NCBI RefSeq assembly: GCF_000226295.1
Contig: NC_016024.1
Span: forward strand, 355,501 to 419,500
From: Chloracidobacterium thermophilum B
GTDB taxonomy: Bacteria > Acidobacteriota > Blastocatellia > Chloracidobacteriales > Chloracidobacteriaceae
Direction of reading: 5' to 3'
Length of the DNA: 64,000 nucleotides
The notes below the pieces were generated by a model, which made no database searches, was not told where the DNA came from, and worked only from the letters and a program-made list of their open reading frames with translations. A program made the translations under genes and the position numbers. Shown one piece after another: positions 1 to 64,000 of this stretch; position 1 is the stretch's first letter; every line of letters starts with the position of its first letter.

Positions 1-1726
1 TCAACCTCAACCCGCAGCCCCACCTGCCGCAGGGTCTGGGCGATCCCGGCGGCGCGGTCGTTCCATCGGTCAGCGATGGGCAGCACGGCCACCTGAACCG
101 GCGCCAGCCACACGGGAAACCGGCCGCCAAAATGCTCGATGAGAAGACCAAAAAACCGTTCGAGCGAACCCAAAATCGCCCGGTGAACCATAATGGGCGG
201 ATGTGGGCGGTTGTCCGCGCCGATATATTCCAGCCCAAAACGCTGAGGCAGGTTGAAATCCACCTGAATGGTGGCCAGTTGCCAGGTGCGTCGAATAGCG
301 TCAATCACCTTGATGTCAATCTTCGGGCCGTAAAACGCAGCTTCGCCTTCGACACGGGTGTAGGCCAGCCCCAACCGGTCGAGCGCCTGCGTCAGCGCCG
401 CTTCCGCCAGTGCCCAGACTTCGGGGCCGCCCAGGTACTTCGCGTGATTTTCAGGGTCACGTACCGAGAGTTCAATCCGGTACTCGAACCCGAACGTGGC
501 ATAGACCTTTTGGGCAAACTCCAGGCAGCCGATGATTTCTGCTTCCAGGGTTTCCGGCGTGCAAAACAGGTGGGCATCATCCTGTGTAAAGCCGCGCACC
601 CGCAGCAGGCCGTGCTGCACGCCCGACCGCTCGTAGCGATATACCGTGCCCATTTCGGCGTAGCGCAGCGGCAACTCCCGGTAACTGCGTGGCTGGGACT
701 TGTAAATCTGGATGTGAAACGGGCAGTTCATCGGCTTGAGCTGATATTCGAGCGGCTCATCCTCGAACTGCATCGGGGGGTACATGTCACCCCGGTACTT
801 GGCCGTATGCCCGGAAGTTTCCCACAACCGGCTCGATGCCACGTGTGGCGTGCGAACGAGTTGGTAATCGCGGGCAAACAGCTCTTCGTAGAGAAATTCC
901 TGCAACAGGTGCAGGATGAGTGCGCCCTTGGGATGAAACAGAGCCAGCCCACTGCCGACTTCATCCGTAAAGCTAAAGAGGTCAAGCTCTTTGCCCAGCC
1001 GACGGTGGTCGCGGCGGGCAGCTTCTTCGCGCTGCTGAAGCCAGGCGTCGAGTTCTTCCTGGGTGAAAAAGGACGTGCCGTAGATGCGCTGCATCTGCGG
1101 ATTGCGCTCGTCGCCCAGCCAGTAAGCGCCCGCGACGGACAGCAGCTTGAACGCCTTGATCCGTCCGGCACTTGGCACATGTGGCCCCCGGCAGAAATCA
1201 ATGAACTGGTCGCCCAAGGTGTAGAAGCTGGGGTTTTCGCCGCCCTTTTCGCTGATGAAATAACATTTGAGTTCGTCGGCGCTGAATTTTTGCAGCGCTT
1301 CTTCGCGTGTCATCTCGACCCGGCGAAAGGGCACGTTCTGCTTGACCATCTCACGCATCCGCTTCTCGATGCGCGCCAGATCATCCGGGGTGAACGGCTT
1401 TTCCTGAAGAAAGTCGTAGTAAAACCCGCCCTTGGGATCATCCTTGAGAGCAGGGCCGGCGCCGAGTTTTGTTCCCGGAAACAGGTCGAGAACGGCGGCC
1501 GCCAGCAGGTGCGCTGTCGAGTGCCGGTAAATCTCCAGCGCCTCCGGGTCTTCGGGGAGAACCGGCTCGACGGTATCTGTCTCGGAAACTTCACAGCTTG
1601 TATCCCGCAGTTCGCCGTTGACGCGCACGGCGAGCGCCCGTTTGGCCACACCCGGATCGCGGGCCTGGAGCACCTGAAAGGCCGTGAGGCGGGAATGAGC
1701 GGATGCCGAAGCCGGTGACACTTCCA
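1..1726 (-). CDS. thrS: Threonyl-tRNA synthetase, C-terminus beyond the left edge
   Basis: Charges tRNA-Thr with threonine in the cytoplasm. Reading the minus strand from ATG 1726 gives about 575 residues without a stop. An N-terminal TGS-like domain (VRVNGELRD) is followed by the editing-domain signature [10 protein letters not shown] near residue 55. The class II catalytic core carries [12 protein letters not shown] (motif 2 region), [18 protein letters not shown] and, near the edge, motif 3-like [20 protein letters not shown]. The anticodon-binding domain is just starting ([15 protein letters not shown]) when the window ends. The family is usually about 640 residues, so roughly 65 are missing. 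The long plus-strand frame over the same bases is only a shadow. tRNA-Val lies 152 bp upstream on the same strand. Confidence 0.97.
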
Positions 1727-1878
1727 TAACCAGACAACAACGAAGCGGGCGTGCCTGGTACGCGCGGCGTCGCCCGCCCTGAGTTTGCCACACCCCAACC
1801 GGCGTCTCCAGCGCCGTGCCCAAGTGTGACGCAACCAACCGATGCACCGTAAAGCCCGGTGGACTGGGGTGAAGGAAG

Positions 1879-1953
<75 letters not shown>

Positions 1954-1997
1954 GCAAGTACCCAGACACCGCTTGGCGGCGCAACAGCAAGTTTTGA

Positions 1998-2026
1998 AGA
2001 ATACTGGTTCAGCCAAAGGCTGTCAA
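1998..2026 (-). promoter_or_regulatory. Sigma70-type promoter for tRNA-Val
   Basis: On the minus strand a perfect -35 box TTGACA (2026-2021) is followed after 17 nt by TATTCT (2003-1998). The expected start is about 35-40 nt upstream of the mature tRNA 5' end, so a short leader would be processed off. It lies just downstream of the stop codon of the broken gene ending at 2044. Confidence 0.6.
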
Positions 2027-2499
2027 AAGAAATCTGCGTTACGTTACAGTTCCCTGACCGGTTGGGGGTGGGGTGCCGGTTTCGTGGCCGGTGTGGTGGG
2101 GGAAGCCGGAGGGGCGTGGTCATGTCCGTCGGTATCGGTTCCGGAACCGTTTTCTTTGCCGCCGAAAAAGAAACCATACTCAAAGACAATCCCGCTTTTG
2201 CCGTTGCCTGGATGATTTGGAATTTTGTAAGCCACGACAATGATCTGGTTTTTCGTTGGGTGAAAGAGAATGCCGGGGGTGAAAAAGCCAAAGTCATGCC
2301 GGCCGTAAAACCACTCGCCCAGCAGGTAAAGCCGGTGCCTGATGAGGGGCTGCTCAACTGCGGCGATAGGGTGAACGGTCGTTTTCTTGAAGAGGTTTTT
2401 CGTGCCAAAGCTGACGCCGGCTGTCAGGCGGGTATGCGTTTGGGGCACCACCAGGCTGCCGTGGGAGCCGGACTCTAGCTTGCCGTATAGTACGCGATA

Positions 2500-3132
2500 G
2501 TGTATAATAATGCTCATGGAAAGCACTATAAGCACAGGCAAGGCGCAAAACTCCTTGGTGTCCCGGTCAAGACGTTGCAGCGTTGGGAACGCGAAGGAAG
2601 GCTAATTCCGGTGGCCCGAACGGACAGCAACCGCCGCCTCTACACTGAGACGCAGGTCCGTGAGTTCATCGGTTTGCGGCAGGCCAACCATGCGCCAACA
2701 AAGCTTGTCGCCTACTGTCGGGTATCGAGTGCGGCGCAGAAGCCGGACCTGGCGGATCAGCGCAAAGTGCTGGAAGCGTTCGTGGTGGCGAAGGGATTGG
2801 CGGGGGTCGGGTTTATCGAGGAAGTGGGCGGCGGGCTGAACTTCAGGCGCAAGCGGTTTCTGGCCCTTATGGACGAGAGCGGGCGACGGGAAGTCAGGAT
2901 GCTGATCCTCGCTCACCGGGACCGCCTCACCCGTTTCGGCTTTGAGTGGTTCGAACATTACGCCCAAACCCATGGCTGCGAAGTGCTGGTACTCAACCAG
3001 GAACGGCTGTCTCCCGAACAGGAAATGGTGCAAGACTTAATGACCATCGTGCACTGTTTTTCGTCTCGGCTATACGGTTTGAGGAACTATCGAAAGAAGT
3101 TGGATGCGAGCGCTGAAACAGGATGTGAATGA
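2500..3132 (+). CDS. tnpA: IS607-type serine recombinase, N-terminal frame lesion
   Basis: Catalyses excision and integration of the element. The frame has a MerR-like winged helix (LLGVPVKTLQRWEREGRL, about residues 18-36) and a resolvase domain with the catalytic-serine motif YCRVSS. These are followed by LILAHRDRLTRFGFEWFE and a C-terminal helix DLMTIVHCFSSRLYG. The natural start appears to be ATG 2510 (MLMESTISTGKA), seen in the short copy. Here one G is missing after AAGGCG near 2544, so that start leads to a stop after about 30 codons. The downstream frame is open only from GTG 2500, which overlaps a TATAAT-like -10 box and has no ribosome binding site. The gene may therefore be inactive or poorly translated. 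Confidence 0.8.
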   Translation: MYNNAHGKHYKHRQGAKLLGVPVKTLQRWEREGRLIPVARTDSNRRLYTETQVREFIGLRQANHAPTKLVAYCRVSSAAQKPDLADQRKVLEAFVVAKGLAGVGFIEEVGGGLNFRRKRFLALMDESGRREVRMLILAHRDRLTRFGFEWFEHYAQTHGCEVLVLNQERLSPEQEMVQDLMTIVHCFSSRLYGLRNYRKKLDASAETGCE

Positions 3133-3150
3133 CGTCAAAAAGGCCCAACA

Positions 3151-4491
3151 ATGCAACTAACCCACAAGATCGCTCTTTGTCCGACTCCTGAGCAAGTGGA
3201 CTACTTCAAGCGCGCCTGCGGCACGGCGCGGCGTGTTTGGAACTGGGCGCTCAATGAGTGGAACAGGCAATACGCAGCAGGCGGCAGGCCAAACGCCATG
3301 GCGCTCAAAAAACAGTTCAACGCCATCAAGTACACCGACCCGCAGTGGCTCGATGAGAACGGTCGGCCTTGGTTGCGAGACATTCACCGGGATGCCCACG
3401 CCCAGCCGTTTGCCCATCTCGCCAAAGCCTGGGAAAGATTCTTCACCGACCTCAAGGCTGGCAAAGAGGCACACGCACCGCGCTTCAAGAAAAAGGGGCG
3501 CTGCCGCGACAGCTTTTACGTAGCCAACGACAAGTTCCGTCTGGTCGGTAAGACGATCCGCCTACCCAAGATCGGCGAAGTCGCCATGACCGAGGAACTG
3601 CGATTCAAAGGAAAGATACTGGGCGCAACGGTTTCTCGCACCGCGGATCGTTGGTTTGTGGCCATACAGGTCGAGGTGCCTGATGCGCAATTTTATCGGC
3701 GTCGCACGTCGCACGAGGTCAACGGCATCGACCTGGGCATCAAGGCTGCCGCAACGGTCTCCAGCGGTGAAGTCATCGAGGCGCCAAAGCCGCTCAAAGC
3801 AGCGCTGCGCCGTCTGGAAATCCGTAGCCGACGTCTCAGCCGCAAGCTGGAAGCCGCCAGGAAGGCAGCAGGATTTGAACGCCATGCCCGCCTGCCTGAA
3901 GGAACGCGCCTGCCGGTCTCGAACAACCGGCAGAAGTCCGCTGCGATATTGGCAAGGCTCTATGCCCGCATGGCCAATATCCGAGCGGATTTCACCCACA
4001 AGCTCACGACTCGACTCTGCCGCGAAAACCAAGCGTTGGTGATCGAGGATTTAAACGTCAAAGGGATGCTGCAGAACGAGAAACTCGCCCGCGCCATCTC
4101 TGACGTGGGTTTTGGGATGTTGCGCTCGCAGTTGGAATACAAGGCCCGGCGCTACGGTACTCAGCTTACCATCGCTGATCGCTGGTATCCAAGCAGCCGA
4201 CTGTGCTCCATCTGTGGCTGGAAGAACGAGGCGCTGACATTGAGAGATCGAACATGGGTGTGTGCTCAATGTGGTGCGCACCATGACCGTGACCTCAATG
4301 CGGCGCTGAACCTGAAACGGCTGGCAACCGAAACTGCCCTACCCGTGGCGAGTCCGTCCAGCAATGGCGGCGCTGCGGCGGGGACCGTCCCCGCCGTAGT
4401 CGGGAAAGTCACGCCTGTCAGATACGACGGTGGTCGACAGGACACGTCGGGGCAGGAAGAGAACCGTGCGCACTTTTGCGCACATTCTTGA
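3151..4491 (+). CDS. tnpB: TnpB, RNA-guided nuclease of the IS607 element
   Basis: A 446-residue TnpB. The N-terminal helix-turn-helix region (MQLTHKIALCPTPEQVDYFK) leads into a split RuvC fold with acidic residues in NGIDLGIKAAATVSSG, ALVIEDLNVKGML and HHDRDLNAALNL. A zinc ribbon CSICGWKNE...CAQCGAHH lies near residues 350-375. TnpB proteins are known to be RNA-guided DNA endonucleases whose guide RNA is encoded at the element's right end. The last 60 or so residues are low in family resemblance and probably overlap that RNA. It starts 18 bp after tnpA and has no visible lesion. Confidence 0.92.
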   Translation: MQLTHKIALCPTPEQVDYFKRACGTARRVWNWALNEWNRQYAAGGRPNAMALKKQFNAIKYTDPQWLDENGRPWLRDIHRDAHAQPFAHLAKAWERFFTDLKAGKEAHAPRFKKKGRCRDSFYVANDKFRLVGKTIRLPKIGEVAMTEELRFKGKILGATVSRTADRWFVAIQVEVPDAQFYRRRTSHEVNGIDLGIKAAATVSSGEVIEAPKPLKAALRRLEIRSRRLSRKLEAARKAAGFERHARLPEGTRLPVSNNRQKSAAILARLYARMANIRADFTHKLTTRLCRENQALVIEDLNVKGMLQNEKLARAISDVGFGMLRSQLEYKARRYGTQLTIADRWYPSSRLCSICGWKNEALTLRDRTWVCAQCGAHHDRDLNAALNLKRLATETALPVASPSSNGGAAAGTVPAVVGKVTPVRYDGGRQDTSGQEENRAHFCAHS

Positions 4492-4497
4492 TAGCAG
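4300..4497 (+). ncRNA. Candidate TnpB guide RNA (omega/re-RNA) region
   Basis: The 3' end of tnpB and the element's right end are where TnpB-associated RNAs are encoded in characterised elements. This stretch contains GGGGACCGTCCCC and, at 4466-4483, the hairpin GTGCGCA-CTTT-TGCGCAC just before the end. It differs from the short copy at only two positions apart from a 12-bp duplication there. The placement is inferred; the 5' boundary is not defined. Confidence 0.35.
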
Positions 4498-5057
4498 TAG
4501 GTGAATCCGCCCAGTCCACGCCCCCGCAGGTTGTACGTCACCATCTGCCCCACCTCCATTTCATTTCCCAGGCGGGATGCCGTTTCTGAAACATGGGCAG
4601 CGCCGTTTTGAACCCGACACCGATGTTTTCATTCAGCGCCTGTGGCGTCCCGCTGTTGTAGGTCGTCACCGCCAGTTCGGTGTTTTTGCCAATGCCGTAG
4701 CAATAGAAGTTGGTTGCATACCAGTAGCGCCCCGGGTTCCACGGGCGCCACTGGGTTTCGTGCATGATGAAGTGTTTTCCCTCGGGGGTAATGTCGGCCG
4801 AAGGCAGGTTGACGATGGCCTGTTGGGCTGGAACGGTCAACATGGAAAACAGCCCCAGCCACTGGGCAAGCAACAGCCAGCGGGAAGTGATGCGCATGGA
4901 GGTGTACCAGGTTTTGGTCAGCGCCGGGAAGGCTTGGCTGCCCAAAAGGTGTGGTGGGGCCGGAAGGTGTTGTGGGAACGTGTGACCTCAAGTTTACTCC
5001 GGGCGTTGTATTCTGGCTACAGGGAAGTGAAGCCAACGCACCAGGGAGCGGCAGACC

Positions 5058-6041
5058 ATGGCGATTCAGAAACGAACGGTAGGCGTGATTGGCACTGGCA
5101 ATGTCGGCGTTGCCGCCGCTTATGCCCTGTTTATGCAGCAGACGGCGAGCGACCTCATTCTGCTCGACAAAGACCAGCGCCGCGCGGAAGGCGAAGCGCT
5201 CGACCTGATGCACGGACAAACCTTTGCCGGCCCCACACGGGTGCGGGTTGGCGACTATGCCGACCTGGCCGAAGCGCAGGTCATCGTCATAGCCGCCGGT
5301 GTCGGCCAGCGTCCCGGCGAAACCCGGCTCGACCTGATGGAACGCAATGTTGCCGTCTTTCGCGCCATCCTGACCGAACTTGACCGCCACGCGCCGACGG
5401 CCCTGCTGGTCATCGCCACCAATCCGGTGGACGTGCTCACGTATGTTGCCCAGGAGCTTTCCACGCGCCCGCCGCAGCGCATCCTCGGAACTGGAACGAT
5501 GCTGGACACGGCACGTTTCCGAAGCCTGCTCGGCGAACACTACGGCGTGGACCCGCGCTCGGTGCATGCTTACATCCTGGGCGAGCACGGCGACACGGAA
5601 TTTCCGGTCTGGAGCGATGCCCGCATCGGCGGACTGCGCCTCGTGGGCAACACCATTAACGGCCGGCCCTACGACCGTCCGGCGCTGGATGCCATCTTTG
5701 AGCGGACGCGCCGCAGCGCCTACGACATCATCGAGCGGAAAGGTTACACCAACCTCGCCATCGGATTGGTCATTGCGCGCCTGGTACAGACAATTCTCGA
5801 TGGACAGCACAGTGTGTTGCCAGTAAGTGTCAGACTCCAGGGCGAGTACGGTATCTCTGGCGTTTGTCTGAGCCTGCCGGGGATCGTCAGCGAAAACGGA
5901 CTCGAGACGAGCATCCTGCCGGAACTGGATGACACCGAACTGGCGGCGATGCACCATTCGGCCAACGTCCTGCGTGAACGCATTGCCGAAGCCCTGCCCG
6001 GTCAGGTGGGACAGGAACTGAAAACACAAGAAGCTGGCTGA
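5058..6041 (+). CDS. ldh: L-lactate dehydrogenase
   Basis: Interconverts pyruvate and L-lactate with NAD(H). The 327-residue protein has the Rossmann motif VGVIGTGNVGVAAAYAL, LLDKDQRRAEGEALDL, the substrate loop VGQRPGETRLDL, NPVDVLTYV and the catalytic region LGEHGDTEFPVWS with its histidine. Gln in the substrate loop, rather than Arg, favours lactate over malate dehydrogenase. An AGGGAGCGG ribosome binding site precedes ATG 5058. The upstream neighbour is the broken barrel gene on the other strand; the kinase gene follows after 19 bp and could be cotranscribed. Confidence 0.93.
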   Translation: MAIQKRTVGVIGTGNVGVAAAYALFMQQTASDLILLDKDQRRAEGEALDLMHGQTFAGPTRVRVGDYADLAEAQVIVIAAGVGQRPGETRLDLMERNVAVFRAILTELDRHAPTALLVIATNPVDVLTYVAQELSTRPPQRILGTGTMLDTARFRSLLGEHYGVDPRSVHAYILGEHGDTEFPVWSDARIGGLRLVGNTINGRPYDRPALDAIFERTRRSAYDIIERKGYTNLAIGLVIARLVQTILDGQHSVLPVSVRLQGEYGISGVCLSLPGIVSENGLETSILPELDDTELAAMHHSANVLRERIAEALPGQVGQELKTQEAG

Positions 6042-6060
6042 CAAGCCTGGTCAACCAACG

Positions 6061-8061
6061 ATGCCGAATCCCTACCTCAACCGGGTTGCGATTCGTGACC
6101 CCGCCCAGTTTTACGGACGGCGGCGGGAAGTGGCCCGCATTTTTTCCCGCCTTGGCGCTGACCGTCCGCAGTCGATCGCCGTCGTAGGCGAACGGCGCAT
6201 CGGCAAGTCGTCGCTGTTGAACTACTTATGTGTCCCGGAAGTGCAGCGTCAGTACCTTGCCCGTCCCGACGAATATGTGTTCGTCTTCATGGACCTTCAG
6301 CAGCGCCGGCGGGTGGCACTCGATGATTTCCTTCAGACCTGGCTGGTGGAAATTCAGCGCAGGGCTGCCCTTCCCGTGACCGAAAAGCCGGGCTTCGACG
6401 GTATCTATGCCGCCCTCAACCAGTTGCGGGCCGAGCGGCGCAAGCTCATCGCCATTTTCGATGAGTTTGACGTGCTGACCTCCAACCGGTCATTTTCGGC
6501 CGACTTCTTTGCCTTTCTGCGTTCCCTGGCCAACAACTACGAAGTCGCTTACGTGACTTCTTCCGGGCGTGAACTCCAGGAACTGTGTCACGCCGACCAG
6601 ATTGCTGACTCGCCCTTTTTCAACATCTTCACGAACATTTATCTGCGGGCTTTTCCCGACGCGGATGCTTATGAACTCATCACCCGTCCATCCGAACAGA
6701 GCGGCCTTCCACTGGCCCCTTATGCGGAGGACATCCGGCGTCTGAGTGGCAACTTCCCGTTTTACCTGCAAATCGCCTGCTCGATTTATTTCGAGCAGCT
6801 CCAGGATACGGGCCGCCTCGACATCCCGGCCATCGAGGAAGCCTTCGACGATGAAGTGCGGGGACACTTTCGCTACCTCTGGGAGCATTTTTCCGCCGAT
6901 GAGCGTGCCGTCTGCCAAGCAGTGGCCAACGGTCAGCCGGTGCTGCGCGAGCACACCTACGTGTTTGAGGATTTCAAGCGCGCCGGCTACATCCTCACTG
7001 AGTCAGATGGCCGTCCCCGCTGGTTCTCCCGGCGTTTTCTGCCCGTGGTGTTGCATCCCGGGCGTGGTGGCAGCGGTGAGTATGTGGCCGTCCCGCCGAC
7101 CCTTGAAATGCCGGCGGCCGCGCGGCGCGCCACAGCACAGGACACACCGCGTCGTCTTGGCGTGGAGGGGCCATCGCCTGTGCCTTCCCACCTGGGACGT
7201 TTCGAGATCATCGAGCGGCTTGGCGGCGGCGGTATGGGAGAGGTGTTTCTGGCCCGCGATGCCGAACTGGGGCGCAAGGTCGCCATCAAGGTGCTCAAAG
7301 CCTGCTATGCCGATCAGTCGGAAACCCGCCAGCGTTTTCTGCGGGAAGCGCGGATGGTATCGAGCCTCAACCATCCCCACATCGCCACCCTGTACGAAAT
7401 CGGGGAAGCCAACGGGCTGCCCTATCTCGTGATGGAATATGTGCGGGGCAAAACCATCGCCCAGTGCCTCCGGGAACAGGGGCCGTTTCCCTGCGCTGAA
7501 GTGTGTCGGATTGGCGCCCAGGCCGCCGAAGGGCTGGCTGCCGCCCATGCCATTGGCGTCATTCACCGCGACATCAAACCTTCCAACCTGCAACTCGATG
7601 CCCAGGGCAACGTGCGCATCATTGACTTTGGCTTGGCCAAGCTCGATGCCACGGTGGGACGAACACACTTCTCCAGTTCGGACGACCACCTGCGCGCCGT
7701 GTCGGACATCACCGAAACAGGGGTTCTGGTTGGAACCGTCACCTACATGTCACCCGAACAGGCGGCCAATGACGCCCAAGTGTCGCTGGCTGGAGATGTG
7801 TTTTCGTTGGGCATCGTACTATACGAAATGACGACCGGGCGGCTGCCGTTTGATGGGAAGTCCTACTACGACGTGATGGATGCCATTTTGCATGCCACCC
7901 CTGCGCCCATTCGGGACTGGCGGCCCGACGCGCCAGCGGCGCTGGTGCGCGCGATTGACGCCGCCCTTGCCAAAAAACCGGAGGCGCGTCCCACGGCAGC
8001 CGCCCTGGCCAGGATGCTGCGGCAGGCAGCTCAATCTCCGGCTCTTGCTTCGCTCACCTGA
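6061..8061 (+). CDS. P-loop ATPase fused to a Ser/Thr protein kinase
   Basis: A 666-residue signalling protein. The N-terminal half is an ORC/STAND-like ATPase: FYGRRREVARIF, Walker A VVGERRIGKSSLLNYL near residue 40 and Walker B KLIAIFDEFDVL near 130, then a helical winged-helix-like region to about 340. A short linker leads to a Hanks-type kinase from about residue 378. It has the glycine loop LGGGGMGEVFLARD, VAIKVL, the catalytic loop VIHRDIKPSNLQL, IIDFGLAKL and GTVTYMSPEQAA. No membrane segment or sensor domain is visible at the C-terminus, so the ATPase part probably provides the input. The last 31 bp overlap the end of the convergent STT3-like gene. Substrates are unknown. Confidence 0.9.
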   Translation: MPNPYLNRVAIRDPAQFYGRRREVARIFSRLGADRPQSIAVVGERRIGKSSLLNYLCVPEVQRQYLARPDEYVFVFMDLQQRRRVALDDFLQTWLVEIQRRAALPVTEKPGFDGIYAALNQLRAERRKLIAIFDEFDVLTSNRSFSADFFAFLRSLANNYEVAYVTSSGRELQELCHADQIADSPFFNIFTNIYLRAFPDADAYELITRPSEQSGLPLAPYAEDIRRLSGNFPFYLQIACSIYFEQLQDTGRLDIPAIEEAFDDEVRGHFRYLWEHFSADERAVCQAVANGQPVLREHTYVFEDFKRAGYILTESDGRPRWFSRRFLPVVLHPGRGGSGEYVAVPPTLEMPAAARRATAQDTPRRLGVEGPSPVPSHLGRFEIIERLGGGGMGEVFLARDAELGRKVAIKVLKACYADQSETRQRFLREARMVSSLNHPHIATLYEIGEANGLPYLVMEYVRGKTIAQCLREQGPFPCAEVCRIGAQAAEGLAAAHAIGVIHRDIKPSNLQLDAQGNVRIIDFGLAKLDATVGRTHFSSSDDHLRAVSDITETGVLVGTVTYMSPEQAANDAQVSLAGDVFSLGIVLYEMTTGRLPFDGKSYYDVMDAILHATPAPIRDWRPDAPAALVRAIDAALAKKPEARPTAAALARMLRQAAQSPALASLT

Positions 8062-10322
8062 GTCAGCCGCAGCGTCCGCCCCTGGGTGATGTCGGCTTCA
8101 GTGGCCACGGCGGCAAAGACACCTTCCGGGGTCACGATGCGGTAGGGGGCCAGGGCAGACAGCGTGGTGAGCGGCGACCGCTCCTGGGCGTACGGAACCC
8201 GCCGGACAAAGCGCCCTTCAGCATCGGCCACGACTTCATCCAGGTAGTCGAACTCGCGTTGGAAGTACGTCCGAATGCGTGTGCTGATCTGCACCCGCGC
8301 GCCGGGGGTGGTCTGTCCGGTGATGAGCGCGCCCGGCACACGCTCGAAGACCTTGGCGGCCGCATGCGGCTGCTTGAACAGAGGATAGTCCGTTTCAAAG
8401 TCGCTTTCATACACCAGACGGAGTTGGGTCAGCGCTGCGTCACCCCGGGGAATACCTTCATCGGCCACCAGCCGGGCATAGAGCGAAGCTTTCATCTGTT
8501 CGTTCCAGTCTTCCCAGGGCGGTGACGTTCCCGTAACCGGGTCCCAGAGGGCATTGTACACGGTCGCTTTGGGCAGGAGTGGTGTGATGAGAACGTAGCG
8601 CACCCGGCGCGCTTCCATAAGCTGAAATGATGCTTCTGGCGGGAACGCCAGCATAGCCGCGCCGTCGCGGATGCCGAGGCGCAGCGGTTGGGTGTGGCCG
8701 AGTGGGGACGCCACGGTTGGCCGGCCGGCAATCCCGATGACCCAGTGGCCGGGCGTCCAGTCGCACAAAACGGCGTAATCGTGGGCCTGGTCGCCCTGTG
8801 GACTCGTCGCCGGCGTATGCGTTGCCAGCCAGCGCAGAGTGGGTTCGGCATCCACGAAGGCTCCGGTCGGTGAGACGACATAGGTTGGTGCGCGAATGGT
8901 GAAACTAAGCGTCGGGGCCAGCATTCCGGCAAACAGCACGGCCGGCAGGATGACCCAGAGGAGCGTTTGATGTTGTGACCAGCGGGCCAGCCAGTCCGGC
9001 AGCCGAACCAGTGCCAAGGCGATGACCACTGCAAAGGGGACAGCAAACAGGCCGCTGAACTTGAGCTGAAGCAGCGCCAATCCCGTCGTGAGCAGGGAGA
9101 TGAACCAGAGCATCCAGTGTGGAACGGCGTCCGGCCGGGACTTCTGCCACGCCTCCCATGCTACGGCTACCCACGCCAGCGGCAGCAGCCAGAGAAAGCC
9201 GGTGTAGTTGTTTGTGATGTCGGTAAAGGATAACCGGAACAATGGCTGACTCTCGAAGATCGTCGCCAGCCACGGATCGGCGGCACCGATGTGCTGCACC
9301 CCGTACTGCACGAAATACCAGACCTCACCCAGTTCCGCGCGGGGCAGGACACCGATGCCTAACCCGACCCAGGCCAGAAACCACCCGCTCTGCCAGTGCC
9401 GGCTTTGGCTCCTGCCCTTCCCTCCCGTCGTCCAGCCCAAGGCCGCCAGTGTTGCCCCAGCCGCCAGCCAACCGGTCAGCCAGGCCGTCGTGAGCGCCGG
9501 GTTGACACCGTGGAGTTCAGCTATCCGGGTCGCGGCAAAGGGGGCCAGACCGACGAGAAGGGTCAGCCACGCCCAAAGGCTGACGCGAAGATGCGCCTGC
9601 CGGGCCGCCGGCTTGGAGCGGTACAGAAGCCATCCCCCCAGCGTGACCAGGGCGTGCAGCCCGACGAGCAGGGGCAGGATGGTGGCACAGAGCAGCCCGA
9701 TGGCGAGGGCGCTGCCAGCCACGACTCCGTGCCGGTTCGCCGGATGCTCCCGCACCATAGCCCACAGGTAGAGTCCCGTGCAGAGGGGTTCAAAGACGTG
9801 GTGATCCACATAACCAATGGCGCACACCACCCAGAGCGATGGCAGCCAGGCGAGGATAAGTCCGGCAGTCACTCCGGCCCAGACACCGCCCAGGCGGGTG
9901 GCGATGACATAGCCCAGGCAGGGCGTGAACGCTCCGAGGAGCGGCGTCAGCCAACAGGCGACGGCCGTTGTCCAACCCTCATCCGGCCGGCCGCTCCCCT
10001 GGAAAAGGGTGTAGGTCGCCTGCGCCACAAAGGCATAGAGCCAGTCGAACCCAAAGGGCCAGTTGACGCGCGCGCCATCGGGAAAGTTGACGTAGTGATC
10101 CACGTCGGGCACCTGCAGGCCGTGCGCGACCGCGAAATGAATGCGGCGCAGGTGGTAAAACGAGTCCGTCGAAATCGGAAAGATACCGAAATCTGTAAAA
10201 ACGCCGTCAAAATTCGACAGCCGAACAGCAAAGCTCAGGAAATAGAGGAGCGCCATCATCACAGCCGACCGGTACAGCAGGCGGTGCATACCGGTCGGCA
10301 GCGAAGCTGGCGTTGTTGTCAT
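8031..10322 (-). CDS. STT3/AglB-like membrane glycosyltransferase
   Basis: A 763-residue, multi-pass GT-C protein resembling oligosaccharyltransferase catalytic subunits, which move a lipid-linked glycan to Asn outside the membrane. An early loop carries STDSFYHLRRI, like the first acidic motif, and GYVDHHVFEPL is the second. A degenerate WWDYG-like segment reads CDWTPGHWVIGIAGRPTV. The C-terminal domain (KVFERVPGALITGQT...GRFVRRVPYA) is like the one found in archaeal AglB proteins. I chose ATG 10322 because longer frames run into the adjacent IS fragment. The deleted IS607 copy ends 10 bp upstream, and no ribosome binding site is seen in between. Confidence 0.75.
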   Translation of the reverse strand: MTTTPASLPTGMHRLLYRSAVMMALLYFLSFAVRLSNFDGVFTDFGIFPISTDSFYHLRRIHFAVAHGLQVPDVDHYVNFPDGARVNWPFGFDWLYAFVAQATYTLFQGSGRPDEGWTTAVACWLTPLLGAFTPCLGYVIATRLGGVWAGVTAGLILAWLPSLWVVCAIGYVDHHVFEPLCTGLYLWAMVREHPANRHGVVAGSALAIGLLCATILPLLVGLHALVTLGGWLLYRSKPAARQAHLRVSLWAWLTLLVGLAPFAATRIAELHGVNPALTTAWLTGWLAAGATLAALGWTTGGKGRSQSRHWQSGWFLAWVGLGIGVLPRAELGEVWYFVQYGVQHIGAADPWLATIFESQPLFRLSFTDITNNYTGFLWLLPLAWVAVAWEAWQKSRPDAVPHWMLWFISLLTTGLALLQLKFSGLFAVPFAVVIALALVRLPDWLARWSQHQTLLWVILPAVLFAGMLAPTLSFTIRAPTYVVSPTGAFVDAEPTLRWLATHTPATSPQGDQAHDYAVLCDWTPGHWVIGIAGRPTVASPLGHTQPLRLGIRDGAAMLAFPPEASFQLMEARRVRYVLITPLLPKATVYNALWDPVTGTSPPWEDWNEQMKASLYARLVADEGIPRGDAALTQLRLVYESDFETDYPLFKQPHAAAKVFERVPGALITGQTTPGARVQISTRIRTYFQREFDYLDEVVADAEGRFVRRVPYAQERSPLTTLSALAPYRIVTPEGVFAAVATEADITQGRTLRLTQVSEARAGD

Positions 10323-10332
10323 GTCAAGCTGC

Positions 10333-10714
10333 CTGCTATCAAGAATGTGCGCAAAAGTGCGCACGGTTCTCTTCCTGCCCCGACGTGTCCTGTTGACCAC
10401 CGTCGTATCTGACAGGCGTGACTTTCCCGACTACGGCGGGGACGGTCCCCGCCGCAGCGCCGCCATTGCTGGACGGACTCGCCACGGGTAGGGCCGTTTC
10501 GGTTGCCAGCCGTTTCAGGTTCAGCTTCAGGTTCAGCGCCGCGAGGCAGCGGTTGCTGTCCGTTCGGGCCACCGGAATCAGCCTTCCTTCGCGTTCCCAA
10601 CGCTGCAACGTCCTGACCGGGACACCGGGAAGTTTTGCCGCCTTGCCTGTGCTGATCGTGCTTTCCATGAGCATGATTATACACTATCGCGTACTATACG
10701 GCAAGCTAGAGTCC
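10333..10714 (-). mobile_element. IS607 internal-deletion derivative (mini-IS)
   Basis: A 382-bp relative of the element at 2470-4497, in minus orientation. It keeps about 170 bp of the left end through the recombinase HTH region and about 210 bp of the right end, including the tnpB tail. The junction lies at GCCTC|GCGGCGCTGAAC, and both parents carry CCTC there, so microhomology deletion is likely. A 12-bp unit CTGAACCTGAAG/A is duplicated next to the junction. It could move only if a recombinase is supplied in trans. Confidence 0.88.
10339..10674 (-). pseudogene. Fused recombinase HTH - TnpB tail frame in the mini-IS
   Basis: A 111-codon open frame beginning MLMESTISTGKAAKLPG. It joins the complete MerR-like HTH of the serine recombinase (about residues 1-43) directly to the last 65 or so residues of TnpB. 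The recombinase catalytic domain, the TnpB RuvC core and the zinc ribbon are gone. The frame stays open across the deletion. If translated, it could be an end-binding HTH peptide, but nothing shows that it is. It preserves the intact recombinase start missing from the full copy. Confidence 0.7.
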
Positions 10715-10781
10715 GTCTCCGCCCTAAAGGATGAAACGACGCCACCCTTGCCGCCTGAAAACCGGGGCCACTGTTCCGGCT

Positions 10782-13700
10782 TCAAGCTCTGAAATCATCG
10801 GTGATACGCCGCCACTCTTCTACGACCGCAGCAATGTCGCTGCGCTCGCGGGAGAGTCGTTTCTGATCGTGTGGGTTGGCTTCTTCGAGCAGGCTTTCCA
10901 AAGCCCGCAGGGTGAGGTTGGCGGCGGCCAGCGCCTCTGTCCGATCACCCCGCGCCCAGCGGCAGCGCGCGATGACCCACTGGGCACGCCATTCGACATC
11001 CCGGTCTCCCAGTTCCCGCGCCGTTGCGGCGGCCGACACACTGCGGTCGAGCGCCAGGGTCAGTTCCTTGCGGATGAGATGGACTTCGCCAAGGGTCTGA
11101 AGCATCTCGGCGCGTACCTGAGCGTCATCCGTGGTGCGGTTCAGTACTTGGGCTTCTTCGAGCAGTTGCATGGCTTCCCGGAGGTTGCCGGTACGGGTGT
11201 ACATCTGCGCGGCATTGACAAGCGCCATTTCCAGCACCCGCTGGTTTTTGTTTTCACGCGCACTCCGAATCGCCAGGCGGTAGTAGGCCAGGGCATCGGC
11301 GTAGCGTCCTTCCTGCCGGAAGGTATCGCCAATGTTGTTGAGCATCGCCCCCTCACTGGCGCGGTCGTTGATTTCGCGCATGATCTGAACGGCCCGCTGG
11401 TAGCAGTCACGGGCGCGGGCGACCTGTCCCTGGCTGTGGAACGCCGAAGCCATCAGCATCAGGCCCTTGCGCTCAATGTCGCGGTCGCCGGTGGCCCGTG
11501 CCGTCTGGAGCATCTCGCGCCACGTGGATTCCAGAGACACCACACTCTGCAACACGCTCTGTAGCGCGTGAGGCTGGCCGGGATGGGCTTCACGGTGTGG
11601 TGCAGCCGACGCTTGACTTTGATCTTCAGCAACGGCCCCCGCCAGGCGACCACTGTTGAAAAGCTCGCCCATGCCAAGATTTTCAGCAAAGGCGGCCACG
11701 TCGTTGAGCAGTTCTTCGAGTGAAAACTCGCTCGCTTCGCTCCCACGTCCCGTACTGCGTGCCATCGTCAGGCTGTGCAGGGCATCCAGATCGCTGGGCA
11801 TTTCAGCCCCACCCGGCTCTGCGACGGCCGGCGGCCTGGCGGCCGGTGGCGGTACGGGCGGGGGTGGTGGGGTGGAAGCCAGCCATTTGGTAGGTTCCGG
11901 CTCCGGTATCGGGGGGGCGGTTTTCACTTCCCCGGCCTTGGCGCTTTCGGCCTTGGCGCTGACTGGCACTGCCGCAATGGACCCGGTTTCATCCAGCAGT
12001 GAGGTGGCTTTGCCGGCGGGTGCCTGGTCCGCTTTCAGGGCCACGGTGGCTTTGGGTTCCAGTGGGCGCGTGGCAAGGGCGCGGTCAAGCCGCACCTTGA
12101 GGTCGAACACCGGTCGTTTGTCCTCCAGGAAGGCGGACGCTACGGTGTCGTCGGGAAGATAGGACTGAAGCGTGGTAATCACCGAGAGCGCTTCTTCGAT
12201 GGCGGACTGGGCGTTGGCAAAGTCCTGGCGCTGCATGAAGCATTCCGCGAGACCGTAGGCCGCAATCCACCGGACATGAGGTGACTCGACTTCCCGCGCC
12301 AGTTCGCGCGCGCGGGCATAGCAACTCTCTGCCGCCGCAAAGTCTCCCTCTGCCCGTTGGGTGTCGCCCATCTCGACCAGAATTTCGGCTTCAATGGGGG
12401 TGACTTCTGCGGTTTCAGCCAGAAGCAGGGCCGCTTGCAGCGTACTCAGGGCAGACTTGGCATCGCTGCGCCGCCGCCGAATCCGTCCGACATTGAGCAG
12501 GTAGCGCGCTTCAGCCGCACCGTTGCCGATGTCACGGGCAATATCCACCGCCTGCTGGACGTATTCCATCGCTTCCGTGTCGTTGCCGCGCCGCATGAAG
12601 ACTTCGCCCAGTCCGTTGAGCGCCACCGACTCACCATAGCGGTGGCCGAGGGCGTAGGCAATGCGCAGGGAGCCGGCATAGCATTCCTGCGCTTCGTCCA
12701 GATGGGCCAGTTGCAGGTGGATAGACCCCAGCAGTGCCAGCGCCCGGCGTTCCTCAAAGATGTTGCCGAGATGGCGCACCATGGTCAGTGCCTGCCGGGC
12801 GTCGGACAGGGCTTCGGCATACTTGCCCCGCTGGACATTGACAGCCGCATTGACCAGACGGGCCGCCGCCTGGCCGCTGCGATCCCCGGCCCGTTCGGCA
12901 ACATAAAGCGCTTCGTCAACAGCCTGGAGTGCCGCCGTCAGGCGGCCGCGTTCGACATGGGCCGTGGCCGTGACAAGCAGGGCCAGGCACAAACCGGCAG
13001 CATCGTCACGGGCGCGAAGCATAGGCAACGCAGCAGCGGTGAGTTGCAGGGCACCTTCGGCATCGCCCGTCAGATTGGACAGGCGTGCCAGGCTGACCTG
13101 CGTGCGCCCCAGCCAGGTCAGCTCATGGGCCTGACACAGTTCAAGCGCACGTTCCAGCGCCTGCCGTGCATCGTCGGGCTGGGCGCACTCGATGAGCAGG
13201 TTGCCGTACGTCAGACGATAGCGCGCCTCTTCATCAGGGCTGAGCGGTGGCTTCGCACCTTCACTCTGAAGATGCTGGAGCGCTTGGGCAACCCACCCGA
13301 AAAACTTCCCCGCGTCGGCGAAAGCGTAGAGATTCCAGCGGGCATAACCGGCCTCAAGGGCGTATTCAATGGCTTTGCGCCATTCTTCGGCCCGGAAGTA
13401 GTGGTAGGCCAGATCGCTGGCCGTGAAATCCTGGCGTCCGAGCGCCGCCGCCGAAGCCCGTGGTGAGGCGGCCTGCTGCTCCAGGCGCTCGGCAATCCGG
13501 GCATGCAGGCGCTTCCGCCGCCGCCGGGTGATGCGCCGGTAGAGCACGCGGTGCACCATGGTGTTGACAAAGCTGTACCGGTCTTCCCGCCAGCCGGCCA
13601 TTTCCCGAATCAGCCCCAGCTTGAGGGCGTTTTCGATATGCCGCAGCAGGTCTTCTTCCGTGGACTCCGTCAGAAACTGCAGGAGGTCAAAGGTGAATTC

Positions 13701-15767
13701 CTCACCAATCACCGCCGCGTGGGCCAGCACGTCAGCCAGGTCGTCATCGAGCCGCACGAGCAGCGGTTTGACCAGCGCGACAATGGATTCCGGCAAATCG
13801 AACTCATCCACATCCTGGCAGACCCAGCCCGTTTCCTCGCCATGCGAAATCTGTCCGCTGGCAATCATGGCGTTGACGACTTCACAGACGTAGTACGGGT
13901 TGCCCTTCGTTTCCTCGGCCAGCATCAGCGCGACACTGACCGGCAGGCGCACCTGAGCGCCGAGCAGTCCCTCGACCATCAGGCGGATTTCACTGCTGGA
14001 GAGCGGCGGCAGCTTGATCTGGTCATAGCCGCCCACATCGTCCAGCGATTGCAACCAGTTCCGTAAGGCGGGTGTGCCGTCGGGCAGGCTCGTGAACGGA
14101 CGACAGGCAATGATGGCCAACAGCCGGTCCTGCCGCGTCTGGCGCAGCAAATGTTCGATGAAGTCCAACAGAAGCGGGTCGGCGTGGTGTGCATCATCGA
14201 GAAAGAACACTGCTCCCCGTTCGCGGGCCAGCAGACGGCACAGATAGGTCAGGTCGGCAAAAAAACTGTTCCGGTCGGCCGCCAGACGTGCCGCCAGCTT
14301 GGAAGCGTAAGATTCGTCGCACAGGTTGGCAAAGAACGTCCCGTCCAAAAACTGCTCATCAGCCGGTGACAATGACCGTACGGCGCGCAGTTCCGGGTTG
14401 AAGTAGGCCATCGCGGCCATGCGGATGTCGGACAGGGGAAGCTGTCCGGCGGCGGCGCGGGTGGGGTCGCAGCGCATGCGCAGCAGGATCGGCTGACCTT
14501 CGCCCACGTCCTCCAGCCGAATCATGAACTGTTCGATAAGGCGGGTTTTACCAATGCCGGCTTCACCAAAAATGACCACCGGCCGTCCCCGGCGGGTCGT
14601 CACCGACTGCCAGGCCGCAATGAGGACACCAAGTTCCGGCGTGCGACCGACAAACTCCCCGCCGCTCATGCCGGTTGGGAGATGAACTGAACTGGGCGGA
14701 AGTGTGCTGGATTTCGGCAGGGCCGGGGCCTCGGCCGGCACCACCCGGGTGAAGGGGCCTGGAGCTGCCGTGGAGGACTCCAGTGGCAGCGCTGGAATGC
14801 CCTGGGGAGTCACCATAGAGACACTGCCCGGTGCAAGCTGACGTTGCACGCTGCGAAAGGCCTCGGCGAATTCCTCGGCCGTCTGGTAGCGGTTGGCCGG
14901 TGATTTTTCCAGCGCCCGCATCACAATCGCTTCGAGCGCCGGGGGGATTTCAGGCCGCAACTCGCGCAGTGGTTTGGGTTTTTGTTTGACCTGGGCAATG
15001 ACCGTGGCCAGTGGGGTCGGCTCGTCGAAGGGAAGCTTGCCGGTGAGCATCTCGTAGGCAATGATGCCAATGCTATAGACATCCGACCGTCCATCAATCC
15101 GATGGGCCTGGCATTGTTCGGGCGACATGTACTGCGGTGTCCCGATGATCCCCGTGCCGGTGAGGTTCATCAGGTTGGGGTTGTTCATCGCCAACTTGGC
15201 AATCCCGAAGTCGAGCACCTTGACGGTTTCACCCGTGCGCAGTTTTTCCAGCATGATGTTGGCTGGTTTGAGGTCGCGGTGGATGATGCCTTCAGCATGC
15301 GCGGCATGTACGGCGTCACACACCGGCGCCAGCACCGACACCACCCGCAGGGGGGAAAGCGTCTTGGCCTGCTGAAGCTCGTGGGCCAGGCTATGCCCTT
15401 CGATGAACTCCATGACGATGTAGGCTTCGCCAATGGCGCTCATCCCGTAGTCGTAAATGGTGATGGCATTGGGATGCTTGAGGCGGCCCGACAGCAGAGC
15501 TTCCCGGCGGAAACGTTCCAGCGCTGCCGGATTGGAGACCAGGTCCGCATTGAGAATCTTGAGGGCGACCCGCCGCTGCATCGTGGTGTGGATGGCTTCA
15601 TAGACAGCACCCATCCCGCCACGTCCGACCATGCGCACAATCTGGTACTTCCCATCCACCACACGCGCCACGGTGGAGGGTTTGTCCGAAGCCAGTGGCG
15701 CTCCGTCCTGCGGACAGATGTTGTATTCATCAGGATAAGTCGCACCACACTTCGGACAGGACTTCAT
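10782..15767 (-). CDS. Zinc-ribbon / Ser-Thr kinase / AAA ATPase / TPR protein
   Basis: A 1661-residue signalling protein. Residues 4-22 form a zinc ribbon (CPKCGATYPDEYNICPQDG). A Hanks-type kinase at about 40-305 has VGRGGMGAVYEA, VALKIL, IIHRDLKPANIML, VLDFGIAKL and GTPQYMSPEQ. A STAND/AAA ATPase follows at about 370-700, with Walker A VIFGEAGIGKTRLIEQF and Walker B VFFLDDAHHADPLLLDF. Long TPR arrays run at about 780-1190 and 1440-1640, separated by an Ala/Pro-rich linker with PPPPPVPPP. This is the guanylate-cyclase/kinase-ATPase-TPR plan seen in Acidobacteria and Myxobacteria. It stands alone, with 67 bp to the mini-IS at its 3' end. Confidence 0.92.
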   Translation of the reverse strand: MKSCPKCGATYPDEYNICPQDGAPLASDKPSTVARVVDGKYQIVRMVGRGGMGAVYEAIHTTMQRRVALKILNADLVSNPAALERFRREALLSGRLKHPNAITIYDYGMSAIGEAYIVMEFIEGHSLAHELQQAKTLSPLRVVSVLAPVCDAVHAAHAEGIIHRDLKPANIMLEKLRTGETVKVLDFGIAKLAMNNPNLMNLTGTGIIGTPQYMSPEQCQAHRIDGRSDVYSIGIIAYEMLTGKLPFDEPTPLATVIAQVKQKPKPLRELRPEIPPALEAIVMRALEKSPANRYQTAEEFAEAFRSVQRQLAPGSVSMVTPQGIPALPLESSTAAPGPFTRVVPAEAPALPKSSTLPPSSVHLPTGMSGGEFVGRTPELGVLIAAWQSVTTRRGRPVVIFGEAGIGKTRLIEQFMIRLEDVGEGQPILLRMRCDPTRAAAGQLPLSDIRMAAMAYFNPELRAVRSLSPADEQFLDGTFFANLCDESYASKLAARLAADRNSFFADLTYLCRLLARERGAVFFLDDAHHADPLLLDFIEHLLRQTRQDRLLAIIACRPFTSLPDGTPALRNWLQSLDDVGGYDQIKLPPLSSSEIRLMVEGLLGAQVRLPVSVALMLAEETKGNPYYVCEVVNAMIASGQISHGEETGWVCQDVDEFDLPESIVALVKPLLVRLDDDLADVLAHAAVIGEEFTFDLLQFLTESTEEDLLRHIENALKLGLIREMAGWREDRYSFVNTMVHRVLYRRITRRRRKRLHARIAERLEQQAASPRASAAALGRQDFTASDLAYHYFRAEEWRKAIEYALEAGYARWNLYAFADAGKFFGWVAQALQHLQSEGAKPPLSPDEEARYRLTYGNLLIECAQPDDARQALERALELCQAHELTWLGRTQVSLARLSNLTGDAEGALQLTAAALPMLRARDDAAGLCLALLVTATAHVERGRLTAALQAVDEALYVAERAGDRSGQAAARLVNAAVNVQRGKYAEALSDARQALTMVRHLGNIFEERRALALLGSIHLQLAHLDEAQECYAGSLRIAYALGHRYGESVALNGLGEVFMRRGNDTEAMEYVQQAVDIARDIGNGAAEARYLLNVGRIRRRRSDAKSALSTLQAALLLAETAEVTPIEAEILVEMGDTQRAEGDFAAAESCYARARELAREVESPHVRWIAAYGLAECFMQRQDFANAQSAIEEALSVITTLQSYLPDDTVASAFLEDKRPVFDLKVRLDRALATRPLEPKATVALKADQAPAGKATSLLDETGSIAAVPVSAKAESAKAGEVKTAPPIPEPEPTKWLASTPPPPPVPPPAARPPAVAEPGGAEMPSDLDALHSLTMARSTGRGSEASEFSLEELLNDVAAFAENLGMGELFNSGRLAGAVAEDQSQASAAPHREAHPGQPHALQSVLQSVVSLESTWREMLQTARATGDRDIERKGLMLMASAFHSQGQVARARDCYQRAVQIMREINDRASEGAMLNNIGDTFRQEGRYADALAYYRLAIRSARENKNQRVLEMALVNAAQMYTRTGNLREAMQLLEEAQVLNRTTDDAQVRAEMLQTLGEVHLIRKELTLALDRSVSAAATARELGDRDVEWRAQWVIARCRWARGDRTEALAAANLTLRALESLLEEANPHDQKRLSRERSDIAAVVEEWRRITDDFRA

Positions 15768-15982
15768 GGCAGAAAATTATGGGCATGAGAAACCGGAACC
15801 CATCGTTCATGCACCGTGCTCAGGGTCAACCGGAGGGGTCGCCGGACAACATACAGCGCCACCCGGCTGTCCGCCGGATGCCACCAGGCTGATAAAAGCG
15901 CAGAAAACGTCAGAGTATCGGGAGACATTCCGGCTGGCAAGAAACACACGTGGTCGTTGTAGAAACATCGCCGGTGCTACCC

Positions 15983-17572
15983 CTATCCGAGTGCCGCGCC
16001 GTTTGTTGCAATGACCTGAGCATACCACGCAAAGGAATCCTTCGGGGTGCGAACCTGTGTGTCATAGTCCACATACACCAGCCCGAAACGCTGCTTGTAG
16101 CCCTCGGCCCATTCAAAGTTGTCCAGGATGGACCAGTGAAAGTACCCCTGCACCGGCACTCCTTCCCCGACGGCACGGCGTAGTTCGCGCAGGTAGCGCG
16201 TTGTGAAATCAATGCGCTGCGGGTCGTGAACTTTTCCATCAAGCGCCACCCAGTCGCGCAGCGCCAGTCCGTTTTCCGTGATGTATATCGGTCTTTTGTA
16301 ACGTTCGTGGAAAAATTTCGGGCCCCACCGGAGGGCTTCCGGCGTCACGGGCCAGTCAAAGGCCGTCAGTGGGGTGGCCGGCGTCGGAATGACGACCCGC
16401 GGGCCACCACGTCCGTCGGACTGAATCTTAAACCCGAAGTAGATGTTGACGCCACAGAAGTCCACCGGCGTCGAAATGATGGCCATATCCCCGTCCGCCA
16501 CCTGCGGCGCGTCGGCCTTGTACAGCGCCAGCCCTTCGGCCGGATACTCACCGAGAAAGACCGGGTCCATCCACCAGGCGTTGTTGAACGGGTTTTTGAG
16601 CGGAAGCCCGACCGAGGCGTTGAACAGAAAACCGTAGCCCTGAATCCCGAAGTTGAACGCGCGCGCAGCGGCGATGTCTTCGGGTTGCTCGGTGGCAGGG
16701 TAGGCAATGGGCGTTGCCGGCGCAAAGCCAATCCGGGCCTGTTTGACGTGGGCGCGCAACGCCTGAACACCTTTCCCATGCGCCAGCAGCGCGTGATGGC
16801 CTGCCTGAAGCACGTCCTTGAGGGGCAGCACCAACCCCGGAGCATGCCGCCCCACCTGGTAGCCCAGCGTGATGAACACCTGCGGCTCGTTGAGGGTCAT
16901 CCAGTAGGTGATGCGGTCGCCCAGCCGCCGGGCGGCGACGGTCGTGTATTCGGCAAACCAGTTGGCGCTGTCGCGGTTGGTCCAGCCCCCGCGCTGGTGC
17001 AGTGCCAGCGGCAGGTCCCAGTGATACAGCGTGCAGAAGGGCGTTATCCCGGCCGCCAGCAGTTCGTCCACCAGGCGGTCGTAGAAATCCAGTCCCCTGA
17101 CGTTGACCGTCCCGGTGCCTTCCGGGAGGATGCGCGCCCAGGCGAGGCTGAAGCGGTACGCCCTGAGGCCCAGCTTTTTCATCAGGGACACGTCTTCCTT
17201 GTACCGCCGGTAGTGGTCACAGGCGACATCGCCTGTATGGCCGCGCCAGATGGCATTCGGTTTGCGCACGAACATGTCCCAGATGGACTGCCCCTTGCCG
17301 TCGGCATCCATGGCGCCTTCGATCTGGTAGGCCGCCGTGGCCGCACCCCACTGAAAGCCAGCGGGGAAGGTTGTTCCGGCTGGCTTCTGGCTGGTGCGTG
17401 GCTTGCGCGAGGGGGTCTGCGGTGTTGCAGCGGACGTCACACTGCCGGCTGCCAGGGCGGCCGTGGTCGTCAGGGTTGAGGCCAGAAAGCGCCGCCGGGA
17501 AGCCCGGCGGCGGGATGGGACGTCAGTCTCTTTTGTGACCGGTGTTTCAACGGGGAGCTTGTCCATGGACAT
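15983..17572 (-). CDS. GH1 family beta-glucosidase, Tat-exported
   Basis: A 529-residue glycoside hydrolase of family 1, likely cleaving beta-glucosides or beta-galactosides. A twin-arginine leader is present (RRRASRRRFLAST then a hydrophobic Ala-rich stretch), which implies folded export to the periplasm. The enzyme core starts FPAGFQWGAATAAYQIEGA. The acid/base Glu lies in YWMTLNEPQVF and the nucleophile Glu in PIYITENGLALRDW. The C-terminal signature is GYFHWSILDNFEWAEGY. Two ATGs (17572, 17566) are possible. The gene overlaps the end of the solute-binding protein by up to 26 bp, so the two are probably translated from one message. Most bacterial GH1 enzymes are cytoplasmic, so the leader is notable. 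Confidence 0.93.
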   Translation of the reverse strand: MSMDKLPVETPVTKETDVPSRRRASRRRFLASTLTTTAALAAGSVTSAATPQTPSRKPRTSQKPAGTTFPAGFQWGAATAAYQIEGAMDADGKGQSIWDMFVRKPNAIWRGHTGDVACDHYRRYKEDVSLMKKLGLRAYRFSLAWARILPEGTGTVNVRGLDFYDRLVDELLAAGITPFCTLYHWDLPLALHQRGGWTNRDSANWFAEYTTVAARRLGDRITYWMTLNEPQVFITLGYQVGRHAPGLVLPLKDVLQAGHHALLAHGKGVQALRAHVKQARIGFAPATPIAYPATEQPEDIAAARAFNFGIQGYGFLFNASVGLPLKNPFNNAWWMDPVFLGEYPAEGLALYKADAPQVADGDMAIISTPVDFCGVNIYFGFKIQSDGRGGPRVVIPTPATPLTAFDWPVTPEALRWGPKFFHERYKRPIYITENGLALRDWVALDGKVHDPQRIDFTTRYLRELRRAVGEGVPVQGYFHWSILDNFEWAEGYKQRFGLVYVDYDTQVRTPKDSFAWYAQVIATNGAALG

Positions 17573-18785
17573 TTGGCACTTCGGTTTCCTGGTCGGATGA
17601 AGGGTGGATGGTGGTTCGATAATGATAGCTTCCATCCCGGAGTTCGAGAATGACCGCCGGTTTGACAGCATTCCGATTGGCGTCGAGCGAAATTGTGCCG
17701 GTGACGCCAGGAAAATCACGGGTGGCCGCCAGGGCGTCGCGGATTTTTTCGCCGTCGGTGCTGTTGGCCCGTTCAATGGCGGCGTAGAGCACCTGCGCGC
17801 CGTCGTAAGCCAGCGCGGCCAGGGCATCGGGGGTGTCGCCGTACCGCTGGCGGTAGGCGGCAATGAACGCCTGCACCCGTGGGTCCGGGTTGTCCACAGA
17901 GTAGTGGTTCGTGATGAAACAGCCGTCGAGGGCTTCCTTCCCGCCGCGCCACAGGTCGGGGGAATCCCAGCCGTCGCCGCCGATGAAGGGCACCCGGATG
18001 CCGAGTTCCCGCGCCTGTTTGATGATCTGTCCCACGTCGCCGTAGTAGCCCGGTGCATAAATGAAGTCCACGCCGGCTTCCCGGATGCCCGTCAGTTGCG
18101 CGTTGAAGCTGGCATCGCCGGCCTGGTAGTTCTTTTCGATGACAACCGTGCCGCCGAGCCGCGTGAAACTTTCCCGAAACGATTTGGTGAGACCTACGCT
18201 GTAATCGTTCTTGACATCCGTGATGATGGCCGCGCGCCGCAGCTTGAGGTCCTGGACGGCGAACTTCGCGGCGGCTTCACCCTGGAAGGGGTCAATGAAG
18301 CAGACCCGAAAGATGAAATCGCCCTTGCGTGTGACCTTCTCGTTGGTCGAGGAAGGCGTCAGCATGGGAACTCGCTTCTGCTGGCACACAGATGCCGCCA
18401 CGATGCTGCGCGCCGAGCCAACCTCGCCCAGAACGGCGATGACCTTTTCGCGCGTCACAAGGCGCGTGACGACGGTTTTGGCTTCTTCCGGCTGGCCGCG
18501 GTCGTCTTCGAGGATGAGTTCGATGCGCGAGCCGCGAATCCCGCCGGCTGCATTGCGTTGTTCGGTGGCGAGGCGGATGCCTCCCATAGACGACGTGCCG
18601 AAGGTCGCCGTGTCGCCGGTCATCGGCATATAGACGCCAATTTTCAGCACCGGAGGAAGTCCGTCGCCAACGGCGGCCCGGCCTTTGCGTTCACAGCCAG
18701 CAACGCTCACCAGGACCACCAACACCAGCCAGCACCATATCAGGCGCCACAGGCCAAACGACGGTGGGAGTACAGAAAGGCGCAA
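17547..18785 (-). CDS. Leu/Ile/Val-type ABC solute-binding lipoprotein
   Basis: About 412 residues. A lipoprotein signal (LVLVVLVSVAGC) is followed by a type I periplasmic binding fold: LKIGVYMPMTGDTATFG, GGIRLATEQRNAAGGI, ELILEDDRGQPEEA, VIAVLGEVGSARSIVAAS and the hinge motif FIGGDGWDSP. This matches the LivK/branched-chain amino acid family, although ligands in this family also include amides and aromatic acids. No permease or ATPase gene lies nearby. The start is uncertain: TTG 18785 fits the leader length, whereas ATG 18905 would overlap rph by 80 bp. Its 3' end overlaps the GH1 gene. Confidence 0.88.
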   Translation of the reverse strand: MRLSVLPPSFGLWRLIWCWLVLVVLVSVAGCERKGRAAVGDGLPPVLKIGVYMPMTGDTATFGTSSMGGIRLATEQRNAAGGIRGSRIELILEDDRGQPEEAKTVVTRLVTREKVIAVLGEVGSARSIVAASVCQQKRVPMLTPSSTNEKVTRKGDFIFRVCFIDPFQGEAAAKFAVQDLKLRRAAIITDVKNDYSVGLTKSFRESFTRLGGTVVIEKNYQAGDASFNAQLTGIREAGVDFIYAPGYYGDVGQIIKQARELGIRVPFIGGDGWDSPDLWRGGKEALDGCFITNHYSVDNPDPRVQAFIAAYRQRYGDTPDALAALAYDGAQVLYAAIERANSTDGEKIRDALAATRDFPGVTGTISLDANRNAVKPAVILELRDGSYHYRTTIHPSSDQETEVPNVHGQAPR

Positions 18786-18825
18786 AGCAGAACCCGTGTG
18801 GGGCAGTCGCCTGCCACAACGCAGG

Positions 18826-19548
18826 TTATTCCAGCAACCCCAGCAGTTGGCGCTGGAGGGTGATGAGTTCACGGATGCCCTGCATGGCCAGATCGAGGAG
18901 CGCATTCATGTTCTCCCGTGAGAAGGGACGCTGTTCGGCCGTCCCCTGCACCTCGACGAGGCGGCCATCACCTGTCCCGACGACATTCATATCCACTTCA
19001 GCCTTGGAATCTTCATTGTAATCGAGGTCCAGCAGGGGCGTGCCATTGACCGTTCCGACACTGACGGCAGCCAGGTAGTCCTTCACCGGCATATCCGTCA
19101 CGACGCCGGCGGCCTGCAGTTTGCGGGCTGCCAGGACGAGTGCCACAAACGCGCCGGTGATGGCTGCCGTGCGCGTGCCGCCGTCAGCCTGAATGACGTC
19201 ACAATCGAGGTAAATCGTCCGTTCGCCCAGCTTGGTAAAGTCCACGACGGCGCGCAGGCTGCGCCCAATCAGGCGTTGAATCTCGTGCGTCCGCCCGGAG
19301 GGATTTCCACGGGTGACTTCCCGTGGAGTGCGCTGATCGGTCGCGCGCGGCAGCATAGCGTATTCGGCCGTCACCCAGCCGGTGCCCTTGCCCTTGAGAA
19401 ACGGCGGCACTTTTTCTTCGACACTGGCCAGGCAGATGACCCGCGTATCACCAAATTCGACCTGTACCGACCCTTCCGCGTACTTGTTGACATGTGGCGT
19501 CAACTGTACCGTTCGCAGGGCATTGGGGGCGCGCCCACCACTTCGCAT
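18826..19548 (-). CDS. rph: Ribonuclease PH
   Basis: A phosphorolytic 3'-to-5' exoribonuclease that trims tRNA 3' ends. The 240 residues match the family's usual length. Motifs are [12 protein letters not shown] (start), [51 protein letters not shown] and [20 protein letters not shown] with its phosphate-site residues. [19 protein letters not shown] and the final [13 protein letters not shown] complete the fold. It is first in a minus-strand run with the solute-binding protein and GH1 genes; the link seems positional rather than functional. Confidence 0.96.
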
Positions 19549-19660
19549 GGCTGATGTCTTCCGGTTGTTCTGGATGTTGTCCGCGTTGTTTCACAACTCC
19601 GGCAACGTGACAAGCCCCTTGTATCAGGAGAGGGCACGTTCGGGAGCAGGCAAAGCCACT

Positions 19661-20827
19661 TCAGCCGGCGACGGCGCGTTCCACGGCCGCAACGACGCGC
19701 TCCCAGGTGGCGTCGGTCATTTCCGGCCAGATCGGCAGACTCAGGACTTCAGCCGCAGCCGTCTCACTCACGGGTTGGGGCGGAAAGCATCCGGCATAGA
19801 CCGGAAGCCGGTGGATAGGCGTCGGGTAGTACACCATGGTTCCGATGCCCTGCACCTGGAGCGCCTGCCGGATGGCGTCCCGCCGCTCCCGTGGAAGGCG
19901 TACGGTGTACTGGTGGAAAACGTGCCCCGGAGTGACGGCCGGCGGCGTCACCCCAGGCAGTGAGGCGAGCCGGGCCGTATATCGCTCGGCCAGGCGTCGC
20001 CGGGCGGCGTTCCAGCCGGTCACATAGGGCAGTTTCACCCGCAGGATGGCCGCCTGAAGGCCATCGAGCCGCGAGTTGTAGCCGAGCATTTCGTTCTGGT
20101 AAGGCACAAGAGAGCCATGCGAGCGCAGCTTGCGGGCGCGTTCGGCAAGGCGGGCGTCGTTGGTGACAATGAGACCGCCATCGCCATACGCACCCAGATT
20201 TTTCGACGGGTAGAACGAAAACGCGCCCATCGTGCCCAGCGTCCCGACATAGCGCCCGTGCAGCCGCTTCTGGGTCGTCGGATGACAGCCCTGCCCGTTA
20301 CAGCCGGCACATGGCGGCAGGTACTGTGCTCCAAACGCCTGGGCAGCATCCTCAATCACGGCCAGTCCATAACGTTCGGCCAGCTCCAGCAACGCGCCCA
20401 TAGCTGCCGGACGCCCAAAAAGATGCACGGGCAGCAGAGCCTGGGTGCGGCTGGTGATCCGGGATGCCACGGCGTGTGGATCAAGGTTGAAGCTTTCGGC
20501 TTCGATGTCGGCAAAAACCGGCGTGGCCCCGACCAGACTGATGGCCTCGGCCGTGGCAAAGAAGGAAAACGGCGTGGTGATGACCTCGTCGCCCGGACCG
20601 ATGTCGAGCGCTCGCAGGGCGATGACAAGCGCATCTGTGCCGGAGTTGACGCCCACGGCATGCGCCACACCCAGATGGTTAGCCACTTCATCCTCGAAGG
20701 CGGCCACTTCCTCACCCAGAACGAACTGGCGCGACCGGCACACCCGCTCAAAGGCCGCCTGAAGTGCCGGACGCAGCGCCTGGTACTGGGGTTCAAGGTC
20801 GAGAATCGGCACGAAGCCGTCGGGCAT
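19661..20827 (-). CDS. DegT/DnrJ/EryC1 sugar aminotransferase with Cys insertion
   Basis: A 388-residue PLP enzyme that would transaminate a nucleotide-linked keto sugar for surface polysaccharide. Motifs are VPILDLEPQYQALRP, GVNSGTDALVIALRALDIGPG, VIEDAAQAFGAQY and the PLP lysine in FSFYPSKNLGAYGDGG. The C-terminal FHQYTVRLPRERRD, TMVYYPTPIHRLP and LSLPIWPEMTD are typical. An extra 20-25 residues sit between AFGAQY and the PLP-lysine strand and contain PPCAGCNGQGCHPTTQ, which matches the DnaJ-type CxxCxGxG pattern. The gene begins 10 bp after the anchored hypothetical protein, so the two probably share a transcript. Confidence 0.9.
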   Translation of the reverse strand: MPDGFVPILDLEPQYQALRPALQAAFERVCRSRQFVLGEEVAAFEDEVANHLGVAHAVGVNSGTDALVIALRALDIGPGDEVITTPFSFFATAEAISLVGATPVFADIEAESFNLDPHAVASRITSRTQALLPVHLFGRPAAMGALLELAERYGLAVIEDAAQAFGAQYLPPCAGCNGQGCHPTTQKRLHGRYVGTLGTMGAFSFYPSKNLGAYGDGGLIVTNDARLAERARKLRSHGSLVPYQNEMLGYNSRLDGLQAAILRVKLPYVTGWNAARRRLAERYTARLASLPGVTPPAVTPGHVFHQYTVRLPRERRDAIRQALQVQGIGTMVYYPTPIHRLPVYAGCFPPQPVSETAAAEVLSLPIWPEMTDATWERVVAAVERAVAG

Positions 20828-20837
20828 GGGCGTTGTT

Positions 20838-22031
20838 TCAGAGCAGGTCTTCGGCAAGCGGTTTGGCCAGCTCGGCCCGGGCGGCGACTTCGTTGAACTC
20901 CAGTCCAAAAGCAGCGCAGGCCGACTGTACCTCGTGAAGGGTGATGTCCGGCCGACCATACCACTCCCGCGCCCGTCCGACGACATGTGCTGCCTTGCGT
21001 GCCACTTCCTGTTCCGGCGTGAGCGTGCCGCTGCGTTTGAGGCGTGACTTGATCGGGGCTGATACCAGATGCAGTTCCGGCGCACTGTGCTCGGCCACGA
21101 CCGGTTCGGGCGGACTGTGGCGGCTCTCGGCCGGGTCGCTGGAGTGATCGTTGCGGTCGGCGGATTTGAGGATTTCAGCCAGTCGCCGCGACAGCCGCGA
21201 GGTGTCCAGTTGCGTGCCGGGGGCGTGTCCGGGCGTACGGTCAGGGGCGTCCGAAGTGGCTTTGCCGTTCCCGGCTGTGAGTGGTTCCGGTCCGGGCAGT
21301 GGCGCTTCACCGTGGCGGGCACCCGGTGGATTGGAAGTCGGGGTTTCCCGCGCCCGGGCCGCCGCTTCGACCTGCTCGAACAGTTTTGCCAGCCGGGACT
21401 TTTCGGAAACCTGGGAAGGCGTCTCACGGTAGGCCACCGGGACAGCAGCCTGACCGTTCAGTGGTGCATTCGGGGTAAAGCGGTTCAATGGCTCGGCTGC
21501 CGGTGGCGACAGCGCCGCTTCCGACGGGCCGGATGGCCTGGCGTGGAGACCCTCATAAACCGGCAACAGGGCTGCTGCCAGCAGTTCATAGCGATCATCG
21601 AGGTTGCGCGTGTCGAGAATGTCACGAATGGCGTCCAGCGCCTGACGAAAAACCGTCTGGGTTTCGGACGACATCGTGGCCGCCAGCGCCGTGCCTTCAA
21701 GCTGGAGGCGGCCGTACCAGGACAGAAGCGCCTCATGGTCAGACACCGGCGGCAGGCGGAGACAGCGCAGCAGCGCCACGGCCCGGGTGTCGAGGGGCGC
21801 TGTCGGTTCAGAGGCAGTGTCACTGATGATGGAGCGTGTAAATGACGTGGATTTGCCCGCAGGAAGCTCCGGGGGAAGCGCCCGGTGACGATCCGCGCCG
21901 GTGCGAGCCTCGCCGGTGCGTGCGCCAAGACGGAAAGCCAGCAGCGCACCACCCACGGCCACGACCTGTCCTGCCAGCCCCAGCACTACGAAAAACAGCA
22001 GTTGCACTTCGTGATTCATCGTGCTGCTCAC
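20838..22031 (-). CDS. Membrane-anchored protein of unknown function
   Basis: A 397-residue protein I do not recognise. One N-terminal membrane helix (VQLLFFVVLGLAGQVVAVGG) precedes a helical region at about 80-165 (AVALLRCLRLPPVSDHEALL, VFRQALDAIRDILDTRNLDD). A low-complexity Pro/Ala/Thr-rich linker spans about 165-320. The conserved-looking C-terminus has LTPEQEVARKAAHVVGRARE and LHEVQSACAAFGLEFNEVA. The layout suggests a bitopic scaffold with a flexible tether. It is the first gene of a two-gene run with the DegT-type aminotransferase, so a role near envelope glycan synthesis is possible but unproven. Confidence 0.7.
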   Translation of the reverse strand: MSSTMNHEVQLLFFVVLGLAGQVVAVGGALLAFRLGARTGEARTGADRHRALPPELPAGKSTSFTRSIISDTASEPTAPLDTRAVALLRCLRLPPVSDHEALLSWYGRLQLEGTALAATMSSETQTVFRQALDAIRDILDTRNLDDRYELLAAALLPVYEGLHARPSGPSEAALSPPAAEPLNRFTPNAPLNGQAAVPVAYRETPSQVSEKSRLAKLFEQVEAAARARETPTSNPPGARHGEAPLPGPEPLTAGNGKATSDAPDRTPGHAPGTQLDTSRLSRRLAEILKSADRNDHSSDPAESRHSPPEPVVAEHSAPELHLVSAPIKSRLKRSGTLTPEQEVARKAAHVVGRAREWYGRPDITLHEVQSACAAFGLEFNEVAARAELAKPLAEDLL

Positions 22032-22300
22032 TTGTGAAATAAGGTCGGACGCAACGTGGAGACCAGCTCGTTATGTATGGCCGTGCTGTTGCACGCTTTC
22101 TCTTTCACCGTACATTGCCGGATGCGGCAAGCCAAGTTTCGTTTTGTAAGGTCTCATACATTTCATCATAACGGCGTCCTGTGGCATCCGGGCCGGACAA
22201 GGCGGGCCCGATGCCTGCCCGTGCCTGCCTTGTCGTCCCGGTCATCGTCATTTACCGTCGCGGATACGCGCCTTATCCCGGCGTATGCACCCTCTGTTTC

Positions 22301-22307
22301 AAGGAGG
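22301..22307 (+). promoter_or_regulatory. Ribosome binding site deciding the folD start
   Basis: A near-perfect Shine-Dalgarno AAGGAGG lies 7 nt before GTG 22315. It is downstream of the alternative ATG 22285, so the GTG is preferred. Confidence 0.75.
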
Positions 22308-22314
22308 CCCCACA

Positions 22315-23235
22315 GTGGTGGCTCAAATTCTGGATGGGGCTTTGGTGGCCTCAAAACTCAATACCGAAACGGCTGCGCGGTGTGCTGACCTGACGGCGCG
22401 GGGCGTCCGGCCGGGGCTGGCCGCCGTGCTGGTCGGTGACAACCCGGCATCGCGTACCTATGTGAGCAGCAAAGCCAAAACCTGTACGCGGCTTGGGCTG
22501 TATTCGGAAGTCGTGACGTTGCCGGCGGAGACGACGACGGCCGAACTACTGGCGCTGGTTGCCACGCTCAACACCCGGACGGACATTCACGGCATCCTTG
22601 TCCAGATGCCGCTGCCGGCGCAGATTGATGCACAGGTCGTCATCCGGGCGATTGACCCGGAAAAAGACGTGGACGGTTTTCATCCGGTCAACGTCGGGCG
22701 TCTGGCGCTCAGGCAGGAAGGCTTCGTGCCATGTACGCCGGCCGGTGTCCTGGCTTTGCTTGACCATTACGACCTGCCACTGCGTGGGCAGCGCGCGGTG
22801 GTGCTGGGGCGGAGCACGATTGTCGGGCTGCCGCTTTCACTGTTGCTGCTCCACCGGGACGCCACCGTGACGATATGCCACTCACGGACAACCGACCTGG
22901 CGGCTGTGGCCCGGTCGGCAGACATTCTCATTGCGGCCATCGGGCGGACGGCCTTCGTCACGGAAACCTTCATCCGTCCCGGCGCGGTGGTCATTGATGT
23001 GGGCATCAACCAGGTGACGACCCAGGCGGATGTCCAGGCGTACTTTGGTGATGATCCGGCGCGTCTGGCCGACCTGGAAAAGAAAGGCTACACGTTGATT
23101 GGAGATGTGCATCCGCGCCAGGCGGCCGAGGTGGCTGGTTACATGACGCCGGTGCCGGGCGGCATCGGCCCGCTGACCATCGCCATGCTCATGCGCAACA
23201 CCGTCCTGGCTGCCGAACGCGCTTGCCGCCGGTAG
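22315..23235 (+). CDS. folD: Methylenetetrahydrofolate dehydrogenase/cyclohydrolase
   Basis: Bifunctional enzyme of one-carbon metabolism that interconverts 5,10-methylene-THF, methenyl-THF and 10-formyl-THF. The product is 306 residues. Key motifs are YVSSKAKTCTRLGL (catalytic Lys), GILVQMPLPAQI, PEKDVDGFHPVNVGRL, PCTPAGVLALL, VVLGRSTIVGLPLSLLL, VTICHSRT and TPVPGGIGPLTIAMLMRNT. I chose GTG 22315 because AAGGAGG at 22301-22307 is spaced 7 nt from it. ATG 22285 lies upstream of this site. The 283-bp divergent region before it separates folD from the anchored protein. Confidence 0.95.
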   Translation: MVAQILDGALVASKLNTETAARCADLTARGVRPGLAAVLVGDNPASRTYVSSKAKTCTRLGLYSEVVTLPAETTTAELLALVATLNTRTDIHGILVQMPLPAQIDAQVVIRAIDPEKDVDGFHPVNVGRLALRQEGFVPCTPAGVLALLDHYDLPLRGQRAVVLGRSTIVGLPLSLLLLHRDATVTICHSRTTDLAAVARSADILIAAIGRTAFVTETFIRPGAVVIDVGINQVTTQADVQAYFGDDPARLADLEKKGYTLIGDVHPRQAAEVAGYMTPVPGGIGPLTIAMLMRNTVLAAERACRR

Positions 23236-23314
23236 GGAATGGTTCATAATCGCCCGTGGTTCTTCCCCCACAAAGTATCAGAGCCATGTTTTCGCTTGCC
23301 TGTGGCGCATTGTC

Positions 23315-23809
23315 ATGAAGGAGCCTTTGGACGCGCGTTTCTACATTGCGCCAATGCTGGAAAGCGACTTGCCGGCCGTCGTTGAACTGGAGCGCCTGGC
23401 AGGGCTGAGCCGGTGGGGATATGACGGCTACCGCACCGAGTTACTTCACAACCCGTTGGCCGTCATGCTGGTCGTACGGGGACAGTCGCCGTTTCTGCGC
23501 CGTTCCATCTACGGATTTCTGGCCGGACGGGTGCAGCTTTCGGCCCGGCACGACGGCCGCGAGCTGCACATTGCCAACATCGCCGTCTATCCCGAAGTCC
23601 AGCGCCGGGGTTTGGGGCGGCGGCTTCTGAAAGAAGCGCTCTACACGGGCCGCCTGTACGGTGCGACGACGGCTTTTCTCGAAGTGCGCCAGTCAAACCA
23701 TGGCGCCCAGGCCCTGTATGCGTCGCTGGGGTTTGTCACCACGGCGCGCAAGCGCAACTTCTATACAGACCCGCCCGAAGATGGACTGCTGATGGAGTTG
23801 ACCCTATGA
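23315..23809 (+). CDS. rimI: Ribosomal-protein-alanine N-acetyltransferase-like (GNAT)
   Basis: A 164-residue GNAT acetyltransferase. The acetyl-CoA binding core is ELHIANIAVYPEVQRRGLGR followed by RLLKEAL. Motif B is FLEVRQSNHGAQALYASLGF and the C-terminal strand is RKRNFYTDPPEDGLLMEL. This matches the RimI family, which acetylates the N-terminus of ribosomal protein S18 or threonylcarbamoylation-related partners. Assignment to RimI rather than another GNAT protein rests on these motifs alone. It sits 79 bp after folD and 162 bp before guaB. Confidence 0.85.
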   Translation: MKEPLDARFYIAPMLESDLPAVVELERLAGLSRWGYDGYRTELLHNPLAVMLVVRGQSPFLRRSIYGFLAGRVQLSARHDGRELHIANIAVYPEVQRRGLGRRLLKEALYTGRLYGATTAFLEVRQSNHGAQALYASLGFVTTARKRNFYTDPPEDGLLMELTL

Positions 23810-23938
23810 GGTGTCCAGCCAGGGCCGGCAGGAGTGACGCTGCACTGGCAACAGACTCAGCCCATCCGCTTGTCCGGCGCTGACTTGGCCGGGCGGCAGG
23901 GAAGCTTTTACGATGGGCGCACAATTGCCGCGCCCTGA

Positions 23939-25449
<1,511 letters not shown>

Positions 25450-25450
<1 letters not shown>

Positions 25451-25481
25451 GACAGCCCTGACCATAGCGGCCAGGCTGTCC
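25450..25481. terminator. Inverted repeat between guaB and ndk
   Basis: GGACAGCC (25450-25457) and GGCTGTCC (25474-25481) form an 8-bp stem with a 16-nt loop between two convergent stop codons. No U-rich tract follows on either strand, so its role as a bidirectional terminator is tentative. Confidence 0.35.
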
Positions 25482-25484
25482 GCT

Positions 25485-25904
25485 CTACAGCAGTTCGCTG
25501 GTGGCAAAGAAAAAGGCCACTTCGGTTGTGGCGTTTTCGGGTGAATCCGACCCGTGGACGGCATTTTCGCCGACATCCGTTCCGAAGTCGCCCCGGATGG
25601 TGCCCTTGGGAGCATCTTTTGAGTTGGTTGGTCCCATAAGGTCGCGCCAGGCGCGAACGGCGTCTTCTTTTTCCAGGGCCATGACGACCACGGGCCCCGA
25701 ACACATGAAATCAACCAGTTCCCCAAAAAACGGCCGCTCGCGGTGAACGGCGTAAAAACCTTCGGCCTGTGGCCGGGTCAGGTGCATCAGGCGCATGCCG
25801 CGCAGACGAAAACCGGCATCGGTGATGCGCTGGATGATGTGACCGGTGTTGCCGGCACGCACGGCGTCGGGTTTGATGATGGCAAGCGTCGTTTCAAGCG
25901 ACAT
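25485..25904 (-). CDS. ndk: Nucleoside diphosphate kinase
   Basis: Transfers the gamma phosphate from ATP to nucleoside diphosphates via a phosphohistidine. The 139 residues start LETTLAIIKPDAVRAG. Further motifs are RPFFGELVDFMCSGPVV, MGPTNSKDAPKGTIRGDFG and the active-site histidine in ENAVHGSDSPENATTEVAFF. ATG 25904 gives the family's normal N-terminus and has GGAG upstream; the frame is also open from ATG 25931. It faces guaB, and both enzymes act in purine nucleotide supply. Confidence 0.96.
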   Translation of the reverse strand: MSLETTLAIIKPDAVRAGNTGHIIQRITDAGFRLRGMRLMHLTRPQAEGFYAVHRERPFFGELVDFMCSGPVVVMALEKEDAVRAWRDLMGPTNSKDAPKGTIRGDFGTDVGENAVHGSDSPENATTEVAFFFATSELL

Positions 25905-26000
25905 GGCGGTGGTGTCTCCATCCGACATCATGAAATGTGCCGCAGGTTAGCGATGTCCGGCGGCGGATGGCAACCGGAGTGAGCTGAAGCTGCCCCAGGT

Positions 26001-26879
26001 CTAAGCCGTATGGCCGATGACAGCAGCAACTTTGGCGCCGATGTCCGCTGGGCTTTCGACCACGTGCATGCCGGCGGCACGCATGGCTTCCATTTTTTCG
26101 GCGGCCGTGCCCTTGCCGCCGGCAATGATGGCACCAGCGTGTCCCATGCGGCGGCCGGGCGGAGCCGTGCGGCCGGCAACGAATCCAATGACCGGCTTGG
26201 TCATTTCCTGCCGGACGAAAGCCGCTGCGGTTTCCTCATCCGTACCGCCGATTTCGCCAATCATGACAACGGCATCGGTGTCCGGGTCGGCCTGGAACAG
26301 ACGCAGGACATCCACGAAGCGCAGGCCAATGATGGGGTCGCCACCGATGCCGACACAGGTGGACTGTCCCAGTCCAAGCTGGGTGAGCTGGTGAACGGCC
26401 TCGTAGGTCAGCGTCCCACTGCGGGAGACAACGCCAATCCGGCCGGGGCGGTGGATGTGCGCCGGCATGATGCCCACCTTGCACTCACCCGGCGTGATGA
26501 CGCCCGGACAGTTGGGGCCAATCAGCCCTGTGCCGCGCTTTTTGACGAAGTCGAACGCCCGCATCATGTCCACCGTCGGGATGCCTTCGGTAATGCAGAC
26601 GATGAGGGCAATGCCGGCTTCGGCGGCTTCCATGATGGCATCCGCGCCAAAGGCCGGCGGCACATAAATCACACTGACGTTGGCTCCGGTGGCGGCCACG
26701 GCCTGGGCCACAGTGTCGAATACCGGCGTGCCTTCGTGAACCGTGCCACCCTTGTTGGGCGTCACCCCGGCAACGACGTTCGTGCCGTAATCCTTCATCT
26801 GGCGGGTATGAAAGGTGCCTTCACGCCCGGTAATGCCCTGTACCACAAGACGGGTCTCTTTGTTGACCAGAATACTCAT
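26001..26879 (-). CDS. sucD: Succinyl-CoA ligase, alpha subunit
   Basis: TCA-cycle enzyme making succinate and ATP or GTP from succinyl-CoA, normally with a beta subunit. The 292 residues start [20 protein letters not shown]. Motifs are [61 protein letters not shown] and the phosphohistidine region [22 protein letters not shown] 26879 was chosen because the family starts there; an upstream ATG at 26921 adds 14 unlikely residues. No sucC gene lies in the window, so the beta subunit must be encoded elsewhere. It follows the MCE gene after 62 bp. Confidence 0.96.
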
Positions 26880-26941
26880 AAGCAATATGACGGGCCGCTG
26901 CTGCGTGAATGTGCCATTCACGTGCAGGGCGGAAAAGGGAC

Positions 26942-28084
26942 TCAGAACCTGAGTCGGATGTATTTGAACGGCGACTGGCGCACGTCATAAAGGGTTTTGG
27001 TGAGTTCAGCCGTGAATTCGGCAAGTTCGCGCCGCAGACGCCCATCGTGGAGAAACTTGCCGGCGCTGCCTTCCTGCTGTTCGAGCTGTTTTTGAATACA
27101 GGTGAAGTGGGTGCGCGTCGTCTGGAGCCGCTGACGGAAGGCATCTTCTCTGGCGAAGCGTCCCAGTGCACCCCGTTCGGCCGTCTGCTGCAGGGTGGTC
27201 AGGCGGGCCGCCAGACGGTCGTACCGGCTCTGAAGGGCCGTAACCCGTTCGCGCCAGGTCGGATCGGCAAAGAACTGACCGGCTGTGCCACGGCCGCGCT
27301 CGATGTCGGCCCGCAGCCGGTTGGCCGCGGTCTGAAGTGCCGTCACCCGTGGTTGCAATCGCCGGCGCGTGACGGAGGCAAACCCGCTGCCGGTCTGAAG
27401 CGCCTGCTGAAGTCCGGTCAACTCGGCCTGAAACTGGGCCATCTGGTTGGCGAGTTCACGCCGTTTGAGGACGGCCCCCAAAGTGCCTGCCCCACGTTCA
27501 AGTCGTTGCTGAACGGCGAGGAGCCGTTCACGCATCACCTCGAAATTGGCGTTGACCTGAGCGCCACGCAACGCAATGGTGCGTGAATCGCCTTCAATCC
27601 GTCCGGCAATGAAGTCCCCTTCAGCTACGAGTGGCGCAGCAGCGCTGCCGGGGATGATGTCCACAATCCGGTCGGCCAGGGTGCCGTCGCGTTTGAGAAC
27701 GGCAACCGCGTCCCGGTGAATGAGTTGCGCCGCACTCAGCCCCGTCAGACGCCGGTCAATCCCGAGCGTAACCTGCACCTGTGGCGTGTCCCACTGCACA
27801 GCTTGTTGCACACCGGTGAACTCGATGCGCTGCACGGCCCCGACCTTGACCCCGGACAGCCGGACTTCAGCTCCCGGCCGCAGTCCGTCCACCTCGTGGA
27901 ACGTCACGCAGAGCAAAAAGCGATGGCGCTCCTGGTACGTCTGCCAGGCCGCCGCCGCCGCCACGATGGAAAGTGCCACCACCACCAGCCAGAACGTGCG
28001 CCGCTTGGCTGGTTCATAGCGTTCAGCGCTGCGGGTCGGAGCAATCTCTTCGGTTGGCGAGGGAGAAGCCATAACGGCAGGCAC
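26942..28084 (-). CDS. MCE/MlaD-domain lipid-transport protein
   Basis: A 380-residue protein with an N-terminal membrane helix ([17 protein letters not shown]). One MCE domain follows at about 55-165: [30 protein letters not shown] and [19 protein letters not shown] long coiled-coil region to the C-terminus (repeated [23 protein letters not shown] types) is common in this group. MCE proteins bind phospholipids and form periplasmic hexamers that work with an MlaE/MlaF transporter. The permease and ATPase partners are not in this window. ATG 28072 (MASPSPTEE) is an alternative start. Confidence 0.88.
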
Positions 28085-28289
28085 CAGATGAGGTCAACCA
28101 AAAGCGCCCAGAGCATAGTGCGCCGAACGATGTAGAGGCAATCCCCGCCCAAATAACAAAACTTTTCTGGAACATCTTTCGCCGGAAACGGTATAGCTTG
28201 CCTGCCAATACCCTGAAGCTGTCCTGCCCGGGACGCCCCCCCTTGCGCGGCTACGCCAACACCCTGCCAGTTCTCACCCGACACACATC

Positions 28290-31200
28290 ATGCAACGTCG
28301 CTTTTCCTGCTTTCGCCTGTGTTCGTTCCTGGCGTTGACCTTCACCTGGACTACTTTTGGTGCCGCCCAGGAAACGTCACCTCCTCTGCTGGCGCGCACG
28401 CCAACCGCCAACCGGACACACATTGTGTTTTCCTTTGCCGGTGATCTGTGGCGCGTGCCACGCACCGGCGGCGAGGCTGTCCGCCTGACGAATCACCCCG
28501 GCATCGAGTCAGACCCGATTTTTTCGCCTGATGGCAGTCTCATTGCCTTCACGGGGCAGTATGACGGCAACACGGATGTCTATGTCATGCCGGCAACCGG
28601 TGGCATTCCGCAGCGCCTGACCTATCACCCAGACACCGACCGGGCCGTGGGGTGGACGCCCGACGGCAAGCGGGTGCTCTTTGCCAGCCCGCGCCTGAGT
28701 GAATCCGGGCGGACCCAACGCCTGTTTACCGTGGACAAAAACGGTGGCCCGGCTGAACCGCTCCCCCTGCCGATGGCCACCCACGGCAGCTTCTCACCGG
28801 ACGGTTCCCGGCTGGTGTATGAACCCGTACCCCGCGCCTTTGCCGCCTGGAAACGCTATCGCGGCGGACGGGCGTCGTATCTCTGGGTAGCCAATCTGGC
28901 CGATTCGAGCGTTACGAAAATCCCGCGTACCGACACCAATGACTTCAACCCGATGTGGATTGGAAAGGCAATTTACTTTCTTTCCGACCGCAACGGCCCG
29001 GTGACACTCTTTGCTTATGACCCGGCTTCCGGCAAGGTGACGCCGGTGCTCAAAAACGACGGACTCGACATCAAATCCGCCTCAGTGGCGGTGGGTGGTG
29101 AAGAAGCCATTGTCTATGAACAGTTTGGCGGACTGCACCTCCTGGATGTGAAAAGCGGACGCCACACGCCGGTCAACGTCACGCTCGCAGGCGACATCAG
29201 CACGGTACGTCCGCGCTTCGAGAAAGTCGGCTCACAGATTACGAACGCGGCTGTCTCGCCGAATGGTCTGCGCGTAGCCTTTGAAGCCCGGGGCGACATT
29301 CTGACCGTCCCGGCCGAAAAGGGTTCGATCCGCAACCTCACGGCGACGCCCGGCGTCGCCGAGCGCGACCCGGCCTGGTCGCCCGATGGCAAGTGGGTGG
29401 CGTACTTTTCCGACGCCTCCGGTGAGTATGAGCTGCACCTGCGCGAACAAACCGGCCTTGGCGAACTCAAGGTCATCAGGCTGGAGCCGTCGTTTTACTA
29501 CGCGCCCACCTGGTCGCCGGATAGCAGGAAGATCGCCTTCACCGACAAGCGGCTCAACTTCTGGCTTGTGGATATTGAAAACGGCGTCCCGGTGAAGTTT
29601 GACACCGCGCGCCGCACCGGCGGGGCCGGGTTCCGTCTGCGGGGCGGTCTGTCCTGGTCGCCCGACAGCCGCTGGATTGCCTACACCAAGCCAATGCCCT
29701 CGGCCTACAGCGCAGCTTTCGTCTATGGACTTGAAAGCAAGCAGGTGACGCAACTTACAGACGCCGCCAGCGATGTCACCCACGCCGTCTTTGACCGCAA
29801 CGGCAAGTCTCTCTACCTGCTGTCGAGCACCAACATCGGCCCGGCCATCAACGGTTTCGACATGTCGAGCTACGCCCACCGGAACGACACCGTGCGGTCG
29901 GTGCACGCCGTCGTACTGCGCAAAACCGATCCTTCTCCCGTGGCCCCGGAAAGTGACGACGAAAAAACCGCCGAAGACCGCAAGCCCGGTGACGGCAACC
30001 CGTCCGAAGCCACATCCGCACCGGCTGGTGGCTCACCCGGCATGGGGGCAACGGGACGCCCAGGGGAAAAAGCGAAAGAGCCGCCCAGGGTCACGATTGA
30101 TTTCGAGGGACTCAGCCAGCGCATCGTGGCGCTGCCCATCCCGGCCCGCGCCTTCGTCGGTTTCGATGCCGGCAAACCCAACATCCTGTACCTGTATGAG
30201 TCCGCCATGGGCATGCCGGAGATGACGGGCCTCATTGTCCACAGGTTCGATGTCGAAAAGCGCAAGCTGGAAAAGCTGCTGGAAGGCGTCACCAGTTTTC
30301 AGCCGACGGCCAACGGCGAGAAGTGCCTGTACCGGCAGAGTCAGCGGCCGGGTCAGGGGCAGGCGCCAAACCAGGCACAAAGCTGGTTCATTGCCTCGCT
30401 GACGGCGCCCATCAAACCCGGCGAGGGCCGGCTGCGCACTGACGATATGGAAGTACGGGTCGAGCCGCGCCAGGAGTGGGAGCAGATGTACCGCGAGGTG
30501 TGGCGGCTGGAACGCGATTTCTTCTACGACCCAAACCACCACGGACTGAACCTGCCGGCCACGGCGCGGAAATACGAGCCGTATCTCAAAGGCGTGATGC
30601 ACCGCGCCGACCTGAACTACCTGTTTGACGAAATGCTCGGCGAGCTGAGCGTCGGACACCTCTACGTCCGGGGTGGCGACATCCCGGAAGTCAGGCGCGT
30701 GCCCGGCGGTCTGCTGGGTGCTGACTATGTGGTTGAAAACGGCCGCTACCGCATTGCCCGGATTTACGAAGGCGAAAACTGGAATCCGCAGCTTCGCGCG
30801 CCGTTGACCCAACCCGGCGTCAACGTCAACGTCGGGGACTACCTGCTGGCGGTCAACGGCGTTGACGTTGTGGCCACGGAAGACATATACCGCTACTTCG
30901 AGGGCACCGCCGACAAACAGGTGGTGCTCAAGGTCGGCCCCAACCCGGACGGAAGCCAGTCCCGCACGGTGACGGTCGTCCCAGTGGCCAGCGAAGCGAG
31001 CCTGCGCAATCTCGCCTGGATTGAAGCCAACCGGCGGCGCGTTGCCGAACTGAGCAACGGCCGGCTGGCATACCTCTGGCTGCCGGACACCGCCGCTGGC
31101 GGCTACACGAACTTCAACCGCTACTTTTTTTCGCAACTCGACAAACAGGGCGCCGTCGTGGACGAACGCTTCAACGGCGGCGGACAGGCTGCCGACTACA

Positions 31201-31673
31201 TCATTGACTACCTGCGCAAACCGCTGCTGAGCTACTGGGCCGTCCGGGATGGCGAAGACTTCCGTACGCCGTTCGGAACGCTGCCCGGCCCGAAGGTCAT
31301 GATCATCAACGAGTATGCCGGTTCCGGGGGCGACCTGATGCCGTGGATGTTCCGGCAACTGGGCATTGGCCCGCTGGTTGGCAAGCGCACCTGGGGCGGC
31401 CTCGTCGGGATTGGCGGCTACCCGGCGCTGATGGACGGCGGCACCGTGACCGCACCGCACTTTGCCTTTTATTCGCCGGAAGGGAAGTGGGAAATCGAAA
31501 ACCGGGGGGTTGCGCCTGACATCGAAGTGGAGCTTGACCCGCAGGCGTGGCGTGCCGGACGCGATACGCAACTCGAACGGGCCGTAGCCGTCGCGCTGGA
31601 GGCGCTGACCAAAAATCCGCCGCCAGCCAGGCCAAAGCGGCCGGACTATCCGAACTATCACCGCAAAAAGTAA
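28290..31673 (+). CDS. Secreted tricorn-type serine peptidase
   Basis: A 1127-residue peptidase of the tricorn/S41 group, which degrades peptides released by other proteases. An N-terminal signal peptide (CSFLALTFTWTTFGAAQ) implies export. The first half contains WD40/TolB-type propeller repeats (IFSPDGSLIAFTGQYDGNTD, AWSPDGKWVAYFSDASGEYE). A Pro/Ala-rich linker near 560-600 leads to the tricorn core, then a PDZ-like segment (GVNVNVGDYLLAVNGVDV). The catalytic domain has the nucleophile serine in NEYAGSGGDLMPWMFRQLG and GPLVGKRTWGGLVGIGG. A strong terminator follows. No other peptidase genes adjoin it. Confidence 0.93.
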   Translation: MQRRFSCFRLCSFLALTFTWTTFGAAQETSPPLLARTPTANRTHIVFSFAGDLWRVPRTGGEAVRLTNHPGIESDPIFSPDGSLIAFTGQYDGNTDVYVMPATGGIPQRLTYHPDTDRAVGWTPDGKRVLFASPRLSESGRTQRLFTVDKNGGPAEPLPLPMATHGSFSPDGSRLVYEPVPRAFAAWKRYRGGRASYLWVANLADSSVTKIPRTDTNDFNPMWIGKAIYFLSDRNGPVTLFAYDPASGKVTPVLKNDGLDIKSASVAVGGEEAIVYEQFGGLHLLDVKSGRHTPVNVTLAGDISTVRPRFEKVGSQITNAAVSPNGLRVAFEARGDILTVPAEKGSIRNLTATPGVAERDPAWSPDGKWVAYFSDASGEYELHLREQTGLGELKVIRLEPSFYYAPTWSPDSRKIAFTDKRLNFWLVDIENGVPVKFDTARRTGGAGFRLRGGLSWSPDSRWIAYTKPMPSAYSAAFVYGLESKQVTQLTDAASDVTHAVFDRNGKSLYLLSSTNIGPAINGFDMSSYAHRNDTVRSVHAVVLRKTDPSPVAPESDDEKTAEDRKPGDGNPSEATSAPAGGSPGMGATGRPGEKAKEPPRVTIDFEGLSQRIVALPIPARAFVGFDAGKPNILYLYESAMGMPEMTGLIVHRFDVEKRKLEKLLEGVTSFQPTANGEKCLYRQSQRPGQGQAPNQAQSWFIASLTAPIKPGEGRLRTDDMEVRVEPRQEWEQMYREVWRLERDFFYDPNHHGLNLPATARKYEPYLKGVMHRADLNYLFDEMLGELSVGHLYVRGGDIPEVRRVPGGLLGADYVVENGRYRIARIYEGENWNPQLRAPLTQPGVNVNVGDYLLAVNGVDVVATEDIYRYFEGTADKQVVLKVGPNPDGSQSRTVTVVPVASEASLRNLAWIEANRRRVAELSNGRLAYLWLPDTAAGGYTNFNRYFFSQLDKQGAVVDERFNGGGQAADYIIDYLRKPLLSYWAVRDGEDFRTPFGTLPGPKVMIINEYAGSGGDLMPWMFRQLGIGPLVGKRTWGGLVGIGGYPALMDGGTVTAPHFAFYSPEGKWEIENRGVAPDIEVELDPQAWRAGRDTQLERAVAVALEALTKNPPPARPKRPDYPNYHRKK

Positions 31674-31715
31674 CTCACCCAAGCCGTTGGTAACGGGTGC
31701 AAAGGCGGACAGCAC

Positions 31716-31753
31716 CTTTGGCGGCGAAGCCACCTCCGCCGCCAAAGTGTTTT
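31716..31753 (+). terminator. Rho-independent terminator of the tricorn gene
   Basis: CTTTGGCGGCG (31716-31726) pairs with CGCCGCCAAAG (31737-31747), an 11-bp GC-rich stem with a 10-nt loop. TGTTTT follows on the plus strand. It lies 43 bp after the tricorn stop codon. Confidence 0.7.
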
Positions 31754-31773
31754 CCGGCTGGATGTGAGACCGG

Positions 31774-31983
31774 CTAGCTGGCCGGCGGCGTGGCCCCCGG
31801 CTGCCGGAGACGCACGAGCCGCCAGCCGCCATACACGAGTAGAAGGACACCAACGCCAGCGCGAAACGTCAGACCGGTCGGGGACGCCAGCCCCCATTCG
31901 AGCAGATACCACGTTCCGACAAGCACGAAAAAGACCGGCACCAGCCACTCCAGCGGGGAACGACGTGGTTTCTTTTCAGGCAT
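31774..31983 (-). CDS. Small two-helix membrane protein
   Basis: A 69-residue protein: a charged start (MPEKKPRRSPLE), two hydrophobic helices (WLVPVFFVLVGTWYLLEWGL and RAGVGVLLLVYGGWRLVRL) and a short tail. I do not recognise a family. The clear two-helix pattern, the basic flanks and the terminator-bounded position make it more likely than a chance frame. It stands between the tricorn gene (convergent) and the SDR gene (divergent). Confidence 0.55.
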   Translation of the reverse strand: MPEKKPRRSPLEWLVPVFFVLVGTWYLLEWGLASPTGLTFRAGVGVLLLVYGGWRLVRLRQPGATPPAS

Positions 31984-32093
31984 CAACGGCGTAGTCTCTT
32001 TTCACAGACGGGTTTGGGGCTAAAACCATGCCATGGTCTGACCAGCCGGCCAAAAGCCGGCACCGTTAGACGCAGATTTTTTGAGGAAGTGCC

Positions 32094-32810
32094 GTGGAAC
32101 TGGCCGGAAGGATTGCCCTGGTGACAGGTGGGGCGCGCCGTTTGGGGGCGGCCATGGTGCGCGCCCTTGTGGCGCAGGGCGTTCACGTGGCACTCCACTG
32201 CCACAGCTCACATCCGACGGCGGAGACGCTTGCGGCCGAACTCCGCGCTGGCGGAGGCACGGTCGAAGTCTTTCCTGCCGATCTGCGTCAGCGGAAGGAC
32301 GTGGATGCCCTCTTTGAAGGCATCCTGCGCCGTTTCGGGACGCTGCACATTCTGGTCAACAATGCGGCGGTTTTTGAGCGCCGTCCCTGGCCCGAACTCA
32401 CCGATGCTGACTGGGAACAGACACTGGCCGTCAACCTGACAGCGCCTTTCTGGTGTGCGCGCCGGGCGGCGCGGCTGATGCTGGCGCAGGGACGGGGGAA
32501 AATCATCAACCTCGCCTGTGTCGGGGGTGTCCGCCCGTGGGCGGCGTATCTTCATTACAACGTCTCCAAAGCCGGCCTCATCATGCTGACCGAAGGGCTG
32601 GCCAAGGTGCTGGCGCCGGTTGTGCAGGTCAATGCCATTGCACCCGGCATCGTCAACCTGACCGGAACGCCGGAAGGGGTGACGCCGGAGGACATCACAC
32701 AGGCGCTGCTATACCTGCTCAGCGCCGATGCCGTGACCGGTGAGACCTTGTTCGTGGATGCCGGCTATCGGTTGGGACTCAAACCGCCAGCGAATCTTCG
32801 GCAGGCGTAG
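32094..32810 (+). CDS. SDR-family oxidoreductase
   Basis: A 238-residue short-chain dehydrogenase, probably NADPH-dependent. Motifs are the Rossmann glycine set VTGGARRLGAAMV, the ADLRQRKDV segment, LVNNAAVFERR, VNLTAPFWCARRAARLML and the catalytic YxxxK as HYNVSKAGLIMLTEGLAK. The TGGARR pattern resembles FabG- or pteridine-reductase-like members. The residue 13 positions before the catalytic Tyr, normally Ser, is Cys here (NLACVGG). Start GTG 32094 has a GAGGAAG site about 8 nt upstream. Substrate is unknown. The next gene is a separate secreted protein. Confidence 0.88.
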   Translation: MELAGRIALVTGGARRLGAAMVRALVAQGVHVALHCHSSHPTAETLAAELRAGGGTVEVFPADLRQRKDVDALFEGILRRFGTLHILVNNAAVFERRPWPELTDADWEQTLAVNLTAPFWCARRAARLMLAQGRGKIINLACVGGVRPWAAYLHYNVSKAGLIMLTEGLAKVLAPVVQVNAIAPGIVNLTGTPEGVTPEDITQALLYLLSADAVTGETLFVDAGYRLGLKPPANLRQA

Positions 32811-32888
32811 CCCTACCAAGGTGAACATGCTATGGTTGCGCAACTTCGCGTAAAAGTTTCGATATTTGCATGTAAGAGAGAGAAAACG

Positions 32889-35063
32889 ATGAAGTTAGTC
32901 GCTTTGGGGGCACTTCTCGCCGTGTTTTTCGCCGGTTGTTTTGCCACGGGCCAGGTTGTTTCTGCGGCGCTGGAAACGCCAGCGCCGGTGCTGACGCCAG
33001 CGCTGCTTGAGCAAACCGAGTGGAAAGTCACCGGCCCCTTTGGCGGTACGGTGCGCGCCCTGGCGCAGGACCCGACCAATCCCAAGCGGATGTTCATCGG
33101 AACGGCCGATGGACAAATCTACACAACGGTGGACGGCGCGCAGACCTGGCGCTGGCTGCCGACCTTCAACCGCCCGCAGTACATCATCGAAAGTATCGTG
33201 ATTGACCCGACGGCAACCGACACGCTGTATGCCGCCGTGTGGGTGCTTGAAAATGACCGCGAGGGCGGGGTGTACAAGTCCACGGACGGCGGGCAGACCT
33301 GGCGGGCGGTGTTGAGCGGAGAATCCGTCCGCGCCTTTGCCATGGCTCCGGGCAACGCCAGTGTGCTGGTGGCCGGAACCCTGAATGGCGCATTTCGTTC
33401 GACGGATGGTGGGGAGACATGGGCGCGGCTGTCACCGGCCGGACACCCTGGCATTCGGAACATCGAATCCGTCGCCATTGACCCGCGCAGCGCCGACACG
33501 GTCTATGTCGGCACCTGGTATCTGCCGTGGAAGACGACCGACGGCGGCAAGAACTGGACCTTTATCCACGGCGAGACCTCAAAGCTCATCGAAGACTCTG
33601 ACATTTTCAGCATCGCCATTGACACCTTTGATCCCGACCGTGTGTATTGCAGCGCCTGTAGCGGCATCTACCGCAGTCTTGACGGAGGGCGCAACTGGAC
33701 GAAGTTCAAGGGAATCCCCTCCAGCGCCCGCCGGACGCACGTCATTTTTCCGCATCCCACCCGCGAAAAAGAAATCTTCGCCGGTACGACCGAGGGACTC
33801 TGGCACACGACCGATGGCGGTGAGACGTGGCGGCAGATTCTGCCCACGACGACGACCATCAACGAAATCCGCATTCATCCGTCTGCGCCCCAGCGGGTCA
33901 TCGTCGGCACGGAGAACCGGGGCGTCCTCATCAGTGAAGACGGGGGGAACACCTTTCAGGCGTACAATCACGGCTTTGTGACGCGCCGCGTGTCGGGGCT
34001 GCTGGCCGACAGCATGCAGCGCGGACGGTTGTTTGCCTCCGTGATGTTCAACGGTGCGGAAGGCGGCGTCTATGTCTCCAATGATTTCGGTCAGACCTGG
34101 TATTCCTCCTCGCAGGGGCTTGGCGCACGGGATGTCTATGGCCTGCACGCGCCAGCGGGTGATTCACGCCGTCTGTATGCCGCAACGAGCGATGGGGTGT
34201 TTGTGACGGAAAATGGCGGAAAGCTCTGGCAGCCGGCCAACCCGCCGGCCACCTGGCGCCCGACGCCTGTCGTGCCCGGCGGAAGACGACCGGTGGCCGC
34301 ACCAGCCGCACCGAGCGCCCGGCCGTCTGCCAAAGGCCCTGCCAAAGGCCGCCGCACCGCCGCCCGCTCCTCTGCATCCCGAACCATTCTGCGGCAACGG
34401 TTGAAGGGGCACGTCGTGGAACTGGTTTCGACTGCTGACGGCTGGCTCTATGCCGCTGCCTGGGATGGTCTGTTCCGAACGGACAACCCGGTCAAGGGAT
34501 GGGAAAAGGTCAGCTTGGGCGCATACCGCGGACGTGTCTTTTCGGTGGCCGTGTCGCCCCAGTCGTCAGAGGTCATTCTGGCCGGTATCTCGGATGGGAT
34601 GCTTGTGAGCCAGGATGGGGGCGCGACGTGGCAGCGGGCCGACCTGCCGATGAAAGCGTTCAAGGATGCCACATGCGTGCAGGAGATTGCCTTTCACCCA
34701 CGCCGACCGGAAACCATATTCGTCGGGACACGGCGGACGGCCTATGTCAGCTTTGACGGCGGCAAATCCTGGGAGCGGCTGGCGCGCGGCATCGGCTTTG
34801 GTGACATTGCCGTGATCCGGTTCAACCCGCGCCAGGCGGATGAGGTTCTGATTGGTGATGCCCAAGGCGGGGGGCTGTATCTTTCGGTCAATGGCGGGCA
34901 GCTTTTCCACCGCCTCGACCAGCGGGCCGTGTTGCCGGGACATCGGATGTGGGCGGCGGCTTTCGATGTGTTCGCGCCGGGGCGCATCTATGCCGGCTCG
35001 GTCACTTCGGGGGTGATGGTTGTGACCCTTCCCGGACTCTCTCCGACCGCCTCAGTGCGTTAG
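32889..35063 (+). CDS. Secreted BNR/sortilin-like propeller protein
   Basis: A 724-residue exported protein starting MKLVALGALLAVFFAGCFAT, a signal sequence with a possible lipobox (FFAGC). About a dozen BNR/Asp-box repeats follow: DGQIYTTVDGAQTWRWLP, GGVYKSTDGGQTWRAVLSG, GAFRSTDGGETWARLSP, GVLISEDGGNTFQAYN and GMLVSQDGGATWQRADLP. They form photosynthesis-system-assembly/sortilin-type beta-propellers. An insertion at about 460-515 is Pro/Ala/Arg-rich. No catalytic residues are evident. I chose ATG 32889 for the signal peptide; an upstream in-frame ATG at 32832 adds an implausible leader. mutM starts 15 bp later. Confidence 0.82.
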   Translation: MKLVALGALLAVFFAGCFATGQVVSAALETPAPVLTPALLEQTEWKVTGPFGGTVRALAQDPTNPKRMFIGTADGQIYTTVDGAQTWRWLPTFNRPQYIIESIVIDPTATDTLYAAVWVLENDREGGVYKSTDGGQTWRAVLSGESVRAFAMAPGNASVLVAGTLNGAFRSTDGGETWARLSPAGHPGIRNIESVAIDPRSADTVYVGTWYLPWKTTDGGKNWTFIHGETSKLIEDSDIFSIAIDTFDPDRVYCSACSGIYRSLDGGRNWTKFKGIPSSARRTHVIFPHPTREKEIFAGTTEGLWHTTDGGETWRQILPTTTTINEIRIHPSAPQRVIVGTENRGVLISEDGGNTFQAYNHGFVTRRVSGLLADSMQRGRLFASVMFNGAEGGVYVSNDFGQTWYSSSQGLGARDVYGLHAPAGDSRRLYAATSDGVFVTENGGKLWQPANPPATWRPTPVVPGGRRPVAAPAAPSARPSAKGPAKGRRTAARSSASRTILRQRLKGHVVELVSTADGWLYAAAWDGLFRTDNPVKGWEKVSLGAYRGRVFSVAVSPQSSEVILAGISDGMLVSQDGGATWQRADLPMKAFKDATCVQEIAFHPRRPETIFVGTRRTAYVSFDGGKSWERLARGIGFGDIAVIRFNPRQADEVLIGDAQGGGLYLSVNGGQLFHRLDQRAVLPGHRMWAAAFDVFAPGRIYAGSVTSGVMVVTLPGLSPTASVR

Positions 35064-35078
35064 CCCCGCTGGACCGGT

Positions 35079-35942
35079 ATGCCGGAGCTTCCTGAAGTCG
35101 AAGGCGTCGCGCGTGAGTTGCAGCAGCGCCTTCAACAGCGGCGGGTCATTGGCGTCCGCATTTACCGTCCGCGCCTCGTTGCGCCACAGTCTGTCGCCAC
35201 GGTCGTCGCAGGGATGCAGGGGGCCGTGTTTACCGAAGTCGGGCGGCGCGGCAAGCACCTGCTGCTACACCTGGACAATGCCCATACCCTGCTCGTTCAC
35301 CTGCGGATGGCCGGCCGGTTTCTGTATCTGGCACCTGACGCCCCACTGCCAAAGTTCACCCACGCCGTCTTTGACCTCGACAACGACCGTCGCCTGGTGT
35401 TTCAGGACCAGCGGCACTTCGCCATCATGCGGCTGGCACCCACGGCCGCATTGTTCCAGCTTGAGGAACTGCGCCATCTCGCGCCCGAACCGCTGGGGCC
35501 GGATTTCACCCTGGACTACCTGCAGCGCACGCTGGCCGGCACGCGGCGTCCCATCAAGGAAGTCCTGCTCGACCAGACGCGCGTAGCCGGGTTGGGAAAT
35601 ATCTACGCAGCGGAAGTCCTCTTTGCCGTCGGTCTCCATCCCCTCACCCCGGCCAATCTGGTATCCAAATCCAAGGTCAAAGACCTGTGGAAGACCATCC
35701 GCGTCCTGCTGGAGGCCGCCATCGAAGCCGGCACGACCCTTGACGTGAACCCGGAAAACATCACCGGGCAGTATTTTGGCGCGGCTTTTGCCGAGGCTTT
35801 GCTCGTGTATGACCGGGAAGGCGAACCCTGCATCCGCTGTGAAACTCCCATTGCCCGGATTCGCCAGGGGCAACGCTCGACCTACTTCTGCCCCAGGTGT
35901 CAGCGCCCACGTGCCGGAATGGGACGACAAACTGCAAAATGA
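35079..35942 (+). CDS. mutM: Formamidopyrimidine-DNA glycosylase
   Basis: Removes oxidised purines such as 8-oxoguanine and cleaves the abasic site. The 287-residue protein has the invariant N-terminus MPELPEVEGVARELQQRL with catalytic Pro2 and Glu3. It also has GRRGKHLLLHLDN, VHLRMAGRF, FQDQRHFAIMRL, LLDQTRVAGLGNIYAAEVLF and the C-terminal zinc finger CIRC...YFCPRCQR. Length and motifs match the family fully. It lies 15 bp after the BNR-protein gene and may share its transcript. Confidence 0.97.
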   Translation: MPELPEVEGVARELQQRLQQRRVIGVRIYRPRLVAPQSVATVVAGMQGAVFTEVGRRGKHLLLHLDNAHTLLVHLRMAGRFLYLAPDAPLPKFTHAVFDLDNDRRLVFQDQRHFAIMRLAPTAALFQLEELRHLAPEPLGPDFTLDYLQRTLAGTRRPIKEVLLDQTRVAGLGNIYAAEVLFAVGLHPLTPANLVSKSKVKDLWKTIRVLLEAAIEAGTTLDVNPENITGQYFGAAFAEALLVYDREGEPCIRCETPIARIRQGQRSTYFCPRCQRPRAGMGRQTAK

Positions 35943-36080
35943 TGTGCTAGGGTCACAGTTGTTTTTCAGCCCCCTTGGTTGGTTTTTGGTGCGCCGGCCG
36001 AAGCGCGTGTGCTCGGCAGGCCAGGTTTTGAGGAAAGGTAGCCTTGTGGCTGAACCGCTTTCGGGAAGGGATGACTTCTT

Positions 36081-37748
36081 ATGGAGCAGCACGTCGGTAA
36101 GGCTTGGGGAACGCTGAAGTACCGGGACGCCGCAGGAAAAGAAGCGACGGCCATGCTGAACAAACCGGTTTTCCGCATTGGTCGTCTTGCAGACAACGAC
36201 TTGCAGATTGATGACCCTTACGTATCCCGCCTGCATGTCGAGCTGCGCTTCGATGGTGTGCATGCGACGTTGGTGGACCGGAGCAGCACCGGCGCAACGT
36301 ACGTCAACGACCAGCGCGTTTCGGAAGCGCAACTGCGCAGCGGCGACCGGCTCGCACTGGGGCGCAAGCTCGCCGGGACGGAAATCGTCTTCGAGTATGC
36401 CAACCAGGGGGCAAAGCCGTCTGAAGCAGCCGAGCCACACCAGGTGATGTCGGTCATTGACCACTCCCAGACGCGCTACCTCAATACGTCTCTCATCCGG
36501 GCAACCCAACTGACCAATGCCGCGACCGTCAATCGCCTGAAGGCACTCTACGAGATTACGAGCGCAATTCTGGCCGTGACGACCCGTGAGGAACTGGCTG
36601 AAAAGCTTCTGACCCTGCTGTTTGACGTATTGCCAGCCGAACGGGGCGTCATTCTGCTGGCCGACCCGAAAGACAATACCCTGCGCCAGCAGGCGGCACG
36701 GCTGCGCAACGGCGATGCCGCCCAGGTTTCTCCAAGCCAGACAATTGTGCGCCGGGTCTATGAGGGCAACGTCGCGGAACTGTGCCTCGATGCCCGCAAC
36801 GATGCCCGCTTTGCCAGCCAGCAAAGCATCATTTTCCAGTCCATCCGCTCGGTGATGTGCGCCCCGATCAGTTCGGCAAGCCGTACCTGGGGCGTGTGCT
36901 ATCTCGACAACCTGACGACCAGGAAAACCTTTGAAGATGAGGAACTGGAGTTTCTGATGGCGGTTTCCCGGCAGGCCGGGCTGGCGCTGGAAAACATCTA
37001 CCTGCTGGAGGAACAGAAAATCACCTTCCAGAGCTTCGTGACGACGTTGGCGGCATCCATTGACGCCCGTGATGACCTGACGGCCGGACACTCGGCGCGG
37101 GTGGCGCGGTACTCGCGCTCGATTGCGAAGTATATGAACCTGCCGGAAGGCGAGCGCCGCCGGATTTACTACGCTGGCTTGCTGCACGACTACGGCAAGA
37201 TCGGGACGCGCGAGGCCATTCTCTGTAAGCCGGGCAAGCTGACGCCGGAAGAGTACGCCCACATGCGCGACCACGCCAAAAACACCTACGATATTCTGTC
37301 GAAGATTCACTTCACACGGGATATGCAGGACCTGCCACTGATAGCCGCCGGCCATCATGAAAACCTCGACGGCAGCGGTTATCCCTTCGGCCTCAAAGGC
37401 GACCAAATTCCGCTGGGCGCACGCATCATTGCCGTGGCAGACTTCTTTGATGCCCTGACCCACAAGCGCCACTACCGGGAACCGATGCCGATTGAGGAAG
37501 TGCTGGAGCTGATTGACGAAAGTACCGGCACGAAGTTTGACCCGCAGGTGGTGGCGGCGCTCAAGGAATTCGTCCGGCAGGAGTTCATTCCCAACCAGCG
37601 CAAGCGCGCTGAAGCCGAAGCCCGCCGGGCACAAATCTCTCAAACGCCGGAGTCCGGGCATGTTACCGGCGACACGACGCTGCCGGTCATGCCACCGGAA
37701 ACGGTGATGTCACCGGAAACGGTTTCCATGGACCCGGTGCCGCTGTAA
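36081..37748 (+). CDS. FHA-GAF-HD-GYP signalling protein
   Basis: A 555-residue protein. The N-terminal FHA domain at about 25-110 (FRIGRLADNDLQIDDPYVSR, HVEL) would bind phosphothreonine. A GAF domain lies at about 155-320 (LLTLLFDVLPAERGVILLAD, SVMCAPI, GLALENIYLLEEQ). The HD-GYP domain at about 325-510 has HSARVARYS, LLHDYGKIG, HHENLDGSGYP and FDALTHKRHYREPMPI, so it probably hydrolyses cyclic di-GMP. It has no membrane segment. The FHA domain suggests input from one of the Ser/Thr kinases in this genome. The overall order is unusual. It ends 7 bp before the convergent TPR gene. Confidence 0.92.
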   Translation: MEQHVGKAWGTLKYRDAAGKEATAMLNKPVFRIGRLADNDLQIDDPYVSRLHVELRFDGVHATLVDRSSTGATYVNDQRVSEAQLRSGDRLALGRKLAGTEIVFEYANQGAKPSEAAEPHQVMSVIDHSQTRYLNTSLIRATQLTNAATVNRLKALYEITSAILAVTTREELAEKLLTLLFDVLPAERGVILLADPKDNTLRQQAARLRNGDAAQVSPSQTIVRRVYEGNVAELCLDARNDARFASQQSIIFQSIRSVMCAPISSASRTWGVCYLDNLTTRKTFEDEELEFLMAVSRQAGLALENIYLLEEQKITFQSFVTTLAASIDARDDLTAGHSARVARYSRSIAKYMNLPEGERRRIYYAGLLHDYGKIGTREAILCKPGKLTPEEYAHMRDHAKNTYDILSKIHFTRDMQDLPLIAAGHHENLDGSGYPFGLKGDQIPLGARIIAVADFFDALTHKRHYREPMPIEEVLELIDESTGTKFDPQVVAALKEFVRQEFIPNQRKRAEAEARRAQISQTPESGHVTGDTTLPVMPPETVMSPETVSMDPVPL

Positions 37749-37754
37749 ACCGCG

Positions 37755-38789
37755 CTACGGGCAGCGTTCTTCCAGATCGCGGGCAACGCTTGAGTTGCTG
37801 TTCAATCCGACGCAGCCCCGCACCGGGTCGTAGCGGTAGGGGACGCCGCTGGGGTCAAGTGGCGCCCGGTCATAACGCCGGAAGCGTTTTTCAAAATCTT
37901 CGTGAAACAGCGCCAGCGGCCGCCCCAGCGTGTCGTAGGCTTCGTCCCGGTGCGCCACCAGGAGCGGATACAGTTCGGCAAAACTGGCCGGGTTGCGCCG
38001 GTAGGTTTCGCGGAAACGCGCAATCATCCGTTCCATGAAATCGCGTTCATCGAGTGAGGTGAGTTGTTGCAGCCGCCATTCGGCACTCAGGCGTGCGCCT
38101 TCGTGTTCAGCTTCGTCGCGCAGCTTCTGAAACAGCAGGTAGGATGTCCGGCGGTCGCCCCCACGGGTTTTGGCCGCGCCGACCATGACGGCTGTCCAGT
38201 CCCGGTCGCTGGGGCTGATGGCCAGTGCCGAAGCCCGCTCATAGGCTTCGGCGCATTCCTCGTAGCGTTTGGCCCGCCAGCAAATAGCCCCATAGTCTGA
38301 CCACATCCGAAACAGGTTTTTCCGATCCGTATGTGCGGCAATGCCCTTGCGCAGAAGCGCCAGCGCCGCATCGTAGTCAAACTCGGCAAGGAAAATCGCC
38401 CCTGTCCGGTAGGCTGCCGTGAAATGCGGGTCAACCGTCGTGGTGATGTCGAGCAGCGGTTCCAGCAAAGGCATGTCCTCGCGGGAAAGTTTTGAAAAGT
38501 CCACGGCTCCTTCGCCGGTCAATCCGCCGCCGAGCTTGCGCCCGAAATACTGGACAGTACGAATCCAGTAGAGGTCAGAAACCACGCCCTCGAAACCGAA
38601 TGACAGCCGGCGTACCATCTCGCCCGACTGCACATAGAGCGTTTCCTCGATGGCGCGGTTTCGGCTGAAGGTGGCGTCGAGCCGCACCTGCAGGGGATAG
38701 AGGCTGGCCAGACCAATGAAGACAACGCCCCAGTAGAGATAGGCCCGCCACCGTTCAGGGGCGGTCCGGGATGCGCCTGTCGTTTCCAT
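37755..38789 (-). CDS. Membrane-anchored TPR protein
   Basis: A 344-residue protein with one N-terminal membrane helix (AYLYWGVVFIGLASLYPLQV). TPR-like helices follow (LLDITTTVDPHFTAAYRTGA, DYDAALALLRKGIAAH, WRAKRYEECAEAYERASALA). The C-terminal half has GRPLALFHEDFEKRFRRYDR and ends with YRYDPVRGCVGLNSNSSVAR, a pattern often seen in protein-transfer or septum-associated families. I do not recognise a named family. It starts 53 bp after the ABC-2 permease gene and is probably in its transcript. Confidence 0.75.
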   Translation of the reverse strand: METTGASRTAPERWRAYLYWGVVFIGLASLYPLQVRLDATFSRNRAIEETLYVQSGEMVRRLSFGFEGVVSDLYWIRTVQYFGRKLGGGLTGEGAVDFSKLSREDMPLLEPLLDITTTVDPHFTAAYRTGAIFLAEFDYDAALALLRKGIAAHTDRKNLFRMWSDYGAICWRAKRYEECAEAYERASALAISPSDRDWTAVMVGAAKTRGGDRRTSYLLFQKLRDEAEHEGARLSAEWRLQQLTSLDERDFMERMIARFRETYRRNPASFAELYPLLVAHRDEAYDTLGRPLALFHEDFEKRFRRYDRAPLDPSGVPYRYDPVRGCVGLNSNSSVARDLEERCP

Positions 38790-38842
38790 GGCTTCCTTGC
38801 CGAAGGGGCTTCCTTGCCGAAGGGCTTTTGCCCGGAAGAAGG

Positions 38843-39637
38843 TTATTTGAAGTTGCGGCGCTCAAAAATGTAGAGCGTCAGAGAGAGCAAAATGCTGAGG
38901 TACACAACACCATACAGGCAACTGAGGGCCATCTGGCTGCCCGTAATGGGAATTCCGTGGGCCGTGCGCGCGATGAAGTTGAAGTTGTGCAGGTTGGGTA
39001 GCAGGTAGTACAGCGCCCACAGCACCATCTGCATGATCCGCAGTGAGGGGTAAACCTCGACGTTCAGAACATCGGCAAAGAGCTTAAGGTCCGGGGTGAA
39101 GTTGCAAGTCAGGTAGCTGACGATGCTGAACAGGGTGGCCAGCGCCGGTGTTGTGAACGACGAAAAGAGCAGCGCCAGGGCCGTTGCCAGCAGGAGTTCG
39201 ATGTAAAGCAGAAAAGCCGCCGGAATGATGCTGAACGGAGAAGGATCGGTCGGGCGGCGGACATAAAACAGCGCCACGATCAGGGCGATGAGCATGACGG
39301 TGCAGTTGACGAGCAGCGTCAGTGACAGGCCGAAAAACTTGCCCAGAATGAACTCGTAGCGGTGCAGCGGTTTGGACAGAACCGTGTAAATCGTGCGCCG
39401 CTCGATTTCCTTGTACACCAGCCCGGTGCCAATAAAGACAGCAATCATGTAGCCGAACAGCAGCAATGTGCTCAGTCCCAGGTCCACGATGGCCTTGTGT
39501 TCCTGATTGATGGACAACTCTCCTATGAACAACGACGCCGCAATGAGAATCAGGACGGCCACAACCAGGTTGTAGAGCACTTTGTCACGTACGGACTCCC
39601 GAAAGGTGTTGAGCGCCACCGTGGAAATCTGCTTCAT
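38843..39637 (-). CDS. ABC-2 type transporter permease
   Basis: A 264-residue integral membrane protein with about six helices. It starts MKQISTVALNTFRESVRDKV, typical of ABC-2 permeases. Other motifs are LSTLLLFGYMIAVFIGTGLV, KEIERRTIYTVLSKPLHRYE (the amphipathic coupling segment) and VVYLSILLSLTLYIFERRNF at the end. No ATPase gene adjoins it, so the nucleotide-binding partner is encoded elsewhere. It leads a two-gene run with the TPR protein. ATG 39637 was preferred to the longer start at 39658. Confidence 0.88.
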   Translation of the reverse strand: MKQISTVALNTFRESVRDKVLYNLVVAVLILIAASLFIGELSINQEHKAIVDLGLSTLLLFGYMIAVFIGTGLVYKEIERRTIYTVLSKPLHRYEFILGKFFGLSLTLLVNCTVMLIALIVALFYVRRPTDPSPFSIIPAAFLLYIELLLATALALLFSSFTTPALATLFSIVSYLTCNFTPDLKLFADVLNVEVYPSLRIMQMVLWALYYLLPNLHNFNFIARTAHGIPITGSQMALSCLYGVVYLSILLSLTLYIFERRNFK

Positions 39638-39730
39638 TGCCTCAAACCCCTGGAACAAAAACAGGACTGTTCTCCCCGAATGTTGTGGATGCCGGAATTA
39701 TCCCTTCACCGGCGAGGGCAAGGCAAGCCG

Positions 39731-40642
39731 ATGACATCTCCTGATACGGCAACTGGTCTGGCGGTCGTGGCGCGGCAGCCTTACACTTGGCAGCTTCGCC
39801 GGGGCGGCCTGACGCTGGGTGCCACAACCCGCCTGATGGGCATCATCAACGTCACGCCGGATTCGTTTTCCGACGGTGGACGCTACACCACGGTCGAAGC
39901 TGCCCTGGCCCAGGCGCAACGGCTTGTCGCCGAAGGGGCTGACATCCTTGACATCGGCGGGGAATCCACCCGCCCCGGCGCGCAAACGGTGGACGAGGCT
40001 GAGGAAATGGCGCGGGTCATTCCCGTGATCGAGGCTGTGGCCCAGGCTGTGGACGTGCCGCTTTCAATCGACACCTACAAGGCTTCCGTTGCCGAAGCCG
40101 CGCTGGCGGCCGGCGCCGTGATTGTCAACGACATTTCGGGCTTTCGTTTCGATGACCGCATGCCAGAAGTCATTGCGCGGCACGGCGCTGGCGTCGTGGT
40201 GATGCACAGTCGCGGCACGCCCGGCGCTCTGCACGGTTTGCCTCCGGTGGCGGACATTCTGGCGGATGTCACGGCTGGCTTTGAGCACAGCCTGGAGGTT
40301 GCCCGCACAGCCGGCATCGGGTTGGACAGCATCGTGTTCGACCCCGGACTGGGTTTTGGCAAGACCCTCGAAGACAACCTGTTGCTGCTTGGTACGCTAC
40401 CGCGTCTGGCGGCGCTGGGGCGGCCGCTGCTCGTCGGGCCTTCACGCAAGTCCTTCATCGGCAGGGTGACAGGCAAAGCTGACCCCTCCGACCGGCTTCT
40501 GGGAACTGCCGCCAGTGTGGCTTTGGCGATTGCCGGTGGCGCGCATATCGTCCGCGTCCACGACGTAGCCGCCATGCGCGAATGTGCGGCGCTGGTGGAT
40601 GCCGTCCGCAACACTGTTTTTCCAAACAGCGAACCGGTGTGA
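39731..40642 (+). CDS. folP: Dihydropteroate synthase
   Basis: Joins p-aminobenzoate to hydroxymethyl-dihydropterin pyrophosphate in folate synthesis. The 303 residues contain LMGIINVTPDSFSDGGRY, DILDIGGESTRPGAQTV, VPLSIDTYKASVAEAALAAG, VNDISGFR, GVVVMHSRGTPG, IVFDPGLGFGKTLEDNLLLL and LVGPSRKSFIG. All pterin- and sulfonamide-contacting motifs are in place. The longer frame from 39362 crosses the opposing permease gene and is rejected. It ends 20 bp before the convergent rsfS. folD is encoded elsewhere in the window. Confidence 0.96.
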   Translation: MTSPDTATGLAVVARQPYTWQLRRGGLTLGATTRLMGIINVTPDSFSDGGRYTTVEAALAQAQRLVAEGADILDIGGESTRPGAQTVDEAEEMARVIPVIEAVAQAVDVPLSIDTYKASVAEAALAAGAVIVNDISGFRFDDRMPEVIARHGAGVVVMHSRGTPGALHGLPPVADILADVTAGFEHSLEVARTAGIGLDSIVFDPGLGFGKTLEDNLLLLGTLPRLAALGRPLLVGPSRKSFIGRVTGKADPSDRLLGTAASVALAIAGGAHIVRVHDVAAMRECAALVDAVRNTVFPNSEPV

Positions 40643-40661
40643 TGGTGCCTAACTGGCAGTA

Positions 40662-41099
40662 TCACATCACCGGCAGCGATTCACCTTCCTGAAGAACCAG
40701 TTTCCCGGCGTCGCTCCACAGGCGCTCGAGGCCGTAAAAGTCGCGCTGCTCCGGCGTGAAGACGTGGACGATGAAATCACCGTAGTCCATCAGCACCCAC
40801 TGCCCATCGGCATAGCCTTCGATGTGGCGGGGATAGGTTTTGAGCAGCCCCAGTTGGCGTTCCACCTCATCGGCCAGCGCCTGCACGTGGCGCGAAGAGG
40901 TGCCCGTGGCAATGATGAAGTAATCGGCAATTGAGGTCAGCCGACCAATGTCCAGAATCACCGGCGCGACGACCTTCTTTTCCTGCAAGGCATGAATCAC
41001 CTGCCACACCCGCCGGTCTTCGACCTTGGGCGGTGTGGTTTCGGCGGGGACGGCCAGTTTACGTACGGGGAGACGTGGAGCAGTGTCGTTCGTCATCAA
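40662..41099 (-). CDS. rsfS: Ribosomal silencing factor RsfS
   Basis: Binds ribosomal protein L14 and blocks subunit joining in starvation. The 145-residue protein carries the family core KKVVAPVILDIGRLTSIADY, FIIATGTSSRHVQALADEVE and GQWVLMDYGDFIVHVFTPEQ, plus RDFYGLERLWSDA. It overlaps the nadD stop by 4 bp (ATGA-type), so the genes are translationally coupled. The nadD-rsfS pairing is widely conserved, which supports both calls. Confidence 0.95.
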   Translation of the reverse strand: MMTNDTAPRLPVRKLAVPAETTPPKVEDRRVWQVIHALQEKKVVAPVILDIGRLTSIADYFIIATGTSSRHVQALADEVERQLGLLKTYPRHIEGYADGQWVLMDYGDFIVHVFTPEQRDFYGLERLWSDAGKLVLQEGESLPVM

Positions 41100-41902
41100 G
41101 CGTGGTGTCCGTTTGAGTAAAGTCCATAGACATGAATATACCGCTCCACGAGCGGCGGTACGAAGCGCGCAATGGAGCGTCCTTCACTGACGGCCTGCCG
41201 GATGTCCGTCGCTGAGACATCCAGGGCAAACAAGTCAGTCAGAAAAACGTGCATGCCGGTTTCGCCCAGGTTGCTCGTGACGGCCCGCTGGCTGGCCCGT
41301 CCGCCCCGCAGGTCAATGACCCGCCCGGCACCGTACTGCCCGGCCAGCGTGGCGAGGTCGCCGACTTCATACTTCGGGCGCGTCATGACGATGAGATGGC
41401 AACTGTCGAGCAGGGTTTGGTAACGCTCCCACTTGGGCAGATTGGCAAAGGAATCCGCGCCCATCATGAAGAACAGGTGCGTCTCGTCGCCATAGGTCCG
41501 GCGCAGGGTCGCAACCGTGTCGGCGGTGTAGGGGCGCTCCGGCGCAAAGATTTCCACCATCGAAACGCGGGCAATGTCCATCTGGAGCGTGGCCAGTACG
41601 GTCATCGCATAGCGGTGGTAGGCCGAGGTTACACGGTCGAAGTCCTTGTGGGGCGGGCTGTAGGTCGGAATGAAGAGCAGTTCGTCGAAGTTGAAGATGG
41701 CCGCCAGACTCTCTGCCAGCCGCAGGTGGCCGTAGTGGATGGGGTCGAAGGTGCCGCCCAGCAGTCCTACGCGCCGCCAGCGGTTGCCGGTGGGAAGCTG
41801 TGGCTGAGCCGCCGGTACGGTGCTTTCCGGTACAGTGCTTTCCGGTACGGTGCCGGCCGGTGCAGCGCCGGGACGACTAGGCTTTCGGGTGCGTCCGGTC
41901 AT
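41096..41902 (-). CDS. nadD: Nicotinate-nucleotide adenylyltransferase
   Basis: Adenylates nicotinate mononucleotide in NAD synthesis. Of its 268 residues, the first 40 are a low-complexity extension with a 15-bp repeat coding TVPES units. The catalytic domain starts [20 protein letters not shown] with the HxGH-type motif. [34 protein letters not shown] and [20 protein letters not shown] (the ISSTxIR region) follow. Family members are about 200-220 residues, so the extension is unusual. It overlaps xerC by 26 bp upstream and rsfS by 4 bp downstream; nadK lies elsewhere in the window. Confidence 0.94.
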
Positions 41903-42812
41903 AGACCTCCATCAGGCGGTCAGTCGAAACGTGCAGGTACTGTTGCGTGGTCGTCAGCCGCGCGTGCCCCAGCAGTTCCTGAATGGCGCGCAGGTCAGCC
42001 CCGGCATCGAGCAGATGTGTGGCAAATGAATGCCGCAGGCTGTGGGGGCTGATGTGGTGCAGGTCGCTGCACTGCCGGATGTATTTGTCAATCAGACGCC
42101 CGACGGAACGGGTTGTCAGCCGCGTGCCCTGGTAGTTGAAAAACACGCAGTTGGGTTCGCGCTTGTCCTCCGGGGCATGGGCAAGCAATTGTCCCCGTAC
42201 GCCCAGGTACAGCTCCAGTGCCTTGCGGGCATGCTCGCCAAACGGGACGATGCGTTCCTTGCGCCCCTTGCCGCGCACCCGGACGCACTGGTTCCTGAAG
42301 TCAATGTCTTCGAGATTCATGCCGACCAACTCCGACACGCGCACCCCGGTGGCATAGAGCATTTCCAGAATGGCCCGGTCGCGTTTGCCCAGTACGGTTT
42401 CGAGGTCAGGCATTTCCACGAACCGCATGGCTTCTTCGACGGTCAGGTGGTTGGGCAGCTTGCGCTCCAGACGGGGTGATGCGACAAGTTGCGCCGGGTT
42501 GAGTTCCAGAACCCCTTCCCGGCAGAGATGGCGGAAAAAGGCGCGCAGCGTGGCCAGTTTGCGGGCAATGGAGGTTTTTTTCTTCTTTTTTTCGTACAGC
42601 GTGGCGAGGTATTCCCGGATGGTGATGTTGTCAATGTCGTGAATGCTGACCTGACGCCGGACGCCCTGGGCATTTGGCGGACAGAGAAAGTCGTAAAACT
42701 GCTCCAAATCTCCCATGTAGCACCGCAAGGTGTGCGCAGAAGCATTGCGTTCATACATCAGAAACTTTTTGAAATCCTCGATGTAATCAGCCAGCGTCGG
42801 CGCTTCCGTCAT
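41877..42812 (-). CDS. xerC: Tyrosine recombinase XerC/XerD
   Basis: Resolves chromosome dimers at dif. The 311 residues have an N-terminal SAM-like domain ([20 protein letters not shown]) and a catalytic domain. Catalytic residues are in [17 protein letters not shown] (Arg), [12 protein letters not shown] (Lys), [20 protein letters not shown] (His, Arg), [17 protein letters not shown] (His) and the nucleophile Tyr. A Lys run (KKKKK) near residue 75 comes from a poly-A/G tract. It is first in an overlapping run xerC-nadD-rsfS. XerC and XerD cannot be separated on sequence alone here. Confidence 0.93.
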
Positions 42813-42945
42813 GCCTGTTTCGACACCTCACCATCCGGTTTGGAACACAGCTTTGCTATTGTGCGTCACGCGCGATCCCATCGCAACGGGCGCTGCCCTG
42901 CCCGGCTGAAAACACTCTGGGCCAACGATTTTGGACAAAACCACG

Positions 42946-44145
42946 ATGACTTTGAGCTGTCTCCAGACTGAACTCACGGCCGAGCTGGATGCCATCCGGG
43001 CCGCCGGCCGGTGGCGCGAACTGCGCCCGGCGCAGGCCCCGCCGGCCGTGACCTTCGTCTGCGGCGGGCAGGAGTGGGTCAACTTTTCCAGCAACGATTA
43101 TCTGGGGTTGTCCACGCATCCACGCCTGATTGCAGCCGCCCAGGCAGCCACAGCCAAGTGGGGCACCGGGGCGACGGCGAGCCGCCTGATTTGCGGTACG
43201 CTTGACCTGCACTGCGCCTTGGAAGAGGCGCTCGTTGCCTTCAAGGTCGGCGGACATCCCGGCTACCGCGCCCTGCTGTTCAACAGCGGCTACCACGCCA
43301 ACCTGTCCCTGCTGACGGCGCTGACCGATGTTCAGGATGTGATCTTCTCCGATGCCCTCAACCATGCCAGCCTGATTGACGGCTGCCGTCTGAGCCGGGC
43401 GACGACCGTCGTGTATCGGCACAACGACCTGGACGACCTGCGCGCCAAACTGACCCGGTACGGACAGGCGCGGCGCAGGCTCATCGTCACGGAAGCGGTG
43501 TTTTCAATGGATGGCGATGTCACGCCACTGGCCGATGTGCTGGCTCTGGCGGAAACCTTTGGGGCGTGGGTCGTACTCGATGAAGCCCATGCCACGGGCG
43601 TGCTAGGCCCACAGGGAAGAGGTCTGGCGGCGCAGCTTGACCACACCGGCCGCCCACTCATCCTGATGGGCACGCTTGGCAAAGCTCTGGGCAGCTTTGG
43701 GGCGTTTGTTGTCGCGCCGGCCGTGGTCATCGAACTGCTCATCAACCGGGCGCGGCCGTTCATCTTCACCACAGCCCTGCCGCCAGCGCCGGTTGCGGCG
43801 GCGCTGGAAGCCGTGCGCCTGCTCGTGGAAAGCGATGCCCTGGTGGAAGGGCTGCATCGCAACATCAAGCACATGGCAACGGCGCTGGGGTTTTCACCGG
43901 ACTGGCCCGCGCCGATTTTTCCGGTGGTGCTGGGCGCGGAAGCGGCGACCATGCGTGCCATGCAGGACTTGCAGGCGGCCGGGTTCTATGTGGTGGGGAT
44001 TCGCCCGCCCACCGTCCCGCCTGGCGCGTGCCGGCTGCGCCTGACGGTGACGGCGGCCCACACGCCGGCCCAGATTGCAGATGTGGCGACTGCCATCCGG
44101 TCAGTGATGCCGGCTTCCAGCTTGGCTCAGGCCACTCATTCGTAG
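42946..44145 (+). CDS. bioF: 8-amino-7-oxononanoate synthase
   Basis: PLP enzyme that condenses pimeloyl-ACP or -CoA with alanine in biotin synthesis. The 399 residues contain WVNFSSNDYLGLSTHPRLIA, GTGATASRLICGTLDLH, LFNSGYHANLSLLTALTD, SDALNHASLIDGCRLSRA, VVLDEAHATGVLGPQGRG and the PLP lysine in LMGTLGKALGSFGAFV. Closely related 2-amino-3-ketobutyrate ligase and KAPA-like enzymes share the fold, but the length and motifs fit BioF. ATG 42946 is used; an upstream TTG 42931 is open. No other bio genes adjoin. It overlaps the end of the opposing permease by 10 bp. Confidence 0.9.
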   Translation: MTLSCLQTELTAELDAIRAAGRWRELRPAQAPPAVTFVCGGQEWVNFSSNDYLGLSTHPRLIAAAQAATAKWGTGATASRLICGTLDLHCALEEALVAFKVGGHPGYRALLFNSGYHANLSLLTALTDVQDVIFSDALNHASLIDGCRLSRATTVVYRHNDLDDLRAKLTRYGQARRRLIVTEAVFSMDGDVTPLADVLALAETFGAWVVLDEAHATGVLGPQGRGLAAQLDHTGRPLILMGTLGKALGSFGAFVVAPAVVIELLINRARPFIFTTALPPAPVAAALEAVRLLVESDALVEGLHRNIKHMATALGFSPDWPAPIFPVVLGAEAATMRAMQDLQAAGFYVVGIRPPTVPPGACRLRLTVTAAHTPAQIADVATAIRSVMPASSLAQATHS

Positions 44146-45389
44146 CGCAGGGCCTCGACCGGGTCGAGGTAGGCCGCCTTGATGGCCGGAATGAGTCCGG
44201 CAACGAGACCGATGCTGACCGAAACCGCAAACCCAATGCCAACCCACAGCAGGGAGACACTGGAGGGCAAGTCCGGGATGGTCAGGTTGATGATTTGACT
44301 GAGACCCAACCCGGCGAGAATCCCGATGCACCCGCCAAGGCCGGTCAGCGACATGGCTTCAATCAGGAACTGCATGATGATGTCCCGCCGCCGCGCCCCG
44401 AGCGCGCGCCGGGTGCCGATTTCCTTGGTGCGCTCGGTGACGGACACCAGCATGATGTTCAGGACACCAATCCCGCCGATGAGCAGCGCCATACCGGAAA
44501 TCGGGACGACAATCGCCGCCAGGACCAGCGTGATTTTCCCAAAGCCTTCTTTCTCGGCCGTCGGGGTCGAAAGATGAAAGTCGTCCGGTTTGTAAAACGG
44601 GACGTTGCGCCGCTTGCGCAGCAGCCGCGTAATGTCGTCCACCATGCGGTCGAGTTGCCCGTCCCTGGCTTTGGCGACAATCATGTAGTTTTTGTCCCGT
44701 GGGTAGAGCCGGCGGTACGTGGCGTGGGGGATGATGGCGCAGTTGTCCTCCCAGTTGGCGCCGGGAAACATGCCGCGTGCCGCGCTCTTTTCCAGCACGC
44801 CGACAACCCGGAAGATTTGCCCGTTGATGGTGAACTCGTTGCCGACGGCTTCCGTCGTGCCGAAAAGGGTTTCGGCGGTGTCGTAGCCGATGACGGCCAC
44901 GGCCACTCCGTGCCGGCTCTCGACTTCGGTATAGTAGCGCCCGGTCAACATCTGCATGTTGCGCGCTTCGAGAAAGGCCGGATCGCCGCCGCGCAAGACC
45001 GGATTGTTGGCCTGGCGGTCACGGTATTTCAGGATGGGCGCATCGGGACTACCCGGCCAGCGGCCCAGACAGGCCGTGGCAGCCGCCACGCTCGGCAGCT
45101 CGGCAATGGCCAGACCGTCTTCGTAGGTCAGGTCCTTGCGTTGCCGCTCTTCAAACGTCGGTTCGCGTGGGCTGCCGAAGTTGAACTTCGAGACAAAGAC
45201 GGTGTTTGTGCCGAAGCGTTCGACCATGGCGGCAAAGCTCTTTTCCAGACCCGTAATGACCGAAGACACAAGGATGACGGAGGTCGTCCCGATGATGACC
45301 CCCAAAACCGTCAGCAGGGACCGGAACTTGTGCGCGCCAATGGTGGCAACGGCCTGCCCGAAGCTTTCCCGAACACTGTACAGCAGCAA
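44136..45389 (-). CDS. MacB/FtsX-like ABC transporter permease
   Basis: A 417-residue permease: N-terminal helix (KFRSLLTVLGVIIGTTSVIL), a large periplasmic MacB-PCD domain (SAAATACLGRWPGSPD-type region, residues about 50-270), and three C-terminal helices of the FtsX domain with VTERTKEIGTRRALGARRRD and LIPAIKAAYLDPVEALRYE. These proteins act as mechanotransmission permeases rather than classic pores. No ATPase is fused or adjacent. It starts 28 bp after a homologous permease and the pair probably forms a heterodimer. Confidence 0.92.
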   Translation of the reverse strand: MLLYSVRESFGQAVATIGAHKFRSLLTVLGVIIGTTSVILVSSVITGLEKSFAAMVERFGTNTVFVSKFNFGSPREPTFEERQRKDLTYEDGLAIAELPSVAAATACLGRWPGSPDAPILKYRDRQANNPVLRGGDPAFLEARNMQMLTGRYYTEVESRHGVAVAVIGYDTAETLFGTTEAVGNEFTINGQIFRVVGVLEKSAARGMFPGANWEDNCAIIPHATYRRLYPRDKNYMIVAKARDGQLDRMVDDITRLLRKRRNVPFYKPDDFHLSTPTAEKEGFGKITLVLAAIVVPISGMALLIGGIGVLNIMLVSVTERTKEIGTRRALGARRRDIIMQFLIEAMSLTGLGGCIGILAGLGLSQIINLTIPDLPSSVSLLWVGIGFAVSVSIGLVAGLIPAIKAAYLDPVEALRYE

Positions 45390-45417
45390 GAACGTTCACC
45401 TGCCCTTTCTGGATGGA

Positions 45418-46659
45418 TTACTCGGCACGCAGGGCCACGATGGGGTCGAGATTGGCGGCGCGGTGAGCCGGGTAGATGCCGAAGATCAGCCCAACGCCTA
45501 TTGAAACCACCAGCGCAAGGATGACGGCCCAGACCGGCATCGAGAACGGCAACCCAAACTGCGCCGCGATGAGAAGTCCCGCCCACGCAGCTACCAGGCC
45601 CAGAACGCCACCGATGCCGGAAAGCAGGGAAGACTCCACCAGAAACTGCCACAGGATGTCGCGTCGGCGTGCACCCAGGCTTTTGCGGATGCCGATTTCA
45701 CGGGTGCGTTCGGTGACAGCCACCATCATCGTATTCATGATGACAATGCCGCCTACAACCAGTGAAATGGAAACGACACCGAGTGCCACGGCAGCAATGA
45801 GTCCGGTCAGGCTGCGCCACAGGTCCTTGATGGCATCAGCGCCAAGGAAGGCAAAGTCGTCTTTCTGGTCGGGGCGCAGGTGGTGACGCGCCCGCATGAT
45901 GCCGCGAACCTGGTCTTCCAGGGCTTCGAGCGTGACGCCGGGCCGGGGCTGGAGCACGATGGCCAGGGATTGCCGGGGCCCGAACATCCGCAGATGCACG
46001 GACGGCGGGATGACCACAAAGTTGTCGCGTTCATTGCCCAGAAACGAGCCAAGCTCTTTGGAAACCCCGATGATTCGGAAAGGCTCGCCCTGGATGCGCA
46101 GTTCGCGTCCCACGGGGTTGGCTCCGCCAAAGAGCTTCTCGCGCACCTTGTAGCCCACGAACACCACGTTGGCGCGGTTTTCGTCGTCGCTTTCGGTGAT
46201 AAACCGCCCCTCCTCGACGTTGATGTTCCCGGCACCCATCGCCGGGATGCTGGGCGAATAACCAATGACCGAAACGTTTGTCAGTTCGCTGCCGCCCTGC
46301 CGCAGGTAGGGAAGGGAGGCGTCGAGCCGGATGCCCATTTCCCGGGCCAGGCTGGCGCGGGCGCGCAGGTCACGGTAATCCTCCAGAGTGATGATTTTGT
46401 TTTTCTGCACCTGGAGCCATTCGTCAAGGCTTGTGACAATGCCGTAGCGGTCGAGAATGATGGTGTTGGCCCCGAACTCCTCCTCCATCGTCTTTCCGAC
46501 ATAGACGTTCAGTCCCTCGATGACCGCCGCCACGGCAACCACGGTCATCACGCCGAAGATAACCCCCAGCAGGGTCAGAAAAGTGCGCAGTTTGTGGGCG
46601 CGCAGTGCGTCAACGGCCAGCCGAATGGCCTCGCGAAAGGGCATAGCGCCGGTGGACAT
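45418..46659 (-). CDS. MacB/FtsX-like ABC transporter permease, second copy
   Basis: A 413-residue permease with the same plan: N-terminal helix (HKLRTFLTLLGVIFGVMTVV), a periplasmic domain (ANTIILDRYGIVTSLDEWLQ, ANVVFVGYKVREKLFGGANP) and an FtsX domain with VTERTREIGIRKSLGARRRD and YPAHRAANLDPIVALRAE. It is the first gene of the pair. The ATPase and any membrane-fusion partner are not visible in the flanks, so they would be supplied from another locus. It diverges from the lipoprotein gene across about 160 bp. Confidence 0.92.
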   Translation of the reverse strand: MSTGAMPFREAIRLAVDALRAHKLRTFLTLLGVIFGVMTVVAVAAVIEGLNVYVGKTMEEEFGANTIILDRYGIVTSLDEWLQVQKNKIITLEDYRDLRARASLAREMGIRLDASLPYLRQGGSELTNVSVIGYSPSIPAMGAGNINVEEGRFITESDDENRANVVFVGYKVREKLFGGANPVGRELRIQGEPFRIIGVSKELGSFLGNERDNFVVIPPSVHLRMFGPRQSLAIVLQPRPGVTLEALEDQVRGIMRARHHLRPDQKDDFAFLGADAIKDLWRSLTGLIAAVALGVVSISLVVGGIVIMNTMMVAVTERTREIGIRKSLGARRRDILWQFLVESSLLSGIGGVLGLVAAWAGLLIAAQFGLPFSMPVWAVILALVVSIGVGLIFGIYPAHRAANLDPIVALRAE

Positions 46660-46821
46660 AGGAAACCTCAGCAGGAAAGTTGCCGCCGGTGGAATCGCCC
46701 ATACGAAACGTCAGGAAACCGCCACGGGTTTCAAGAATACCTGGCCGTCCTCAACGCCGGCAGCGCCTCCGCAGCAGTAAGCATTGCGCTGTGGCACAAT
46801 TCGGCGTACAACGGTTGACCT

Positions 46822-47487
46822 GTGAACCCAACGTTTTCATTTCACCTGCCCATGATCAAACGGGTGACTCTGGCCGGTCGGCGGCTGGCATGGTGGTTGT
46901 TGGCAGTGGGACTGACCGGCATCCTGGCCGGGCCTCCCGCCGGCTGCCGTACGCTTCAATCCCCACCGACGCCGGAGTTTTTCGATCTCATCGAGCGTTT
47001 CCTGCCGCAGTTTGACGGCTCGCGGGAGCGGGCCGGCCAGCCTTCCCTGACCCGGCAGGATGCCGAGCGGTTGCTGGCCGGAGCGCACATTGAGCGGCGC
47101 TGGCAGGGACAGGGTGGGCAGGAAGTCTTCACGGTCATCCAGCCGGTACGCCTGGGCAAAGGCACAGCCCAGTGCCGGGTGACAGTCCTGGCACTGCCGG
47201 GGCAGGCGACCATTCACGGGGTTATCTTTCAGTTGTCCGGGCTGACCGATCCGGCGCTGGCCGATGATGAAAACCGTATCATTGACGCCTTCGTGCAGCG
47301 GTATGGCGATCCGGCAGATGTGGATGCCCCGGATATTGATCTCGTCTGGCCCCTGCCCCAGGGCGGACTGGTGTTGCTGGCCGCCGAAGCGGATGACCCG
47401 ACAACCACTTTTGCCCTGCGTCTGCTCTCCGAAGTGCCTGCCGACGAGGTGCTGGGGCACGGCGGCGAACTGCGTGACCACGACTGA
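46822..47487 (+). CDS. Putative lipoprotein of unknown function
   Basis: About 221 residues. A signal sequence (LAWWLLAVGLTGILAGPPAG) ends at a cysteine, so it is probably a lipoprotein. The mature part has FFDLIERFLPQFDGSRERAG and IDLVWPLPQGGLVLLAAEAD; I recognise no domain. GTG 46822 and ATG 46852 are both possible starts, and the second gives a more usual signal length. It ends just before the tRNA-Lys terminator. Confidence 0.7.
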   Translation: MNPTFSFHLPMIKRVTLAGRRLAWWLLAVGLTGILAGPPAGCRTLQSPPTPEFFDLIERFLPQFDGSRERAGQPSLTRQDAERLLAGAHIERRWQGQGGQEVFTVIQPVRLGKGTAQCRVTVLALPGQATIHGVIFQLSGLTDPALADDENRIIDAFVQRYGDPADVDAPDIDLVWPLPQGGLVLLAAEADDPTTTFALRLLSEVPADEVLGHGGELRDHD

Positions 47488-47493
47488 AGCTTG

Positions 47494-47536
47494 GCTAAAA
47501 AGGCCAAACGGGCAGCCTGAATGACCGCCCGTTTGG
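47494..47536 (-). terminator. Terminator downstream of tRNA-Lys
   Basis: GCCCGTTTGG (47527-47536) and CCAAACGGGC (47504-47513) form a 10-bp stem with a 13-nt loop. On the minus strand it is followed by CCTTTTTAGCC. It lies 5 bp past the tRNA-Lys 3' end, and may also end lipoprotein transcripts from the other side. Confidence 0.65.
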
Positions 47537-47540
47537 GAAA

Positions 47541-47613
<73 letters not shown>

Positions 47614-47637
47614 CCGTGTCAAAGGCACAAGACGCCA

Positions 47638-47667
47638 AAGGTAGGGGAATCCGCGCCGGGATGTCAA
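47638..47667 (-). promoter_or_regulatory. Sigma70-type promoter for tRNA-Lys
   Basis: On the minus strand TTGACA (47667-47662), an 18-nt spacer and TACCTT (47643-47638). The -10 box lies about 25 nt before the mature 5' end. Confidence 0.6.
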
Positions 47668-47763
47668 CGTGTGTTTGCCTGCCCGGATTGCTCCACTCTT
47701 GACCGTTCCGCATAATGGGCAACACGCAAACATTCCTGCCAACCGAATTCCCAGACCGACACG

Positions 47764-50586
47764 ATGACCTTTGACCTCAAGAAAACCGTCAACCTGCCTT
47801 CCAAAGACCTGCCCATGAAGGGCAACCTGGCACAAGCTGAGCCACAGCGCCTCCAACGCTGGCTGGCTGCCGATATTTATGGTGCGCTGCGCAAAGCGCG
47901 TGCCTGCCGTCCGAAGTTTCGCCTGCACGACGGCCCGCCCTATGCCAACGGACGGATTCACATGGGAACGGCCTTCAACAAGATTCTCAAGGACTTCATC
48001 GTGAAGTCACGCAGCATGCTGGGTTTTGATGTGGCGTATATTCCCGGCTACGACTGCCACGGGCTGCCGATTGAAACCAAGGTCGTCAAGGAACTCGAAG
48101 GCAAGCTGGCCGCCAGGCAGGTGCCCCTGACGCCTCTCATCATCCGTCGGGAGGCGCGGGCCTTTGCGGAACGCCATATCGTGCAGATGAACCGCGACTT
48201 TCAGCGTCTGGGGGTACTCGGTGACTGGGAGCACGCCTACCGCACGATGAGCTACGACTACGAAGCGGACATTTTGCGGACGCTGGCGGCCTTTGTGCGG
48301 CAGGGCAGCGTCTATCGCGGGTTGCGTCCGGTGCACTGGTCTATCGGCGCGCAGTCGGCGCTGGCCGAAGCCGAACTGGAATACCGGGAAGTGGTTGATC
48401 CCTCGGTGTATGTTGCCTTTCCGCTGGTGACGGACCCGGCGACCCTGTCGCCGGCGCTGGCCGGCCGGCAGGTGGCTATCATCATCTGGACGACCACGCC
48501 CTGGACACTGCCGGCCAATCTGGGCATCAGCTTCGGGCCCGACTTCGACTACGTTGCCGTCGCGGCTTCGCCGGCCAATGGACACGGGGCGGTCGGCCCG
48601 GTGTACATCGTCGCAGAAAAGCTCCTGCCCGAACTGGCGCAGAAGTTCGGGTGGTCAACGTGGCAGACGCTGGCCACCTTCAAGGGAACGGCGCTGGACG
48701 GCAAAGTGGCCCGGCATCCGTGGCTCGACCGTGAATCCAGGCTCATGGTTGGCGAACACGTCACGCTCGATGCCGGCACGGGTGCTGTTCACACTGCGCC
48801 CGGACACGGGATGGAAGATTTTCTCATTGGCAAGCGGTATGGACTGGAGCCGTACTGTCCGGTGGACCAGCGTGGGGTGTACACCGACGACGTGGTCTAC
48901 TTTGCCGGCCAGCAGGTCTTTGCTGCCAATCCGTCCATCATCGAGCTGTTGCGGGCGCGCGGCATGCTCGTCTTTGCCGAGGATTATCCCCACAGCTATC
49001 CGCACTGCTGGCGCACGAAGACTCCAACCATTTTTCGCGCCACGCCGCAGTGGTTCATCTCCATGGACGCCGCCGACCTGCGCCAACGCGCCATTGCCGA
49101 AATCGGGCGCGTCAGGTGGTTGCCGGCCTGGGGCGAGGAGCGCATGCGCAATATGTTCATCAACCGGGGCGACTGGTGCATTTCCCGCCAACGCGCCTGG
49201 GGCGTGCCTATTGCGGCCGTGCGCTGTACGGCCTGCGGAACGGTTCACGCCAGCGCTGACTTCATGGAACAGGTCGCAGAAGTCTTTGACCGCGAAGGGG
49301 CAGATGCCTGGTACGTCCGTCCGGTGAGCGATTTCCTCCCGCCTGACTTTGCCTGTGAAAGCTGTGGTGCAAAGGATTTCGAGAAGGAAATGGACATTCT
49401 GGATGTGTGGCTCGATTCGGGCGTGAGCTGGCAGACGATGGAGCGCGCCGGACTGGCAACGCCGGATGAACCGGCCTCGGATGTCTATATCGAAGGTTCT
49501 GACCAGTATCGCGGGTGGTTCAACTCATCGCTTGTCGTCAGTCTGGGACTGCGCGGCCATGCGCCCTACCGGACGGTCATCACCCACGGGTATGTCCTCG
49601 ACAAAGACCGCGAGAAAATGTCGAAAAGCCTGGGGAATGTCATCGAGCCACAGGCATTGATTGAAACCGGCGGGGCTGACCTGCTGCGCCTCTGGACAGC
49701 GAGCGTGGACTACACCGACGACGTGCCCATTTCCGAAGAAATCCTGGCGCGCATCGGGGATGCCTACCGCAAGCTGCGCAATACGCTGTGCTATCTCGTC
49801 AACAACCTTTCGGACTTTGACCCGGCACAGGATGCCGTGCCGTTTGACGAACTGTTCGAGATTGACCGGTGGGCGCTCGTAGAAACGAATGAACTCGTCC
49901 GCCGCGTACGGACAGCCTACGAGCAGTATTCCTTTCAGTCGGCCTACACGGCGCTACTCAACTTCAGTACGACACAGCTTTCGAGCATCTACTTCGATGT
50001 CCTCAAGGACCGGCTCTACACCTACGCGCCGAAGTCCTACGAGCGGCGGGCTGCCCAGACGGCGCTCTATGACATTGCCAGCGCCATGATTCGCCTGTTG
50101 GCACCCATTCTGGCATTTACGGCCGACGAAGCCTGGGAGAAGCTGACGCGCCAGCCGGCTGGTTCGGTGCATCTGGCTGAGTTTCCGGCCTACGAGCCAG
50201 CGCGGGCTGATGCGGCGTTACAGGCGCGTTGGGAGACGTTGCTGGAAGTGCGTTCGGCCGTGCTCAAGGAACTCGAAAAGCAGCGGGCGGCCGGATACAT
50301 CGGCTCGTCGCTCGAAGCCCAGGTGTGGCTGCGGGCCGGAGGGCCGCTTGCAGCAACGCTGGCTGACTACGGCGCGGAGGCGCTGTCTTACCTGTTCATT
50401 GTCTCGCAGGTGACGCTCGAATCTGCCGGAAACAAAGACCTGGTGGTACAGGTGGAGCGGGCGCGGGGCCGCAAATGCGAACGGTGCTGGCACTATGAAA
50501 CGACTGTCGGCGAAGACCCGGACTTTCCTACCATTTGTCACCGGTGCGTCCGCAACGTGCGGGCCGGTTGGTATCCGGCGGCATAA
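47764..50586 (+). CDS. ileS: Isoleucyl-tRNA synthetase
   Basis: Class I synthetase for isoleucine. The 940 residues include the HIGH-type motif GPPYANGRIHMGTAFNK, YDCHGLPIE, the CP1 editing domain (IWTTTPWTLPANLGI, GTGAVHTAPGHGMEDF), VSWQTMERAG, the GSDQYRGWFNSSL motif and KMSKS in DREKMSKSLGNVIEP. The C-terminal zinc site CERCWHY...CHRCVRNV is present, which marks the bacterial type. ATG 47764 is used. It stands alone, and a GC-rich hairpin follows the stop. Confidence 0.97.
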   Translation: MTFDLKKTVNLPSKDLPMKGNLAQAEPQRLQRWLAADIYGALRKARACRPKFRLHDGPPYANGRIHMGTAFNKILKDFIVKSRSMLGFDVAYIPGYDCHGLPIETKVVKELEGKLAARQVPLTPLIIRREARAFAERHIVQMNRDFQRLGVLGDWEHAYRTMSYDYEADILRTLAAFVRQGSVYRGLRPVHWSIGAQSALAEAELEYREVVDPSVYVAFPLVTDPATLSPALAGRQVAIIIWTTTPWTLPANLGISFGPDFDYVAVAASPANGHGAVGPVYIVAEKLLPELAQKFGWSTWQTLATFKGTALDGKVARHPWLDRESRLMVGEHVTLDAGTGAVHTAPGHGMEDFLIGKRYGLEPYCPVDQRGVYTDDVVYFAGQQVFAANPSIIELLRARGMLVFAEDYPHSYPHCWRTKTPTIFRATPQWFISMDAADLRQRAIAEIGRVRWLPAWGEERMRNMFINRGDWCISRQRAWGVPIAAVRCTACGTVHASADFMEQVAEVFDREGADAWYVRPVSDFLPPDFACESCGAKDFEKEMDILDVWLDSGVSWQTMERAGLATPDEPASDVYIEGSDQYRGWFNSSLVVSLGLRGHAPYRTVITHGYVLDKDREKMSKSLGNVIEPQALIETGGADLLRLWTASVDYTDDVPISEEILARIGDAYRKLRNTLCYLVNNLSDFDPAQDAVPFDELFEIDRWALVETNELVRRVRTAYEQYSFQSAYTALLNFSTTQLSSIYFDVLKDRLYTYAPKSYERRAAQTALYDIASAMIRLLAPILAFTADEAWEKLTRQPAGSVHLAEFPAYEPARADAALQARWETLLEVRSAVLKELEKQRAAGYIGSSLEAQVWLRAGGPLAATLADYGAEALSYLFIVSQVTLESAGNKDLVVQVERARGRKCERCWHYETTVGEDPDFPTICHRCVRNVRAGWYPAA

Positions 50587-50601
50587 ACGCTGGATGTTTT
50601 T

Positions 50602-50626
50602 GGCCGGCCCGGCAGCCGGGCCGGCC
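50602..50626. terminator. GC-rich hairpin between ileS and fumC
   Basis: GGCCGGCCCGG (50602-50612) and CCGGGCCGGCC (50616-50626) form a perfect 11-bp stem with a CAG loop, between convergent stop codons. No U tract follows on either strand; TTTTT precedes it on the plus strand. A bidirectional terminator is likely but not certain. Confidence 0.45.
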
Positions 50627-50660
50627 GGGTATTGCCGAACGTGTATTCCCGAAAAAGTGG

Positions 50661-52070
50661 TCACGATTGTCGGATGCCGCCTTCGGTCAGGGCGCGGGGA
50701 TCGAGCAGGCGGTCGAGTTCTTCGGCCGAAAGACTGGTCATCTCCAGAGCGACTTCCTTGACCGTACGGTCTTCGGCGTAGGCGCGTTTGGCAATCTTGG
50801 CACCGAGTTCGTAGCCAATCACCGGGTTGAGGGCTGTGACCAGAATCGGGTTGCGGCCGACCTGGGCGCTGAGGCGCTCTTCGTTGACGGTGAAGTTGGC
50901 AATGGCCTTGTCCGCCAGCAGCCGCACCGCATTGGCCATCGTGGTCAGGCTTTGCAGGATGTTGTAGGCAATGACCGGCAGCATGACGTTGAGCTGGAAG
51001 TTGCCGGACTGCCCGGCAATGGTGATGGTCGTGTCGTTACCGATGACCTGGGCGCAAACCATAGCCATGGCTTCCGGGATGACCGGGTTGACCTTGCCGG
51101 GCATGATGCTGGAGCCGGGTTGAAGGTCCTGAAGCCGGATTTCGGCGAGTCCCGCCTGCGGGCCACTGTTCATCCAGCGCAGATCGTTGGCGATTTTCAT
51201 CAGGCTCACGGCCACGGTTTTGACCTGCCCGCTGAGTTCGACAATGGCATCCTGGGAGCTGAGCGATTCAAAGAAGCTGTCGTTGGGTTGGAAAGGCAGT
51301 CCGGTCCGTTCGGCCAGCCGGGCCGCAAAGCGGGCGGCAAATTCGGGATGGGCATTGATGCCGGTGCCGACGGCCGTACCGCCCTGGGCAAGCTTGGTGA
51401 GGCGTGGCAGGGCGCTTTCAATCCGCTCGATGCCGTGGGCGATTTGCCAGGCCCAGCCGGTGAGTTCCTGGGCGAGGGTGATCGGCATGGCATCCATCAG
51501 ATGGGTACGCCCGGTTTTGACCACATGGGCAACACTGGCGGCCTTGGTCTGGATGGTGCTGTGCAGGTGGCGCAGGGCGGGCAGCAGGTCGTGCGTCATA
51601 GCCAGACAGGCGCTGACGTGGATGGCCGTTGGGATGGCGTCGTTGCTGCTTTGCCCCATGTTGACGTGGTCGTTGGGGTGGACGCGCATGCCGAGACGTT
51701 CGCTGGCCAGCGAGGCAATGACCTCATTGGCGTTCATGTTCGTGCTCGTCCCCGAACCGGTTTGAAAGATGTCCAGGGGAAAGTGCGCGTCGTGTTGTCC
51801 GGTGGCGACTTCCAGGGCGGCTTGGGCAATGGCTTCCGCCAGATTGGGTGCCAGCAACCCCAGTTCCTGATTGACCGTGGCGGCCGCCCATTTCACAAGG
51901 GCGAGGGCTTCAATGAAACGCCGTGGGAAACGAAGGTCGCTGATGGGAAAGTTTTCCACGGCGCGCTGGGTTTGGGCCCCATACCGGGCAGTGGCCGGGA
52001 CGCGCACCTCCCCCATACTGTCGCGTTCGATACGAAATTGCTCGTCGGTCACAGAAAGACTCCTTGCCAT
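50661..52070 (-). CDS. fumC: Class II fumarate hydratase
   Basis: TCA-cycle enzyme interconverting fumarate and malate. The 469 residues have RYGAQTQRAVENFPIS, FQTGSGTSTNMNANEVIASL, HPNDHVNMGQSSNDAIPTA, KTGRTHLMDAMPITLAQE and the superfamily signature GSSIMPGKVNPV. NPILVTALNPVIGYELGAKI is typical of FumC rather than aspartase. ATG 52070 (MARSLSVTDEQ) was chosen; ATG 52088 adds six residues. sucD lies elsewhere in the window. Confidence 0.95.
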   Translation of the reverse strand: MARSLSVTDEQFRIERDSMGEVRVPATARYGAQTQRAVENFPISDLRFPRRFIEALALVKWAAATVNQELGLLAPNLAEAIAQAALEVATGQHDAHFPLDIFQTGSGTSTNMNANEVIASLASERLGMRVHPNDHVNMGQSSNDAIPTAIHVSACLAMTHDLLPALRHLHSTIQTKAASVAHVVKTGRTHLMDAMPITLAQELTGWAWQIAHGIERIESALPRLTKLAQGGTAVGTGINAHPEFAARFAARLAERTGLPFQPNDSFFESLSSQDAIVELSGQVKTVAVSLMKIANDLRWMNSGPQAGLAEIRLQDLQPGSSIMPGKVNPVIPEAMAMVCAQVIGNDTTITIAGQSGNFQLNVMLPVIAYNILQSLTTMANAVRLLADKAIANFTVNEERLSAQVGRNPILVTALNPVIGYELGAKIAKRAYAEDRTVKEVALEMTSLSAEELDRLLDPRALTEGGIRQS

Positions 52071-52225
52071 GAAAGTTAGCTGACGCACAGAATGGAGTAT
52101 GCGCGTTGGTCGTCATCGCTTTCAATGCGGGTTGTACACCAACCGGTGCCTGATGGGCGTGAGGTACAAACCTGCAACCTCTGTCTGGATGGAGGCTATC
52201 TGAAAATATGGCCGGAAAATGAGAA

Positions 52226-52246
52226 AGCCTACCGTGACGGTAGGCT
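52226..52246 (-). terminator. Terminator downstream of tRNA-Met
   Basis: AGCCTACCG-TGA-CGGTAGGCT is a perfect 9-bp stem with a 3-nt loop. On the minus strand it is followed by TTTCTCATTTTCC. It lies 25 bp past the tRNA 3' end. Confidence 0.65.
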
Positions 52247-52270
52247 GGCGGGTCAGCAGGGCTGGTGAAG

Positions 52271-52347
52271 TGGTAGCGGCGTCCGGGATCGAACCGGAGA
52301 CCTACGGGTTATGAATCCGTCGCTCTAACCAGCTGAGCTACGCCGCC
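52271..52347 (-). tRNA. tRNA-Met(CAT)
   Basis: A 77-nt cloverleaf with encoded CCA on the minus strand. The acceptor is GGCGGCG/CGCCGCT with a terminal G-U pair; anticodon loop TTCATAA gives CAT; T-arm is GGTTCGATCCC. A paired first base argues against the initiator. An Ile2 tRNA (CAT read as lysidine-AT) cannot be excluded. Confidence 0.9.
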
Positions 52348-52355
52348 ACAAGATT

Positions 52356-52385
52356 TTTATAACCTGGCTGGTTGACGATAACCAG
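52356..52385 (-). promoter_or_regulatory. Promoter region of tRNA-Met with inverted repeat
   Basis: TATAAA (52361-52356) is a good -10 box on the minus strand about 9 nt before the tRNA. No convincing -35 box is spaced 16-18 nt upstream. CTGGTT/AACCAG (52368-52373 and 52380-52385) forms a 6-bp inverted repeat overlapping the spacer, where an operator could lie. Confidence 0.4.
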
Positions 52386-52569
52386 GCGCAAGGTGAAGGT
52401 GAGGCAAAAATTGGCCGAAGCCGCGACGAATTGCAAGTCCGGGCTGCTCCACTGAGGCTGCTGTAGGGTGACTTGACATCGGAGGCAATCGGTTTCTAGC
52501 TTGTCCTGAACGGACACAGGTCAAAAGCAGTCATCGTAGGTATCGCCCATTAGCGTGGATCATTCAGGG

Positions 52570-54183
52570 ATGACACTCGCAACCCTTCCATCGGGGGTGG
52601 AAGTCCTTGGGCGCCGGGTGAAGCGCCTGCCCTCCAATGCTATGCCCGAACGAATTCTGATTGCATCAGACGACAATCTGCTCGGTGCGATGGCCGGCGC
52701 GCTGCTGACCAGTAATGGTTATGAAGTTGACCTGGTGGATACCGGAGAGGCCGCGCAACAGCGGCTGGAGGCCGGGCCTTTCGATGCGCTCATTATGGAT
52801 GTCGCTTTGCGCCAGCCAGGCTGTCTTGAGCTGGCCCGGTGGGTGCGGGGGCAAGTCGCGCTCCGCAACCTGCCCATCATCCTGCTCAGCCCGGCAGCAA
52901 CACGCGATGACGACGTGCCCTCGGCGCTGCACGCTGGCGTGGACGAGGTTTTGGCCGTCCCGTTCCGCCACCAGGAACTCATTCTCAAGTTGCGCCGCAT
53001 GCTGGAACGACAACGCTGGGCGGTCGAACGTCAGCGGCTGGTTGCCAATCTAGCCGCGGTAGCTGATGGCATTGAATACTGCATCCGTCCGACAGGTGAA
53101 CAACCTCTGCCCAATTTTTCAGATGCGGCCGACCTTGCCGAACAGGCCAAGTGGCAGGAAATGATGACCTCGCTCAATGCGGCCATCGACGCCCTGCAAA
53201 ACACCTCGAATGGCGAGGAAACCGGGATTTTACGGCGTGCCCTGGAACAGCTCTCAGCCGCACTGAAACGGGCCGGGCGCTACGTTCAGGTGCGCTCCCA
53301 GGCGCAGGCCCTGCGGGATGCCAACGAAAAGCTGCGCGAACTGGAGCGCCTGCGGGCAGAGTTTACCAATGCCATCGTGCACGACATCCGGTCGCCGTTG
53401 GGGACGATTATCTCCACGATGGAACTCATCGAGCAGCAGTTGGACGAGCCGCGCCCCAAGAAGTCTGACATCCTGCCTCTCGTCACGGGTGCCCGCACCA
53501 TTGCCACAAAGCTCATCTCCCTGGTGTCGGAACTCCTGGATTTCTCAAAACTCGAAGCCGGCAAGATGACGCTGGTGCTGGAACGGCTCGAAGTGGCGAA
53601 GATCATTGAGCAGGTGGGCGAGGAATTCGAGCTGGCCACCCGGCGTAAGTCCATCAAGTTCAGTTACGGTTGTGAGGATCACCTGCCGACGATTATTGGC
53701 GATGCCAGCAAACTGCACCGGGCGCTGTCGAACCTGATGTCCAATGCTGTCAAGTTCACTCCCAATGGCGGTCAAATCTGGCTTGAAGCGCGACTGATGG
53801 AAGGCACCCAGGTGGATGCCGGTGTTCCTTACGTGGTCTTCAGTGTCGTGGATTCCGGCGAAGGTATCCCGGCTGAGGATTTGCCTTACGTCTTTGACCC
53901 TTACTACCAGGCCGCAAGTCGCAACAAGGACCTTGGAACGGGCCTGGGGCTAGCCATTGTCAAACGCATTGCGGCGGCACACGGAGGCAACGTGGCTGTC
54001 CGCAGTCAGGTTGGAGTCGGGACGGCTTTCTCCATCACACTTCCTCTCGTACCACCCAGCGCCACACAAGCCGCTCTGCCTCCATCGAACTCGACGGCGA
54101 CCCCAGAGTCGGTCACCGACCTGTCCGACATACTCGCCACCCCGGCTGAAAACCCGGCACCTACGCCGTCCCCCTCAAACTGA
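52570..54183 (+). CDS. Response-regulator / sensor histidine kinase hybrid
   Basis: About 537 residues. An N-terminal receiver domain (RILIASDDNLLGAMAGALLT, phospho-acceptor Asp in ALIMDVALRQPG, VLAVPFRHQEL) comes first. A coiled-coil linker and HisKA domain follow, with the phosphorylated His in NAIVHDIRSPLGTI. An ATP-binding HATPase domain closes the core: LSNLMSNAVKFTPNGG, VVDSGEGIPAEDLPYVFDPY and LGTGLGLAIVKRIAAAHGG. The tail is Pro/Ser-rich. No membrane segment is visible, so sensing is cytoplasmic. GTG 52555, ATG 52570 and ATG 52642 are all possible starts. The cognate regulator is not adjacent. Confidence 0.93.
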   Translation: MTLATLPSGVEVLGRRVKRLPSNAMPERILIASDDNLLGAMAGALLTSNGYEVDLVDTGEAAQQRLEAGPFDALIMDVALRQPGCLELARWVRGQVALRNLPIILLSPAATRDDDVPSALHAGVDEVLAVPFRHQELILKLRRMLERQRWAVERQRLVANLAAVADGIEYCIRPTGEQPLPNFSDAADLAEQAKWQEMMTSLNAAIDALQNTSNGEETGILRRALEQLSAALKRAGRYVQVRSQAQALRDANEKLRELERLRAEFTNAIVHDIRSPLGTIISTMELIEQQLDEPRPKKSDILPLVTGARTIATKLISLVSELLDFSKLEAGKMTLVLERLEVAKIIEQVGEEFELATRRKSIKFSYGCEDHLPTIIGDASKLHRALSNLMSNAVKFTPNGGQIWLEARLMEGTQVDAGVPYVVFSVVDSGEGIPAEDLPYVFDPYYQAASRNKDLGTGLGLAIVKRIAAAHGGNVAVRSQVGVGTAFSITLPLVPPSATQAALPPSNSTATPESVTDLSDILATPAENPAPTPSPSN

Positions 54184-54249
54184 CCGACCTGCATTCAGGC
54201 GTGACTTGCTCCTGGGATGCCGTCACGTGGCTGATATAAAGAGCAAGAC

Positions 54250-55131
54250 ATGGCTTCATTGGAAACCGTCGGCTTGGTGGTCAAGCCGCATCTGAAGGAC
54301 ATCACAGCGTACCTGGCAAATCTGGCGGCGTGGCTTGGCGCGCGTGGGTGCCGGGTCATCGGCGAGCCGTCGGCGGCGCACCTGCTTCCACCGACTGTCA
54401 CCGTCGTACCTTCAGAAATGTTGGCGGCGCAGTCCAATCTGGTCATTGTCATCGGCGGGGATGGGACGATGATTTACGCCGCACGCTTGCTGGGATCGCG
54501 GGATGTTCCGGTACTGGGCGTCAACTACGGCTACCTGGGCTACCTGACCGAATACACCCCGGAGACGGTCTATACGGCCCTGGAACGTGTTTTTGCGGGC
54601 ACCTTCCGCACGGATGTCCGCATGAAGCTGGAAGCTACAGTTGAACGTCTGGGTGTGCCGCGCCTGACGGCGCAGGCCGTCAATGACTGTGTCATCACAA
54701 AGAGCATGCTGGCCCGGCTCGTGCCGATTGAGTGCCGGATCGGGGGGCAGTTCGTCTCCATTTTCCACGCTGATGGTCTCATCATCGCCACCCCAACCGG
54801 CTCGACGGCCTATTCCCTGTCGGCCGGGGGGCCGATTGTTCACCCGGCGATGCAGGCTATTGTCCTGACGCCGATCTGTCCGCACACACTGACCAACCGG
54901 CCGCTGGTGGTGCCGGATACGAGTGAAATCGAGTTGCGTCTGACGACCGAACGCGGCCCCTTCAACGTCGAGGATGTCTTCCTGACCTTTGATGGGCAGA
55001 CCGGATGCGCCGTCGAACCGGAAGACCGCGTGGTGATTCGCAAGAGCGCCTCGGTGCTGACGCTCATCGAGCCGGAAGGCAAGGACTACTTCCAGCTCCT
55101 GCGCGATAAACTCAAGTGGGGCAACGGGTAA
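54250..55131 (+). CDS. nadK: NAD kinase
   Basis: Phosphorylates NAD to NADP. The 293 residues contain VGLVVKPHLKDITAYLANLA, the signature VIVIGGDGTMIYAARL, GVNYGYLGYLTEYTP, the NE/D-like AVNDCVITKSML and ADGLIIATPTGSTAYSLSAG, followed by ICPHTLTNRPLVVP. Length and motifs match the family. It follows the histidine kinase by 66 bp and precedes the DnaC-like gene by 141 bp. Confidence 0.96.
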   Translation: MASLETVGLVVKPHLKDITAYLANLAAWLGARGCRVIGEPSAAHLLPPTVTVVPSEMLAAQSNLVIVIGGDGTMIYAARLLGSRDVPVLGVNYGYLGYLTEYTPETVYTALERVFAGTFRTDVRMKLEATVERLGVPRLTAQAVNDCVITKSMLARLVPIECRIGGQFVSIFHADGLIIATPTGSTAYSLSAGGPIVHPAMQAIVLTPICPHTLTNRPLVVPDTSEIELRLTTERGPFNVEDVFLTFDGQTGCAVEPEDRVVIRKSASVLTLIEPEGKDYFQLLRDKLKWGNG

Positions 55132-55272
55132 CGGTTCATCGTTGAAACCCGGCTTGATTTTTCCCGGCGCCCGTGAAAACTAACCGGGAGCAAATAAGCC
55201 TGGTTCACCCTTGATTTTGCGTCCCATTGATTCACTGCCCGTTGATTCGTTGGGGCGCCGCCTGCTGCGACG

Positions 55273-56049
55273 ATGTCGCTTCCTGATTGGTTTCCCCGCT
55301 CATCGTCAGCAATTGACCCAGCGGCAGACCTCTGTCCGGTCTGCCAGGGGACCGGGTTTGAGTATGACCCGATAAAGCGCCGCTCGCGCCGGTGTCTCCG
55401 CTGTCGCGGCGGGTCTGAAAGCCTTCTGGAGCGGGCGCGGATTCCGGCGCGCTACCGCGAAAGCAGCTTTGACAACTTCCGGGTCAATCCCGATGACGAG
55501 CGCCAGAAGTCACTCGTGACGGCCGTGCTTGCCTGCCGGCGCTATGTCAAGGATTACCCGGTCGAACGTGGGCTGGGTCTGCTTTTTCTCGGTCCCTGTG
55601 GTGTTGGCAAAACGCATCTGGCCGTGGCCACGGCCAATGCCCTGATGCGCCTCAAGCGCGTGCCGTGCCTGTTTTACGACTTCCGCGACCTGCTCAAAGC
55701 TGTCCAGGAAACCTACAACCCGCTGACCCAGACGACGGAATTATCGGTGCTGCGTCCGGTCTATGACGTGGACGTGCTCATTCTGGATGAACTGGGGGCC
55801 GGCAAGGCCACGGAGTGGGTGCGCGACACCATCACGCACATTCTCAATACGCGCTACAACGAGCAGAAAACGACGATCATCACCTCCAACTACCTGGACC
55901 AGCCAAGCGACCGCTACGACGAAACGCTTGAAGAGCGCATCGGCGTCCGTCTGCGCTCCCGTCTGTACGAGATGTGCAAAACCATCCAGATGTTTGGAGA
56001 AGACTACCGCCAGACCTACCTCAACAAACGTCTGTTGATGCAGTCGTAG
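55273..56049 (+). CDS. DnaC/IstB-like AAA+ ATPase
   Basis: A 258-residue ATPase resembling helicase loaders. An N-terminal zinc site (CPVCQGTGFEY...CLRCRGG) precedes SSFDNFRVN. Walker A is FLGPCGVGKTHLAVATANAL, Walker B is DVLILDELGAGKATEWVRDT, and the sensor is TTIITSNYLDQPSDRYDETL. It ends SRLYEMCKTIQMFGEDYR. IstB proteins of IS21 are similar, but no transposase lies near. A role in replication initiation is likely but not proven. Confidence 0.85.
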   Translation: MSLPDWFPRSSSAIDPAADLCPVCQGTGFEYDPIKRRSRRCLRCRGGSESLLERARIPARYRESSFDNFRVNPDDERQKSLVTAVLACRRYVKDYPVERGLGLLFLGPCGVGKTHLAVATANALMRLKRVPCLFYDFRDLLKAVQETYNPLTQTTELSVLRPVYDVDVLILDELGAGKATEWVRDTITHILNTRYNEQKTTIITSNYLDQPSDRYDETLEERIGVRLRSRLYEMCKTIQMFGEDYRQTYLNKRLLMQS

Positions 56050-56078
56050 CCTGCCGGACAAAAGCCGAGGCCCTGCCG

Positions 56079-58139
56079 CTAGGGGACGTTGCAGAACCAC
56101 TTCCGAAGGTCATCCCGATTCCCGGTTCGCGGAAGATCGGGAGGCAGGCTGCGCAACACCGCTGGTCCATAGGGTTTGGTGCGTATCCGTGGGTCGAGCA
56201 GGCAGAGAATGCCCCGGTCGGTACGGCTGCGGATCAGGCGTCCAAACCCCTGTTTCAGCGCCAGGATGGCCTGGGGGAGGCTGTAGGACTGAAAGGCATT
56301 CCCGCCGCTTTCCCCGCTCTGGTTCTCGATGTGCTGACACCGGGCGGCCACCAGCGGGTCGGACGGAACGGGGAAGGGCAGGCGATCCACAATCACACAA
56401 GAGAGCGCTGGCCCCACCACATCCACGCCCTGCCAAAAACTGGCAGCGCCAAAGAGCACCGCGCCGGGTTCGGCCTGAAACGTTTTGATGAGGCTTGATC
56501 GGGGTTGATCGCCCTGTATCAGGCAGGGAAATGGCACCTTTTCTCTGACCCGCTCGTAAAGCTGCCGCATGTGCCGCAGGCTCGTGCACAGGACAAACGC
56601 GCGTCCCTGGGTGATGTCAAGCAGGGCGATGATTTCGTTCACAGCGGCTTCGGTGAAGTCAGGGTGATTCGGGTCAGGCAGGTCAGGCGGCAGATAAAGC
56701 CGGGCCTGCTGCTTGTAGTCAAACGGCGAGTCAATGAGCAGTTCGTCGCTTTCGTCGAGTCCAAGCCGTGAGCGGATGAATGCAAAAGAGCCGTCGGCCG
56801 TCAGTGTGGCCGACGTCAGCACGACGCTTTCCACCTGGTGAAACAGTTGCTCGCGCAGCAGCGCCGCAATGTCAATCGGTGTGGCTTGCAGGGAAAACCG
56901 GCGGGGTGAAGGGCGTTCCCACCAGTACACGTAGTTGGCGTCCTGGGCTTGAACGATACGGAGCAGCCGCTCGCACAACTGACGCGCGCGCGACTCCAGG
57001 CGCAGCAGGGCCGGGTCCGTATTGATCCCGAAGTTACCCACCTTCTGGTAGGCAGCCTGCCCGAGGGCTTCGGCGAGCTGATCGAGCGCCGCGGCCAGCG
57101 CCGTGTAGCCGGAAGCTTCTGTGGCCAAATCCGAAGCTTGCAGCATTCCTCGTGCATCACTTCCGCTGCCGGCCCTGTTTCTGTTGCCTGCCTGGGATGC
57201 CGGGCGGCAGACTTTCTGGGCGAACGTCCAGAAATGGGCGGCGCGCTCCACAACTGCCTGGTAGGCCTGACGCACCGCACGGGCCCGCTCGGCATCGGGG
57301 ATGAAGGTTTGCGCAATGTCGCGCAGCAGTTCGGCAAACTGCTCGTTGCTGATCTGAAGGCTGAAGTAGCTGGCGGCGGTATCCTCGATTTCGTGGGCTT
57401 CGTCAAAGATGACCCGGGTGTAGTCCGGCAGAAAGGCCCCGTAATCGCTGCGCCGCGCGGCCAGGTCGGCAAAAAACAGATGGTGGTTGACGATGACAAT
57501 GTCGGCTTCGCGGGCCTGTTGGCGGGCGCGGGTGATGAAACATTCGGCGTAGTGGGGACACCCCTGCCCCAGGCAACGTTCCGTCCGTGCATCAAGTTCG
57601 GCCCAGATGGGCAGGTGTTCCGGCAACCCGGACAACTCGGCGCGGTCGCCGGTGAGCGTCGTGTGAGACCACTGGCGGATGACCTCCAGGTGGTGCACCT
57701 CGTCGAGTCCGGGCAGGCGTCCTTGTTCCTCGAAACGCGCGAGCCGATACAGGCACAGGTAGTTGTTTCTTCCCTTGAGCAGTACGACCCGCAGTTGACG
57801 CCCCAGCGCCCGTTCCAGGCGCGGGATGTCGTGATGCAGGATTTGCTCCTGAAGGTTCTTCGTCGCCGTCGAGACGATGACCACTTCATCGCACAGGATG
57901 GCCGGGACGAGATAGCCCAGCGTCTTGCCGGTGCCCGTGCCGGCCTCAACACACAGGTGTCCGCCACGCTGCAGGGCATCCAGAACGGCACGCGCCATCT
58001 CCAACTGGCCGGGGCGAAACTCAAAGCCGGGCTGCGTGGTGGCCAACAGTCCGCCGGGACCGAGCACGGCTTCCAGCGGCAGCCTGTCCATTGACTGGGC
58101 GCAAACCAGGGCGTCACAGGAACTTTTGTCGAGCAGCAT
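56079..58139 (-). CDS. dinG: DinG/XPD-family ATP-dependent helicase
   Basis: A 686-residue superfamily 2 helicase. Motifs are Walker A VEAGTGTGKTLGYLVPAI, the iron-sulfur cluster cysteines around ERCLGQGCPHYAECF, VIVNHHLFFADLAAR, the DEAH box VIFDEAHEIEDTA, TSATLTADGSFAF and the C-terminal GAASFWQGVDVVGPAL. RQGFGRLIRSRTDRG completes motif VI (seen as KQGFGRLIRSRTDRG). The iron-sulfur domain marks DinG/XPD-type DNA helicases, which act on R-loops and repair intermediates. It diverges from recG across 124 bp. Confidence 0.93.
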   Translation of the reverse strand: MLLDKSSCDALVCAQSMDRLPLEAVLGPGGLLATTQPGFEFRPGQLEMARAVLDALQRGGHLCVEAGTGTGKTLGYLVPAILCDEVVIVSTATKNLQEQILHHDIPRLERALGRQLRVVLLKGRNNYLCLYRLARFEEQGRLPGLDEVHHLEVIRQWSHTTLTGDRAELSGLPEHLPIWAELDARTERCLGQGCPHYAECFITRARQQAREADIVIVNHHLFFADLAARRSDYGAFLPDYTRVIFDEAHEIEDTAASYFSLQISNEQFAELLRDIAQTFIPDAERARAVRQAYQAVVERAAHFWTFAQKVCRPASQAGNRNRAGSGSDARGMLQASDLATEASGYTALAAALDQLAEALGQAAYQKVGNFGINTDPALLRLESRARQLCERLLRIVQAQDANYVYWWERPSPRRFSLQATPIDIAALLREQLFHQVESVVLTSATLTADGSFAFIRSRLGLDESDELLIDSPFDYKQQARLYLPPDLPDPNHPDFTEAAVNEIIALLDITQGRAFVLCTSLRHMRQLYERVREKVPFPCLIQGDQPRSSLIKTFQAEPGAVLFGAASFWQGVDVVGPALSCVIVDRLPFPVPSDPLVAARCQHIENQSGESGGNAFQSYSLPQAILALKQGFGRLIRSRTDRGILCLLDPRIRTKPYGPAVLRSLPPDLPRTGNRDDLRKWFCNVP

Positions 58140-58263
58140 GGCAGTCTATGCTCCGTAAAGATGTGTCGGGTGGAAAGAACGTGGGCAGCCGGCTTGAGCT
58201 ACTACATCTTGTGACATACTATCAAACCAGTCAAAAAATCCACAACCGGTTGTGGAGGTTTGT

Positions 58264-60441
58264 ATGTCGGCTCACCTGTCGTTGACCACGGCACTGCTGG
58301 AACTTCCAGCCTATCTGCGTGGCATTGGCGTCACGACGGCCGAAAAGCTGGCGGCCGAGCTGGGAAGCGCGATTGGCAAGGTGTCGCCGGCCGAAGTCAC
58401 AGTGGAAGACCTGCTGCTGTACCTGCCGTTTCGCTACGAAGACCGCTCGCACCTGCCACAAGTCTGCGATCTGCGGCCGGGCCAATCCGCTTCGGTTCTC
58501 GTCGAAGTCAGCTTGGCGTCAAGTTACCCGATTCGGACCAGACAGGGTAAGCAACTCACCCTGTTCGAGGTCATCGGGTGGGACAGCACCGGGCGCATTC
58601 GCGCCTGCTGGTGGAATCAACCCTATCTGCGGCAGGTTTTCCAGCCGGGCCGGCGGGTGGTGCTTTACGGCGAATGGGAATTCTCAAGCCGGGCGCGGTG
58701 CTACCAGGTGGAAAACCCTGACTACGAAGTGCTCAACGACGAAACGGACGACGACGTACCGGAAACAATTCACGTCGGCCGGTGCGTGCCTGTTTACCGA
58801 AAGCTGGGAACCTTTCGCACCCGCGCGCTCCGGTCGCTCATCTTTCGCCTGCTTCAGGCTTTGCATGACGTACCGGATGACGGCTTACCGGATGAATTGC
58901 GTCATGGCAGCAGGGAGTTGCCGCCCCTGCCGACCAAACTGGCAGCCCTGTGGGAAGTGCATTTCCCGAAAGCGACAGAGCATCTGGAGTCGATCCAAGC
59001 GCGTCGTTCGCTGGCGCATGCCCGCCTGGCCCTTGAAGAATTTTTCCTGCTGACCCTGGCGCTGGCCAATCGTCGCCGCCAACGCGAGCAGGCCGGAGAA
59101 AAGGCCGGGATGCGTGTGACCGATGCTATCCGGGAACGCGCACGCCAAACCCTGCCCTTTCGTCTGACCAACGCCCAGAAGCGCGTCATTCGGGAAATTG
59201 TCAGTGACCTGACCGGAACACGTCCGATGTCGCGGCTGTTGCAGGGGGATGTCGGGTCGGGCAAAACCGTCGTGGCCCTGCAGGCGATGATTGTGGCCGT
59301 GGAAAACGGCTGGCAGGTGGCGCTCATGGCGCCGACTGAAATTCTGGTTGAGCAACACTGGCGTTCCATGACGCGCTGGCTTTCAGGCACACCCTACCGC
59401 CTTGCCGCCCTTACCGGACGCCTCAAGCCAAGCGAAAAGAAAGCCATCCGACAGGCGTTGGCCAACCATGAAGTGGACATTGTCATTGGCACACAGGCGC
59501 TGATCCAGAATGACACTGCATTTGCACGCCTGGGACTGGTCATCATTGACGAACAGCACCGCTTTGGCGTGCTTCAGCGCGAACAGTTGCTGGCCCGGGG
59601 TGTCTCCCCGGATGTACTGGTGATGACCGCCACGCCCATTCCGCGCAGCCTGGCCATGGCGCTCTATGGCGACCTCGATGTGTCTGTCATTGATGAACTT
59701 CCGCCCGGACGGAAACCGGTGGTCACGGCCGTGCGCACCAACGAGCGGCGCGACCGCGTGTATGACTTCATCCGCCAGGAATGCGCTGCCGGACGACAGG
59801 CGTATATTGTCTATCCGCTGGTCGAAGAATCGGAAAAACTCGATGTCGCGGCGGCCACTGCCGCCGCTGCCCAGCTCCAACAGGAGGTCTTTCCGACGTT
59901 GGTTGTCGGACTGCTTCACGGGCGGATGAAGTCCGAAGAAAAAGATGCCGTGATGCAGAAGTTTGTCGCAGGTGAAATTCACGTTCTCGTCACGACGACG
60001 GTCGTCGAAGTCGGCATTGATGTACCGAACGCCTCAGTCATGGTCATCGAACACCCGGAACGGTTTGGACTGGCGCAGCTTCATCAACTGCGGGGGCGGG
60101 TCGGGCGTGGTGCGGCCAAATCGTACTGCGTTCTGATGGCGCCGGATGGCATCTCGCCGGAAGCTCTGGAACGGCTGAACTTTTTTGCCCAGACGCCGGA
60201 TGGTTTCGCCATTGCCGAAAAAGACCTCGCCTGGCGCGGGCCCGGCGAAATGCTGGGTTTGCGTCAATCGGGTTTGCCGGTGTTTCGGGTGGGTGATCTC
60301 ATCCGCGATGCCGACTGGTTGACACTTGCCCGTGAGGCTGCCTGGCGGGTCTGGCGCGAGCAGCCCAATGCACCCCAGACCCAACACTGGCTGGCCCGGG
60401 CGCAACGCATGTTTCCCATGGCGATGGGCGGCGTCCACTGA
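58264..60441 (+). CDS. recG: ATP-dependent DNA helicase RecG
   Basis: Remodels stalled forks and Holliday junctions. The 725 residues have the N-terminal wedge/OB domain (LYLPFRYEDRSHLPQVCDLR, ASVLVEVSLA). Helicase motifs are RLLQGDVGSGKTVVALQAMI, VIGTQALIQ, DEQHRFGVLQREQLL, TATPIPRSLAMALYGDLDVS, VGLLHGRMKSEEKDAVMQKF, TTTVVEVGIDVPNASVMVIE and HQLRGRVGRG. I chose ATG 58264, which has GGAGG 5 nt upstream; GTG 58252 is open but lacks a site. It is transcribed away from dinG. Confidence 0.96.
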   Translation: MSAHLSLTTALLELPAYLRGIGVTTAEKLAAELGSAIGKVSPAEVTVEDLLLYLPFRYEDRSHLPQVCDLRPGQSASVLVEVSLASSYPIRTRQGKQLTLFEVIGWDSTGRIRACWWNQPYLRQVFQPGRRVVLYGEWEFSSRARCYQVENPDYEVLNDETDDDVPETIHVGRCVPVYRKLGTFRTRALRSLIFRLLQALHDVPDDGLPDELRHGSRELPPLPTKLAALWEVHFPKATEHLESIQARRSLAHARLALEEFFLLTLALANRRRQREQAGEKAGMRVTDAIRERARQTLPFRLTNAQKRVIREIVSDLTGTRPMSRLLQGDVGSGKTVVALQAMIVAVENGWQVALMAPTEILVEQHWRSMTRWLSGTPYRLAALTGRLKPSEKKAIRQALANHEVDIVIGTQALIQNDTAFARLGLVIIDEQHRFGVLQREQLLARGVSPDVLVMTATPIPRSLAMALYGDLDVSVIDELPPGRKPVVTAVRTNERRDRVYDFIRQECAAGRQAYIVYPLVEESEKLDVAAATAAAAQLQQEVFPTLVVGLLHGRMKSEEKDAVMQKFVAGEIHVLVTTTVVEVGIDVPNASVMVIEHPERFGLAQLHQLRGRVGRGAAKSYCVLMAPDGISPEALERLNFFAQTPDGFAIAEKDLAWRGPGEMLGLRQSGLPVFRVGDLIRDADWLTLAREAAWRVWREQPNAPQTQHWLARAQRMFPMAMGGVH

Positions 60442-60501
60442 TGCTACACATTTATTTCTGATGCGCCATAACGCACCCAAATCAAAGGAAGGAAAACCGA
60501 C

Positions 60502-61392
60502 TTGCTCATCCTGCACAAACTCCACGGACTGGGAAACGACTTTCTCGTTTTCCCGCTTGGCCAGCCGGCCGCGGATACTTTTTTGAAGCATCTGGAAGTT
60601 TTTGTGCCAAAGCTGTGTCACCGACACCAGGGAATCGGCGCGGATGGTGTCATCGGTATTGAAGCCCTGACTTCGGATGATGCTGATTATCGCATGGTGC
60701 TCTGGAATGCCGACGGATCGCGGGCGGAAATGTCCGGTAACGGACTGCGTTGCGTTGCAGCTTGCATCCGGCGCGTCACAAACTGGGAGAAGCGCGAGTT
60801 GCGCGTCATGACCGATATTGGCGTGCGCGTTGTCCGCTTTCTCGCTGCCGAAGGACTTGAAACCCGCTGTGCCATTCAGATGGGAATGCCGGTGTTTGAC
60901 CCCGGGCGAATTCCTTTCCGGGCAGAGCCGGCACTTCATCCGCCGTTGGTGGATGTCGCTTTGGATGTGGGGGAAGAGACGGTGCGGGCCACGGTTCTGT
61001 CCATGGGCAATCCGCACTGCACGTTGTTGGTTTCCAGCCTCGATACCGCGCCGGTTGAGTTGCTGGGTCCACAGCTTGAACGGCATCCGGCCTTTCCAAA
61101 CCGGACGAATGTCGAGTTCGTGCAGGTGCTTGACCGGCACACGTTGGAAGCCCGTTTCTGGGAACGGGGCGTCGGGCGCACGGCTGCCTCGGGAACCGGG
61201 GCCTGTGCAGCGGCGGTTGCGGCGATGCTGAAACACCTGGTCGAGCGGCAGGTGACGGTGGCGACAGAACAGGGCAGCCTCGAAGTCGCCTGGGATGCGT
61301 CCAGTGGAGAAGTCACGCTGACCGGAAGCGCACATTACATCGGACAGGTCGCCTGGGCGCTGCCTGATCTCGATGCGTCAGCCGATGCGTAA
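60502..61392 (+). CDS. dapF: Diaminopimelate epimerase
   Basis: Converts LL- to meso-diaminopimelate for lysine and peptidoglycan synthesis. The 296 residues start at TTG 60502, with AAGGAAGG upstream. Motifs are KLHGLGNDFLVFP, the first active-site Cys in EMSGNGLRCVAACI, VLSMGNPHCTLLVS, FPNRTNVEFVQVL and the second Cys in AASGTGACAAAVAAML. Both catalytic cysteines are present. It is 60 bp after recG and 70 bp before the flavoprotein gene. Confidence 0.95.
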   Translation: MLILHKLHGLGNDFLVFPLGQPAADTFLKHLEVFVPKLCHRHQGIGADGVIGIEALTSDDADYRMVLWNADGSRAEMSGNGLRCVAACIRRVTNWEKRELRVMTDIGVRVVRFLAAEGLETRCAIQMGMPVFDPGRIPFRAEPALHPPLVDVALDVGEETVRATVLSMGNPHCTLLVSSLDTAPVELLGPQLERHPAFPNRTNVEFVQVLDRHTLEARFWERGVGRTAASGTGACAAAVAAMLKHLVERQVTVATEQGSLEVAWDASSGEVTLTGSAHYIGQVAWALPDLDASADA

Positions 61393-61462
61393 ACGAACCT
61401 AGCAGGTCCGGCAGGCTGTTCGGTACACTGGAAGAAAAGTGAGAAAGTGTACGTTTGAAGCC

Positions 61463-62656
61463 ATGACGTTCAACGTTGCCATTGTTGGTGCGGGGCCGGC
61501 CGGCTCGATGCTGGCTCACAACCTGGCGCAGGCTGGTGCGCGGGTGCGGTTGTACGATGCCCACGGCGGCCCGTGGGAAAAACCCTGCGGCGGCGGCCTG
61601 ACGGCCAAGGCACTGCGCCAGTTTGGTTTTCTGACCGGGCAGGCAGACCGTTTTCCGCGTCAGGACATTCAGGAAATTGAGATTATTTCGGCTGGCGGAC
61701 GGAGTGTGACCTTTCCATTGGGCGATGCCCCTTTTCAGATTTTTTCGCGCCGGAACCTGAATGGACTTCTATTGGCGCGGGCCACGGAAGCTGGGGCGGA
61801 TTTCATTCCGCTGCGGGTGACAAACCTGCGCCGGGAAGTGCATACGTGGCAGGTTGAATCCGGCCGCGACTGCTGGAAGGCGGATTTTGTTGTGGGAGCG
61901 GATGGTTGTACGAGCTTTGTACGGCGCGTACTCGGACGGCGGCTGCCTGACGCCGACCAGGCCATGTGCTGTGGGTATTACGTCCCGGCAGCCGGCGTTC
62001 CGCGCGCGGTGGTGGCGTTTCCACGCCATTTTACCGGTTACGTCTGGGCTTTTCCGCGCCCTGACCACATTTCCTACGGCATCATCAATCAGTGTGGCGA
62101 GTATCCACTGCCGAAGCTCTGGGAGGAACTCGATGCCTTTGTCCGCTGGCATCGGCAGGGCGAGTTGCCGCGCGAACGGGTCCGGTATGCGGCGCGGGTC
62201 CCGATGTTGCGGCGCGCGTCATGGAAGACGAATCGGGTGGTTGGCGATGGCTGGGCACTCGTGGGGGATGCGGCCGGCTTTGTGGACCCGATTACGGGCG
62301 AGGGTATTTTCTATGCGCTGCATTCGGCGGAGTTGCTTGGGCAATCCCTCATTGCCGGGGAGGCTATGAGTTATGAGCAGCGGTGGCGGAAGGCGTTTGA
62401 AGCTGACCTGACGGAGGCTTCACGTCGGCTGCCGAAGTTTTACCGTGGCTCGATGCTGGGCGCGTCCGTCATTGACCGGGTGCTTCAGCTTTCGACGCTG
62501 CACGGCGGTGTCGTCAGCATCATGCAGCAGGCGCTGGCCGGTGACGTGGATTATGTCACCTTGAAGGGGCGTGTGCTGCGCAGTTTCGTGGCACCTTCGG
62601 CCTGGCGCGCCCCGAAGCTGACCCTGCACACGGTGGATTATCCACGGGCGGCCTGA
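61463..62656 (+). CDS. Geranylgeranyl-reductase-family flavoprotein
   Basis: A 397-residue FAD oxidoreductase of the GGR/BchP group. It has the dinucleotide motif VAIVGAGPAGSMLAHNLAQA, PCGGGLTAKALRQFG, FSRRNLNGLLLARATEAGAD, VVGADGCTSFVRRVL, YVWAFPRPDHISYGI and the second FAD motif ALVGDAAGFVDPITGEGIFY. Members reduce geranylgeranyl chains of chlorophylls, quinones or lipids. The exact substrate is not fixed by sequence, so no gene symbol is given. BchP would fit a phototroph, but no pigment genes lie nearby. ATG 61463 was preferred to GTG 61439. Confidence 0.85.
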   Translation: MTFNVAIVGAGPAGSMLAHNLAQAGARVRLYDAHGGPWEKPCGGGLTAKALRQFGFLTGQADRFPRQDIQEIEIISAGGRSVTFPLGDAPFQIFSRRNLNGLLLARATEAGADFIPLRVTNLRREVHTWQVESGRDCWKADFVVGADGCTSFVRRVLGRRLPDADQAMCCGYYVPAAGVPRAVVAFPRHFTGYVWAFPRPDHISYGIINQCGEYPLPKLWEELDAFVRWHRQGELPRERVRYAARVPMLRRASWKTNRVVGDGWALVGDAAGFVDPITGEGIFYALHSAELLGQSLIAGEAMSYEQRWRKAFEADLTEASRRLPKFYRGSMLGASVIDRVLQLSTLHGGVVSIMQQALAGDVDYVTLKGRVLRSFVAPSAWRAPKLTLHTVDYPRAA

Positions 62657-62885
62657 AGCACCTTTCCGGCACAAAGTGGCCAACGCCCGTCACGGTATCC
62701 CGGCGCCGGGGCTTGCACCGTCCAGTCTCTTTCCGTTGGCGGTGAGTCGCTGTTTCCAGAAGCCGGCACCGTTGGATTCAGAAAAACCGACAACAAGGGG
62801 CTATCTCAAAGGCCAAAATGGAAAAAGCAAACCGGATTGAGTAGAGAGCGGAGCAAGGATTCAAACCCGCTTTTCGAGACAAAGA

Positions 62886-63203
<318 letters not shown>

Positions 63204-63211
63204 ACGCCCGC

Positions 63212-63566
63212 ATGAACTTTTTGGCTGACGAAAGTGTTGACCGCCTCGTTGTCGAACACCTGCGGCAGGAGGGGCGTCGGGTTTTGTACATTGCCGAGTT
63301 GGGCCAGGGATGCCCGATGAGGCTGTCCTGAACCTGGCGAATCAGGAAAACAGCATTGTTATTGACCGCAGACAAGGATTTCGGTGAGATGGTATTTCGT
63401 CAGGGACTTAACATCCACGGGGTGGTGCTGATTCGTCTGGCCGGCTGACACCTGTTCGCAAAGCGGAGGTAGTCGCTTGGCAGTCAGGGAGCATCTGCCG
63501 GAACTTTCACATTCGTTTACGGTCATCACGCCAGGGACATTGCGCATTCGTCGTGTCGGCAAATAG
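63212..63566 (+). pseudogene. DUF5615 PIN-like toxin, several frameshifts
   Basis: ATG 63212 reads MNFLADESVDRLVVEHLRQE, the normal DUF5615 start with its first acidic site, then stops after 37 or so codons. The rest continues in other frames: DEAVLNLANQENSIVI, then LTADKDFGEMVFRQGLNIHG with the DKDFG motif and VVLIRLAG, then AVREHLPELSHSFTVITPGT and a stop at 63566. At least three frame changes are needed, so this is a decayed gene rather than a single sequencing error. The antitoxin-like partner upstream is intact. Confidence 0.8.
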
Positions 63567-63725
63567 CTCCATGGTCAAGTTCAATAGCTGCGAACCTTGG
63601 GATACTTGACCAATTCCACAGTTTTCCGTTCTGACGTCGGGAAAAGCAGGAAAAGCGAAAAACGGCAGCCGAAAGCGCAGGGCAAGGGGCGGGTGGGTAT
63701 AGGCGGCGTGGACTCACCCAAAACA

Positions 63726-63761
63726 GCAAGACCCCGTTGGGCGCTCCCAAGGGGGTCTTGC
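63726..63761 (-). terminator. Terminator downstream of tRNA-Asn
   Basis: GCAAGACCCC and GGGGGTCTTGC pair, with an inner TTGGG/CCCAA stem and a CGCT-type loop, over 63726-63761. On the minus strand TGTTTTGGG follows. It is 40 bp past the tRNA 3' end. Confidence 0.6.
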
Positions 63762-63801
63762 ACAGTGTACGGCCCGCCAGAATTCTGCGGCTTGAAAAAG
63801 G

Positions 63802-63876
<75 letters not shown>

Positions 63877-63888
63877 ACGGAAGTCAGT

Positions 63889-63917
63889 CTTGTAGCGACC
63901 TCATCGCGGCTTGTCAA
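63889..63917 (-). promoter_or_regulatory. Sigma70-type promoter for tRNA-Asn
   Basis: On the minus strand TTGACA (63917-63912), a 17-nt spacer and TACAAG (63894-63889), placed 13 nt before the mature tRNA. Confidence 0.6.
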
Positions 63918-63926
63918 TGCTTTTGT

Positions 63927-64000
63927 TCATTCCTCGCCAAAGAGCGGGGTCTGGGCGGTTGCGCTGCGGAAACGGTGTGCTACGCCAAGGTGGGCATAGG
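63927..64000 (-). CDS. C-terminal end of an unidentified protein (right edge)
   Basis: The minus strand from the edge reads YAHLGVAHRFRSATAQTPLF then GEE and a stop at 63927, about 24 codons. The open frame and the normal distance to the tRNA promoter fit a gene entering from the right. Too short to identify; chance is possible. Confidence 0.35.
   Translation of the reverse strand, partial: YAHLGVAHRFRSATAQTPLFGEE

Follow-up and report, generated by a model that had tools for sequence, protein, structure and literature searches.

PATEs are non-autonomous relatives of TnpB elements of the IS200/IS605 type. In the IS607 family, a guide RNA (reRNA) of about 150 nt was described for ISXfa1 together with the TAM GGG (PMC10711439), and the structure of the ISFba1 system was obtained with a 207-nt reRNA including a 20-nt guide (PMC11061315). 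The latter source reports the TAM of IS607 TnpBs as 5'-AGGAG in 18 of 22 strains and as GAGGG in 4, and identifies RAGATH-18 RNAs as the reRNA of IS607 TnpBs. Since 64% of these RNAs (10,258 of 16,029) adjoin a TnpB, solo copies are implied for the other 36%; no discussion of them was found there, and its main text uses neither 'start codon' nor 'ribosome'. MITE-like repeats resembling DNA upstream of IS607-family genes have been reported from Staphylothermus marinus (PMC2678158).

The window analyzed in this study, a stretch of 64,000 nucleotides from the genome of Chloracidobacterium thermophilum B (two contigs, 3.70 Mb), contains a short IS607 derivative, L021, that keeps both element ends but no complete transposase and thus is a non-autonomous mini-IS607 (Table 1). 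This character, including the retention of both ends, had been recognized in the initial annotation and was borne out by alignment with nine full copies. The annotated extent of 382 bp (10333-10714) required correction to 384 bp. The previous left edge of the element was 2 bp short, because the junctions are set by the empty site of a second mini, L022, in the related genome G004.

Table 1. Features of the mini-IS607 in the window and related elements of the same genome.
Feature	Position	Strand	Remarks
Mini-IS607 (L021)	10333-10716	-	384 bp including right-hand AG core; from alignment with 9 full copies and from the G004 site that lacks the sister mini
Left flank GGAG, target/TAM-like motif; its AG is the recombination core	10717-10720	-	9/9 full copies and 2/2 minis of this genome, 7/7 left ends of G004
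Promoter-like pair TTGCCG-17-TATAAT, left end	10676-10704	-	1 found vs 0.1 expected; consensus match only
Fused frame, 111 codons: TnpA HTH residues and TnpB C-terminal tail	10339-10674	-	
tnpA-derived part of fused frame, ending at joint 10543/10542	10543-10674	-	
Kept tnpB 3'-end plus right end, 210 nt (198 nt if the 12-bp duplication is not counted)	10333-10542	-	
12-bp tandem duplication directly 3' of the joint	10514-10537	.	
Predicted omegaRNA (reRNA) scaffold: frozen synonymous codons and covarying helices	10333-10515	-	Match to model R1, 225.9 bits
Putative guide segment, first 20 nt past the right end, holds the host start codon	10313-10332	-	Position inferred from PMC10711439 and PMC11061315
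Host gene, hydrophobic protein; ATG 10 nt past the right end of the mini	8031-10322	-	
Full IS607 copy (coordinates include left GGAG); intact TnpB frame, frameshift in tnpA	2464-4497	+	
Second mini (L022)	C1:296625-296947		323-bp match; 325 bp under the same end rule

A nucleotide search of this genome with the 382-base query, in which 40 of 54 candidates were scored, returned 20 pieces, namely L021, L022 and the two ends of each of nine full copies, which are about 2.03 kb long; the similarity of the window element to these IS607 copies far exceeds chance. Searches with the TnpB protein, in which all 45 candidates were scored, and with the omegaRNA model concurred. The full copies code for an IS607 TnpA and a TnpB, according to profile searches done on copy L027. 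The TnpA matched NF033518 (E 1.8e-59, 200 bits at a cutoff of 110) as well as PF00239 and PF00376, consistent with an HTH and a serine recombinase domain. The TnpB was above the cutoff of NF040570, matched PF07282 (C-terminal TNB domain), and reached 246 bits against NF038280 (IS607_TnpB), under the cutoff of 350 of this profile. It contains the motifs GIDLG, VIEDL and DRD, which we take to be the RuvC residues. No inverted repeat linking the element ends was found in the repeat analysis. With TnpA, a TnpB with RuvC and TNB parts, and a 2-bp core without inverted repeats, the parent element fits the IS607 family.

Both frames are intact in L026 and L027, and the TnpB frame in 7 of the 9 full copies. 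The full copy in the window, 5.8 kb from the mini, carries a 1-bp deletion early in tnpA; it is a candidate source of TnpB in trans. A 17-bp tandem duplication in the HTH region of tnpA is common to L028 and L029, which may mean that a defective tnpA was copied in trans. Loss of the regular tnpA stop in L024 and L030 leaves an open frame of 360 codons overlapping tnpB.

All nine full copies and both minis share the left GGAG and the right end TGATAGCAG. In G004, GGAG precedes 7 of 7 left ends and the right end is kept in 6 of 7. One full copy of this genome (L079/L117, G004:C2:482502-482682) lacks about 30 nt of the right end, including the terminal hairpin. The site of L022 is empty in G004 and reads GCGGAGGCAACT; the insertion leaves AG at both junctions, and the core is therefore AG. 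Split as CGGAG|GCA, the empty site is Shine-Dalgarno-like, and it fits the published IS607 TAM AGGAG, as the GGAG target does in general. The L021 element is absent from G004 as well, where the junction surroundings are too diverged for a base-by-base reading. Among seven relatives outside the genus in which the left end was sought, an exact GGAG was present in L081, L082, L084 and L086; L080 has GGAA, L083 has CGAG, and L085 is ambiguous. The bases directly after GGAG are AC and AA in the minis versus CC in 16 full copies.

The two minis differ in their tnpA-side cut but not in their tnpB breakpoint. In L021, tnpA sequence ending in ...GCCTC is joined to GCGGCGCTGAACC of tnpB, and in L022 a tnpA sequence ending in ...AACGCG is joined to the same tnpB base; the last 198 nt are common to both. 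The parental bases on the two sides of the joint have none in common, in L021 or in L022. A single deletion via CCTC microhomology, as first suggested for L021, was rejected, since it would have retained the AAT of the parental CCTC-AAT-GCGGCG that is missing from the CCTC-GCGGCG of the mini. The initial annotation had proposed to look for further copies with the same junction; another mini does exist, but the joint of L021 was found only once in the genome, as was that of L022. The 111-codon frame fusing the HTH to the TnpB tail was confirmed, with a Pfam MerR match (E 2.7e-10) in its HTH part. Since L022 carries a TAG within the HTH codons, this open frame is not a common property of the minis. 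A sequence nearly identical to the promoter-like pair of L021 is present in the full copies. Relative to a consensus built from 15 full copies, L021 shows 10 differences in 178 positions on the left and 1 in 198 on the right (p 0.004), and L022 shows 6 in 131 and 0 in 198 (p 0.004). The contrast is weaker in the 15 full copies pooled, with 28 differences on the left versus 11 on the right, and full copy L026 has it too (8 vs 0). Right-end gene conversion is possible in these IS607 copies.

The right end is predicted to be an embedded omegaRNA (reRNA) of TnpB, as the location and size of a constrained zone fit the published IS607 reRNAs. Ten tnpB genes, six of them betaproteobacterial, two from Nitrospirae and one each from Myxococcota and this genome, were compared over their last 100 codons. 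Where the amino acid is the same, codon identity increases from 0.60 to 0.88; the best-fitting change point is codon 389 of 446, which lies 183 nt ahead of the right end. In a wider comparison L084 and L086 are out of frame upstream and L087 partly so; our conclusion therefore rests on the comparison of the last 100 codons. In the consensus fold from an alignment of 13 right ends, nine helices with 54 pairs were counted, in which 96.9% of the cells are paired and 15 pairs are doubly changed, compared to 6.6 in shuffles (0 of 500 reaching this value). These counts leave out 7 of 61 predicted pairs, namely all those with a start at columns 2-25. Sliding of the partners lowers the pairing of the consensus fold to 35-44%. 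Single-sequence folding gave no signal (z -0.97); the signal comes from the alignment only. No family was found at the Rfam gathering threshold in ten loci, among which the solo locus L185 was not included, and a lax threshold yielded only weak matches to other families with E up to 5. RAGATH-18 has an Rfam model, and it likewise gave no match at gathering threshold in the ten loci.

A covariance model of this right end, R1, was used for genome searches. It detected 11 copies in the genome holding the window (9 full, 2 minis) and 7 copies plus a weak 27-nt piece but no mini in G004. In the rest of the genus, G001 had one weak match (20.9 bits), and the four other genomes had none. A match was obtained in each of the seven genomes or records from which the relatives come. 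Matches were further obtained in at least 8 of 150 genomes of the order of G044 (G044 included), in at least 4 of 369 genomes of its class (including G044 and one weak match), in G138 alone among 6 genomes of its family, and in G042 alone among 2 genomes of its phylum. In the large groups 6 or 16 candidates per genome were scored, so that copies may be missed.

In total, fifteen right ends without an upstream tnpB body were found, including both minis. In 11 of these 15 deletion derivatives, homology to TnpB-linked copies starts 179-209 nt from the right end (L021 193, L022 198, L135 189, L137 185, L138 185, L144 181, L145 209, L150 180, L154 184, L155 179 and L157 182 nt); the value for L021 is that of the gapless match, owing to its duplication, and its actual joint is at 198. 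These 11 solo loci comprise the two minis and nine loci elsewhere, the latter including Tepidiphilus, Nitrospirae, G138 (five loci) and G092 (L145); the loci outside our genome were detected with the omegaRNA model, which favors complete ones. The four others are short remnants that keep 81 nt (L140), 38 nt (L141), 89 nt (L151) and about 130 nt (L188, from a tblastn match starting at residue 407). L151 lies at the same place as L100, with a decayed tnpB start fused to the 89 nt of right end. Not counted as solo were L153 and L156 (larger tnpB pieces), L139 (contig edge), L105, L147, L148 and L189 (weak), L146, which adjoins a distant TnpB (42%), and L152 (31 bits), an apparent remnant of the L146-type group whose codons resemble tnpB from residue 367 onward; inclusion of L152 would change the proportion to 11 of 16.

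Left ends were recognizable by eye in L021, L022, L135, L138 and L140; inspection by eye recognized none in the five G138 loci or in L145 and no clear one in L137. L135 has GGAG five bases outside CTCTAG and GGTAG on both sides. In Tepidiphilus, one joint, ATGG(A/G)AAATT|CAACGG, occurs at the two loci L137 and L138, of which L137 is interrupted. The interruption at about 1110-1500 of L137 is an insert of about 390 bp nested in the mini-IS607, with GC-rich palindromic stretches near its ends, and resembles an IS200/IS605-type derivative. A search for tnpA in the nine solo loci outside our genome gave no match. These loci cannot make TnpB, because the TnpB tail sits at most in short open frames. 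Their cells are paired to 92.7%, with 14 doubly changed pairs versus 7.8 in shuffles (0 of 500), and the five G138 loci alone have 11 versus 5.6 (1 of 500), in both cases from a model-fitted alignment that leans towards structure. Of the solo loci, L145 has the weakest match, at 100 bits, and many of its pairs are broken. No cognate TnpB was found in the draft genomes G138 and G092, where the best TnpBs are 32-33% identical. In L080, L081, L082, L083, L085 and L101, TnpB is kept and tnpA is degenerate or was not found. Such relatives represent a TnpB-only stage beside the omegaRNA-only stage.

All 11 solo loci have a start codon 5-12 nt downstream of the right end (10 ATG, 1 TTG). For a systematic count, an ATG was sought 3-16 nt past the right end, with an open frame of 60 codons or more, or one that reaches the locus end. 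It was found for both minis, for 2 of 9 full copies of the same genome and for 2 of 6 in G004, the excess being weak among these full copies (4 of 15). Elsewhere, 13 of 17 TnpB-linked copies and 8 of 9 solo copies (9 of 9 with TTG) have such an ATG. L187 qualifies only via an ATG at +16, L136 falls outside the rule with an ATG at +2, and L102 (Cupriavidus), which is not among the 17, has no qualifying ATG. As a control, all GGAG sites gave 34 of 333 in the window and 41 of 584 in the loci of the relatives; the control takes sites on both strands, genic and intergenic. Part of the excess may be due to purging of insertions within genes. In G004, GGAG precedes the ATG of each host gene, at 10 and 12 nt, so that the insertion target in practice often appears to be a Shine-Dalgarno sequence. 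The start of the L022 host gene was recovered by motif in G004 and our genome only, and for the L021 host gene no such GGAG was seen in the inspected sequence lines of more distant genomes of the genus. The genes behind the five G138 loci include, by eye, rpe- and hpf-like ones. An identity of TAM and Shine-Dalgarno sequence would account for the placement of the elements at start codons. In the literature searched, mostly without subscription papers, no statement linking the two was found for TnpB or IS607; in PMC13418256 a Shine-Dalgarno sequence marks a fliC leader, and in a paper on IS607 the ribosome binding site mentioned is that of a construct.

We consider it probable that the locus is a non-autonomous IS607 element cut down to its ends and a guide RNA, with resident TnpA and TnpB serving it in trans. 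Such a mini would consist of a left end with the promoter-like pair, a tnpA stub, and a right end with a complete omegaRNA scaffold. Transcription from the left end would run through the scaffold into the flanking gene and, after processing, provide a guide RNA in which host sequence adjoining the insertion, namely the first codons of the host gene, serves as guide. TnpB of the full copies would bind this RNA in trans. In an element-free allele the guide target would adjoin GGAG as TAM, and cleavage followed by repair would restore the element by homing, whereas the mini insertion would part target and TAM, leaving its own allele without an adjoining TAM. The mini would thus gain a retention benefit without any protein, and TnpA of the full copies could mobilize it. 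Because guide RNA and TnpB in trans would restore the element, trimming of tnpB to the omegaRNA border, and no further, would be favored. Having unlike tnpA cuts and one tnpB breakpoint, the two minis support trimming to this border. Comparable trimming in unrelated bacteria, mostly just ahead of a start codon, suggests that the guide RNA rather than a small DNA-binding peptide lets such remnants persist.

Several observations speak against this reading. The solo omegaRNAs of G138 and G092 have no cognate TnpB, so that a trans-acting TnpB cannot explain them today, the four remnants of about 38-130 nt show that the omegaRNA is not always kept, and each of the two minis is the sole copy of its joint found in the genome. 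The single joints and the existence of shorter remnants are also what is expected if an inserted full copy lost its middle by ordinary deletion and the omegaRNA was kept incidentally; G004, empty at the L022 site and without a mini, is compatible with deletion after insertion, too. Such a dead remnant is rather unlikely in our view, because two unlike tnpA cuts stop at one tnpB nucleotide, the same border is seen again in other phyla, and the solo loci contain covarying pairs. Alternatively, the structured right end may stall replication, so that deletions stop at its 5'-border without selection. Stable predicted helices at the right end and the identical breakpoint of the two minis would agree with a mutational hotspot, but breakpoints range over 179-209 nt and neither mini has its joint at the base of one of the counted helices. 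Moreover, mutation bias does not explain the compensated changes among solo copies, unless these are older than the deletions, which renders a hotspot improbable.

The initial annotation suggested that an HTH-only peptide could act as a repressor or as a competitor of TnpA at the ends. L021 indeed combines an open frame and its MerR-type HTH match with a promoter-like pair ahead. As a common feature the peptide was rejected, and as a reason for retention it is not supported, given the stop in the HTH codons of the sister mini and the nine solo loci elsewhere without a tnpA match; we regard this explanation as highly improbable. The part common to all these loci is the omegaRNA, which the initial annotation had overlooked. 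Where a cognate TnpB is lacking, the solo loci are relics, or else leader RNAs that serve another purpose. The compensated changes favor some use, but they may predate the loss of TnpB. It is tempting, though doubtful, to extend this to the present IS607 group, with guide-RNA-only copies as a recurrent end state in which the omegaRNA outlives TnpB, becomes the leader of a gene and is selected for its structure without cognate TnpB, as in G138. In this case the scaffold would be placed at the ribosome-binding site and the start codon inside the guide, because the TAM would be the Shine-Dalgarno sequence. Natural deletion derivatives of this kind allow one to ask which part of a TnpB transposon is kept by selection. 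If guide-only minis persist via TnpB in trans, as we favor for the mini in the window, TnpB would be a shared retention system that can be exploited by parasites of the parent element.

The elements described here resemble ISXfa1 (PMC10711439) and ISFba1 (PMC11061315) in having a serine-recombinase TnpA, a TnpB, a guide scaffold at the right end and a GG-rich target. They differ from these published systems in the core, which is AG here and GG there, and in the overlap of the scaffold with the tnpB 3'-end, since the scaffold of the ISFba1 group is described as separate from the coding sequence (PMC11061315). In contrast to both, the minis are without a complete protein gene and their scaffold has no Rfam family match. 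RAGATH-18 is another RNA family than our scaffold, with 97.8% of its strains belonging to the Firmicutes (PMC11061315). Like PATEs and the S. marinus repeats, the minis are short derivatives that may be mobilized in trans. The S. marinus repeats, however, carry inverted repeats, and no mention of a retained guide RNA was found for them in PMC2678158. TldR proteins, nuclease-dead TnpB repressors with guide RNAs, likewise involve domesticated TnpB-type guide RNAs near genes, but TldR loci include the protein and our solo loci do not (PMC13418256). Solo reRNAs, as implied by published counts, and short non-autonomous TnpB-related elements are already known. The repeated trimming of IS607 to ends and omegaRNA, this omegaRNA family and the position at start codons are new as far as the literature was searched.
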